From Paracoccus sp. IB05 (lineage in GTDB: Bacteria > Pseudomonadota > Alphaproteobacteria > Rhodobacterales > Rhodobacteraceae): a stretch of DNA of 40,820 nucleotides. This document shows, piece after piece, positions 1 to 40,820 of this stretch; position 1 is the stretch's first letter; the number at the start of each line of letters is the position of its first letter. Under the pieces are notes generated by a model, which saw only the letters and a program-made list of their open reading frames with translations, ran no database searches and had not been told where the DNA came from. The stretch covers positions 1-40,820 of the forward strand of contig NZ_JAEFCF010000049.1 in the NCBI RefSeq assembly GCF_016405985.1. Direction: 5' to 3'. Position numbers and translations under genes: made by a program.

Positions 1-89
1 CGATCGCCATGGAAGAGAAGCTGCGCTTCGCAATCCGCGAAGGCGGCCGCACCGTCGGTGCAGGCGTCGTTGCCAAAATCATCAAGTGA
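1..89 (+). CDS. tuf: Elongation factor Tu, C-terminal end (partial)
   Basis: The last 28 codons of an open frame that enters from the left edge (first full codon at base 3). The peptide contains EEKLRFAIREGGRTVGAGVV and ends VAKIIK, the nearly invariant C-terminal strand of domain 3 of bacterial EF-Tu. EF-Tu delivers aminoacyl-tRNA to the ribosome as a GTP complex in the cytoplasm. A strong terminator follows 30 bases after the stop, so this copy ends its transcription unit. Nothing can be said about the rest of the gene. Confidence 0.95.
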   Translation, partial: IAMEEKLRFAIREGGRTVGAGVVAKIIK

Positions 90-116
90 TCTGAAGCCTT
101 CGGGCTCTGTGATCCA

Positions 117-147
117 AAGGCCGCCCTTCGGGGCGGCCTTGTTTTTT
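117..147 (+). terminator. Rho-independent terminator of tuf
   Basis: A perfect 8-bp stem GGCCGCCC / GGGCGGCC (119-126 and 131-138) with a TTCG tetraloop is followed by TTGTTTTTT. Its position, 30 bases after the EF-Tu stop, fits termination of the tuf transcript. Confidence 0.93.
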
Positions 148-192
148 GTGCGGATCATGGCCGGAATACTTGCCCGGCAGGCAGGGGAGCCG

Positions 193-336
193 ATGTTCTC
201 GCGCTGGATTTTCGATCTGCTGCCCTGGAGGCTGTTCGCGATTTTGCTCCTGGCACTGGTGGTGACACTTGGCCAGGATCAGGGGCCGGGCCAAATATGG
301 TCCTGGTGGTTCCCGACAACCAACCCGCCTTACTGA
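193..336 (+). CDS. Possible small single-pass membrane protein (47 aa)
   Basis: An ATG at 193 preceded by a purine-rich AGGGGAG (183-189) opens a 47-codon frame. The product begins MFSRWIFDLLPWRLFA and has one hydrophobic stretch (about residues 13-27, rich in Leu, Ala and Val), then a short polar tail with several Trp and a Pro-Tyr end. It resembles the small inner-membrane proteins often found in such genomes, but I recognise no family. It lies between the tuf terminator and IS remnants, so it could be chance. Only the ribosome binding site and the membrane-like composition support it. Confidence 0.33.
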   Translation: MFSRWIFDLLPWRLFAILLLALVVTLGQDQGPGQIWSWWFPTTNPPY

Positions 337-532
337 AATCCGGTCTGAAGGGGTCGGCCTGCGATGACGCATGGTCAGAATTTCCGGTTTCCTTGACCCG
401 AAGCTGATGAGCCACCGTAACATAAGAGCCAATATGGAGGCGCCCGGTGTAGAGCCAAGGTAGAAACGTGGCCATCTGGCAAAGTTAAAATGTCACCCTT
501 CGGCTTGGGCATGTTCCAGCGTTGGGAAGCCG

Positions 533-773
533 AAGCGACGGCGCTTCTCGGCGATCTTGTGCATCTCCTCACGGATCTCCAGGTTGTCGGGCGGCCTCTC
601 GCGCCGCACCGTCTTCGGATTGACACTGATCAGGACGCAGGCGCGACGTTGAGAGATCGGATGATCCTTCGTCGCCTGCAGCACCGCATCCCGCCGTTGT
701 ATCGGCGGCGTCAGGGCTTTCCTAGGAGATCCTTCAGAACCGCATTGTCCAACATGACATCCGCCGCCGAGGG
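533..773 (-). pseudogene. IS3-family transposase fragment (end of OrfA / start of OrfB), frameshifted
   Basis: Read on the minus strand, 773-714 encodes MLDNAVLKDLLGK, the end of the leucine-rich region of IS3-family OrfA. After a frame change near 713 the next frame encodes SQRRACVLISVNPKTVRRER and then a stretch with EIREEMHKIAEKRRRFG, the N-terminal part of OrfB of IS3-family elements common in Rhodobacterales. Homology stops at about 533, before the DDE catalytic core. No terminal repeats or complete transposase remain, so the element is dead. Its 5' side is joined directly to an IS110 fragment. Confidence 0.75.
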
Positions 774-824
774 CGCGTGAAACACATTCCTGGCCAGATC
801 GAGGCCCAGTGTCGTAATCTGCAT
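774..824 (-). pseudogene. IS110-family transposase N-terminal fragment
   Basis: From an ATG at 824 (minus strand) the frame reads MQITTLGLDLARNVFHA, the N-terminus of IS110/IS1111-family DEDD recombinases (typical form MxITTxGLDLAKNVFQ, with the first catalytic Asp in LDLA). After 17 residues the sequence switches in frame to IS3 sequence at about 774. The remaining roughly 300 residues of the recombinase are missing. This looks like the left end of an IS110 element whose body was removed. Confidence 0.7.
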
Positions 825-907
825 GGGGTGGCTCCTTTCATCGCAGCTTGTGACAGCTGCACCAGGGCGCATTTCGACGCAGGTGGAGCAGGAGCCATCC
901 ACCCCAT
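823..907. repeat. Imperfect inverted repeat next to the IS110 start
   Basis: ATGGGGTGGCTCCT (823-836) pairs with AGGAGCCATCCACCCCAT (890-907), the second arm carrying a 4-base insertion. Inside, CAGCT / AGCTG (844-848, 855-859) forms a smaller stem. The repeat starts at the IS110 start codon and covers what would be the non-coding left end of that element. It may be a remnant of the IS110 end, including its guide (bridge) RNA region, but that is inference. Confidence 0.5.
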
Positions 908-1331
908 CCCGCAAAGCTGACCTTCAGCACCTCTGCCCGACGACCGCCGGCCCCGTCCCTACGGCCTTGTGTGTGGAGGGCGGGCCGGGGCTGGTATTTT
1001 CGGCTGGGATGTCGGTGCGGCGGTTCCGGGCCTGGGCAGGCGCGGGTGCGGCAGTGGCAGGGGGCGTCGCGACCAGGACCTGTGGCAAAGGCAGCGCCGG
1101 CCCCAAAGCCCTGGGGGGGCAGCGCGGTTCCGGCGCTGCGAGTCACAACGCCCATGCCCGGCGCCTGCGCGCGCCTGTCATCACCGGTCAGTTCGGCGGT
1201 AAAAGACCGGGACCGGTTTCGGAATTTGCCGATTGAAAGTGATCCAAAGCGGATCTGGCGCCGGTTCTCATGCTGAAACAGGGAACGCAAAGGCCGCACA
1301 GGCTGCGGCCAATGCATGGATGGGCGCTGGC
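908..1331. other. Gene-less stretch, no supported feature
   Basis: Very GC-rich sequence with open frames on both strands, all of low-complexity Pro/Ala/Arg composition, without convincing ribosome binding sites or a recognisable family. It is probably decayed DNA linked to the IS scar. I see no RNA gene or strong promoter. Confidence 0.4.
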
Positions 1332-1658
1332 TCAGTCGCAGTTTGCGATCGGGGTGCGGACGGCATAGGTGACTTTGCCGGTCATGCCCTCAGGCAATGG
1401 CTGCGGGTCCAGCCAGATGTCGATGTCACAGCCATCGGTGTCGATCTCCCATTTCACACTGCCATCCTGACCATGCCGTTCATAATCGAGCGAGTCGATG
1501 GGGCGCCCGCCAAGCCTGTCTGCCAGGGCATCGCTGGAAAGGATGGTCTGGATCTGTTCGATCCGGTCATAATAGGGCGGCAGAGCTGCGAAAGCCGGCA
1601 GGGCGGTCATGGCGCCAATAAGGGCTGCGGCGGAATAAAGACAGACGGGGCGGGACAT
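1332..1658 (-). CDS. Small secreted protein of unknown function (108 aa)
   Basis: The start at 1658 is chosen because GGAG lies 5-8 bases upstream and the frame then opens with a clean signal peptide (MSRPVCLYSAAALIGAMTAL followed by PAFA and a cleavage site before ALPPYYD). An in-frame ATG 27 bases further upstream would spoil the signal. The mature part of about 84 residues is acidic and contains two Cys (one in DTDGCDIDIWLD, one third from the end) that could form a disulphide. I do not recognise the family. It sits downstream of the bzt operon on the same strand but beyond a terminator, so it is probably transcribed separately. The periplasmic location is inferred. Confidence 0.8.
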   Translation of the reverse strand: MSRPVCLYSAAALIGAMTALPAFAALPPYYDRIEQIQTILSSDALADRLGGRPIDSLDYERHGQDGSVKWEIDTDGCDIDIWLDPQPLPEGMTGKVTYAVRTPIANCD

Positions 1659-1750
1659 CTGAGCTCCTATATCGATTTCTTCCAAAGTCTTAGCGTCCCA
1701 AGTCTTAACGTCCAGGTCCGTGACTGTAATGTATATTCTCGTGAAAAGCG

Positions 1751-1779
1751 AAAACCCGCCAGCGGGTGCGGCGGGTTTT
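1751..1779 (-). terminator. Terminator after the bzt operon
   Basis: AAAACCCGCC (1751-1760) and GGCGGGTTTT (1770-1779) form a perfect 10-bp stem with a 9-base loop, 21 bases past the bztD stop. On the minus strand the stem ends in TTTTCGC. It is nearly symmetric and may act in both directions. Confidence 0.8.
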
Positions 1780-1799
1780 CAGGGGGAGCTGCAGGCAGG

Positions 1800-2570
1800 T
1801 CAGTGGCCGAGGATCTGGCTCAGGAAAAGCTTGGTACGCTCAGATTGCGGGTTCGAGAAGAACTCTTTCGGCGCATTCTGTTCGACGATCTGACCCTGAT
1901 CCATGAAGACGACGCGATTTGCCACAGCCTGGGCAAAGCCCATCTCATGGGTGACGCAAAGCATGGTCATGCCCTCTTCGGCGAGCTCGATCATGGTGTC
2001 GAGCACCTCTTTGATCATCTCGGGGTCAAGCGCCGAGGTCGGCTCGTCAAAGAGCATGATCCTGGGGCGCATGCACAAAGACCGCGCGATGGCGACCCGC
2101 TGCTGCTGCCCCCCTGACAACTGGCCCGGATATTTCAGTGCCTGATCGGGGATCTTCACCTTGGTCAGGAAATGCATCGCGGTTTCTTCGGCCTGCTTTT
2201 TCGGGATCTTGCGAACCCAGATCGGCGCGAGGGTGAGGTTTTCCAGCACCGTCAGATGCGGGAAGAGGTTGAAATGCTGGAACACCATTCCGACTTCGGA
2301 GCGCACCTTGTCGATATTCTTGAGGTCATTGGTCAACTCGGTGCCGTCGACGAAGATATGACCGGACTGGTGTTCCTCCAGCCGGTTGATGCAGCGGATC
2401 ATCGTTGATTTCCCCGACCCGGAAGGGCCACAGATCACGATTCTCTCGCCGCGCGCCACCGTCAGGTCGATATCGCGCAAGACGTGGAACTGGCCGTACC
2501 ATTTGTTCATCTTGCGGATTTCGATCGCGACTTCGCCCGCGACGTCCGGGATCTTTTGTACCTGGCTCAT
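1800..2570 (-). CDS. bztD: Glutamate/glutamine/aspartate/asparagine ABC transporter, ATP-binding protein
   Basis: 256 residues, the usual length for polar amino acid transporter ATPases (HisP/GlnQ type, cytoplasmic face of the inner membrane). Walker [10 protein letters not shown] is at 48-56, the Q-loop glutamine at 98, the signature LSGGQQQ at 151-157, Walker B IMLFDEP at 171-177 and the switch histidine in VTHEM at 208, so all catalytic residues are present. It is the last gene of a four-gene operon in the order binding protein, permease, permease, ATPase, matching bztABCD of R. capsulatus and aapJQMP of rhizobia. The start at 2570 has AGGA six bases upstream, 9 bases past the bztC stop. 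Substrate range is inferred from the operon type. Confidence 0.95.
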
Positions 2571-2579
2571 GATGCGTCC

Positions 2580-4403
2580 TTAGCGATGGTCTGTCTTCAG
2601 CTTGCGTTCAAGATACATAGAGTATCGTGACATGCCAAAGCAGATAATGAAGAAGATGGCGCCGACGAAGATATAGGGCTCCCAATAGATGCCCTTCCAG
2701 TTGATGTCGGCGCGTACGGTGGTGGTCACGCCCCTCAGCGGGTCGAGAAGGCCGACGAAGGAGACCAGCGTCGTATCCTTGAAGAGCCCGATAAAGGTCG
2801 AGACGATCCCCGGGATCGAGATTTTCAGCGCCTGGGGCATGATGATCAGGCGCTGCGCCTGCCAATAGGTCATGCCAAGGCTGTCGCCGGCCTCATACTG
2901 GCCACGGGGCAGGGCCGCGAGACCGCCCCGGATCACCTCGGCCAGATAGGCGGCCGAGAAGAGCGAGGCGAGGATGATCACCCGCAGGATCAGGTCGAAA
3001 TTGGTCTGCGGTGGCAGGAAATACTGCAGAAGCAGGGATGCGGTGAAGAGGAGCGTGATCAGCGGCACCCCCCGGATGAACTCGATAAAGCCGATCGAGA
3101 GCATCTTCATCAGCCACATGTCCGACCTGCGCCCGAGCGCCAGCATGATGCCGAGAGGCAGCGAGGCCGCGATGGCCGTGACCCCGATGATCAGCGCCAG
3201 CAGAAAGCCCCCGATCATATTCGAGCCGACCGGCGCAATCGTCAGCGGCAGGTCGGTTGCCATATAGGAAACCATCTTCGGCGCCTGATACAAAAGCCAG
3301 CCACCACCCGCCAGCAGCCCGGCGAGAATGCCGATCACGACCGACCGGTTGCGCGCCGCGACAAAGACAAGCGCGAAGGCAAAGAGCGTGCCGAGACTGA
3401 TCATCGCCGCCGAGGCGGGCAGAGTTTCATAGCCAAAGGGCCGGGCGACATCGGTGAGATTGTAGTTCAGCACCGCGCTGATCACATACATCACGGCGAG
3501 CAGGAGCCAGATCGCCGCGGTCAGCAGCATCACGACGAAAGAGACGACGGCGCCGAAGGCCATGGCCAGGATATTGCCGCCCTGGCCAAAGCCCTGCCAG
3601 AAGGTCGCCATGCGCAGCCGCGCAAAGAAATCGGTCGAGATGGCATCGCTGTAATTGATCACCACCGAGGCCACCCAGGCCGCCGCCAGGGCAACCACCA
3701 GCGCAAAGGCGTCATTCAGCCATTTATTGGGGTTGTTGTAATAGACCCGCGCCACCAGGGCGCCAAGCGCAATGGCCAGGAGCTGGGTGACCGGTGTCCA
3801 GAACGACCCACCCCAGATCAGCCAGATCGCGATGAAGGGAAAAAGCCCGGTCACCCAGATCAGTGCCGCCGGGCGCAGGCTCGCTGTTACCCAGAGCACC
3901 GCGAAAATGACGGCAGTCGCGGCAAAGGCGAGGCTGTTTGCGGAAATGGCGTAGAGGGCGGCAAGGGTCAGGATGCCCGCAAGGCCGACCATATGGGCGC
4001 TTTTGCGGTTCTTCCAGAACAGGATCGGCGCCAGCGCGGCAAAGAGCAGCCCGCCGGTGAGCACCGGGCGCCAGTATTGATCGGGCGGGAAGAAGCCGAA
4101 CAGGAACTGGTGCCAGCGCGCTTTGATCACCGCCCAGCAGGCGCCGCTTTCGCCGCCCGCCGCCGCGACGATTTCGCGGCATTCCGCCAGTGAACTGGCG
4201 TTCCAGACCGAATGCCACCACCAGGGAAAGGCGGTCCAGACCATCCAGATTGCCACCAGAAGCCCGGCAAAGGTCAAAAGCGTATTGACCGGAGACGAGA
4301 TCAGGTTCTCGCGCAGCCACTTAACCGCCCCCGCCTCACGCAGTGGGGGCGGTGCGGGGCGCAGCATTTCCTCGCGGACCCAGAGATGCGAAGTCCCGGT
4401 CAT
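2580..4403 (-). CDS. bztC: Amino acid ABC transporter permease BztC/AapM-like, unusually long (607 aa)
   Basis: Inner-membrane permease half of the bzt system. The C-terminal part (about 390-607) is a standard HisM-type permease domain: GGFLLALIIGVTAIAASLPL, then ALGRRSDMW, EFIRGVPLITLLF, and the EAA loop EVIRGGLAALPRGQYEAGD (489-507) that docks on the ATPase. The N-terminal part up to residue 130, with its YWRPVLTGG segment, also matches the family. Between about 135 and 385 lie some 250 residues with several extra hydrophobic segments (for example 138-160, 161-177, 178-198, 203-220, 231-250, 280-312, 333-370), where related proteins I know have a short connector (total about 400-440 residues). 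The frame is intact. The start has AAGGAG inside the end of bztB, whose stop lies one base upstream, suggesting translational coupling. Confidence 0.93.
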   Translation of the reverse strand: MTGTSHLWVREEMLRPAPPPLREAGAVKWLRENLISSPVNTLLTFAGLLVAIWMVWTAFPWWWHSVWNASSLAECREIVAAAGGESGACWAVIKARWHQFLFGFFPPDQYWRPVLTGGLLFAALAPILFWKNRKSAHMVGLAGILTLAALYAISANSLAFAATAVIFAVLWVTASLRPAALIWVTGLFPFIAIWLIWGGSFWTPVTQLLAIALGALVARVYYNNPNKWLNDAFALVVALAAAWVASVVINYSDAISTDFFARLRMATFWQGFGQGGNILAMAFGAVVSFVVMLLTAAIWLLLAVMYVISAVLNYNLTDVARPFGYETLPASAAMISLGTLFAFALVFVAARNRSVVIGILAGLLAGGGWLLYQAPKMVSYMATDLPLTIAPVGSNMIGGFLLALIIGVTAIAASLPLGIMLALGRRSDMWLMKMLSIGFIEFIRGVPLITLLFTASLLLQYFLPPQTNFDLILRVIILASLFSAAYLAEVIRGGLAALPRGQYEAGDSLGMTYWQAQRLIIMPQALKISIPGIVSTFIGLFKDTTLVSFVGLLDPLRGVTTTVRADINWKGIYWEPYIFVGAIFFIICFGMSRYSMYLERKLKTDHR

Positions 4404-4404
4404 C

Positions 4405-5994
4405 TCAGCGCTCCTTCAGCTTAACGGCAGAGTTGAAGGCATTCATGCCGGAGGAAATGATCAGGCTGATCGTCAGATAAATCAGCATCATCAGGAGCAT
4501 GCATTCCAGCTCGCGCCCGGTCTGGTTCAGCGTGATGCCGCCCAGCGTGCCCCGCAGATCAAGGTAAGAGACTGCGATTCCCAGCGAGGTGTTCTTTGTC
4601 AGGTTCAGATACTGGCTGATCAGCGGCGGAATGATCACCCGCAAAGCCTGGGGCAGGATCACCAGCTTCATCGTGCGGCCCGGACGCAGGCCGAGGGCGG
4701 CGGCAGCCTCGGACTGTCCGCCCGGGATGGCCTGAATCCCGGCACGCACGATCTCGGCGATAAAGGCCGAGGTATAGAGCGTCAGGGCGATCAGGAGGGC
4801 GGTGAAGGAATGCATCACCTGGATGCCCCCCTGGAAGTTGAAGCCCTGGCTCACGCCCTGGGCATTCACCGGAAAGCCCGGCAGCTCCCAATGCAGGCCA
4901 AGCGCTGTCAGCAAAAGGACCAGCGGCAGGAAAAGGATCAGGAGCGAGATCCACCAGGTCGTGGGGCGCAGGCCGGTCTCTTCCTGAAGCTTGTTGGCGC
5001 GCCGGGTGACCGAGCGATTTGCGATCCCCGAGACGATGATCACAGCAAGCACCGCCAGCACCGAGAAATTCACCGGCACAGAGGCGATTTCGGTCCCGCC
5101 GAGCGGGCGGTCCAGCAGCGGCGCAGGGATATTGGTGCCGCGATTTGTCAATGCAATGGAATCGAAGAAGAATTTCGAGGCCGCAGGCTCGGTCGGCCCG
5201 ATGGCGCTGACCTCGTTTTCGGCCAGAACCGGCGAGAGCGAGGGGCTGAATATGGTCAGGGCCGCGATGATCCACAGAGCCGCCGGAACGGCTGTGATCA
5301 GCGCCGCCTTACCTGCGTCAAACCGGCTGCGGGCATATTGCCAGGTCGCGCCGGTAATGCCGATAAAGGCGAGCAGCCAGAGGAAGAAGGCAAAAGACGA
5401 GACCTGCAGCCCCGCAAGTCGCGCCGCAAGCCCATGGCCACCGGCCTGGGCCGTCAGCCCGTCCAGCGCGGCCCGGCTTTCAAGGATCGCCGGCGTGATC
5501 TTGAAGGCCGCCGGCGCCGGCATGGTCTCGGAGATCACCACGAAAGTCAGAAGGATCCACAGAAGCAGCGGCACATTGCGGAAGACCTCGACATAGACCG
5601 TCATCAGCCGCGAAATCAGCCAGTTGTTCGACAGCCGCAGCACGCCGACGGCCACCCCGACCGCGGTGGCGAGGATACAGCCGAAAAAGGCCACCACCAG
5701 CGTGTTCAAAAGCCCGATGATAACCGCGCGGCCATGGGTGGAATCATTGGTATAGGGGATCAGGGTCTGCTCGATATCATATCCGGCCCGGACCCAGAGA
5801 AAGCCGAAATTGATGTCCTTGCCCTTGGCGTCGAGGTTGCGGATCACATTATCCGTCAGCCAGCCGATGAAAAGCAGGAAGAGTACAAGTGCGATCACCT
5901 GGAGCGTGATGGCACGGAAACGGGTGTCATAAATCAGCATCGAAAGGCGGAATCCGCCCTTCGACGCCTCCGCCCGACTGGTGGCAAAGGCCAT
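4405..5994 (-). CDS. bztB: Amino acid ABC transporter permease BztB/AapQ-like, longer than usual (529 aa)
   Basis: Inner-membrane permease, partner of bztC. Family marks are the N-terminal segment ending LFIGWLTDN, RAVIIGLLNTLVVAFFGC, VEVFRNVPLLLWI (135-147), TNRGTNIPAPLL (283-294) and the EAA loop EIVRAGIQAIPGGQSEAAAA (414-433). Relatives are about 390-400 residues. The excess of about 120 lies between FRNVPLLLW and the TNRG motif (about 155-280) and includes hydrophobic stretches at about 200-217 and 231-250. The start at 5994 is preceded by GGGGAAT. A stable hairpin lies between bztA and this gene. The substrate (acidic amino acids and their amides) is assigned from operon order only. Confidence 0.93.
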   Translation of the reverse strand: MAFATSRAEASKGGFRLSMLIYDTRFRAITLQVIALVLFLLFIGWLTDNVIRNLDAKGKDINFGFLWVRAGYDIEQTLIPYTNDSTHGRAVIIGLLNTLVVAFFGCILATAVGVAVGVLRLSNNWLISRLMTVYVEVFRNVPLLLWILLTFVVISETMPAPAAFKITPAILESRAALDGLTAQAGGHGLAARLAGLQVSSFAFFLWLLAFIGITGATWQYARSRFDAGKAALITAVPAALWIIAALTIFSPSLSPVLAENEVSAIGPTEPAASKFFFDSIALTNRGTNIPAPLLDRPLGGTEIASVPVNFSVLAVLAVIIVSGIANRSVTRRANKLQEETGLRPTTWWISLLILFLPLVLLLTALGLHWELPGFPVNAQGVSQGFNFQGGIQVMHSFTALLIALTLYTSAFIAEIVRAGIQAIPGGQSEAAAALGLRPGRTMKLVILPQALRVIIPPLISQYLNLTKNTSLGIAVSYLDLRGTLGGITLNQTGRELECMLLMMLIYLTISLIISSGMNAFNSAVKLKER

Positions 5995-6100
5995 GAATTC
6001 CCCCTGAGCCCGACCGCCTCCGGCTTCTGCCGGTTATGGTACTGCCGCAATCGGGCAGTCCGTGGTCGTGGTTGTTCTGATTGTTTGATCTTAACGAAGT

Positions 6101-6127
6101 GGGGGCGCGCCTTTCGGACGCGCCCCC
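6101..6127 (-). promoter_or_regulatory. Intra-operon hairpin between bztA and bztB
   Basis: GGGGGCGCG (6101-6109) and CGCGCCCCC (6119-6127) form a perfect 9-bp all-GC stem with a 9-base loop, 9 bases after the bztA stop. No T-run follows on the minus strand. Such hairpins after binding-protein genes usually stabilise or partly terminate the message, so that the binding protein is made in excess over the permeases. That role is inference. Confidence 0.75.
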
Positions 6128-6135
6128 GGGGCAGA

Positions 6136-7152
6136 TCAGCGCATCGGCCAGGCGTATTGCAGCCCGCCTTGCGTCCAGAGCGCGTTCAGACCGCGCGCCA
6201 GACCGATCGGGGTGCCGGTTCCGAGATTGGCTTCAAAAATCTCGCCATAATTGCCGTTTGCGGCAATCGCACGTTTCGCCCAGTCATTGTCGAGGCCGAA
6301 CATCTTGCCCATTTCGCCTTCAAGACCCAGCAGGCGGCGGATTTCGGGGTCGGTGGAGGAGCCGGCGACCTCTTCGATATTGGCTTTGGTGATGCCTTTC
6401 TCTTCGGCGATCAGCAGCGCGTTATAGGTCCAGCGCACAATATCGCCCCAGACATTGTCACCATGACGCACGGCCGGCCCGAGCGGCTCTTTCGAGATGA
6501 TCTCGGGAAGGATGATGTGGTTTTCCGCATCCGCCATGGTTGCACGGCCCGCCGCCAGACCCGAGGCGTCGGTCGTATAGGCATCGCAGGCGCCTGCGAG
6601 ATACTGGCGTTGCGCCTCAGAATCGTCCTGAACCGTGACCGGGGTATAGGTCATGTTATTCGCCTTGAAAAAGTCGGCGAGGTTCAGCTCGGTGGTGGTC
6701 CCGGTCTGGATGCAGACGGTGGCGCCTTCGAGTTCTTTGGCCGAGGAAACGCCCAGGTCTTTTTTGACCATGAAGCCCTGGCCGTCATAGTAATTGATGC
6801 CGACAAAATCGAATTTCAGGTCAACGTCACGGGTGAAGGTTGCGGTCGAGTTGCGGACGAGCAGGTCGACCTCACCCGAGGCGAGGGCGGTAAAGCGCGT
6901 CTCGCCGGTGGTGGGGACAAATTTCACCTTGGTCGGGTCGCCAAGCACGGCAGCGGCAACCGCGCGGCACAGATCGACGTCAAAGCCGACCCAGGTGCCA
7001 TTCGCATCCGCCATGCCAAAGCCGGTGAGGCCGACATTGACGCCGCAATTCAACTCGCCGCGGGCCTTAACATCATCGAGCGTGGCCGCACTGGCAGCGC
7101 CCGCGAGCATGGTGCTGGCCGCCAGCGCGCCGATGATTGCTGATTTCTTCAT
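6136..7152 (-). CDS. bztA: Periplasmic amino acid-binding protein of the bzt transporter
   Basis: 338 residues, the normal size for BztA/AapJ solute-binding proteins. The start at 7152 (MKKSAIIGALAAS) has AGGAAGAGG just upstream and gives a typical Sec signal cleaved after AGAASA. The mature protein begins ATLDDVKARGELNCGVNVGL and has the family segments GTWVGFDVDLCRAVAAAV, TGETRFTALASGEVDLLVRN and GFMVKKDLGV. The C-terminus ends GGLQYAWPMR as in relatives. It binds glutamate, glutamine, aspartate or asparagine in the periplasm and presents it to BztB/BztC. It is the first gene of the operon and is followed by a GC hairpin. A longer reading from 7284 lacks a signal peptide and is rejected. 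Confidence 0.95.
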   Translation of the reverse strand: MKKSAIIGALAASTMLAGAASAATLDDVKARGELNCGVNVGLTGFGMADANGTWVGFDVDLCRAVAAAVLGDPTKVKFVPTTGETRFTALASGEVDLLVRNSTATFTRDVDLKFDFVGINYYDGQGFMVKKDLGVSSAKELEGATVCIQTGTTTELNLADFFKANNMTYTPVTVQDDSEAQRQYLAGACDAYTTDASGLAAGRATMADAENHIILPEIISKEPLGPAVRHGDNVWGDIVRWTYNALLIAEEKGITKANIEEVAGSSTDPEIRRLLGLEGEMGKMFGLDNDWAKRAIAANGNYGEIFEANLGTGTPIGLARGLNALWTQGGLQYAWPMR

Positions 7153-7255
7153 AATTACCTCTTCCTGAGCTGCCGCCATCGGCCGGGCCGCGGCGGGGGT
7201 GTCGCCTGACTGTTCGCAGGCTGTCTCTCGGGTCTTTGATCGCCCGATGAGCATA

Positions 7256-7341
7256 TTTTCAGAGCAAGGTCGCTTATCGGTCAATAGGCGAGCTTCGAAT
7301 ACGGGAAAATCGCCGTTTTTCCGGGCATTGCGCCGGAAAAA
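7256..7341 (-). promoter_or_regulatory. Possible bztA promoter and palindrome
   Basis: On the minus strand TTGACC (7284-7279) is followed after 17 bases by TGAAAA, a weak -10 match. Just upstream, TTTTTCCGG (7316-7324) and CCGGAAAAA (7333-7341) form a perfect 9-bp inverted repeat with an 8-base spacer, placed where an operator or activator site could lie. The T-run precedes the stem on both strands, so it is not a normal terminator. This is weak evidence. Confidence 0.27.
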
Positions 7342-7382
7342 TGCCGCTCAGATCAGCTTTGCCGGGAAATCGGCCTGAATTG

Positions 7383-8090
7383 TTACCCGCACAATCCGTA
7401 GAATCGCCAGGCAAGCTCAAAGGCCGACTGCTTCACAACCTCAGTTGCGGCGGCGTCTTCATCGACGCCCCATTGCTCGCTTTGCCAGCTTTCATCGAGA
7501 CGCGAAGCCTCCCAGGCTTGCCCGGCGTCAATCTGGCCAGAGATCAGCGCCAGCGCAAGCACCAGCGAGCCGGATATCGCCACCAGGTCGTGGAATGCGG
7601 TGAGGCGGAAATTGTCCAGCGCGGCGACCTCGGCGGTCAGCCGGGCGAGGCTTGCCGCAGGCTGCGCCACCGGCACGACGCCGGCGGTCACGGCAAGCGG
7701 CGCCTGCAGGCTGTTGGCCGCCCAGTCGAGGATCGGGTTCCAGACCTCGGCCTGGCGGGTAACAAGGGCAAGCGGGCGCTCGGCGCGGTAGCACAGCAGG
7801 TCGGTCTCGCCGTAAGCTGCGAGCATGGTCACCACGGCCTCGCGCTGTTCACTGAGCTTGTCGATCGCCGAATTGGCCGAGCGGGTCGCCGGCATCGATT
7901 CAGGGTCGATCTTGCCCTGTTGCGCCTCCCACTCCGTGGCGATCAGTTCCGCCAGAGGTCGCGTCGGCACGATCAGCGGTGCCTTTTGCGGCGTGCGGAT
8001 CGCGCGCCCGTCCAGATGGACGGTAAAGCCACCATCGGCCTCGGCAAGGCGTGTCTCTTTCCAGAACCGTTTCGGGGCCCAGGCCGACAT
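7383..8090 (-). CDS. ATP12-family F1-ATPase assembly chaperone
   Basis: 235 residues matching the ATP12 family over full length: KRFWKE near the N-terminus, GGFTVHLDGRAIRTPQKAPL (20-39), AELIATEWEAQQGKIDPESM and PATRSANSAIDKL. In mitochondria ATP12 holds the alpha subunit of F1 during assembly of ATP synthase, and alphaproteobacteria carry the homologue. The ATG at 8090 overlaps no gene but lies one base after the rluC stop, with GGAGG about 9 bases upstream, so the two are co-translated. The bacterial role is inferred from family membership. Confidence 0.9.
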   Translation of the reverse strand: MSAWAPKRFWKETRLAEADGGFTVHLDGRAIRTPQKAPLIVPTRPLAELIATEWEAQQGKIDPESMPATRSANSAIDKLSEQREAVVTMLAAYGETDLLCYRAERPLALVTRQAEVWNPILDWAANSLQAPLAVTAGVVPVAQPAASLARLTAEVAALDNFRLTAFHDLVAISGSLVLALALISGQIDAGQAWEASRLDESWQSEQWGVDEDAAATEVVKQSAFELAWRFYGLCG

Positions 8091-8091
8091 T

Positions 8092-9144
8092 TCAGCGCCC
8101 TCCGAAAGTCTTGAACGGATCAGAGGGGACGTCGTCTTCCTTCCAGTCCAGCGCCTTCCAGGTGCGTTTCATATGGTCCGGGAGCGGCGCCTGGAACAGC
8201 ATCTCTTTTTTGGTGATCGGATGTTCAAACCCGATGGACCGCGCATGGAGATGCAGCTTTTTCGACAGATCACCGCCGATGCCCGCCCCCCAGCCATCGC
8301 CCTGGTTTTCCATATCACCGCCGCCATATTTTCCATCCCCCAGAATGGGATGGCCGATTTCCGCCATATGGGCGCGCAGCTGATGGGTGCGGCCCGTCAC
8401 CGGCTCCAGCGCCATCCAGCTCAGCCGGGTGCCAAGGAACCAGAGGGTGAAATAATCGGTCTGGCTGCGTTTTGCATCCGGGTAGTCTTTGGCCTGAGCG
8501 GGGTGAATGGCGATCATCTTCTCGCCCTCGCCGCCACGACCACGGCCCGGCGCCTTCATCAGGTGGAACTTGATCGAGCCCTGTTTCGGATGCGGCACGC
8601 CGGCGACCACGGCCCAGTATATCTTGCGGGTCAGCCGGTGGCGCAGCGCCTCGGACAGCGCGCGCGCGATGCGGTCGGTCCGCGCCAGCAAGAGGATCCC
8701 CGAAGTGTCTTTATCCAGTCGGTGCACCAGCTTCGGGCGGTCTTTATAGCCGAATTTCAGTGCCTCGGTCAGCCCGTCGACATGGCGGTCACCCTGGCCC
8801 GACCCCCCTTGCGAGGGCAGGCCCGGCGGCTTGTTCAGCACGATGATATGCTCGTCCTTCCACAGCACGCAGGCCTGGATCATCTTTGCATCGGCATCCG
8901 AGACGCCTTTGGTCTGTTCGCGCACCGGGGCCTCGGCGGCGGGCAGGGGCGGGACACGGATCGTCTCGCCCGGCTGCACCCGGTCGGCCGCCTTTGCCCG
9001 CCCGCCTTCGATGCGGATCTGGCCGGTGCGGCACATCTTTTCGATATTGCCCTGGGTCAGTTGCGGAAAGCGCTTTTTCAGCCAGCGGTCCAGCCGCTGT
9101 TCGCCATCATCTTCGGTGACCTGGATCAGTTGAACGCCGCTCAT
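8092..9144 (-). CDS. rluC: RluC/RluD-type 23S rRNA pseudouridine synthase
   Basis: 350 residues. The N-terminal S4 RNA-binding domain (about 15-65: RLDRWLKKRFPQLTQGNIEK, RTGQIRIEGG) is followed by the RluA-family catalytic domain with HRLDKDTSGILLLA (141-154), where D144 is the expected catalytic aspartate, and GRTHQLRAHMAEIGHPILGD. It isomerises uridine to pseudouridine in 23S rRNA; the RluC sites (955, 2504, 2580 in E. coli) are assumed from similarity and could differ. The ATG at 9144 overlaps the crcB stop in ATGA, and the stop is one base from the ATP12 start, so it sits in a tight operon. Confidence 0.9.
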   Translation of the reverse strand: MSGVQLIQVTEDDGEQRLDRWLKKRFPQLTQGNIEKMCRTGQIRIEGGRAKAADRVQPGETIRVPPLPAAEAPVREQTKGVSDADAKMIQACVLWKDEHIIVLNKPPGLPSQGGSGQGDRHVDGLTEALKFGYKDRPKLVHRLDKDTSGILLLARTDRIARALSEALRHRLTRKIYWAVVAGVPHPKQGSIKFHLMKAPGRGRGGEGEKMIAIHPAQAKDYPDAKRSQTDYFTLWFLGTRLSWMALEPVTGRTHQLRAHMAEIGHPILGDGKYGGGDMENQGDGWGAGIGGDLSKKLHLHARSIGFEHPITKKEMLFQAPLPDHMKRTWKALDWKEDDVPSDPFKTFGGR

Positions 9145-9497
9145 GAAAGCTGCCTCGCTAAAGTGACGCCGAGGAAGACGGCGAAGAGTGAAAGGAAGAC
9201 CGAAGCCGCGACATAGGCCAGGGCTTCGGTCATGCGGCCCGCTTCGACCAGTTTCAATGTGTCGAGTGAGAAGGCCGAAAAGGTGGTGAAACCGCCCAGA
9301 AGGCCGGTCATTATGATCGGACCCAGCTGCAGGCGCTGGCTCAGCAGGATCCAGGCCAGTCCGATCAGAAAGCTGCCGGCGATATTGATGGCGGCCACGG
9401 CCCAGGGCGCGCCGAAAAGGGAAATGATCAGATGGCGCAGCACCGTGCCGGCGGCTCCGCCGAGGGCAAGGGCGAGGAGGCCAGAAAAATGCATCAT
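9141..9497 (-). CDS. crcB: Fluoride ion channel CrcB/Fluc
   Basis: 118 residues with four membrane segments. Family motifs are [11 protein letters not shown] (near residue 13), NIAGSFLIG (38-46) and [16 protein letters not shown], the last holding the pore phenylalanines and the central Na+ site of Fluc channels. It exports fluoride as a dual-topology dimer. Two adjacent ATGs (9497 and 9494) follow GAGGGGGT; the second has the better spacing, the first overlaps the yidD stop as ATGA. I saw no fluoride riboswitch; the gene lies inside the rpmH-rnpA-yidD operon. Confidence 0.92.
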
Positions 9498-9790
9498 TTT
9501 ACCCCCTCAACCGGCGGGTTTTTCCCGCCGGATTTTCCCTTTTGCAACATTTTATCAAATTCCGGGTCGGCGCCAGGCACCGGATCATACCCCGCGCCAC
9601 CCCAGGGATGGCAGCGGCAGAGACGATGCGCGGTCAGCCAGCCGCCCTGAATGCCGCCATGCCGCGACAGGGCCTCCATCGCATAGGCCGAGCAGGTCGG
9701 CTGAAACCGGCAGCCATGCCCGACCCAGGGGCTCAGCAGCAGCCGGTAGCCGCGCACAGGCAGCGAGAGGAGGAAGGCGAGGGGGCTCAT
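9494..9790 (-). CDS. yidD: Membrane protein insertion efficiency factor YidD
   Basis: 98 residues with the YidD hallmarks: [32 protein letters not shown] and [14 protein letters not shown], with the conserved Cys residues. YidD is a small peripheral inner-membrane protein that helps YidC insert proteins. Its ATG at 9790 overlaps the rnpA stop (ATGA), the standard rnpA-yidD arrangement. The yidC gene that commonly follows is absent here and crcB comes next. Confidence 0.94.
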
Positions 9791-10326
9791 TGCCCTGCTC
9801 CCATGGGTGGCGGTGCCGGCCCGGTCGCCGGGTCGCGCGGCGGCTTTGGCGCCCGTTCGCGATGAACCGAGGCGAAAGCCTCGCGCAGATCGCTCACCAG
9901 ATCACTGAAACCACGGGTGAGGGTTGCCTCCGGCCGTGCCACCAGCACATAGTCCCAGCCTTCGCGCCCGAGCTCGGGCAAAACGGCCCGCGCCACTTCG
10001 CGCATCCGCCGCTTGGCCCGGTTGCGCGCCACGGCATTGCCGATCTTCTTCGAGGCGGTGAAGCCGATCCGCGTAACCTGATCACCATCGCGCCGGTCGC
10101 GGGCCTGGAGCAGGAAAGAGGATGTCCCCTGACGCCGCGCCGAAGCGGCTTTCAGGAAATCCTTGCGCTGCGGGATGACCACAAGCGCCGAATTGTTTGA
10201 TCTGTTCAATTCCGTCACGGACTCTTCCCATCTGCGGGCAGTTGGATGTTCCAAAACGGAAACCGCCGGAGGCTTTTCGGGCTGTCCGGCAAATTGCCTC
10301 ATACCCTTTGCCTCCGGCGGTGCCAT
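9787..10326 (-). CDS. rnpA: Ribonuclease P protein component
   Basis: The core (about residues 50-160) has the RnpA pattern: [40 protein letters not shown] followed by RRMREVAR, and the [13 protein letters not shown] strand. The protein binds RNase P RNA and helps 5' processing of tRNA. I chose the ATG at 10326 (179 aa) because GGAGG lies 8 bases upstream. A GTG at 10215 would remove a 37-residue Pro/Glu-rich extension and is possible. The C-terminal tail after about 155 is Pro/Ala-rich and not part of the fold. The stop overlaps yidD. Confidence 0.92.
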
Positions 10327-10367
10327 TATCCGTTCCTCCGGCCCTGCAGGTGCAGGGCGGTGGCAGA

Positions 10368-10502
10368 TCAGGCCGAAAGAACCTTGCGGCCTTTGGCGCG
10401 GCGGGCAGCCAGCACGAGGCGGCCGCCTTTGGTGGCCATGCGGGCCCGGAAGCCGTGGCGACGGGCGCGAACCAGCTTGGAGGGTTGATAGGTGCGCTTC
10501 AT
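10368..10502 (-). CDS. rpmH: 50S ribosomal protein L34
   Basis: 44 residues from [20 protein letters not shown] to RKVLSA, the complete and unmistakable L34, too short for most gene tracks. It precedes rnpA by 41 bases in the conserved rpmH-rnpA order. The intervening bases contain the rnpA ribosome binding site. A near-consensus promoter lies about 165 bases upstream. Confidence 0.97.
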
Positions 10503-10663
10503 TGCGGCATTCCTTCTGCGTTTGTTGTGGCCAGGGGCCTGTTTCCAGGCCTTTCGGCCATATCTCGCGGCCTCGCGGCCATATCTCAGTCGGATGCCTG
10601 TCGCTGCTTTCCCACGGGCGCCTGGACGGCGCGGGATTCGCGGACGTTGATCCTGAAGCCCGG

Positions 10664-10692
10664 CCTATAGGGGCAGCCGACGCCCAAGTCAA
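10664..10692 (-). promoter_or_regulatory. Promoter of the rpmH-rnpA-yidD-crcB operon
   Basis: On the minus strand TTGACT (10692-10687), a 17-base spacer and TATAGG (10669-10664) form a near-consensus vegetative promoter. Transcription would begin near 10657, giving a leader of about 155 bases before rpmH. No other gene is annotated between it and the histidine kinase start at 10938, and the leader (10503-10657) has no gene. Confidence 0.65.
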
Positions 10693-10937
10693 CGTATCCT
10701 GACAGGAAACCCGGCAGATTTGGCCCGGTTTTGCAGCTTTTGCATCGGTCTTCCCATACTGTCCAACCTGCCCGGGATTTGCTAGTTATTTGCAGGAACC
10801 GGCGGGTCAGACGGATCCCTGCCGCGCGCAGCCCGCCGCAATGCGGTGCAAAGCCTCTGGCGGGACTGCGGCGGGTGGCAAAGCGGGACAGCAGAGCAGA
10901 CGGCCAGTGCGGAAGCCCGGGCCGAAGGAGGGACGGG

Positions 10938-12386
10938 GTGACGCAGAGGCAAAGCGGGCGGCGGTTTTTGCGGACCTTGTCCGGCCGTTTCCTCATGCTG
11001 ACGGTCATTTTCGTCCTTCTGGCCGATGTGCTGATTTTTGTCCCCTCGCTTGCCCGCTACCGCGCTGATTTTCTGCTGGAACGCTTGCGTCAGGCGCAGA
11101 TCGCGGTGCTGACCCAGCTGGCCTCGGACAGCGGGGTCTCGCCCGAACTCGAGGCGGAACTGCTTGCCAATGCCGGGGTCTATAACGTGGTGCTGCGGCG
11201 CGACGATATCCGCCAGCTGGTGCTGTCCTCGCCGGTGCCGGAACCGGTCCATGCCGATTACGACCTGCGGCTCTCCGGCCCCTGGGAGCTGATCCGCGAT
11301 GCGCTTTCGACGCTTTTCGATCCCGAGCACCGGGTGGTGCGGGTGATCGGCAGCCCGGTGCAGGAGGGCGGCCAGCTGATCGAGATCACCATGCCGCAAG
11401 AGCCCTTGCGCAAGGCGATGCTGCTTTACGCCTGGCGGCTCCTGCTGTTTTCGGCGCTGATCTCGGCGGTGATGGCGGTGCTTTTGTTCCTCGCGGCGCA
11501 GCGGCTGATTGTGCATCCGATTCGGCGCGTGGTCTTGCATATGAAGGCCTATGCCGAGGCGCCCGAGGATGCGCGTACTGTGATCGAACCCTCGGCCCGG
11601 GTCGAGGAGCTGCGCGAGGCCGAAGAGATGCTGGCCAGCATGCAGCGTCAGCTGACCGGCGCGCTGAAACAGCGGGAGCGGCTGGCGCAGCTTGGCGGCG
11701 CGGTGGCGAAGATCAGCCATGATCTGCGGAACATCCTGACCACGGCGCAGCTGTTTGCCGACAGAATCGAAGGCAGCGCCGATCCGGTCGTGGCACGCTC
11801 GGCGCCGAAACTGGTCAATTCGATCAGCCGCGCGGTCAGCCTTTGCGAGGCGACGCTGACCTTCGGCAAGGCCGAAGAGGCGCCGCCGCAGCTGACGCGT
11901 TTTCCGCTGGCCGTGCTGGTGAATGAGGTGATCGAAGGCGAGGGGCTGTCCAGTGGCGAAGACCTGCAGCCCACGGCCCTGGTGACCTCACTTACAGATA
12001 TCGCACCGAATCTGTCGCTCCGCGCCGATCGTGAGCAGCTTTACCGTGTCATATCGAACCTGATCCGGAATGCGCGTCAGGCGATCGAGGCGACCGGCCA
12101 GGCCGGCACGGTCGAGATTTCCGCCGGAGAGAGTGATTCTGAATGGTGGATCAGGGTGGGCGACACCGGCCCGGGCCTGCCGCCAAAGGCGCGCGAGCAT
12201 CTTTTCGCGGCTTTCCAGGGCGGCGTGCGCAAGGGCGGCACCGGGCTTGGGCTCGCGATCTCGTCTGAGCTGGTGCGGGGCCATGGTGGCCGGATCGAGC
12301 TTTTGCACAGCGATTCCGAGGGAACCGAGTTCATGATCCACCTTCCGAAGGTCGCGCTGGTGGTCGATCCGCAGCAAATGGAGTGA
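10938..12386 (+). CDS. Membrane sensor histidine kinase, orphan
   Basis: The GTG at 10938 is chosen because AAGGAGGGA ends 6 bases upstream and no similar site precedes earlier in-frame codons; this gives 482 residues. Layout: TM1 about 19-37, periplasmic sensor region about 40-160, TM2 about 163-187, HAMP about 188-240, and a HisKA domain with KISHDLRNIL where H261 is the phosphorylated histidine. The ATPase domain has the N-box SNLIRNARQAIE, G1 GDTGPGLPP and G2 GGTGLGLAISSELVRGHGG. All motifs are intact, so it should be active. No response regulator gene is adjacent (ribosomal operon on one side, tRNA on the other), so its partner and signal are unknown. Confidence 0.92.
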   Translation: MTQRQSGRRFLRTLSGRFLMLTVIFVLLADVLIFVPSLARYRADFLLERLRQAQIAVLTQLASDSGVSPELEAELLANAGVYNVVLRRDDIRQLVLSSPVPEPVHADYDLRLSGPWELIRDALSTLFDPEHRVVRVIGSPVQEGGQLIEITMPQEPLRKAMLLYAWRLLLFSALISAVMAVLLFLAAQRLIVHPIRRVVLHMKAYAEAPEDARTVIEPSARVEELREAEEMLASMQRQLTGALKQRERLAQLGGAVAKISHDLRNILTTAQLFADRIEGSADPVVARSAPKLVNSISRAVSLCEATLTFGKAEEAPPQLTRFPLAVLVNEVIEGEGLSSGEDLQPTALVTSLTDIAPNLSLRADREQLYRVISNLIRNARQAIEATGQAGTVEISAGESDSEWWIRVGDTGPGLPPKAREHLFAAFQGGVRKGGTGLGLAISSELVRGHGGRIELLHSDSEGTEFMIHLPKVALVVDPQQME

Positions 12387-12402
12387 GGCTGCATTTTGTC
12401 TC

Positions 12403-12431
12403 TTGCATCCCTCCGCCACGCCCTCTAGATA
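12403..12431 (+). promoter_or_regulatory. Likely promoter of tRNA-Arg
   Basis: TTGCAT (12403-12408), a 17-base spacer and TAGATA (12426-12431) lie so that transcription would start near 12438, seven bases before the tRNA. Confidence 0.5.
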
Positions 12432-12444
12432 CCGGCCTCACAGC

Positions 12445-12521
12445 GGACCCATAGCTCAGCTGGATAGAGCACCAGACTACGAATCTGGGGGTCGGGCGTT
12501 CGAATCGCTCTGGGTCCGCCA
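12445..12521 (+). tRNA. tRNA-Arg(ACG)
   Basis: 77 bases that fold as a cloverleaf: acceptor GGACCCA / TGGGTCC, D-stem GCTC / GAGC, anticodon stem CCAGA / TCTGG with loop CTACGAA (anticodon ACG), and T-arm GGGCG-TTCGAAT-CGCTC with one G-U pair. The discriminator G and the CCA end are encoded. A34 is expected to be changed to inosine, reading CGU, CGC and CGA. Confidence 0.97.
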
Positions 12522-12531
12522 TAGAATTCAA

Positions 12532-12565
12532 GGGGTTAGCCGAGAGGCTAGCCCCTTTTTCTTTT
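12532..12565 (+). terminator. Terminator of tRNA-Arg
   Basis: GGGGTTAGCC (12532-12541), loop GAGA, GGCTAGCCCC (12546-12555) with one G-U pair, followed by TTTTTCTTTTC. It is a strong rho-independent terminator 11 bases after the tRNA. Confidence 0.93.
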
Positions 12566-12733
12566 CTCCGTGTAAGCACTGTGTAAGCAGCTTGTCGAAA
12601 GCGCGGGTGGATTCGCACGGGTCGCTTCCAGACTGGATAGCGGTTCCGGGACCGTCTGGCCTATGTTGAAGCTAAGAGGCTGGGAGTCGGTTAGGCCAAG
12701 CTAGACGGCCACCGCCGCGAACTGGACTAACAC

Positions 12734-13068
12734 ATGGAATTTGCTTTACTCATTCTTGCGCTCATAGCCGCAGTTGTTTGGTTTTTTGCGGGGCAAGCGC
12801 CCGCCTCAAGAAAAGCCCCGTTCTGACGAAAACCCCCGTTACGGTAGATTTCCGCCCTTTGAGCAGCAGAGTGCGCGCGCGGTTCCCAGCAGAACAGAGG
12901 TCCGTGGAATGGCCTATATCGTTGATGGGCACACGCTGATTATCCAGAAAACTCAGATACGTTTGTTTGGCATTGATGCCCCGGAGTTAGACCACCGTCA
13001 TGGGAAAAGTGCCAAGTGTGCGTTGGTGTCGTTGTGCAAGGGGAAAACGGGTCGTGCAGAGATTACTG
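12734..13068 (+). pseudogene. Thermonuclease (SNase)-like protein, frameshifted and truncated
   Basis: From the ATG at 12734 the frame gives a membrane anchor, MEFALLILALIAAVVWFFAG, and stops at 12824-12826. The following frame continues the same family: PFEQQSARAVPSRTEVRG, then YIVDGHTLIIQKTQIRLFGI and DAPELDHRHGKSAKCALVSL up to RAEIT at about 13066. An indel near 12797-12820 therefore split the gene. The SNase metal-binding motif normally reads VDGDTL, and here Asp is His, a further sign of decay. The C-terminal half (DRYGR-type region) is missing where the sequence runs into an opposite-strand gene. Such anchored nucleases are common in Rhodobacterales; this one is not functional. Confidence 0.75.
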
Positions 13069-13120
13069 CGCAGGCCACCAGTTCGGCCATGGTGTAAGGA
13101 TCCTGTGCTTCCTCTGCCAT
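12998..13120 (-). pseudogene. Truncated gene following the 137-aa protein, probably phage-derived
   Basis: The ATG at 13120 overlaps the stop of the upstream minus-strand gene as ATGA and has GAGGAACC upstream, so a real translationally coupled gene began here. The first 18 residues (MAEEAQDPYTMAELVACA) look genuine. At about 13068 the sequence enters the antisense of the nuclease pseudogene and stops after 40 codons. It is a junction-truncated gene, whose original product I cannot identify. Confidence 0.5.
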
Positions 13121-13533
13121 CACGGTTCCTCCGGATCGGTGATCGGCGGCAGCGGGATCACGGGCCAAGTTTCATCAGGGGGCAGCAGCACCGGCACAGG
13201 CGGCAGCATAGCCCTCGCCAGCACTTTGACCGCTGCACCGATAGAATCCCCGGCTTTCACAGCCATGACGTTATACAGGGTGCCACCGTGCTGGATCAGG
13301 AACCCATGGTCCAGCAGGCTATCGGTGACGACTGTCAGGGTCACGGCCCCGGCGTCCTTATCGTCGCTGTAATCGCTCAGCCAGAGGCCCAGCTTGTCTT
13401 CGGACGGCAAGTCCCGGAATCCATGGGTACGCTGCACCTCACGAAAAACCACCTGTCCCGCGTCATCATAGACCACCACCCCTTCGGGGCTGGCCTCGGC
13501 CATGTAGATCACAGCCGGGGCGTATAAGCGCAT
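13120..13533 (-). CDS. Unknown protein, possibly phage structural (137 aa)
   Basis: 137 residues from MRLYAPAVIYMAEASPEGVV to a Pro-rich tail (PPVPVLLPPDE, PPITDPEEP). The ATG has AAAGG just upstream. The composition is mixed and protein-like, predicted mostly beta, with no signal or membrane segment. I recognise no family. Its coupling by ATGA to a following gene, now truncated, and its place behind a tRNA suggest remains of a prophage late operon, but this is inference from context. Confidence 0.6.
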   Translation of the reverse strand: MRLYAPAVIYMAEASPEGVVVYDDAGQVVFREVQRTHGFRDLPSEDKLGLWLSDYSDDKDAGAVTLTVVTDSLLDHGFLIQHGGTLYNVMAVKAGDSIGAAVKVLARAMLPPVPVLLPPDETWPVIPLPPITDPEEP

Positions 13534-13823
13534 TGCCTTTTCTGGCGAGGTTGCGAGAGATCAAGCAGAGTCCCGCTGGAAGGCACCAACTGTCCATGGC
13601 CCTGAAGCGGGTGAACGGGCCCGGTTCAAGGGCTTCGATTAGGGACAGACACCGTTGGGACCGGTGAAGGCTCCGCTTGTCTGAGCCAGGACCAGAATTA
13701 TTCTCCTGTTGGGGTGCGGCTCTCGGAAAAGATCGACTGCGGACGCCGTGAATGGCAAATGCGGACCGAAACCTGTCAATTGCGGCAAGTTTGCCCGCAG
13801 GTGACAAAACGCTCAGGCAGAGG
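13534..13823. other. Intergenic remnant, no supported gene
   Basis: 290 bases between the phage-like gene and the glycosyltransferase-like gene. Short frames on both strands lack ribosome binding sites and recognisable similarity. It is probably the decayed distal part of the accessory insertion behind tRNA-Arg. Confidence 0.4.
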
Positions 13824-14693
13824 TCAGAACCACTGCCCGGGTTCCATCAGACCCAGATCCATCAGCTGGTGGCTGTCCCAGCGGAACGCCTCAGAGCTGT
13901 GCCAGCGGAAGCTGCGGATCTCGTTGCGGCTGCCGGGATTGGTGCGCAGCGCTTTGGCGGTGCGGAACGAACAGACCGCTGCGGTGAGATTGTGATGCCA
14001 GGGGCAGGCAAAGGTGTTCATCTCCTCATCCGAGAAGGTGAAATCCGGCCTGAGTTTTACGCCCTTCGTTGCGCGAAACAGCGAGATACGGTCGATCTTG
14101 CGCCGGGTCCAGGGCACGTGTTCCTCGAACCGCCAGCGCAGCCCGCCGAAGAAATCCATCTGGCGCTCTTTCTCGGCCCAGTCGCGCTCGGGATCCTTGC
14201 GGGCCAGCGCGTAATAGCCGGCGCGGTCGAGATGGGCGTGGTCCAGCGAGACCGCATTGGGATGGGCGGCCAGATCGCAGGAATACAGATCGACCACATA
14301 GCTGAGCATCGCACTGCGGCGCTCTTCGCTGTGGAAGGTGGTCAGATCACGGATCGAGCGGGTCTCGCAAAAGGGGAAGAACAGGAATTCGGCGTTGTAG
14401 CAGTAGTAGATCCATTCGCCCTGGATTCCCTGGGCGATGAGGTTCACGGCCGTGACAAGCGCGTCTTCGGCAAAGGCATCGGTTTCGATCCGGTCGATCT
14501 GCGCTTCCAGCTCGGGGGGCAGGATGATCTCTTCGCCGGCCAGCAACACGACACGCCCGAAGCCCAGCCTGAGGTGATGGCGCAGCGTGGCGGCGGTCTC
14601 GCAATTGTCCTCGGCAAGGATCAGCGCCACAGGGCCCTTGCCCGGTGCGGGTCGTGCCATTTCCAGAAACTGGCCAATTGAACTATACTGCAT
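13824..14693 (-). CDS. Glycosyltransferase-like protein (GT2/GT92-type)
   Basis: 289 residues from MQYSSIGQFLEMARPAPGKG at 14693; an ATG 42 bases upstream is possible but gives an Arg/Pro-rich leader without a better ribosome site. An N-terminal Rossmann-like segment, PVALILAEDNCETAATLRHH then LGFGRVVLLAGEEI, is followed by WIYYCYNAEFLFFPFCE, corresponding to the W(x)n-D-x-DEFLFxP region of GT2/GT92 glycosyltransferases but with Asn-Ala-Glu where Asp-Leu-Asp-Glu is usual. A Trp/Phe-rich C-terminus (FRWHSSEAFRWDSHQLMD) follows. The donor-metal site may be altered, so activity and substrate are uncertain. It is divergent from miaB. Confidence 0.7.
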   Translation of the reverse strand: MQYSSIGQFLEMARPAPGKGPVALILAEDNCETAATLRHHLRLGFGRVVLLAGEEIILPPELEAQIDRIETDAFAEDALVTAVNLIAQGIQGEWIYYCYNAEFLFFPFCETRSIRDLTTFHSEERRSAMLSYVVDLYSCDLAAHPNAVSLDHAHLDRAGYYALARKDPERDWAEKERQMDFFGGLRWRFEEHVPWTRRKIDRISLFRATKGVKLRPDFTFSDEEMNTFACPWHHNLTAAVCSFRTAKALRTNPGSRNEIRSFRWHSSEAFRWDSHQLMDLGLMEPGQWF

Positions 14694-14896
14694 GTCTCGC
14701 CCGGGTGGTGTATCGGCCCGCATCCGGCCGCGCATAAGACTCTGCTATCACGCCGCCGATGACAAGACGTTACCCGGACAGGCATGGCGGTGTATGGCCG
14801 CACAAATCCGCAAAGCGGGCCTGGTCGCAGCCCTGCCGGGCATGGCGTTGCCCCGGGCGGCCCGCGCGTGTAAAAGCGCGCTCCAGGAGGCACGCC

Positions 14897-16273
14897 ATGT
14901 CGAACCCCGAAAGCCTGACAGATCCCGCAGAAAGCAATGCCGGCCCTGCAAAGGGCCGCGATGCAGATGCGGTGAAGAAGCTCTTCATCAAGACTTACGG
15001 CTGTCAGATGAATGTCTATGACAGCGAGCGCATGGCCGAAGCCATGGGCGCGAAGGGCTATGTGCTGACGGATAAGGCGGATGACGCCGATATGGTGCTG
15101 CTCAACACCTGTCACATCCGCGAAAAGGCCTCGGAGAAGCTTTATTCCGATCTTGGCCGGCTGAAGCCGCTGAAACGCGACAAGCCGGACCTCAAGATCG
15201 GGGTGGCGGGCTGTGTGGCCCAGGCCGAAGGCGCAGAGATCCGCCGCCGCATGCCACTGGTGGATATCGTGGTCGGCCCGCAGGCCTATCACCGCCTGCC
15301 GGCGATGGTTGAGGCGGGCGGTGCCCAGGTTGATACCGATTTCCCGGTCGAGGATAAGTTCGAACACCTGCCGCAACGGAAGGGCTATCGCGGCCCGACG
15401 GCATTTCTGACGGTGCAGGAAGGCTGCGACAAGTTCTGCGCCTTTTGCGTGGTGCCCTATACCAGGGGCGCCGAAGTGTCGCGCCCGGCGGCGCGGCTGA
15501 TGCACGAGGCGCGCGAGCTGGTCGCCCGTGGGGTGCGCGAGATCACGCTGCTGGGTCAGAACGTCAATGGCTATCATGGCGAAGGGGAGGGGAAAGACTG
15601 GACCCTCGCCCGGCTGATCCGCGAGCTGGCCGAAATCGACGGGCTGGACCGCATCCGCTATACCACGAGCCACCCCAATGACATGGATGACGACCTGATC
15701 GCCTCGCATGGTGATGTGCCGCAGCTGATGCCTTATCTGCATCTGCCGGTGCAGTCCGGGTCGGACCGCATCCTGAAAGCGATGAACCGCAAACATACGC
15801 GCGACGAGTATTTCCGGCTGATCGACCGCATCCGCGCGGCGCGGCCCGATATTCTGATGACCTCGGATTTCATCGTGGGCTTCCCGGGCGAGACCGACCA
15901 GGATTTCGCCGATACGATGGATCTGGTGGCGCGGGTTGGCTATGGCGCGGCGTTTTCGTTCAAATATTCCGCGCGTCCCGGCACGCCTGCGGCGGAAAAG
16001 CCCGGCGTCGAGGCGGCGGTGGCGGATGCCAGGCTTCAGGCGCTGCAAAGGCTGATCCTCGATCAGCAGCACGCGGCTCAGGCGGCGATGGTCGGGCGCG
16101 AGATTTCTGTGCTCTATGAGAAACCCGGCCGGCTCGCGGGGCAGATGGTTGGCAAATCCGATCATCTGATGGCGGTGCATGTCACCGATCCGGAGGGGCG
16201 AATCGGAGATCTCGTCCGGGCGCGCGTGACGGCTGCGTCCTCTAACTCCCTTGCGGCGGAACGGCTTTTCTGA
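14897..16273 (+). CDS. miaB: tRNA-2-methylthio-N6-dimethylallyladenosine synthase MiaB
   Basis: 458 residues. The start at 14897 is set by AGGAGG six bases upstream; the frame is open further upstream but without a site. The N-terminal UPF0004 domain holds the auxiliary cluster cysteines C36 ([12 protein letters not shown]), C72 ([11 protein letters not shown]) and C106 (GVAGCVAQ). The radical-SAM triad is C177, C181, C184 ([17 protein letters not shown]). The TRAM domain closes the protein. MiaB adds a methylthio group to i6A37 in tRNAs reading UNN codons. It starts a plus-strand block of housekeeping genes (phoH, ybeY, corC, lnt) in the common order, interrupted here by two envelope protein genes. 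Confidence 0.97.
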
Positions 16274-16407
16274 CCCCCCCTGTGCCGGGGATCCACCACT
16301 GACCCTGGCCTGAAGACATCGCTTTCGGGTCTGAGAAGCCAAGTGCGAGAGCCACATCATCTTGTGTGCAACTGAAAGTTGAAGTCTACATAAATGAATT
16401 GCTTACG

Positions 16408-16423
16408 GTAAATTCTCCTTTAC
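16408..16423. promoter_or_regulatory. AT-rich upstream region of the OmpA-like gene with small palindrome
   Basis: The 16370-16430 stretch is AT-rich for this genome. It contains GTAAA-N6-TTTAC (16408-16423), a perfect 5-bp dyad that could be an operator or part of a promoter for the two envelope genes. No clear -35/-10 pair is visible. Confidence 0.25.
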
Positions 16424-16482
16424 TTGCGCGTGAGCGGGGGGCAAATCTGCGGCTGCTGCACAAGAGAACAGGGGGGCTGGCT

Positions 16483-17076
16483 GTGAATATGCTTTCACGC
16501 GCCGCGCGGATGATGGGCGCTCGAATGAGCCTGGGGGCGACCGCGCTGGCAATTGCGATTTCCGGGGGCAGTGCTGCCCTGTCGCAAAGCACGATTGATC
16601 GCACCGTGGTCACCGGCCAGATCGAATGGGGCGTCTGGGTCGATGACGATGGCTGTATGCACTGGTGGGCCGATGGCGGTCTCGAGGGCTATATGGTGCC
16701 GCGCCGCGATCCGAAAACCGGCAAGCCGGTCTGCCTGAAAAAGAACCTTTGCCTGAACGAGAACACCGATCAGCTTTTCGCGACCGACAGCGCGAAGCTC
16801 ACCAAAGCCGGGCGGCAAAGGCTGGCGAATTTCTTCACTTCGACCGATGCGTTTGGCTACGCGATCTACGGCCATACCGACAGCCGCGCCTCGGATGAAT
16901 ATAATATGAGCCTCTCGCAGCGTCGCGCCAAAGCGGTGGCGGATGTCGCCCGTTCGGTCGGCGCCTCGGTTGAACGCGAGATCGGTTTCGGCGAGCGCAA
17001 TCCGATCGCCGCCAACTCGACCGCTGCCGGCATGGCGAAGAATCGCCGCGTCGAAATCGTCTGCTATCGCTGGTAA
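16483..17076 (+). CDS. OmpA-family outer membrane/peptidoglycan-associated protein
   Basis: 197 residues from a GTG at 16483, six bases after GGGGGG; an ATG at 16489 is the alternative. A Sec signal (about 1-34, ending AALSQS) is followed by a short region WGVWVDDDGCMHWWADGGLE with GYMVPRRDP and GKPVC, then a complete OmpA-like C-terminal domain (about 85-197): NENTDQLFATDSAKLTKAGR, YGHTDSRASDEYNMSLSQRR and MAKNRRVEIVC. The Asp and Arg that bind diaminopimelate of peptidoglycan are present. There is no beta-barrel, so it is probably a periplasmic peptidoglycan-bound protein. It is 12 bases from a lipoprotein gene that shares its central motif. Confidence 0.88.
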   Translation: MNMLSRAARMMGARMSLGATALAIAISGGSAALSQSTIDRTVVTGQIEWGVWVDDDGCMHWWADGGLEGYMVPRRDPKTGKPVCLKKNLCLNENTDQLFATDSAKLTKAGRQRLANFFTSTDAFGYAIYGHTDSRASDEYNMSLSQRRAKAVADVARSVGASVEREIGFGERNPIAANSTAAGMAKNRRVEIVCYRW

Positions 17077-17088
17077 GGGGGCATGAGC

Positions 17089-17466
17089 ATGAGCGTGAAA
17101 CTTGTGACTGTGCTGCTCGGGGCTGGCCTCGTGGCCGGCTGCGCCGAGAGTTTTGAAGGCACCCGGCGCTATTATGGCCCGGATTCGGTCATCGCGACAG
17201 GTGTTGACAAGGGCCGCGACCGCGGCGTTTTGCAAAATGGCCGCGCCGCCATCGCCTATGATCCGGATGGCTGCCAGAACTGGATCATCGATGATGGGCT
17301 CGAAGGCTATTCGACGCCGCGATTTGACCCGGTCTCGGGCCTGCCGATCTGCAATGACAAATATCCTCCGGGTACGGTGCTGGGCGATTACCAGTCGGCC
17401 AATCCGGGTATCCAGGACCGTGTCCCGGGCCCGGGCCGCAAGACCGTGGTGCGCCGCACAAACTGA
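17089..17466 (+). CDS. Outer membrane lipoprotein sharing a motif with the upstream OmpA-like protein
   Basis: 125 residues. Two in-frame ATGs (17083, 17089) follow AAGGGGG; the second has normal spacing and is chosen. The lipobox is GLVAGC with the acylated Cys at residue 18, followed by Ala-Glu, which suggests outer membrane sorting. The mature part contains YDPDGCQNWIIDDGLEGYST, PRFDP and GLPIC, which lines up with the central motif of the OmpA-like protein upstream. The two genes are almost adjacent and followed by a terminator, so they form a two-gene operon. I know no function; a paired envelope role is inferred. Confidence 0.85.
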   Translation: MSVKLVTVLLGAGLVAGCAESFEGTRRYYGPDSVIATGVDKGRDRGVLQNGRAAIAYDPDGCQNWIIDDGLEGYSTPRFDPVSGLPICNDKYPPGTVLGDYQSANPGIQDRVPGPGRKTVVRRTN

Positions 17467-17492
17467 AATGCACAGTCAGAGCGCTGAGTTTG

Positions 17493-17524
17493 ACGGGCTG
17501 CGGGAGAACCTGCGGCCCGTTTTC
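17493..17524 (+). terminator. Terminator after the OmpA-like/lipoprotein pair
   Basis: ACGGGCTGCGGG (17493-17504), loop AGAA, CCTGCGGCCCGT (17509-17520) with two G-U pairs, then TTT. It lies 27 bases past the lipoprotein stop. Confidence 0.8.
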
Positions 17525-17688
17525 ACATCCGGGGCCTTCCCTCCGGCGCAGGGCGTCCCATATTGTACAGGTTGTCATCAAATTCTGATCTTCATCCGCA
17601 AGATCTGGTGGTGGCAATGAAAGGTCTTGCCAGATGCCGCGTTGAGGCGCAGCATCGTGATTAAGGCTCTTGCAGGAAGGAGGCCCAT

Positions 17689-18693
17689 TTGGGCATCAGC
17701 GCGCTGACCCCCCCGACCAGCCCCGAGGATATGGTGGAAACCGTCCTGGAATTTCCCGACAACCGGCTCCTGATCGGGCTTTGCGGTGAATATGACCGCA
17801 ACCTGGCCCAGGTCGAGCATCAGCTGGGGGTCCATGTGCTCAGGCGTGGCAATCGCCTGACGGTGGTCGGCGCTCCGGCCGCACGGGAGCAGGCAGCAGC
17901 CGTGCTGCGCGCGCTCTATGCCCGGCTAGAGGCCGGCCGCAGTGTTGAGGCGGGTGATGTCGATGGCGCGCTGCGCCTGTCGATCCCGGCGCAGCCGCGC
18001 GACGGCGAACAGATCGAACTCTTCTCGCCCGGGATGGAGCTGCGCACCCGTAAAAAGCCGATCGAGCCCCGCACCGAGGCGCAAAAAGCCTATGTGGCGA
18101 ACCTGTTCAAACATGAGCTGGGCTTTGGCATCGGGCCGGCAGGCACGGGAAAAACCTATCTCGCAGTCGCGGTCGGGGTGACAATGTTCATCTCCGGCGC
18201 GGTGGAAAAGATCGTGCTCTCGCGCCCTGCAGTCGAGGCCGGCGAGCGGCTTGGCTTCCTCCCCGGCGATATGAAGGAGAAGGTCGATCCCTATATGCAG
18301 CCGCTCTATGACGCGCTGAACGATTTCCTGCCGGCGCGCCAGGTCGAGAAGCTCTTCGCCGAGAAACGCATTGAGATCGCGCCACTGGCCTTCATGCGCG
18401 GGCGCACGCTTTCCAATGCTTTCGTGGTGCTGGACGAGGCGCAGAACGCCACCGCCATGCAGATGAAGATGTTCCTGACCCGGCTCGGGGAAGGCTCGCG
18501 TATGGTCGTCACCGGCGACCGCACCCAGGTCGACCTGCCTCGCGGCGTGACCTCGGGTCTTGCCGAGGCGGAGCGGATCCTGAAAGGGGTCAGGGGCGTC
18601 AGCTTCAACTATTTCAACTCGGCCGATGTCGTACGCCATCCGCTGGTCGCCCGGATCATCGAAGCCTGGGAAAAAGACGAAGCCACAGTCTGA
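17689..18693 (+). CDS. phoH: PhoH-family ATPase
   Basis: 334 residues starting at a TTG (17689), supported by AAGGAGG with five bases spacing and by no ATG or GTG nearby. The N-terminal KH-like part (about 20-80) is followed by the PhoH ATPase domain: Walker A GIGPAGTGKTYLAVA (147-161), SRPAVEAGERLGFLPGD and Walker B AFVVLDEAQNAT, then TGDRTQVDLPRG. PhoH-like proteins are cytoplasmic ATPases linked to RNA handling, and the phoH-ybeY pairing points to rRNA processing. Downstream come ybeY, corC and lnt in the conserved order, after a repeat-containing gap. Confidence 0.93.
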   Translation: MGISALTPPTSPEDMVETVLEFPDNRLLIGLCGEYDRNLAQVEHQLGVHVLRRGNRLTVVGAPAAREQAAAVLRALYARLEAGRSVEAGDVDGALRLSIPAQPRDGEQIELFSPGMELRTRKKPIEPRTEAQKAYVANLFKHELGFGIGPAGTGKTYLAVAVGVTMFISGAVEKIVLSRPAVEAGERLGFLPGDMKEKVDPYMQPLYDALNDFLPARQVEKLFAEKRIEIAPLAFMRGRTLSNAFVVLDEAQNATAMQMKMFLTRLGEGSRMVVTGDRTQVDLPRGVTSGLAEAERILKGVRGVSFNYFNSADVVRHPLVARIIEAWEKDEATV

Positions 18694-18710
18694 GCGCCGT
18701 CCAGAAGAAC

Positions 18711-18734
18711 TTCCCGGAGCTATGGCTCCGGGAA
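18711..18734 (+). terminator. Hairpin after phoH
   Basis: TTCCCGGAGC and GCTCCGGGAA form a perfect 10-bp stem with loop TATG, 17 bases after the phoH stop. No T-run follows, so it may be an mRNA-stabilising end or part of the following repeat. Confidence 0.55.
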
Positions 18735-18745
18735 TGCCTCCGGCG

Positions 18746-18846
18746 GGGATATTTAAGGACAGAAAATGGGCTCTGTTCTTGCTGACATTTTCTGTCCTTA
18801 AATATCCCGGGGGTGAGCGGCAAAGCCGCGAGGGGGCTGGCCCCCT
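18746..18846. repeat. Palindromic intergenic repeat, copy 1
   Basis: Perfect 23-base arms at 18746-18768 (GGGATATTTAAGGACAGAAA...) and 18786-18808 surround a 17-base loop. The right arm and the next six bases (18786-18814) are identical over 29 bases to 29312-29340. A second hairpin AGGGGGC-TG-GCCCCCT (18831-18846) followed by TGCTTTC also recurs near 29341-29358. A related inverted repeat lies at 24046-24099. All are just after gene ends. Confidence 0.85.
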
Positions 18847-18894
18847 TGCTTTCTTGCCTTGATTTGCGTGAAACACCGGGATAGCGCGGCTTTC

Positions 18895-19398
18895 ATGGAC
18901 TCAATCATTGATACTGTCTTCGAAGATGCGCGCTGGCTCGCTTTTGGGCTGGAGGGCATTGCTGAAACGGCTGCGGCCGCAGTTTTTACGCAGCTGGGCC
19001 TGTCCCCGACCGGCTTCCTGATCTCGCTGCTCGCCTGCGATGACCAAAGGATCGCCGCGCTCAATACCGAATTTCGCGGCAAGCCGGTGCCGACCAATGT
19101 GCTGTCCTGGCCCTCGGAAGAGCGCGCGGCGGAGGAGGCCGGCGGTATGCCCGACCTGCCGGAGCCGGGCGATGCCGAGGATCCCGAAGAGCTTGGTGAT
19201 ATTGCCATCGCTTACGAGACCTGCATGCGCGAGGCCACAGATCAGGGCAAGGATCCGCGCGAACATGTGACCCATCTGATGGTTCACGGGATTTTGCATC
19301 TTCTCGGCTATGATCATATTGATGACGCAGATGCGGCTCTGATGGAAAATCTCGAGACGCGGATACTTGCGGGTCTGGGCATTCCCGACCCATATTGA
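18895..19398 (+). CDS. ybeY: Endoribonuclease YbeY (16S rRNA maturation)
   Basis: 167 residues from the ATG at 18895 (MDSIIDTVFEDARW, matching the usual alphaproteobacterial N-terminus). The frame is open upstream with a GTG at 18868, but neither start has a strong ribosome site. The zinc site HGILHLLGYDH is intact (three His in HxxxHxxxxxH), and NVLSWP corresponds to the conserved TDVLSFP segment. YbeY is a metal-dependent single-strand endonuclease in 3' processing of 16S rRNA and ribosome quality control. It lies between phoH and corC as in most bacteria. Confidence 0.94.
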   Translation: MDSIIDTVFEDARWLAFGLEGIAETAAAAVFTQLGLSPTGFLISLLACDDQRIAALNTEFRGKPVPTNVLSWPSEERAAEEAGGMPDLPEPGDAEDPEELGDIAIAYETCMREATDQGKDPREHVTHLMVHGILHLLGYDHIDDADAALMENLETRILAGLGIPDPY

Positions 19399-19437
19399 AA
19401 CGCACCCACATAGCGGGTGGCTCTGGACAAAGGGACA

Positions 19438-20376
19438 ATGGGCAGTAGCAGCGACGGGCCGGTTACGGCGCAGGATGCGGCGGCATTAGCGGGAACAACG
19501 GTCCCGCAGGACAATGCGGGACAGGGGAATACACCGGCAGCACTGCCCGGTGGCGGGCAGAGCGGCCCCAGGGGCTTTTTCGGTCGCCTGATCTCGGCTT
19601 TCTCCGGCACTGATGCCGAGGGGGCTGCGCTGACCCAGGGCGAGCAGGCCTTTGCGCTGCTGGCCGAGGTCAGCGTCGATGACGTGGCCATTCCCAAGGC
19701 TGAGATCGTGGCGGTTGCGCTTGATACCGGGCTGGAGGATCTGGTCCATGTGTTCCGAAGCCACGGATTTTCACGCCTGCCAGTCTATGAGGAAAGCCTG
19801 GATCACCCGCTGGGGCTTGTGCTTCTGAAGGATGTAGCACTGCGTTTTGGCTTCGGCGCGACCGAGGCTTTCACCCTGAAAGACCTGCTGCGGCCGATCC
19901 TCTTTGCTCCGCCCTCGATGCCGGCGGCGGTTCTTTTGCAGAAGATGCAAAAGGAACGCGCACATATGGCGCTGGTGATCGACGAATATGGCGGCGTCGA
20001 TGGGCTGGCGACCTTTGAGGATCTGATCGAAGCGGTGATCGGCGAGGTCGAGGATGAGCATGACGAGGTCGCCGGGCTCCTGTGGAAAGAGGAAAGCCCG
20101 GGCGTCATCCTTGCGCAATCCACGGCAGAGCTTGAGGATCTGGAGGCTGCTTATGGCATCCGCCTGCGGGGTCTCGCGGAAGATGATGATATCGACACTC
20201 TGGGCGGGCTGGTGTTCCTGCGCACCGGTCATGTGCCGGTGAGGGGCGAGATGGTGGTGCTGGAAAACGGCGCCACGATCGAGGTGGTTGATGCCGATGT
20301 GCGCCGGATCAAACGGCTCAGGCTGCGGCTGCCACAGGCGGCGGGCGTTCCGGCGGGGATCGCGGCGGGAAACTGA
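19438..20376 (+). CDS. corC: CBS-domain protein, CorC/HlyC type
   Basis: 312 residues from the ATG at 19438 with AAAGGG four bases upstream. A disordered Ala/Gly/Pro-rich N-terminus (1-60) is followed by two CBS domains (about 85-205; HGFSRLPVYEESLDHPLGLV, ERAHMALVIDEYGGVDGLAT, TFEDLIEAVIGEVEDEHD) and a C-terminal CorC_HlyC domain (about 220-300; AYGIRLRGLAEDDDIDTLGG, GATIEVVDADVRRIKRLRL). There is no DUF21 membrane domain. It is linked to magnesium/cobalt efflux regulation in enterobacteria; the genetic link to lnt downstream (15 bases) is conserved. The exact function is uncertain. Confidence 0.9.
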   Translation: MGSSSDGPVTAQDAAALAGTTVPQDNAGQGNTPAALPGGGQSGPRGFFGRLISAFSGTDAEGAALTQGEQAFALLAEVSVDDVAIPKAEIVAVALDTGLEDLVHVFRSHGFSRLPVYEESLDHPLGLVLLKDVALRFGFGATEAFTLKDLLRPILFAPPSMPAAVLLQKMQKERAHMALVIDEYGGVDGLATFEDLIEAVIGEVEDEHDEVAGLLWKEESPGVILAQSTAELEDLEAAYGIRLRGLAEDDDIDTLGGLVFLRTGHVPVRGEMVVLENGATIEVVDADVRRIKRLRLRLPQAAGVPAGIAAGN

Positions 20377-20391
20377 ACAGGGACAGAATTC

Positions 20392-21915
20392 ATGCAGCCT
20401 CAGCGCAATCGCCTCTGGCATCAGAGGCTGCGTGATTTTGTCATCGGTGCTGTGGCGGCGCTGGGCCTTTCGCCTTTTGGCCTCTGGCCGCTGGCGCTGG
20501 TGGCACTGGCGCTGATCCTCAGGCGGGTGGGCGCGGCAAAGACCGGGCGCGAGGCCTTCTGGCGCGGGCTCTTTGCCGGGGCCGGCTGGTTCGGGCTTTC
20601 GCTCAACTGGATCGTGCAGCCGTTTTTCGTTGATCCCTGGCGGCATGGCTGGATGGCGCCTTTCGCGCTTTTGCTGATCGCCTTCGGTCTGGGGCTGTTC
20701 TGGGGCCTCGCCGGGCTGATCGCGCGCCGTGCGGGCGGGGGGGCAATGGCCTTCGCGCTGGCGCTTTCGCTGACGGAACTGGCGCGCGGTTTCGTCTTCA
20801 CCGGCTTTCCCTGGTCCTTGCCCGGTCATATCTGGCTCGATACCGCGCTGGTGCAGATGGGCGCGCTTGTCGGTGGCTATGGCATGACGGCGCTGACGCT
20901 GATCGCGCTGGCCGCACCATATTCTTATGGCTGGCGGCGGGGAGGCGCGGTTTCCACTGCCATTCTCGCGCTCGGGGTCGGCTGGTCGGGCTACCGGCTT
21001 TCCCTGTCCGAACCTGCGCCGCGCGACATGGTGATACGCATCGTGCAGCCCAATATCGCGCAGAACCTGAAATGGGACCCCGAAGAGGCGCGCAGCAATT
21101 TCACGCGGCTCTTGTCGATGACCGCCGGTGCCCGGGCGGATCTGGTGATCTGGCCCGAGACTTCGGTGCCCTATCTGGTGACTGAGGGCGATGGCGCTGC
21201 TCTGTCGATCGCGCAGGCCGGAGGCGAGGCGCTGGTCGTCGCCGGGTATCAGCGTGACGAAGGGGCTGCGGCCTGGAACACGCTGGGCGTCTTTGGCCCG
21301 GGCGGGCACATCACCCAGACCTTTGACAAGATCCATCTGGTGCCGTTCGGGGAATATATGCCGATGGGGGATCTGCTTTTTGACCGTTTCGGCATCCGCG
21401 CTTTTGCAAGCCAGGCCGGGGCGGGCTATTCGGCGGGGCTCGCGCGCAATCTGCTGGATTTTGGCGCCATGGGGGGGCGGGCGCTGCCGCTGATCTGCTA
21501 TGAGGCGATCTTCCCCGGCAATCTGGTCACGGATGAGCGCCCCGACTGGATCCTGCAGGCCACCAATGACGCCTGGTTCGGCACGCTGACCGGGCCGTAT
21601 CAGCATTTCGCCCAGACCCGGCTTCGCGCGATTGAACAGGGGCTGCCGCTGATCCGTGCCGCCAATACCGGGATCTCGGCGGTGGTCGATGCGCGGGGCT
21701 ATATCGCGACAGACCGCGAAGGCCGGCCGGCGCATCTTGGCCTCGGGCTGCAGGGGGTGATTGACGCGCAGCTGCCCGGCGCGATGGCGCCGCCGCCCTA
21801 TGCCAGGATCCTGCGCCGTGTCGGCGAGGGACCCTTGCTGGTTTTCCTGCTGCTTGGCCTTGTGGTTCGGGCACTTTCCGCCCGCCGCAGGGCTGCTGGC
21901 CGAACTGGCGCTTGA
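20392..21915 (+). CDS. lnt: Apolipoprotein N-acyltransferase
   Basis: 507 residues, normal for Lnt. The N-terminal half has about six membrane segments (for example 20-43, 60-72, 88-110, 117-135, 160-178, 187-203). The nitrilase-like periplasmic domain follows, with the catalytic triad E256 (IWPETSVPYL), K313 (FDKIHLVPFGEYMP) and C369 (LPLICYEAIFPG), and a final membrane anchor (about 480-497). Lnt adds the third acyl chain to the N-terminal Cys of lipoproteins. The ATG at 20392 has AGGGAC upstream. The following promoter and riboswitch of metK begin at its 3' end. Confidence 0.96.
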   Translation: MQPQRNRLWHQRLRDFVIGAVAALGLSPFGLWPLALVALALILRRVGAAKTGREAFWRGLFAGAGWFGLSLNWIVQPFFVDPWRHGWMAPFALLLIAFGLGLFWGLAGLIARRAGGGAMAFALALSLTELARGFVFTGFPWSLPGHIWLDTALVQMGALVGGYGMTALTLIALAAPYSYGWRRGGAVSTAILALGVGWSGYRLSLSEPAPRDMVIRIVQPNIAQNLKWDPEEARSNFTRLLSMTAGARADLVIWPETSVPYLVTEGDGAALSIAQAGGEALVVAGYQRDEGAAAWNTLGVFGPGGHITQTFDKIHLVPFGEYMPMGDLLFDRFGIRAFASQAGAGYSAGLARNLLDFGAMGGRALPLICYEAIFPGNLVTDERPDWILQATNDAWFGTLTGPYQHFAQTRLRAIEQGLPLIRAANTGISAVVDARGYIATDREGRPAHLGLGLQGVIDAQLPGAMAPPPYARILRRVGEGPLLVFLLLGLVVRALSARRRAAGRTGA

Positions 21916-21940
21916 TTGTTGGCCCTATGGGCGCTAAGCG
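21912..21940 (+). promoter_or_regulatory. Possible metK promoter
   Basis: TTGATT (21912-21917), 17 bases, TAAGCG (21935-21940). The implied start near 21947 is just ahead of the riboswitch. The -10 match is weak; the placement is the main support. Confidence 0.35.
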
Positions 21941-21951
21941 CAATGACACAC

Positions 21952-21998
21952 CGTCACAACGGCTTCCTGGCGTGACGCGGTCCTTTCCAACGGAGCAC
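21952..21998 (+). promoter_or_regulatory. SAM/SAH riboswitch controlling metK
   Basis: The core GTCACAACGGCTTCCTGGCG followed by TGAC (21953-21976) is the conserved hairpin of the SAM/SAH riboswitch class, and GGAGCA (21992-21997) is its 3' pseudoknot strand. Stem CGTCAC / GTGACG is 21952-21957 / 21972-21977. The GGAG of the pseudoknot is also the metK ribosome binding site (ATG at 22006), so ligand binding should hide it and lower translation when S-adenosylmethionine is plentiful. The class was described upstream of metK in Rhodobacterales, which agrees with the rest of the window. Confidence 0.93.
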
Positions 21999-22005
21999 TT
22001 CCCCA

Positions 22006-23172
22006 ATGAGCCGCAAGAACTATGTCTTCACCTCCGAATCCGTGTCGGAGGGGCATCCCGATAAGGTTTGCGACCGCGTCTCCGACGCCGTGCTGGACGC
22101 ATTCCTGACCGAGGAAGCCAATGCCCGCGTCGCCTGTGAAACCTTCGCAACAACGAATTGCGTGGTCGTGGGCGGCGAGGTCGGTCTGAGCGACAAGGCC
22201 GCGCTGACCTCCATGCTGGAGCGCGTCGAGACCATCGTGCGCGACTGTGTGAAAGATATCGGCTACGAGCAGGACGAGTTCCACTGGAACACGCTCAAAG
22301 TCACCAATCTGCTGCATCCGCAATCGGCCCATATCGCGCAGGGCGTTGATAAGGACGGGGCGGGCGACCAGGGCATCATGTTCGGCTATGCCTGTAAGGA
22401 AACGCCCGAGCTGATGCCGGCGCCGATCCAGTATTCTCATGCGATCCTGCGCCGCCTCGCGGAAGTGCGCAAATCCGGTGCCGAGCCGACGCTGCGCCCG
22501 GACGCGAAATCGCAGCTCTCGCTGCGCTACGAGGATGGCATGCCCGTCGAGGCGACCTCGATCGTGCTCTCGACCCAGCATTCCGATATCGCGCAAAGCT
22601 CGGATGATATCCGCGCCATCGTGGAACCCTATATCCGCGACGTGCTGCCCTCGGGCTGGATCACCGACAAGACCGTCTGGCACGTGAACCCGACCGGGTC
22701 TTTCGTGATCGGCGGGCCGGATGGCGATGCGGGTCTGACGGGGCGCAAGATCATCGTTGACACCTATGGCGGGGCCGCCCCGCATGGTGGCGGTGCGTTT
22801 TCCGGGAAAGACCCGACAAAGGTTGACCGTTCGGCCGCCTATGCCGCGCGTTACCTCGCGAAAAACATCGTCGCAGCCGGCCTTGCGGATCGCTGCACGG
22901 TGCAGGTCTCCTATGCCATCGGCGTGGCCGAGCCGCAGTCGATCTATGTCGATACCCATGGCACCGGCACGGTCCCTGACAGCGTGATCGAGCTTGCGAT
23001 CCCGAAAGTGCTGGATCTGACGCCGCGCGGTATCCGCACCCATCTGGGTCTGAACCGCCCGATCTATGCCCGCACCTCGGCCTATGGCCATTTCGGCCGC
23101 GCGCCGGAGGCGGATGGCGGTTTCTCCTGGGAGCGTGACGATCTCGTCGCCGCCCTCAAAGCCGCGGTCTGA
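22006..23172 (+). CDS. metK: S-adenosylmethionine synthetase
   Basis: 388 residues, full length. It makes S-adenosylmethionine from methionine and ATP in the cytoplasm. Visible motifs are [20 protein letters not shown] (11-30, ATP/Mg site with H17), [12 protein letters not shown] (118-129, methionine-loop signature) and the P-loop-like [19 protein letters not shown]. The start is fixed by the riboswitch-borne GGAG nine bases upstream. A terminator follows 26 bases after the stop, so metK is a single-gene unit under its own riboswitch. Confidence 0.98.
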
Positions 23173-23198
23173 GGCCGGTCAGCCTGAAGATCTCTCAG

Positions 23199-23226
23199 AA
23201 GGGCGCCCATAGCGGCGCCCTTTTTC
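23199..23226 (+). terminator. Terminator of metK
   Basis: AAGGGCGCC (23199-23207), loop CATAGC, GGCGCCCTT (23214-23222), then TTT: a perfect 9-bp stem with a T-run. Confidence 0.93.
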
Positions 23227-23312
23227 ATGCATCCCGGCTGACCTACGCTTGACCCGGTGCCACGCGGCGCTTAGACGCCCGCCCTGACTGCACCTCGCCA
23301 AAGGCCCGCCCG

Positions 23313-24026
23313 ATGTCCGATCCTGTTGCCCCGGAACAGCACCCAGCCGAGCCCCGCCGCAATTTCTACGGCCGCTCAAAAGGCAAGACCCTCAGGGCGA
23401 GCCAGAAGGACTATCTCGCCAATGATCTCGAGACGCTGCGGCTGAGGGGCGTCACCCGCGACGAGAACCCGGGCCGCGCGCCGCTCGATCTGACGCAGTT
23501 CGGCGGCCTTCCGCTCTGGCTGGAGGTCGGCTTTGGCGGCGGCGAACATCTGGTGCATATGGCGGCGCTGAACCCGCAGATCCACCTGATCGGCTGCGAG
23601 CCCTTTGTGAATGGGGTCGCAATGCTGATCGGCAAGATCCGCGCGGCCGGGGTGACCAATCTCTCGATCCACCCGGGCGATGTGCGTGACCTTTTTGACG
23701 TGCTCCCGGATGGGGTGATCGGCAAGACCTTCCTCAATTACCCCGATCCCTGGCCGAAAGCCCGCCACCACCGCCGCCGCTTTGTGACGCAAGGCTATCT
23801 GCGCGCGCTGCACCGCGTGATGGCGCCCGCGACCGAATTTCGCATCGCGACCGATATCCCCGATTACGTCCGTCAGGCGCATGAGGAGGTGCCCGAAGCA
23901 GGATTCCGGCTGGAACATGAAGCCGGCGATGGCGGCGCATGGGTAGACTGGATCTCGACCCGCTACGAGCAGAAGGCCTTCCGTGAGGGGCGTTTCCCGC
24001 ATTACCTGACCTTCCGGCGGGATTGA
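23313..24026 (+). CDS. trmB: tRNA (guanine-N7-)-methyltransferase
   Basis: 237 residues. TrmB methylates G46 in the variable loop of tRNA, using S-adenosylmethionine made by the preceding metK product. Motifs: RNFYGRSKGK near the N-terminus, LEVGFGGGEHLVHMA (SAM-binding motif I), GCEPFVNGV, and the signature NYPDPWPKARHHRRR with catalytic Asp, then the C-terminal TRYEQKAFREGR. AAAGG precedes the ATG by 8 bases. An inverted repeat follows the stop. Confidence 0.96.
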   Translation: MSDPVAPEQHPAEPRRNFYGRSKGKTLRASQKDYLANDLETLRLRGVTRDENPGRAPLDLTQFGGLPLWLEVGFGGGEHLVHMAALNPQIHLIGCEPFVNGVAMLIGKIRAAGVTNLSIHPGDVRDLFDVLPDGVIGKTFLNYPDPWPKARHHRRRFVTQGYLRALHRVMAPATEFRIATDIPDYVRQAHEEVPEAGFRLEHEAGDGGAWVDWISTRYEQKAFREGRFPHYLTFRRD

Positions 24027-24045
24027 GACTGCGGAACGCTCCGCG

Positions 24046-24099
24046 GGGAGTATTTAAGTCAAGAGGAAGCCGGCATTTCCTCTTGATCCAAATACTCCC
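24046..24099. repeat. Palindromic intergenic repeat, variant copy 2
   Basis: Arms of 23 bases at 24046-24068 (GGGAGTATTTAAGTCAAGAG...) and 24077-24099 match with three mismatches in the middle around an 8-base loop. The outer GGGAGTATTT resembles GGGATATTTAAG of copy 1, and both have a CTCCGGCGGG-like flank. It lies 19 bases after trmB and may also end its transcript. Confidence 0.75.
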
Positions 24100-24203
24100 G
24101 CCGGAGGCAGCTGCGCTTTCCGCTTCTCATACCGCCGCGATGCTGGACCCCCCCTTCTGCTTGGGCTATCAGGCAGGGGCATTTGCGGGGACGGGAGAGA
24201 AAT

Positions 24204-25550
24204 ATGTCTGGCCATGGTGACGCACAGGTGATGATTTCCGCCAAAAGCGGGCCGCTGAAAGGCGTGGCATCGGTGCCTGGCGACAAGTCAATCTCGCATC
24301 GCTCGCTTATCTTCGGCGCCATGGCGGTCGGAGAGACGAAAATCTCCGGTCTCCTCGAAGGCGAGGATGTGATCGACACCGCGAAAGCGATGCGCGCTTT
24401 CGGCGCGACCGTGACCCGCCATGGTGAGGGGATCTGGTCGGTGAACGGGGTTGGCGTCGGCGGCTTTCAGGAACCTGCCGATGTGATCGACTGCGGCAAT
24501 TCCGGCACCGGCGTGCGGCTGATCATGGGGACCATGGCGACGACGCCGATCTCGGCCACCTTCACCGGGGATGCGAGCCTCAGGAAACGGCCGATGGGGC
24601 GGGTGACCGACCCGCTGTCGCTGTTTGGAACCGAAGCCTACGGGCGCAAGGGCGGCCGTCTGCCGATGACCGTGGTCGGTGCCGCCGATCCGGTGCCGGT
24701 GCGCTATACGCTGCCGGTCGCCTCGGCCCAGGTGAAATCTGCCGTGCTGCTCGCGGGGCTGAACGCACCGGGCGAGACCGTTGTGATCGAGCGCGAACCG
24801 ACCCGCGATCATTCCGAGCGCATGCTGCTCGGATTCGGCGCCGATCTGTCCGTTGAAAAAACCGCAGAAGGCCATGTCATCACGCTGAAGGGCCGCCCAG
24901 AACTGCGGCCGCAGAGTGTGGCCGTGCCGCGTGACCCGTCTTCGGCCGCTTTCCCGGTCTGTGCCGCGCTGATCACCGAGGGCTCGGATATCCGCGTGCC
25001 GGGCGTCAGCCAGAACCTCACCCGCAACGGGCTTTACCTGACCCTGGTCGAGATGGGCGCCCTGATCGATTTTGAGAACCCGCGCGAAGAGGGCGGCGAG
25101 CCGGTGGCCGATCTGCGCGTCCGTTTCTCGCCCGACCTCAAAGGCATCGAAGTGCCGGAAGAGCGCGCGCCGTCGATGATCGACGAATATCCGATCCTCT
25201 CTGTCGTGGCTTCTTTCGCCGAAGGCGTCACCACCATGCGCGGCGTCAAAGAGCTCCGTGTCAAGGAATCCGACCGGATCGACGCCATGGCGCGCGGCCT
25301 TGAGGCCTGTGGTGTGAAGATCGAGGAAGAGGAAGACGTGCTGATCGTCCATGGCATGGGCGCGGGCGGGATGCCGGGCGGCGCCACCTGCAAGACCCAT
25401 CTTGATCACCGCATTGCCATGAGCTTCCTCGTCGCCGGCATGGCCGCGAAACGCGAGATCACGGTTGATGACGGCTCGCCCATCGTGACCTCTTTCCCGG
25501 TCTTCGAGGCGCTGATGAACGGGCTCGGCGCGGCGATCCGGCGCGGCTGA
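24204..25550 (+). CDS. aroA: 3-phosphoshikimate 1-carboxyvinyltransferase (EPSP synthase, class II type)
   Basis: 448 residues. The ATG at 24204 has GGGAG seven bases upstream; the frame is open earlier without support. AroA joins shikimate-3-phosphate and phosphoenolpyruvate in aromatic amino acid synthesis. Motifs: [87 protein letters not shown] and [12 protein letters not shown]. The pattern is that of class II enzymes close to the Agrobacterium CP4 form, but the loop reads GNSGTG with Gly at residue 101, where CP4 has Ala. It ends with its own terminator. The cmk and rpsA genes that often follow aroA are not here. Confidence 0.96.
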
Positions 25551-25588
25551 TCTATCCCCGGGACAGATCTATGCCCGGGACAGAACCG

Positions 25589-25622
25589 AACCCGCCCAGG
25601 CTGTGCCATGGGCGGGTTTTCC
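25589..25622 (+). terminator. Terminator of aroA
   Basis: AACCCGCCCA (25589-25598) and TGGGCGGGTT (25609-25618) form a perfect 10-bp stem with a 10-base loop, followed by TTCC. Just before it, CTATCCCCGGGACAGAT and CTATGCCCGGGACAGAA form an imperfect 17-base tandem duplication (25552-25585). Confidence 0.88.
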
Positions 25623-25703
25623 ATATCCGGATCATGGCTTTACATCCTGACCCCGCGCCGCCAGTTTACCCGCAGTTTTCACCTCTCTCCGGGGATCCGC
25701 GCC

Positions 25704-26297
25704 ATGCGCTTTGTCTGTTCTGCCGCCCTTCTTTCCGTGATCCTTTATGCGGCCATTCCTGCGGTCTTTTCCGCGACCCCGGCTTTGGCCCAGGAAGAGG
25801 GGGAGGAGATGGAGCAGGTCACCGGCCAGCGGGTCGATGGCTGGATCAGGCTGGAAAGCGATGGCGAAAGCCATGACTTCACGACGGTCAGCTTCCTGTT
25901 CGACGCGGTCAGGGTCGGCACGGCTTCGGTTGCTGATGGGACGCAGACGGGCAATGAAACGATTGTGACGGTTTCGGGCGGGCAGGAACCGGATGGCAGC
26001 GGGCCGTTCTTCCACCTCGCGTTCGGCTGGCCGGGCGAAGGCGCCGAGCCGGTGCTGAAGCCCGAAATCACCTGGTATCCTTCCGGGCAGCAGCCGCCCT
26101 TCTTTGCCAGTCTTTTGGCCAGCCCGCCGGAGGTCACGGTCACCCGCTACGCCTTTGACGGGCAGGCCGGGGCGATCAGCGGCAGCTTCAGTGGCAGGGT
26201 CTGTTCGGTCACGGACTGGGACCAGGAAGAGCCGGATCCTGCACTTTGCCGCGAGGTCACCGGGGCGTTCGAGACGAAACTCAACCCGGCTTTCTGA
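25704..26297 (+). CDS. Secreted protein of unknown function (197 aa)
   Basis: The ATG at 25704 opens with a Sec signal peptide (MRFVCSAALLSVILYAAIPA, cleavage after TPALA before QEEGEE). The frame is open further upstream but those starts would bury the signal. The mature part is acidic and beta-rich, with WIRLESDGESHDFTTVSFLF and an FDGQAGAISGSFSGRVCSVT segment, and two Cys near the C-terminus that could pair. The C-terminal part looks like those small secreted proteins in which a lipocalin-like or jelly-roll fold is common, but I recognise no family. It lies alone between the aroA terminator and a bidirectional terminator. Confidence 0.82.
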   Translation: MRFVCSAALLSVILYAAIPAVFSATPALAQEEGEEMEQVTGQRVDGWIRLESDGESHDFTTVSFLFDAVRVGTASVADGTQTGNETIVTVSGGQEPDGSGPFFHLAFGWPGEGAEPVLKPEITWYPSGQQPPFFASLLASPPEVTVTRYAFDGQAGAISGSFSGRVCSVTDWDQEEPDPALCREVTGAFETKLNPAF

Positions 26298-26366
26298 TTT
26301 TCCGGCCCTTTGGTTTTCTGGCCTGCCTGGTCTCAGCAGGCCGGACAGTTTCAGCGGGTCGACGCA

Positions 26367-26398
26367 AAAAGCCCGCAGGATTTCTCCTGCGGGCTTTT
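26367..26398. terminator. Bidirectional terminator between convergent genes
   Basis: AAAAGCCCGCAGGA (26367-26380), loop TTTC, TCCTGCGGGCTTTT (26385-26398): a perfect 14-bp stem with A and T runs on both sides. It ends the secreted-protein gene on the plus strand and gcrA on the minus strand. Confidence 0.94.
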
Positions 26399-26434
26399 GT
26401 CATTCCGGGGCCCGGGCGAAAACGCCCGCAGGCA

Positions 26435-27052
26435 TCAGCGACGGCGGTCGCGGCGGGCGCTCATCGGCTGGAAGGCGACGCCGACATGGGCCTCGCAATA
26501 GGGTTTGCCGGGCAGCGAGGGCAGGCCGCAAAACCAGAAATCATCGGTTGCCGGGTCGCCGATCGGCCATTTGCAGGTGCGCTCGGTCAGTTCCATCAAT
26601 GACAGCTTGCGGGCACGCTTTTCGACCTCGCGCACCGAAGCCAGCGCCTCGGGGCTGATCTCGTTGAGCGAGGGCTGCGGCGGCAGCGGCTGACCTGCGG
26701 GCACGATCGCCTTGCGGAGCGGCAGGGGCGTGACATTCGACACCGGAGCCGCAGACGGCGCAGGGGCTGCGCGCGGTGCGGCCGGTGCGGGCTCTTCACG
26801 CGGCGGCGCCGGCTGAGCCGGGGCCGCCTCGGCGACGGGTTCCGGGCGTGGCGGCGGGGCCGCTGCTGCCGGAGCCGGCGCGGCCTCTTCGTCATCCTTG
26901 CCGCCGACGCGGTTCGAAAGGCCCAGCCGGTGGACCTTGCCGATGACTGCATTGCGGGTGACGCCGCCAAGTTCCTTGGCGATCTGGCTGGCCGACTGAC
27001 CCTCGCCCCACATGCGCTTGAGGGTTTCAACCCGCTCGTCCGTCCAGGACAT
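26435..27052 (-). CDS. gcrA: GcrA cell-cycle regulator
   Basis: 205 residues from the ATG at 27052, with AGAGG four bases upstream. The N-terminus SWTDERVETLKRMWGEGQSA, SQIAKELGGVTRNAVIGKVH and RLGLSNR is the DNA-binding helix-turn-helix of GcrA. A long Ala/Pro/Glu linker (about 55-120) leads to the C-terminal domain that binds sigma-70 region 2, with TCKWPIGDPATDDFWFCG and KPYCEAH; the three Cys and the His could bind metal. GcrA is a sigma-70 co-factor acting at promoters methylated by CcrM in alphaproteobacteria. The linker is low complexity, so its exact length should be treated with care. Confidence 0.95.
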   Translation of the reverse strand: MSWTDERVETLKRMWGEGQSASQIAKELGGVTRNAVIGKVHRLGLSNRVGGKDDEEAAPAPAAAAPPPRPEPVAEAAPAQPAPPREEPAPAAPRAAPAPSAAPVSNVTPLPLRKAIVPAGQPLPPQPSLNEISPEALASVREVEKRARKLSLMELTERTCKWPIGDPATDDFWFCGLPSLPGKPYCEAHVGVAFQPMSARRDRRR

Positions 27053-27124
27053 ATGCCTCTCCGCCTGTCTGATAACCGCTGCATAATAAGGGGAGGGGGC
27101 AGGGGGCCGCAAGGGGATAGCGAA

Positions 27125-27802
27125 TCAAATCCCGTTACTGATCGCGGGTCCGGGTTTATGGTCCGGCAAAGGGGCGAGGCAGGTGGCGAGATGAGGGCGT
27201 TTTGCCTGCCTTTGCCACCAGCTGTGCAGCGCCGGAAAGCCAGCCACCGCAGCGGCTCCGTCGGGGCTGCGGGTAAAGCCTGCAAACATCGGCGCCAGAT
27301 GCAGATCGGCAAGGGTCAGCGGACCGGACATCACCAGACCCTCAGCCGCGATAACCTCAAGCGCGGCCAGAACCGGCATCGCGGCGCGCAGCCCGGCCGA
27401 AACCCGCGCCGGATCCGGCGGCTCGCCCTCGGCCAGCGCAAAGACCCCGGCCCCGTAATGGTCGCGCAGCATCGGGCGAAAGCCATGCGCATCCATGATG
27501 GCGATGGTCTGGACCATCCGCGCCCGCGCCTTCGGATCCCCGGGTTGCAGGGCAGGGCCCGGGAAACCCTCATCAATCCAGCGGCAGATCGCCCCGGTCT
27601 CATAAAGTGTGAAATCCCCCTGGCGCAGCACCGGCACCATGCCAAAGGGGGAAAGCCCCGCCGCATCAGGCGTCCGGAACGGGTCAACTTCGGTGAAACG
27701 TGCCGCAACGCCTTTTTCCGCAAGGGTCAGCCGCACGATGGCAGTGTGGATGCTGTGGCGCCAGCCGGTCAGGGTCAGGGGCAGAATCAGGGGATCACGC
27801 AT
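27125..27802 (-). CDS. Glutathione S-transferase family protein
   Basis: 225 residues from the ATG at 27802, with GAGGAT eight bases upstream; the frame continues upstream to 27898 without support. The N-terminal thioredoxin-fold domain has LTLAEKGVAARFTEVDPFR, GMVPVLRQGDFTLYETGAIC (Val-Pro cis-proline and the glutamate-Thr/Ser site for glutathione) and the helical C-terminal domain has GPLTLADLHLAPMFAGF, the N-capping box with the conserved Asp. It probably conjugates glutathione to an unknown substrate, or has another thiol role. It is divergent from argD and 72 bases from gcrA. Confidence 0.88.
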   Translation of the reverse strand: MRDPLILPLTLTGWRHSIHTAIVRLTLAEKGVAARFTEVDPFRTPDAAGLSPFGMVPVLRQGDFTLYETGAICRWIDEGFPGPALQPGDPKARARMVQTIAIMDAHGFRPMLRDHYGAGVFALAEGEPPDPARVSAGLRAAMPVLAALEVIAAEGLVMSGPLTLADLHLAPMFAGFTRSPDGAAAVAGFPALHSWWQRQAKRPHLATCLAPLPDHKPGPAISNGI

Positions 27803-28134
27803 CCGCCGATCCTCGCATGGCGTGACCCCCCGTGCAAAATCTCCGCCGCGCAAAAGCCTGCGCGCAGATCCCCCGCATTCCCGTTTACAAAGCGTCATCG
27901 TCGTTTTATCAGATGCGCATGACCATGAATGCGAAACAGCTTATCCATTCGCGACGCCGCTGAGGCGTTGGTCCCGGCTTGCCCGCCGGTCATTCAGGGC
28001 GATCCCCCGCATATCCCGGCAGAGATATATCTGTCTGTCCACGGACCCGTCACCACGCAGGAATAGAATCCGCATGTTGACACCCCCATTGCCCCGGCTT
28101 TACGCCTTTGGCTTCCATTCCTGAGGGAAACTCC
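27803..28134. other. Divergent intergenic region, GST / argD
   Basis: 332 bases. It holds upstream signals for both genes, including a possible argD promoter at 28077-28105. I see no clear ArgR-type operator, RNA gene or repeat. An AT-rich patch GATATATCTGTC lies near 28023. Confidence 0.5.
28077..28105 (+). promoter_or_regulatory. Possible argD promoter
   Basis: TTGACA (28077-28082), a perfect -35 element, is followed after 17 bases by TTACGC, a poor -10. Transcription would start near 28112, shortly before the ribosome site GAGGGAAA of argD. Confidence 0.38.
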
Positions 28135-29310
28135 ATGATCACGCCTGTGCTGCCCACCTATAACCGTGCGCCCCTTGCCTTTGTCAAAGGTCAGGGCAGC
28201 TGGCTGGAGGCGAGCGACGGCCGCCGATATCTGGATCTTGGGGCTGGGATCGCGGTGAATGCGCTCGGCCATGCCGCGCCCGAGCTGGTGGCCGCGCTGA
28301 CGGAACAGGCGGGGCGGCTCTGGCATGTCTCGAATGTCTATACGATCCCGGAACAGGAAAAACTGGCAGAACTGCTGGTCGACCGGACCTTTGCCGACAC
28401 CGTCTTCTTCACCAATTCCGGGACGGAAGCAGCCGAGCTTGCGATCAAGATGGCGCGGAAATTCCATTCCGAGAACGGCCAGCCGGAGCGGACCGGCTTC
28501 ATCGCTTTTGAGGGGGCCTTTCACGGCCGCTCCACCGGTGCCATTGCGCTTTCAGGGGCGGAAAAGATGGTCAAAGGCTATGGCCCGCTGATGGAGGGTT
28601 TCCGGCAGCTGGCCTGGAATGACGCAGATGCGATCCGCGCCGCCATCACCGGCCAGACCTGCGCCGTGATCATCGAGCCGATCCAGGGCGAGGGTGGCAT
28701 CCGCCCGGTTCCCGATGCGCTTTTGCAGGACATCCGGGCGCTTTGCGACAAGACCGGCACGCTTCTGATCCTCGACGAGGTGCAATGCGGTATGGGCCGC
28801 ACCGGACGGCTTTTCGCGCATGAATGGAAGGGCGTCACGCCTGATATCATGATGGTCGCCAAAGGCATCGGCGGCGGCTTCCCGCTGGGCGCGGTGCTGG
28901 CCACCGAGCGCGCCGCCAAAGGCATGGTGGCGGGCACCCATGGCTCGACCTATGGCGGCAACCCGCTGGCCTGTGCGGTGGGTGCAAAACTCACCGAAAT
29001 CATCTCTGACCCCGCCTTCCTTGCCGAGGTCGCGCGCAAATCGGCGCTTTTGCGTCAGGGGCTCGAATCCCTTGTCGCGCGCCATGCGGATATCTTCACC
29101 GAAGTCCGCGGTGAGGGCCTGATGCTGGGCCTGAAATGCATCCCCGCGCCAGGCGATGTGGTCAATGCCGGCTACCAGGCCGGCCTCCTGACAGTCGCCG
29201 CCGCCGACAATGTGTTGCGCCTGCTGCCCGCGCTCAACATCCCCGATGAAGACATCGCCGAGGCGCTCACCCGCCTCGACATGATCGCGACCCGCCTCAA
29301 AGCCGCCTGA
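28135..29310 (+). CDS. argD: Acetylornithine (succinyldiaminopimelate) aminotransferase
   Basis: 391 residues, a class-III PLP aminotransferase. The start at 28135 has GAGGG nine bases upstream. Motifs: ASDGRRYLDLGAGIAVNALG, FFTNSGTEAAELAIKMAR (phosphate-binding), FEGAFHGRSTGAIALSG, LLILDEVQCGMGRTGRLFAH (PLP-contacting Asp) and DIMMVAKGIGGGFPLGA with K243 as the Schiff-base lysine. It transfers the amino group of glutamate to N-acetylglutamate semialdehyde in arginine synthesis, and probably acts in lysine synthesis too. It is followed after 87 bases, holding a repeat, by argF. Confidence 0.96.
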   Translation: MITPVLPTYNRAPLAFVKGQGSWLEASDGRRYLDLGAGIAVNALGHAAPELVAALTEQAGRLWHVSNVYTIPEQEKLAELLVDRTFADTVFFTNSGTEAAELAIKMARKFHSENGQPERTGFIAFEGAFHGRSTGAIALSGAEKMVKGYGPLMEGFRQLAWNDADAIRAAITGQTCAVIIEPIQGEGGIRPVPDALLQDIRALCDKTGTLLILDEVQCGMGRTGRLFAHEWKGVTPDIMMVAKGIGGGFPLGAVLATERAAKGMVAGTHGSTYGGNPLACAVGAKLTEIISDPAFLAEVARKSALLRQGLESLVARHADIFTEVRGEGLMLGLKCIPAPGDVVNAGYQAGLLTVAAADNVLRLLPALNIPDEDIAEALTRLDMIATRLKAA

Positions 29311-29311
29311 T

Positions 29312-29358
29312 CATTTTCTGTCCTTAAATATCCCGGGGGTCCGGGGGCTGGCCCCCGG
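29312..29358. repeat. Palindromic intergenic repeat, copy 3 (half unit)
   Basis: 29312-29340 is identical over 29 bases to 18786-18814, beginning CATTTTCTGTCCTTAAATAT. It is followed by the hairpin CCGGGGGC-TG-GCCCCCGG (29341-29358) then CTTTCCTCC, as in copy 1. The left arm of the large palindrome is missing. It may work as a terminator or mRNA-end structure between argD and argF. Confidence 0.82.
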
Positions 29359-29397
29359 CTTTCCTCCCGGCCTGCCAAAGTCACAAAGCGAACCGAA

Positions 29398-30324
29398 ATG
29401 AAACATTTCCTCGATATCCACACCACTTCGACCGATGATCTCCGGGCGATGATGGACCAGGCTCATGCGATGAAGGCCGCCCGCAAGGACCGCCCGAAAG
29501 GCACGCCTGATGATGACCAGCCGCTGAAAGGCCGCATGGTCGCGCTGATCTTTGAAAAACCCTCGACCCGGACCCGCGTCTCGTTTGATGTCGGCGCCCG
29601 CCAGCTCGGGGCCGAGACCATGGTTTTGTCCGGCAAGGAAATGCAGCTCGGCCATGGCGAGACCATTGCCGATACCGCCAAGGTGCTCTCGCGCTATGTC
29701 GACCTGATCATGATCCGCACCTTCGAGGAAGATACGCTTCTCGAGATGGCCGAACATGCCACGGTGCCGGTGATCAACGGGCTGACAAACCGCACCCATC
29801 CCTGCCAGATCCTCGCTGATATCCAGACCTATGAAGAACATCGCGGGCCGATCAAAGGCCGCAAGGTGGTCTGGGCCGGCGACGGCAACAATGTCTGTGC
29901 CAGCTTTCTGCATGCGGCCGGGCAGTTTGGCTTTGACTTCACCTTCACCGGGCCGGAAACGCTTGATCCCGAAGGGAAATGGCTGGATTTCGCGCGCTCG
30001 AAAGGTTCTAAAGTCACCATCCAGCGCGATCCCTTCACCGCGATTGAGGGCGCCGATCTGGTGGTCACCGACACCTGGGTTTCGATGCATGACCCGGAAT
30101 CCGCGCGCGAACGCCGGCACAACCAGCTGCGCCCCTATCAGGTCAATGAACAGCTGATGAGCCGCGCCAAACCCGACGCGCTCTTCATGCATTGCCTGCC
30201 GGCGCACCGGAATGACGAGGCGACCAGCGCCGTGATGGACGGGCCGCATTCGGTGATCTTTGATGAGGCCGAGAACCGGCTTCACGCACAAAAGGCCGTG
30301 ATGCGCTGGTGCCTCGGGGTCTGA
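29398..30324 (+). CDS. argF: Ornithine carbamoyltransferase
   Basis: 308 residues. ArgF joins carbamoyl phosphate and ornithine to citrulline. Motifs: [20 protein letters not shown] (STRTR at 56-60 binds carbamoyl phosphate), [14 protein letters not shown] (131-144), DTWVSMHD and [13 protein letters not shown] (HCLPAH at 265-270, ornithine site). All catalytic residues are present. The ribosome site is weak (AAGCGAACCGAA). It lies downstream of argD in the same direction. Confidence 0.96.
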
Positions 30325-30345
30325 AACCTCCGGTCTGCGGGCGGT

Positions 30346-31533
30346 TCAGACCACCTGGCGATCATCGGCGCTGGCGGTTCGCCCGGCCAGCGCCGCAAGC
30401 CCCAGGATCATCACAGCGAGGCCGCCAAAGGTGACGCGATGGCCGAAATGCTCGGCCAGCCAGCCGATCGAGGCCGGCGCCATCAGGATGCCCGCATAGC
30501 CCACCATCGTGACCACCGACAAAGCCGCCCCGGCGCGCTGGCCGGGATAATTGCCTGCGGCAGAAAAGATCACCGGCACCAGATTGGCACAGCCCAGCCC
30601 CGAAATGGCAAAGCCGAAGATGGCAATCCAGGACCCGGGCGCTGCGGCGGCCAGCGCCATCCCGGCCCCGGCAATCAGACCCGAGACAAAGAAGATCCGC
30701 ACGCCGCCAAAGATATTCCTGAGCCGGTCGCCCAGAAAGCGGGTGATCGCCATGGTCGCCGCGAAAAACGCAAATCCAAGGCCCGCGGTGAACTCATCGG
30801 CGCCAAAGGCTTCGCCGAGATAAAGCGCGCCCCAGTCCAGCACGGACCCTTCCGGCACGAAAGCCATCAGCGCCATCAGGCCAAGGATCCAGATGCCGGG
30901 ATCTTTCGGCAGGAAACTGTCCTTCACCGCAGTGGCAGTCCCCGGCTGGGGCGAGGCCTCGGGGGGGACACCGCGCAGGAAGGGCATCGCAATCAGCACC
31001 AGCGCGGCAATCGCCACCGCAGCCACCAGAGACTGCGTCTCACCCGAGGTTTTCGAGATGATCCATGCCCCGAGCGTGCCGGCGATAAAGCCGCCAAGGC
31101 TCCAGAACCCGTGCAGCGACGACATCACCGCCCGCCCGAGCCGCCGTTCGATCTCGACCGCATTGGAATTCGCAAGCACATCGAGAAAGCCCATCATCAG
31201 GCCAAAAATCACCATCGCCAGCGCGAGCAGCGGCAGCGAGGGCGCGTAAACCACCAAAGGCAGCACCGGTGCCTGGGCCAGCGCCGCGAGGCGGAGCAAA
31301 GGCAGCGTGCCATATTTCGGGATCGCCTTGCCCGCGACCAGCATCGCAAGCATAGCCCCCACCCCAAGCCCCAGGATCAGCAGGCCGAGCACCGCCTTGT
31401 CGATGCCGTGCTTTGGCAACAAAAGCGGGATCTGGGGCGCCCAGGCGCCCACCAGCATACCGCCGGCGGCAAACATCGCAGCCAGCGCCCAGCGGGCGCG
31501 TGTCGCTTCCTGGCGGGTCATGGTGAGGCTCAT
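30346..31533 (-). CDS. Major facilitator superfamily transporter
   Basis: 395 residues with about twelve hydrophobic segments, beginning ARWALAAMFAAGGMLVGAWA and including MVIFGLMMGFLDVLANSNAV, LHGFWSLGGFIAGTLG and the internal second-half start LGFAFFAATMAITRFLGDRL. The pattern FGLMMGFLDVLANSNAVEIE resembles the FucP/YbjJ-like branch of the MFS, where the substrate is usually a sugar or unknown. GGAGG lies 10 bases upstream of the ATG. It is convergent with argF (21 bases between stops) and near hrpB. The substrate is not known. Confidence 0.88.
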   Translation of the reverse strand: MSLTMTRQEATRARWALAAMFAAGGMLVGAWAPQIPLLLPKHGIDKAVLGLLILGLGVGAMLAMLVAGKAIPKYGTLPLLRLAALAQAPVLPLVVYAPSLPLLALAMVIFGLMMGFLDVLANSNAVEIERRLGRAVMSSLHGFWSLGGFIAGTLGAWIISKTSGETQSLVAAVAIAALVLIAMPFLRGVPPEASPQPGTATAVKDSFLPKDPGIWILGLMALMAFVPEGSVLDWGALYLGEAFGADEFTAGLGFAFFAATMAITRFLGDRLRNIFGGVRIFFVSGLIAGAGMALAAAAPGSWIAIFGFAISGLGCANLVPVIFSAAGNYPGQRAGAALSVVTMVGYAGILMAPASIGWLAEHFGHRVTFGGLAVMILGLAALAGRTASADDRQVV

Positions 31534-31596
31534 GGCTGTCGCTCCTCCGTTAGCGCCAGCATCCCTATCCTGGGCTGCGTGCGGCGGGAAGGGGCC

Positions 31597-34011
31597 TCAG
31601 CTGCGGGGTTTGGCGCGCAGGGTCGGCTCGGCCTCGCGCGGGTCTTCGGGCCAGGGATGTTTCGGATAGTGCCCGCGCATATCCTTCCTGACATCGGCGT
31701 AAGACGAGGCCCAGAAACCCGGCAGATCCAGCGTCACCTGCACCGGACGGCGCGCGGGCGACAGAAGCGTGATGCGCAAGGGCAGCCGGTTCTGGCCGAC
31801 CACCGGATGGCGGGTGACGCCGAACATTTCCTGCAAACGGACCTCGATTGCGGGGTGGTCGCCGTCATAATCGATCGGCACTTCGCGCCCCAGCGGCGTG
31901 GTGAAATGGGCGGGCGCAAGGCGGTTCACCTCTGCCATGTGGTCCCAGCCGATATGGGCTTTCAGGGGCTCGATCAGATCCAGGGCCTTCAGGTCGGACA
32001 GGCTGCGGGCGCGGGTCAGATGCGGCAGGAGCCAGTCTTCGGCGCTGGCCAGCAGCGCCTCGTCGCTGACCTCGGACCAGGTCTCGTCACGGGTCAGGCG
32101 GATACGGGCGCGCAGCCGCGCGGCGGCGGGCGACCAGAACAGCCCGTTTTCGCGCAGACCGTCCAGCGCCGCGCGGGCGTGCGCTGCGGCGGGTGCGTCA
32201 GGCCAGGGGCGCTCAGCCAGCACCAGCGCGCCAAAGCGTTCGCGTTTCAGCGCCTGGACGCGGTTTTCACGGCTGTTCCAGATCACCTCATCGGACCAGG
32301 TGATCGCCGCGCCATGGATCCCGCGCAGCTCTTCCTCGCTGATGGCCAGCCCAAGGCGCAGCGTGGCCTCGCGCAGATCGCCGTCGAGGTCGGTGGCGAT
32401 GATCAGCCGTTCTTTGGCCAGCGCAGTGCCGGTCCCGACCACCGCGCCCTTGCCATTGGCGAGAAGGTAGCGCGGCGCGTCGCCTTTGCGCCGGAGCCCG
32501 ATGCGGTCAGGCCAGGCCAGCGCCGCCCATTGCGCGACCGAAAGCCCGGGGCGCGCGCCCTCAGGCACCGCGCGCGCGAGGCGCTTGGCCTCCTGGCGGA
32601 TCCGTTCGATCACGGCGCGACTGGCGGTTTCGGGCGGGCGTTCAATGGCCTTGAGGCGCAGCATCAGATCCGGCCCGGCGCCGCGCATCGGGTCGCGCTC
32701 TTCCGCCAGCGCCGCGAGACGCGCGGCATCGGGCCCGGCGATCATCAGCATATGGCTGAGGCGGGGATGCAGCGGCAGACGTGAGAGCCGGCGCCCGTGA
32801 GCGGTGATCGAGCCTGCCCCGTCCAGCGCCCCCAATGTGGTCAGAAGATCGCGCGCCTCGCGCAGGGTCGCGGGATGCGGCGGCGTGAGGAAAGGCAGAT
32901 CGTCCGATCCCCATTCCGCCAGTTCGAGCGCAAGCGCGGTCAGATCGGCCGAGGCGATCTCGGGGGGCGGAAAGGCCAGGAGCCCGCCTTCCTCGCCTTT
33001 GGTCCAGAGCCGGTAACAGAGGCCCGCCGCGACACGGCCGGCGCGGCCCCGGCGTTGTTCGGCCTCGGCGCGGGTGACGCGTTCGGTCACCAGACGCGAC
33101 ATGCCCGAGGCCGGGTCGAAGCGCGCGCGGCGCGCGCGGCCACCATCGACCACCACACGGATGTCGGGCAAAGTCAGCGAGGTTTCCGCAATCGAGGTCG
33201 CCAGCACCACACGCCTGAGACCTTCGACCGGCGCAAGTGCTGCGCGCTGCGCCTGGAAATCCATTGCGCCAAACAGCGGGCGCAGCGCGATCCCGGGGAT
33301 GTCTTTCAACCGGGTCTCAACCCGCCGGATCTCGCCTTCACCGGGCAGGAAGGCCAGCAGGCCGCCTTCGGTGGTTTCCTCCAGCGCCTGGGCGATCAGC
33401 CCGGCCATGGCGGCATCAAACCGCATCGAGGCATCAACCGGACGGGGCAGCCAGCGGGTCTCGACAGGCCAGGCGCGGCCCTCTGCCGTGATCATCGGCG
33501 CATCACTCATCAGGGCCGCAACCGGGCCCGCATCAAGTGTCGCCGACATGACCAGCAGCGCCAGATCGGGGCGCAATGCCGCACGGACTTCCAGCGCCAG
33601 CGCAAGGCCGAAATCAGCATGGAGCGAGCGTTCGTGGAATTCATCAAAGATGATGCAGGAAATCCCCGGCAGTTCGGGATCGGACTGGATCATCCGGGTC
33701 AGAATGCCCTCGGTCACCACCTCGATCCGGGTCGCGCCCGAGACCTTCGCCTCGCCCCGGATGCGGTAGCCGACGGTTTCGCCGATCTTTTCGCCAAGGG
33801 TTTCCGCCATGCGCTCGGCACTGGCGCGGGCGGCGAGGCGGCGCGGTTCCAGCATCAGGATTTTTTGCTGAAACAGCCCTGATTTCAGCAGGTCGAGCGG
33901 CACAAGCGTGGTCTTGCCGGCCCCTGGCGGAGCCTGCAGAACGGCACGCCCCGCGCGGGCCAGCGCCGCGCGCAGGTCAGGCAGAATCTCGGTGACGGGC
34001 AGTTGTTCCAT
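31597..34011 (-). CDS. hrpB: ATP-dependent helicase HrpB
   Basis: 804 residues, the length of HrpB. DExH superfamily-2 motifs: APPGAGKTTLVPLDLL (I, GAGKTT at 30-35), LEPRRLAARA (Ia), VTEGILTRM, DEFHERSL (II, DEFH at 123-126), SATLD (III, 156-160), and EQRRGRAGRVAAGLCYRLW (VI). The C-terminal HrpB domain ends in GFWASSYADVRKDMRGHYPK and HPWPEDPREAEPT. HrpB-type helicases are common in proteobacteria but their substrates are poorly known. The start is an ATG with only a weak ribosome site. It follows the dmm genes on the same strand by about 105 bases but is probably not functionally linked. Confidence 0.95.
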   Translation of the reverse strand: MEQLPVTEILPDLRAALARAGRAVLQAPPGAGKTTLVPLDLLKSGLFQQKILMLEPRRLAARASAERMAETLGEKIGETVGYRIRGEAKVSGATRIEVVTEGILTRMIQSDPELPGISCIIFDEFHERSLHADFGLALALEVRAALRPDLALLVMSATLDAGPVAALMSDAPMITAEGRAWPVETRWLPRPVDASMRFDAAMAGLIAQALEETTEGGLLAFLPGEGEIRRVETRLKDIPGIALRPLFGAMDFQAQRAALAPVEGLRRVVLATSIAETSLTLPDIRVVVDGGRARRARFDPASGMSRLVTERVTRAEAEQRRGRAGRVAAGLCYRLWTKGEEGGLLAFPPPEIASADLTALALELAEWGSDDLPFLTPPHPATLREARDLLTTLGALDGAGSITAHGRRLSRLPLHPRLSHMLMIAGPDAARLAALAEERDPMRGAGPDLMLRLKAIERPPETASRAVIERIRQEAKRLARAVPEGARPGLSVAQWAALAWPDRIGLRRKGDAPRYLLANGKGAVVGTGTALAKERLIIATDLDGDLREATLRLGLAISEEELRGIHGAAITWSDEVIWNSRENRVQALKRERFGALVLAERPWPDAPAAAHARAALDGLRENGLFWSPAAARLRARIRLTRDETWSEVSDEALLASAEDWLLPHLTRARSLSDLKALDLIEPLKAHIGWDHMAEVNRLAPAHFTTPLGREVPIDYDGDHPAIEVRLQEMFGVTRHPVVGQNRLPLRITLLSPARRPVQVTLDLPGFWASSYADVRKDMRGHYPKHPWPEDPREAEPTLRAKPRS

Positions 34012-34080
34012 GCCTGCTATATGGCAAGCCCGGTGCGGATAAGCCAGCGCCGCCCGGGGGAGGGGCGGCGCCGGGTCATC

Positions 34081-34128
34081 TCAGTCTCCGGGTCAGTCTC
34101 CGGGTCAGTCTTCGGCTCAGTCTTCTGG
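34081..34128. repeat. 12-base tandem repeat across the dmmC stop codon
   Basis: Four units of period 12 begin at 34081, 34093, 34105 and 34117. The first two are identical (TCAGTCTCCGGG) and the next two vary (TCAGTCTTCGGC, TCAGTCTTCTGG). On the minus strand each unit repeats Asp-stop, so the true dmmC stop (34117-34119) is backed by three further in-frame stops. Confidence 0.9.
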
Positions 34129-35181
34129 CCACCAGCCGGGCGAGGTTGGCGCGCCATCATCATATTTCGCCAGATAGTCGAGGATCATCGGCTTGTTGCG
34201 GATGAAGCCCTTATAGGTCGCCAGCTCATCAGGCACGGTCTTGATCACCCGGTGGAAGCGACGCGCCCATTTCGGCTTGGTGACCAGATCATCCAGGCTG
34301 ATCAGGTAGCAGCGGATCGGGAAAACAATTGCATTCGAGCGCGGCAGCCGGATCAGCGTCTGCAATTCCACCCGCAGATGCTGGCGTTTGCCGATGGTCT
34401 CGGGCGTCATCGTGGTCTTTGACGGGCCCCATTTGTGGTAATTTTCGGGGCTGGTATCCAGCAGCGGATCGACCGTCATCGTCCAGTTGAACCGCCGCAC
34501 CGGCGCGCCATGCTGAAGCGCAAGCAGGAATTTCAGCGCCCGGTCAAAAATCCCCATCTCATGTGCCAGCGGCACCGGCGCATGCCATTCGTGGAAATTC
34601 ATCCCGATGTCGAAATCGAGGCTCCAGTCGGCCTGGCTGGTCACCATGCCGGCTTCGATCCAGAGATTGTCGTCGCGCTGATCCTGCAGCGTGAAATCGC
34701 CCTGGGCCTGGCGGGTGATATATTCAAACGGCCCCATCGGCAGGGTCGATTCGTCCAGGAAGGTGAACTTCTGGTCGATCCCCAGCGGACGGTTGATCCA
34801 GTGCCATTTGTTCCCGTCTTTCGTCAGCGAGAACCATTGCGGATAGTCTTCCGAGAATTTCTCCATGATCAGTTCAAGGAGATCCCAGCCCGCCAGGGTC
34901 ATATGTGGCAGCGACTGGCAGCGCAGCGGATCCTGTTCCAGCACCCGGGCGCGGTCACGCATTTCCGAGACGTAATGCTCGTCCACGTCGAAGCAATGTT
35001 CAAAGATCGAGCCGGGGCGACCTGAGACATGGGGCTCCATATTCACCGAATACATGTAGTCGTCTTCGGGGAAGGGGAAGGGGAAACGGTTCACCGCATG
35101 GGGCGTATTGCGATAGGTGTAATCGCCGAAAAAGCTCTCGTCGCGGAAGAACGGGTCTTTGAACGCATCATCAAGGCTCAT
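34117..35181 (-). CDS. dmmC: Haem-dependent oxidative N-demethylase alpha subunit (DUF3445), dimethylamine monooxygenase
   Basis: 354 residues matching DUF3445 proteins throughout: RFPFPFPEDDYMYSVNMEPH, LPHMTLAGWDLLELIMEKFS, WFSLTKDGNKWHWINRPLGI and NFHEWHAPVPLAHEMGIFDR, then RVELQTLIRLPRSNAIVFPI. In the haem-dependent oxidative N-demethylase of Pseudomonas this subunit carries haem in a PAS-like fold and is the site of amine oxidation. The neighbours (reductase, Cys-ribbon subunit, GcvT-like subunit) give the full gene set. It is preceded by AGGAGGATGCG and lies 10 bases after dmmB. The gene is named by the dmmDABC order; some papers use alpha for this subunit. Substrate (dimethylamine) is inferred from context, not shown. 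Confidence 0.9.
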   Translation of the reverse strand: MSLDDAFKDPFFRDESFFGDYTYRNTPHAVNRFPFPFPEDDYMYSVNMEPHVSGRPGSIFEHCFDVDEHYVSEMRDRARVLEQDPLRCQSLPHMTLAGWDLLELIMEKFSEDYPQWFSLTKDGNKWHWINRPLGIDQKFTFLDESTLPMGPFEYITRQAQGDFTLQDQRDDNLWIEAGMVTSQADWSLDFDIGMNFHEWHAPVPLAHEMGIFDRALKFLLALQHGAPVRRFNWTMTVDPLLDTSPENYHKWGPSKTTMTPETIGKRQHLRVELQTLIRLPRSNAIVFPIRCYLISLDDLVTKPKWARRFHRVIKTVPDELATYKGFIRNKPMILDYLAKYDDGAPTSPGWWPED

Positions 35182-35191
35182 CGCATCCTCC

Positions 35192-36154
35192 TCAGAGTTC
35201 GATCACCAGGCGCTCGCCTTTGAAACGCGAGACGCAGGGCATGATATGGGATTTCGCGGCTTTCTGTTCGTCAGAAAGCCAGTGATCATAATTCAGGATC
35301 TCGCCCTCGACGGCGTTGACCTTGCATTCGCATTGGCCACAGGCGCCGCCACGGCAGAGATAGGGGGCATCGACGCCGGCGGCTTCCAGCGCCTCGAGCA
35401 GTGACTGGGTCGGGCCGACATTGATGGTGATGTTTGACTTTGACAGCTCGACCTCAAACGCCTCGCCCACCGGGGGTGCCAGGAATTCTTCGGAATGGAG
35501 CGCGCCATTCGGCCAGCCCATCTTTTCAGCGGTCGAAAGCACCCAGCCGATCATCCCCTTGGGGCCGCAGACATAGAGATGCGTGCCAAGGGGCTGCGTT
35601 TTCAACAGGGTCGCGAGGTCGATCGCCTGTTTTTCCAGGTCGTAATAGGGATGAACCCGATCGCCATGACGGGCGGAGAGCTCTTTCATATAGGCGCCCA
35701 GCTCGCGGTCACGCATGGCGTAATGCAGCTCGAACTTATGGCCAAGCGCATCAAGCTGCGCCATCTGCGCGATGAAGGGGGTGATGCCGATACCGCCTGC
35801 GATCAGCAGATGTTTCTTCGCGCGCAGATCCAGCCCGAAGAGGTTCACCGGCTGCGAGATCACCATCTTCATGCCAGGCTTCACGCCAGAATGCATGAAC
35901 AAAGATCCGCCGCGCCCGGTCTCGTCGCGGCGCACGGAAATCTCATAGCCCGAGGTATCCGACGGGTCCGACATCAGCGAATAGGCGTTCAGACGGCGGG
36001 TGCCATTGTCATCCATCTCGACGACGGTATGGGCGCCGCCGGAAAAGCCCGGCATCAGCCCGCCATCTTCGCGCACGAAACGGAAGCGTTTGATCAGGCT
36101 GTTGACCTCGACCACTTCGGTCACGATCACGGGCAATCTGGTCGAGCCGCTCAT
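35192..36154 (-). CDS. dmmB: Dimethylamine monooxygenase reductase (phthalate dioxygenase reductase type)
   Basis: 320 residues. Flavin domain: RLNAYSLMSDPSDTSGYEIS (54-73, FMN binding). Nucleotide domain: LLIAGGIGITPFIAQM (116-131) and VCGPKGMIGWV. A C-terminal plant-type 2Fe-2S ferredoxin has C267, C272, C275 and C307 (LCRGGACGQCECKV...MPCVSR). It passes electrons from NAD(P)H to the haem subunit. The ATG at 36154 overlaps the dmmA stop in ATGA and the stop is 10 bases before dmmC. This domain order (FMN, NAD, 2Fe-2S) is that of phthalate dioxygenase reductase and VanB. Confidence 0.94.
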   Translation of the reverse strand: MSGSTRLPVIVTEVVEVNSLIKRFRFVREDGGLMPGFSGGAHTVVEMDDNGTRRLNAYSLMSDPSDTSGYEISVRRDETGRGGSLFMHSGVKPGMKMVISQPVNLFGLDLRAKKHLLIAGGIGITPFIAQMAQLDALGHKFELHYAMRDRELGAYMKELSARHGDRVHPYYDLEKQAIDLATLLKTQPLGTHLYVCGPKGMIGWVLSTAEKMGWPNGALHSEEFLAPPVGEAFEVELSKSNITINVGPTQSLLEALEAAGVDAPYLCRGGACGQCECKVNAVEGEILNYDHWLSDEQKAAKSHIMPCVSRFKGERLVIEL

Positions 36155-36759
36155 TTGAAACGCTCCTCGGAGGCGGGCACTTCGCCGGGGTCTTCGGCGT
36201 CGATACAGACGCCCTGGAAGGCAGCGAGGCGGCGCGAATAATGGTCGCGCACGAAGAGGTTAAGCCCGCAATGCGAACAGACAAACGGGTCAAGCGTCAC
36301 GTTTTCGGTGATGCCCTTGCAATGGACGCATTGCACGCGCCGCGCGAGCGAGCCGCGCTGCTCGGTCTGGAGCGCATCATGCGGCAGGCCGGCGGCGATC
36401 GCGTCGCGCTGGACCTGGCCGATCAGCCCCTCGGTGCCGGCGGCGTAAAGCTGCAGGCCCATATGCGCGTCGCCCAGCACCTTGCGGATGCGCTGCGAGG
36501 CCGAGGCATAGCTGGGCGCGGCGTGGAAGACCTGTGCCCCAAGCCCCGCGACCATCGTGGTCAGATCGGTGCCATTGGTGCCGGGAATATAGACAATATG
36601 GGTCGTGGATTTCAGATCCGGCGCGGCAGTCAGAAGCGCGGCCACAGCCTCGCCCCCTTCGCCATCGGCCACAATGAAATGCGAGGACCCCTGCCGTGGA
36701 ACAAGGCGGCCATAGAGCGGCCGGGATCTCATGATGTCATCTGCTTGCGTTTGCGACAT
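36151..36759 (-). CDS. dmmA: Dimethylamine monooxygenase small subunit DmmA-like, with zinc-ribbon-like cysteines
   Basis: 202 residues from the ATG at 36759 (MSQTQADDIMRSRPLYGRLV); an ATG at 36732 is an alternative and both have weak ribosome sites. The N-terminal part has an alpha/beta look (AVAALLTAAPDLKSTTHIVY, GLGAQVFHAAPSY). The C-terminal part has two CxxC pairs, VQCVHCKG (C144, C147) and FVCSHCG (C161, C164), a likely metal ribbon, then LNLFVRDHYSRRLAAFQGVC. It is always found with the haem and reductase subunits in the dmm cluster as I know it. It probably mediates electron transfer or assembly; the exact role is unknown to me. Confidence 0.85.
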   Translation of the reverse strand: MSQTQADDIMRSRPLYGRLVPRQGSSHFIVADGEGGEAVAALLTAAPDLKSTTHIVYIPGTNGTDLTTMVAGLGAQVFHAAPSYASASQRIRKVLGDAHMGLQLYAAGTEGLIGQVQRDAIAAGLPHDALQTEQRGSLARRVQCVHCKGITENVTLDPFVCSHCGLNLFVRDHYSRRLAAFQGVCIDAEDPGEVPASEERFK

Positions 36760-36870
36760 TCTTCTTCTTTCGCTCTGGCATGATGCACCCGCGAGGGCTG
36801 GCGCATCGGCTTCATGTCTCTTCCTCACCCCAAAGCCTCTGGCGGGCCTTCCTCCCTGGAGAGTGATGAA

Positions 36871-36902
36871 CCTCCCCGCCACAAAGATGTATGGCGGGGA
36901 GG
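36871..36902 (-). promoter_or_regulatory. Hairpin between dmmD and dmmA
   Basis: CCTCCCCGCC (36871-36880) and GGCGGGGAGG (36893-36902) form a perfect 10-bp stem with a 12-base loop, about 40 bases after the dmmD stop. On the minus strand it is followed by TTCATC, not a T-run. It may partly terminate or process the dmmD message before dmmABC. Confidence 0.7.
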
Positions 36903-36924
36903 GGAACAGACAGGGCTGAACCTG

Positions 36925-36956
36925 ATCAGCCTTTGACGGTATCAGCCTTTGACGGT
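36925..36956. repeat. 16-base tandem duplication at the dmmD stop
   Basis: ATCAGCCTTTGACGGT occurs twice in direct succession (36925-36940 and 36941-36956). It repeats the last codons of dmmD (T-V-K-G-stop on the minus strand), with the stop in the second copy as read on the plus strand. The duplicate lies just past the stop. Confidence 0.9.
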
Positions 36957-38081
36957 GCGGCGCTTTTTCTCGACATCGTAGAACGGCATCGAATGGCTGG
37001 TCGCCGCGATCTCGCCATGGGTCGCGCAGTTCACCACAAGTTTGGTGTCGTTATTGGCATATTCAACCGGCAGTCGCGCAATTGCGATGGTCCAGTTGTT
37101 CAGCGGCGAATGCATCGCCTGGGTCACGACACCCACTTTCTTGCCGTCTTTCATGACCGGCGCGCCATTGCCCGGGACATTGTTGCCCTCAAGCTTCAGG
37201 CCCCAGATCTTGAAGCGCTCTTTGCCCTTCAGGCGGTAATGCTCTTCCGCACCGCGGAAGCCGATCTTGCCCGGCGAGACGGTGAAATCGAGGCCAAGCT
37301 CCCACAGCGTGTCGCCGCCCGGCTCGTTGTCGAAGGGGTTATTCTCCGACGTGTCGAACGGGTAGAACAGCAGGTAGCTTTCGACCCGCAGCATATCGAG
37401 CGTGGTGAAGCGGCAGGGCATGATGCCCATGTCAGCGCCTTCTTCGAGGATGCGGTCCCAGACCATGCCGGCATCCTGACCGCGCACGAAGATCTCATAG
37501 CCGCGCTCGCCGGTATAGCCGGTGCGCGAGATCATGACGGGCTTGCCGAAAAGCGAGGTCTGCATATGGCTGAAATAGTTCAGGTCACGGATGCCGGGCA
37601 CGTGCTTTTGCAGGTAATCAACCGCCAGCGGGCCCTGCAGCGACAGGTCATGCAGGTTGTCGTCGAAGCGGATATCGACATCGCGGCCGGTGGTGTACAT
37701 GGCCAGCTGCTCATGGCCGTTGCCGGTGCCATGGACGACCATGAAATTGTTCGGCCCGGTGCGGTAGATCACGCAGTCATCGACGAATTTGCCGCCATCG
37801 GACAGCATGGTCGCGTAGGACGAGCGGCCCGGCATGATCTTTTCGACGTTGCGCGTGGTGGCGCGTTCGATCACGTGGCTGGCGGCCGGTCCGTTCAGAT
37901 AGACCTTTTTCAGGCCCGAGACGTCCATCAGGCCGGCTTTGGTGCGGATGGCCATATATTCGGCATCTGCGTCACCGACCTTGTAGGACCAGGCCGTGCC
38001 CATCCCGCTCCAGTCTTCCATATCCGAGCCGAGCGCGCGGTGGCGATCACCGAGTGCAGAGAATCTCCAGGAATTGGTCAT
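36942..38081 (-). CDS. dmmD: GcvT-like tetrahydrofolate-binding protein of the dimethylamine cluster
   Basis: 379 residues of the aminomethyltransferase (GcvT) fold: YMAIRTKAGLMDVSGLKKVY, LNGPAASHVIERATTRNVEK, SSYATMLSDGGKFVDDCVIY, LSLQGPLAVDYLQKHV, SRTGYTGERGYEIFV (folate-site Glu in this motif) and the C-terminal barrel LKLEGNNVPGNGAP. In the Pseudomonas N-demethylase a GcvT-like delta subunit binds tetrahydrofolate, which fits capture of released formaldehyde as methylene-THF. The start has GGAGG just upstream. It is the first gene of the dmm block and is separated from dmmA by 182 bases and a hairpin. Confidence 0.9.
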   Translation of the reverse strand: MTNSWRFSALGDRHRALGSDMEDWSGMGTAWSYKVGDADAEYMAIRTKAGLMDVSGLKKVYLNGPAASHVIERATTRNVEKIMPGRSSYATMLSDGGKFVDDCVIYRTGPNNFMVVHGTGNGHEQLAMYTTGRDVDIRFDDNLHDLSLQGPLAVDYLQKHVPGIRDLNYFSHMQTSLFGKPVMISRTGYTGERGYEIFVRGQDAGMVWDRILEEGADMGIMPCRFTTLDMLRVESYLLFYPFDTSENNPFDNEPGGDTLWELGLDFTVSPGKIGFRGAEEHYRLKGKERFKIWGLKLEGNNVPGNGAPVMKDGKKVGVVTQAMHSPLNNWTIAIARLPVEYANNDTKLVVNCATHGEIAATSHSMPFYDVEKKRRTVKG

Positions 38082-38146
38082 GATTCCTCCCGTCGTTTTC
38101 TTAATGAATGCTGCGACTCATTCTGGAAGGTCGGGATCGGAAAAGC

Positions 38147-38158
38147 AACATTCATGTT
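38147..38158. promoter_or_regulatory. Palindrome upstream of dmmD
   Basis: AACATTCATGTT is a 12-base dyad (5-bp arms, TC centre) about 65 bases upstream of dmmD, in an AT-rich patch (38141-38175). It could be an operator. No clear promoter hexamers are seen around it. Confidence 0.35.
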
Positions 38159-38266
38159 AAAAAAGGTTTCCTGACAGAGAACATTTTCCTGGCCCTCATT
38201 CTGTCTCCGGGCGCGGCGCGCGGAACTGCCCGATCCTTGTGCGATCCCTGGATGCGACATGGCAAA

Positions 38267-38291
38267 GCCGGCGGGAGGATCTCCCGCCGGC
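38267..38291 (-). terminator. Terminator after the Amt-like gene
   Basis: GCCGGCGGGAG (38267-38277), loop GAT, CTCCCGCCGGC (38281-38291): a perfect 11-bp stem. On the minus strand it is followed by TTTGCC, a short T-run, 28 bases after the transporter stop. Confidence 0.8.
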
Positions 38292-38318
38292 TTGCAGTCA
38301 GGGACGCGAAGGCCCGGC

Positions 38319-39659
38319 TTATTTGCCGTTGTCGAGCCCCCAGCGAAGCTTGTCGAGCCCTTCGGCCTGGTCCTCTTCGGGCACACGCAGCCCAGTGGTC
38401 GCCTTGAGCACCACCGACAGGATGAGCCCGGTGATGATGCCGGCGCCAAGGCAAAGCGCAAAGCCCGCAAGCTGCATCAACAGGCTGATATGGCCATGCT
38501 GATAGGCAAAGGGCCCTTCGGTCACGCCCCAATACCCGCCGCGCGGCGTGCCGGCCTTGAAGAGGCCAATCATCACAAGGCCGTAGAAGCCGCAGCCGAT
38601 GAAGAGGGGGAACAGCTTGTGCTCGTCGATCTGACGTTTCGAGGTGAAATCATAGACCAGCCAGCAGGTCAGCGGGGCGCCAAGTGCCACGAAGAACATC
38701 TGCCAGGGCAGCCAGACGTCAAATCCGGGCGCCCCCGCGACATAGCCGCCGAGCGGTCCGAACAGGAGGTAGATATAGTTCTTCGTCTTATACGAGATCG
38801 CCGCGCCGGTGATGGCGCCGCCGGCCCAGGCCAGCGCATAGTTGTTGAGGGCAATCCCCAGCGAGGTATCGGCCATGGTGACCGAAATCGCGCGGGCTTC
38901 AGGGTCGACAAAGAACAGGCAGGAGAGAATCACCATCGGCAGGCCCGAGAAGATGGTGATGATGCCGGTGGCCGCGAGGCCGATCGACGGTGCCTGATAG
39001 GAGGGCACTTTGGGATGGGGCGCGAACATGCCGGGGCGTTTGCCGAGCTGCGGCACCAGCACCATCGCGATCCCCGTCGGGAAGATATAGACGAAGCCGA
39101 TCCCGAAGAAGTCATGGAAGCCGGCATTGGTCAGCGGCCCGACCGAGCCCCAGACCGCCCAGCTCAGGATCGAGGATACGACCGTTGCCACCACGCAGGT
39201 GATGTAAAAGGCCGAGGCCTTCATCCGTTCAGACACCGCGAAATGCAGCAGCACGTTCACGATCCCCGCAAAGGTGGCGAGGAAGAAGATGAAGATCTGG
39301 AATGTGTTCAGCCCGGGGAAGACCGCCGGATCGACATTTTGCGCATGCGCATTCGACAGCGCACCGAAGAACCACCAGTCCTTCAGCGAATCCATCATCG
39401 TGGCGCCGCCCATGATGTAATATTGCCCGGCCCAGAAGCCGAAGCCGACCGCGAAATAGGTCGCGAATCCAATAAAAAACCCCACCATTTTCTCGATGGT
39501 GGAGTTGTAGAGATTGGCACTTCGCGTTGTGCCGGCGTCGATCATCAACAGCCCGGCGACAACCATCAGGGCCCCCACCGTGCCAGACGCATAGACGAGG
39601 TTCTGGACTAGCTGGCTGAGGGTTACCTGTTCCGCGAAGAACGTGGCAGTTTCTTCCAT
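38319..39659 (-). CDS. amt: Ammonium transporter-like protein (Amt family) without the twin histidines
   Basis: 446 residues from the ATG at 39659, with AGGGAG seven bases upstream. About eleven membrane segments. The C-terminal TTGLRVPEEDQAEGLDKLRW matches the Amt regulatory tail (GLRVPEEQEREGLD in E. coli AmtB), so the family is clear. Aligned by eye to E. coli AmtB, the segment DFFGIGFVYIFPTG (183-196) lines up with DFAGGTVVHINAAI, keeping the conserved Asp but placing Tyr191 at pore His168; the region PLFIGCGFYGLVMIGLF puts Phe353 at His318. It is in the methylamine cluster with dmm and mgs genes, so it may carry methylated amines or ammonium, or act in sensing. No glnK is adjacent. Confidence 0.85.
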   Translation of the reverse strand: MEETATFFAEQVTLSQLVQNLVYASGTVGALMVVAGLLMIDAGTTRSANLYNSTIEKMVGFFIGFATYFAVGFGFWAGQYYIMGGATMMDSLKDWWFFGALSNAHAQNVDPAVFPGLNTFQIFIFFLATFAGIVNVLLHFAVSERMKASAFYITCVVATVVSSILSWAVWGSVGPLTNAGFHDFFGIGFVYIFPTGIAMVLVPQLGKRPGMFAPHPKVPSYQAPSIGLAATGIITIFSGLPMVILSCLFFVDPEARAISVTMADTSLGIALNNYALAWAGGAITGAAISYKTKNYIYLLFGPLGGYVAGAPGFDVWLPWQMFFVALGAPLTCWLVYDFTSKRQIDEHKLFPLFIGCGFYGLVMIGLFKAGTPRGGYWGVTEGPFAYQHGHISLLMQLAGFALCLGAGIITGLILSVVLKATTGLRVPEEDQAEGLDKLRWGLDNGK

Positions 39660-40357
39660 ATACGCACTCCCTGTTGTGGGTCCGGCTCCTCTCATGGGGC
39701 CGGTTTCTGGTCTCTCCGGCATGGTGCCGGCCGTTCCGGTCTTTTGGAGTTCCGCGTGCAGCAGGGCTGCGTCCCGGAAGCGCCGGATCATTCCGCCCGC
39801 CAGCCGGTCCTTGCAGCCGGTCTTCCCGGCTTTCTTTCATGCTGTGAGGGCTGAGTTTCCCGCAGCAGAAAAGCGCCAACCGAGAAAAGTACCGTTCCAA
39901 TGGACCAGAGGGCAGACCACTTGCCGCGCCAGATCATACCGCTTGCCGATCTGGTCTGGTGTGCAGGGCTACATTGCGAGCAAGCGAAATGAAAATCAAC
40001 CATCCAGGAAAAAACTATTCCCATAGGGAAGACTGCCCCTGTGAGGTCCCGTTTAACTGACTGATGGGGCGATAAAAAATCTGGATAGGAGAGGCGAAGA
40101 TATCAGGTTTTTCGGCTGATTCCTGGCCCAAGAGCCGGCTTCGCTGCCGGGTGGCCGACCCCGCCGGCCAGGCGGACCATGCCAAAGGGTCAGGTTTGGC
40201 GCTGTACCAGATGCCTCAGACGGCTGAACCGCAGCAGGGAACCGGGAATCGCTGCCTGCCTGTAAAAATATTCCCCTCATTCAACTTTATTTCTTGTGTG
40301 TTTGTTTGTCTGGTTGTTAGGATTGGTTTGCGCCAGAGCTAAAAGGGAGCCGCTTCG
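39660..40357. other. 698-base divergent control region between amt and mgsA
   Basis: No protein gene is supported in this stretch. It holds TTGC-GA-GCAA (39974-39983) and TTCCC-ATA-GGGAA (40018-40030), and a T/G-rich run on the plus strand (about 40292-40331) just ahead of the mgsA ribosome site AAAGGGAG. It must contain the promoters for both arms of the methylamine cluster, but I cannot place their -35/-10 elements with confidence. Confidence 0.6.
40018..40030. promoter_or_regulatory. Candidate LysR-type operator (T-N11-A dyad)
   Basis: TTCCC-ATA-GGGAA is a perfect 5-bp dyad with a 3-base centre that fits the T-N11-A box of LysR-type regulators. It lies between the divergent amt/dmm and mgsA genes, about 360 bases from amt and 330 from mgsA. 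No regulator gene is in view, so the assignment is speculative. Confidence 0.35.
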
Positions 40358-40820
40358 ATGTGCGGGATTGTTGGACTTTTTCTGAAGGACCGTTCGCTGG
40401 AGCCCGATCTGGGCCGTTTGCTGACGGATATGCTGATCACGATGACGGATCGCGGTCCTGATTCTGCGGGGATCGCGATTTACGGCGATGATGCAGGGGG
40501 CAAGCTGACGGTTCAGTCTGCCTTTGCGGATCGCGATTTTGCGACGCTTGAGGCGGATCTCGGGGCGGCGATCGGGGCGAAGGTTTCGCTTTCGCGCAAG
40601 GACAGCCATGCGATCCTGACGCTTGCGGCGGATAAGATCGCGCCTGCGCGGGCGGCACTTGCGGCTCTGCGGCCGGATGTGCGGGTGATGAGCGCAGGCG
40701 ATTCGATCGAGATCTACAAAGAGACCGGGTTGCCGAAGGATGTGGCGGCGCGCTTTGGCGTCTCCAAAATGTCGGGCCGGCACGGGATCGGCCATACGCG
40801 GATGGCGACCGAATCGGCGG
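40358..40820 (+). CDS. mgsA: N-methylglutamate synthase subunit A, class II glutamine amidotransferase (partial)
   Basis: The ATG at 40358 (AAAGGGAG upstream) is followed at once by Cys2, giving MCGIVGLFLKDRSLEPDLGR and then TMTDRGPDSAGIAIYGDD, the N-terminal nucleophile amidotransferase signature of the GlxB/MgsA group rather than of full GltB or PurF. A later HGIGHTRMATES segment continues the fold. 154 residues are seen before the window ends. With MgsB and MgsC it makes N-methylglutamate from glutamylmethylamide-linked methylamine metabolism. The dmm neighbours favour MgsA over the related GlxB, but the downstream genes are out of view, so this is context-based. Confidence 0.85.
   Translation, partial: MCGIVGLFLKDRSLEPDLGRLLTDMLITMTDRGPDSAGIAIYGDDAGGKLTVQSAFADRDFATLEADLGAAIGAKVSLSRKDSHAILTLAADKIAPARAALAALRPDVRVMSAGDSIEIYKETGLPKDVAARFGVSKMSGRHGIGHTRMATESA

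Follow-up and report, generated by a model that had tools for sequence, protein, structure and literature searches.

The window analysed here is the whole of contig C52 of Paracoccus sp. IB05 (40,820 nucleotides), and it terminates inside mgsA. Sequence analysis recovered, at the predicted positions, the gene content and order of the original prediction for its right-hand end, namely dmmDABC, an Amt homologue and a divergent MgsA-type gene (Table 1).

Table 1. Features at the right-hand end of the window
Feature	Coordinates	Strand	Basis
dmmC, haem alpha subunit of DMA monooxygenase	34117..35181	-	HODM_asu-like PF11927, E 3.7e-70
dmmB, flavin/2Fe-2S reductase subunit	35192..36154	-	FAD_binding_6, NAD_binding_1 and Fer2 domains
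dmmA, zinc-ribbon-like subunit	36151..36882	-	DmmA-like_N and DmmA-like_C; NF041259 above cut-off
dmmD, GcvT-like auxiliary protein	36942..38081	-	GCV_T, GCV_T_C
Amt-family protein without the twin-His pair	38319..39659	-	PF00909, E 2.8e-32
Divergent amt-mgsA gap, shared operator not evident	39660..40357	.	five-species alignment
Edge of the duplicated gmaS-mgsCBA block	40279..40820	+	contig C73 ends in the same bases as 40279-40333
mgsA, first 154 residues	40358..40820	+	complete gene in P. bohemicus (L004), 84% DNA identity

The haem alpha subunit, DmmA and the flavin/2Fe-2S protein DmmB are encoded in one operon, which places them in the DMA monooxygenase family; the start of dmmA, a GTG, is uncertain. 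DmmC matches the solved haem-dependent oxidative N-demethylase (HODM) 5lte at 486.7 bits, and the closest solved relative of DmmD is the TMAO demethylase 9q5a/9q59. The dmmDABC genes, their order and the pathway are the same as those described for Ruegeria pomeroyi DSS-3 and Paracoccus aminophilus JCM 7686 (PMC5520151, PMC4543880). Judging by homology and gene order, DmmABC would demethylate DMA to MMA, an activity shown in relatives; this conversion, assigned to the dmm arm at the outset, is published for DmmABC of R. pomeroyi (PMC5520151). DmmD would act as a GcvT-like helper. As to the suggestion that it traps formaldehyde on folate, PMC4543880 puts forward, as a hypothesis, that DmmD helps to form methylene-folate; PMC5520151 and PMC4543880 disagree on whether growth on DMA requires dmmD. 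Downstream of dmmC, two relatives (L007 and L006) have an MgdC-like gene; the window has hrpB there.

The mgsA fragment, truncated at the contig end (position 40820) and divergent from the Amt gene, begins with MCGIVG; it has no Pfam match and is matched weakly by GlmS models. It owes its name to the identity of its DNA with the full gene of P. bohemicus, whose product carries GATase_6 and GATase_7. Two relatives, P. bohemicus and P. faecipullorum (L007), carry mgsB, mgsC, gmaS, a GntR gene and tmm, in this order, after mgsA, and contig C85 of the window's own genome resumes the series beyond a gap. The P. bohemicus GmaS reaches 655.5 bits (cut-off 469.6). On these grounds the amidotransferase is almost certainly, as had been proposed, MgsA of the N-methylglutamate route. 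A search of the window genome's assembly for gmaS and mgsC recovered no more than other glutamine-synthetase-like proteins, along with glutamate-synthase-like matches. A search with P. bohemicus DNA, together with the contig ends, attributes this absence to an assembly gap at a repeat. P. bohemicus has two copies of the gmaS-mgsCBA block, 99.98% alike, and the missing block is bordered by four contig ends of the window genome, forming two pairs with 55 identical bases each. These observations indicate that the gap corresponds to the duplicated block lost from the assembly; from the relatives and three further contig ends in this genome, mgsB, mgsC, gmaS, the GntR gene and tmm would be expected past position 40820. 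With just 154 residues in the window and neither gmaS nor mgsC in the assembly, the right-hand gene might be thought to belong to another amidotransferase system, outside the N-methylglutamate pathway. Both the paired contig ends and the identity of the corresponding block in P. bohemicus make this exceedingly improbable. MgsABC and GmaS would carry MMA onward via N-methylglutamate, the pathway reported for gmaS-mgsABC of R. pomeroyi DSS-3 (PMC5520151, PMC4543880). By its gene content, the locus is almost certainly part of the known aerobic TMA/DMA/MMA pathway, comprising DmmABC, DmmD and MgsABC/GmaS.

The idea of a single control region shared by the two arms fared less well. The gap between amt and mgsA is 698 bp long and, in the one alignment of five species in which a shared operator was looked for, is poorly conserved, with short patches only; moreover, the mgs block is duplicated and its second copy has another gene as its upstream neighbour. 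One regulator for both steps nevertheless has a precedent in R. pomeroyi, where TmaR activates dmm, gmaS-mgs and mgd. It does so from distinct promoters, however, and it responds to a product beyond MMA rather than to amines (PMC13390433). The module is ordinary in that publications already describe the dmm/mgs pathway, the recurrence of amt beside it and, in R. pomeroyi, TmaR as the single master regulator.

What sets the locus apart is the Amt-like protein. ATG 39659, rather than 39791 further upstream, is its most likely start, since Met occupies this position in 45 of 51 rows, and AGGGAGTGC is conserved directly upstream of it (five sequences). The protein matches PF00909 with 112.4 bits (cut-off 23.2) and stays below the cut-off of the curated NCBI amt model TIGR00836 (121.9 bits, cut-off 343.3). 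Its predicted model (pLDDT 86.8, pTM 0.89) resembles AmtB and other Amt proteins best, and all 50 matches listed in the fold comparison are Amt, Mep or Rh. It has in common with E. coli AmtB and canonical bacterial Amts the PF00909 fold and the equivalents of F107, W148 and D160, but is only ~22-28% identical to them, with H168 replaced by Tyr, H318 by Phe, F215 by Val and W212 by Leu. The canonical Amt tail motif (12 rows) is also absent. The original prediction had called this Amt odd, giving no reason; what stands out in the alignments is the replacement of the twin-His pair and F215 throughout its clade. Tyr and Phe stand in for the two histidines in 55 of 55 rows (Tyr191 and Phe353 in the window, counted from the start at 39659), a count made after a fragment (L052) had been dropped before alignment and with three Amt rows of <60% identity set aside. 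The F215 gate position was read in the 43 clade rows of alignment A1, which holds the window, 42 of the 54 clade loci and two second-tier rows; it is Val in 41 and Ile in 2 of them, and never Phe. The F107 equivalent is kept in all 43, and the W148 and D160 equivalents are kept as well. Control Amts retain both histidines and F215 (15/15). All these pore features were read from alignments, not coordinates.

The Tyr/Phe Amts are monophyletic (support 100/100) and sharply bounded in a tree of 17 of the 43 clade rows, 3 second-tier rows and 12 canonical loci (of 32 matches), and their frames are full-length in most rows. The clade was gathered with six exact peptide patterns from the window protein, which favours near relatives, although none of the patterns spans Tyr191 or Phe353. 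Pattern-free surveys of 150 family genomes (5 matches, E up to 1e-60) and 397 phylum genomes (1 match, the window's own, E up to 1e-35) contained no intermediates. No Amt group with Tyr and Phe at the twin-His positions was found in the literature searched on the subject. Fungal Mep1 and Mep3 likewise depart naturally from the twin-His arrangement, but there the first His is Glu, whereas both positions are aromatic in the window protein (PMC9040831). A second-tier Amt (R. pomeroyi L068, L014 and L048; PF00909 182-191 bits) also lies beside mgs/dmm and is far from canonical Amt; unlike the window protein, it keeps both histidines and F215 and forms a separate branch. In the R. pomeroyi strain analysed, dmmDABC is divergent to this twin-His amt, after which come mgsABC and gmaS (L068), and the odd Amt is found elsewhere, adjoining a GntR gene and tmm (L069). 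In the window, by contrast, it is the odd Amt gene that stands at the head of dmmDABC, with mgsA running divergently from it.

We found GmaS in 49 of 50 clade-bearing genomes, compared with 44 of 150 family genomes, and Tmm over its cut-off in 46 of 50, compared with 35 of 150. These counts took 50 of the 54 loci (L011, L040, L051 and L056 were left out) and are not independent, as the clade genomes are related and mostly Rhodobacterales. The exceptions (G037 for GmaS; G015, G035, G037 and G044 for full Tmm) all come via MAG loci. At 31 of the 54 clade loci, tmm, dmm, mgsC or gmaS lies in the flank.

The Amt-like protein is a specialised ammonium-channel paralogue, in which the Amt fold and outer cation site are kept and the pore histidines and inner gate Phe are replaced. 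Because both signature pore histidines are replaced in the clade, a substrate other than ammonium is probable. We consider it about an even bet, going by residues and gene company, that the protein does not conduct ammonium in the manner of AmtB and admits methylated amines, most likely DMA and TMA and possibly MMA, that feed the pathway. Counting against this reading, AmtB without both histidines transports neither methylamine nor ammonia in vivo (PMC3647058). Alternatively, the residue changes might be tolerated and the protein might still carry ammonium, leak it outward, or pass MMA and ammonium alike. Retention of the fold and outer site would fit, as would the ammonium freed by methylamine catabolism and released by Rhodobacteraceae (PMC7574528). 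However, the clade has exchanged both histidines and F215 jointly and retains none of them, and a canonical Amt is additionally present in 11 of 11 clade genomes tested. Furthermore, double-His variants of AmtB lose ammonia-dependent growth (PMC3647058) or turn channel-like (PMC9040831), and F215A failed to transport ammonium (PMC10433425). Taken together, we regard continued ammonium transport as unlikely.

Bulky Tyr and Phe in mid-pore could even close the channel, so that the protein might act as a sensor (transceptor), binding amine at the outer site without conducting it and reporting supply to the pathway. Amt-type receptors exist, among them 6eu6 and 8qj3, which rank highest in the profile comparison, and the pore of KsAmt5 is narrowed by bulky residues (PMC10433425). 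Yet the C-terminal tails of the 17 rows shown end 10 to ~35 residues past GLD, with no fused signalling domain, and the response of TmaR noted above is not to amines; a sensor therefore seems rather improbable. The loss of signature residues could also mark a decaying, functionless paralogue, but the replacements are invariant and most rows are full-length. Moreover, the gene is under purifying selection: compared with P. bohemicus, dN is 0.020, dS 0.40 and dN/dS ~0.05, below dmmB, dmmC and dmmD in the same genome pair. Decay can hardly be entertained.

Returning to methylated amines as the substrate, it is tempting to speculate, tentatively, that the clade might be a dedicated DMA/TMA permease on the ammonium-channel fold, the histidine pair having given way to an aromatic pore. 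Bacteria of the R. pomeroyi type may then split the work: TMA/DMA would be served by the clade form beside tmm/dmm, and MMA by the second, twin-His form next to mgs/gmaS. The literature searched on amine transporters offers no settled TMA/DMA carrier in these bacteria; for Myroides, a TMA transporter has reportedly been described. As a rare group accompanying TMA/DMA genes, the Amt clade is a direct candidate for the carrier. Because it maintains, under strong purifying selection, an Amt with neither histidine nor the inner gate Phe, the clade also offers a natural test of the twin-His role.

At the other 23 of the 54 clade loci, tmm, dmm, mgsC and gmaS were not found in the flank fetched, which weighs against an amine substrate. 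A tryptophan gene family (PRA isomerase in L016) neighbours the clade amt at 9 of these 23, and this common neighbour looks like a reflection of place rather than function. Twenty ORFs from eight such loci (L008, L016, L024, L025, L027, L042, L049 and L053) encode PRA isomerase, trpB, gyrase A, transposases, a sulfotransferase, a carbamoyltransferase and others. Growth on DMA or dimethylformamide may be suggested by the names Aminobacter, Paracoccus sulfuroxidans and Paracoccus sp. DMF-8.

The right end of the window, which from first base to last is contig C52 of its genome, carries dmmDABC and an Amt homologue on the minus strand with mgsA divergent from them, all as claimed in the original prediction. 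Residues 15-343 of the 354 in DmmC align to the solved haem-dependent oxidative N-demethylase, and the best solved relative of DmmD is the TMAO demethylase. The start of the Amt gene in the ORF list (39791) was rejected as too early in favour of the Met at 39659, because this Met is aligned with Met in 45/51 rows and is preceded by a conserved AGGGAGTGC. The latter is kept in five Pseudogemmobacter sequences, the window being counted among them on its closeness to the P. bohemicus locus L004.

Features of the window and of related loci
Feature	Location	Remark
hrpB	window 31597-34011	next gene after dmmC
dmmC, dmmB, dmmA, dmmD		minus strand
Odd Amt	window 38319-39659	minus strand
mgsA		plus strand, beginning only
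Edge of gmaS-mgsCBA block	window 40279-40820
gmaS-mgsCBA block, P. bohemicus	L004:5053-9517; L062:6815-11279	two copies
LysR-type regulator gene, P. bohemicus	L062:11379-12305	directly upstream of mgsA
TmaR-like AraC gene and MgdC-like gene	L007:16442-17416 and following; L006:7357-8334	after dmmC
Second-type Amt	L068:4213-5586; L014:8167-9555; L048:11526-12890	twin-His, among methylamine genes

The Amt had been called odd, and indeed its twin-His pair is replaced in all rows: alignments to E. coli AmtB and to second-type Amts of the same loci, and a profile alignment to A. fulgidus Amt-1 and a sensor Amt, concur in placing Tyr191 at the first pore histidine and Phe353 at the second, both invariant (55/55). 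Both histidines and F215 (E. coli AmtB numbering) are found in 15/15 control rows (12 canonical, three second-type). In the odd Amts, F107, W148 and D160 are retained (43/43), F215 is replaced by Val (41) or Ile (2), W212 by Leu, and Cys probably stands at the S219 counterpart, a position gapped in the canonical rows of one alignment. The tail motif HGE..Y or GMEAYPEF of the 12 canonical rows is absent from 17 odd-Amt tails and likewise from the three second-type rows. Identity is 62-97% within the group and about 22-28% to other Amts, and the tree sets the group apart on a branch 3.65 changes per column long (support 100/100). Intermediates were found neither in plasmids (28 records), nor in 150 family genomes (E up to 1e-60; five matches, four of them at 67-69% besides the window's own), nor in 397 phylum genomes (E up to 1e-35, where nothing but the window's genome matched). 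The structure model, of good quality (pLDDT 86.8, pTM 0.89), matches exclusively Amt, Mep or Rh proteins among the 50 listed of 652. Between the window and P. bohemicus, the odd Amt has dN 0.020 and dS 0.40, a dN/dS lower than that of dmmB, dmmC and dmmD. R. pomeroyi, L014 and L048 have both the odd and the second, twin-His Amt type.

The pathway and its neighbour genes are already known. R. pomeroyi DmmABC expressed in E. coli converts DMA to MMA (PMC5520151), and in R. pomeroyi itself dmmABC without dmmD rescued growth on DMA, though on neither TMA nor TMAO. All four dmm mutants of P. aminophilus were unable to grow on DMA (PMC4543880); the published accounts of dmmD in the two species differ. 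The R. pomeroyi regulator TmaR binds at each of the promoters of tdm, dmm, gmaS-mgs and mgd and activates these genes (PMC13390433). An amt, of one type or the other, is a recurrent or drawn neighbour in the legends of PMC5520151 and PMC7574528; the one between dmmD and mgsA in the R. pomeroyi strain analysed (L068) is of the twin-His type. In the literature searched, which covers few subscription journals, we found no group of Amts that lacks the twin-His pair and is linked to methylated amines.

Of 50 genomes with the odd Amt, 49 score above the curated cut-off for GmaS and 46 for Tmm, with a partial Tmm in one more, against a background of 44 and 35, respectively, among 150 family genomes. 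The five of these 150 with the odd Amt include Tmm in 5/5 (p 5.5e-4) and GmaS in 4/5 (p 0.026), both values ignoring kinship; the fifth is the window's own genome, with its assembly gap. At least one of tmm, dmmA, dmmC, mgsC and gmaS lies in the fetched flank of 31/54 loci, and none of them in 23/54. In a Gammaproteobacteria MAG (F7, genome G044, locus L049), the odd Amt occurs together with two GmaS that pass the cut-off, and Tmm has no match; therefore, the clade is not bound to Tmm alone.

Homology, altered pore residues, selection and gene company are direct observations, to which what seems the likeliest mode of action may be added. DMA and TMA are almost wholly protonated at neutral pH and would need a carrier when scarce. 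The retained outer site could hold the cation, the smaller gate residue would leave room for methyl groups, and the aromatic residues may let through the methylated cation or the neutral form. The main rivals are that the protein is a sensor or that it retains residual ammonium transport. A canonical Amt is also present in 11/11 genomes tested, and the second type in 5/11. AmtB without both histidines is reported no longer to transport methylamine or ammonia in vivo (PMC3647058) or to become channel-like (PMC10433425, PMC9040831); because of this, the pore of the odd Amt, as judged from its residues, must be re-made rather than simply lost.

The mgsA-amt-dmmDABC arrangement looked for in relatives was found in P. 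bohemicus (L004) and P. faecipullorum (L007), in the order tmm, substrate-binding protein, GntR, gmaS, mgsC, mgsB and mgsA, then divergently amt and dmmD, A, B and C. The amt/mgsA divergence is present in 2/54 loci; in L005 and L006 the contig stops before it could show. After dmmC, TmaR-like AraC and MgdC-like genes follow in L007 and L006, whereas hrpB follows in the window, L004 and L005. The L007 and L006 protein after dmmC is 52% identical to the R. pomeroyi AraC-type regulator, taken for TmaR on its domains and its position between dmm and mgd.

Neither a gmaS that passes the cut-off (best score 243.1 bits) nor an mgsC is present in the assembly of the window's genome. Its 4000-bp contig C85, which runs from tmm to GntR and is 88% identical to L004, terminates inside the 3' end of gmaS; the terminus of contig C35 consists of the same 55 bases, and the 55 bases of the C73 terminus are identical to window 40279-40333. 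P. bohemicus has two copies of the block that these ends delimit, 99.98% identical over 4465 bp. From the matching contig ends and this double copy we infer that the gmaS-mgsCBA block is a repeat dropped from the assembly, which would account for the missing genes.

The loci that bear on this duplication are the window, L004, L062, L063, L085, L086 and L087. Compared with the sequences flanking the second P. bohemicus copy, the C35 and C73 termini show 83-84% identity. In P. hezensis, gmaS ends occur next to both flank sets and are 98.7% identical mutually and about 87% to P. bohemicus, and in P. humi the block is a separate contig overlapping the amt contig by 99 identical bases. P. faecipullorum has one gmaS over the cut-off. 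The block occupies two sites in P. bohemicus and, judging from contig ends, also in P. hezensis and the species of the window, and likely in P. humi; these sites look shared between the species. Since the duplication looks older than these species, the near-identity of copies within a genome points to gene conversion, and the block is a probable case of concerted evolution. Its second copy in P. bohemicus is accompanied by a LysR-type regulator gene.
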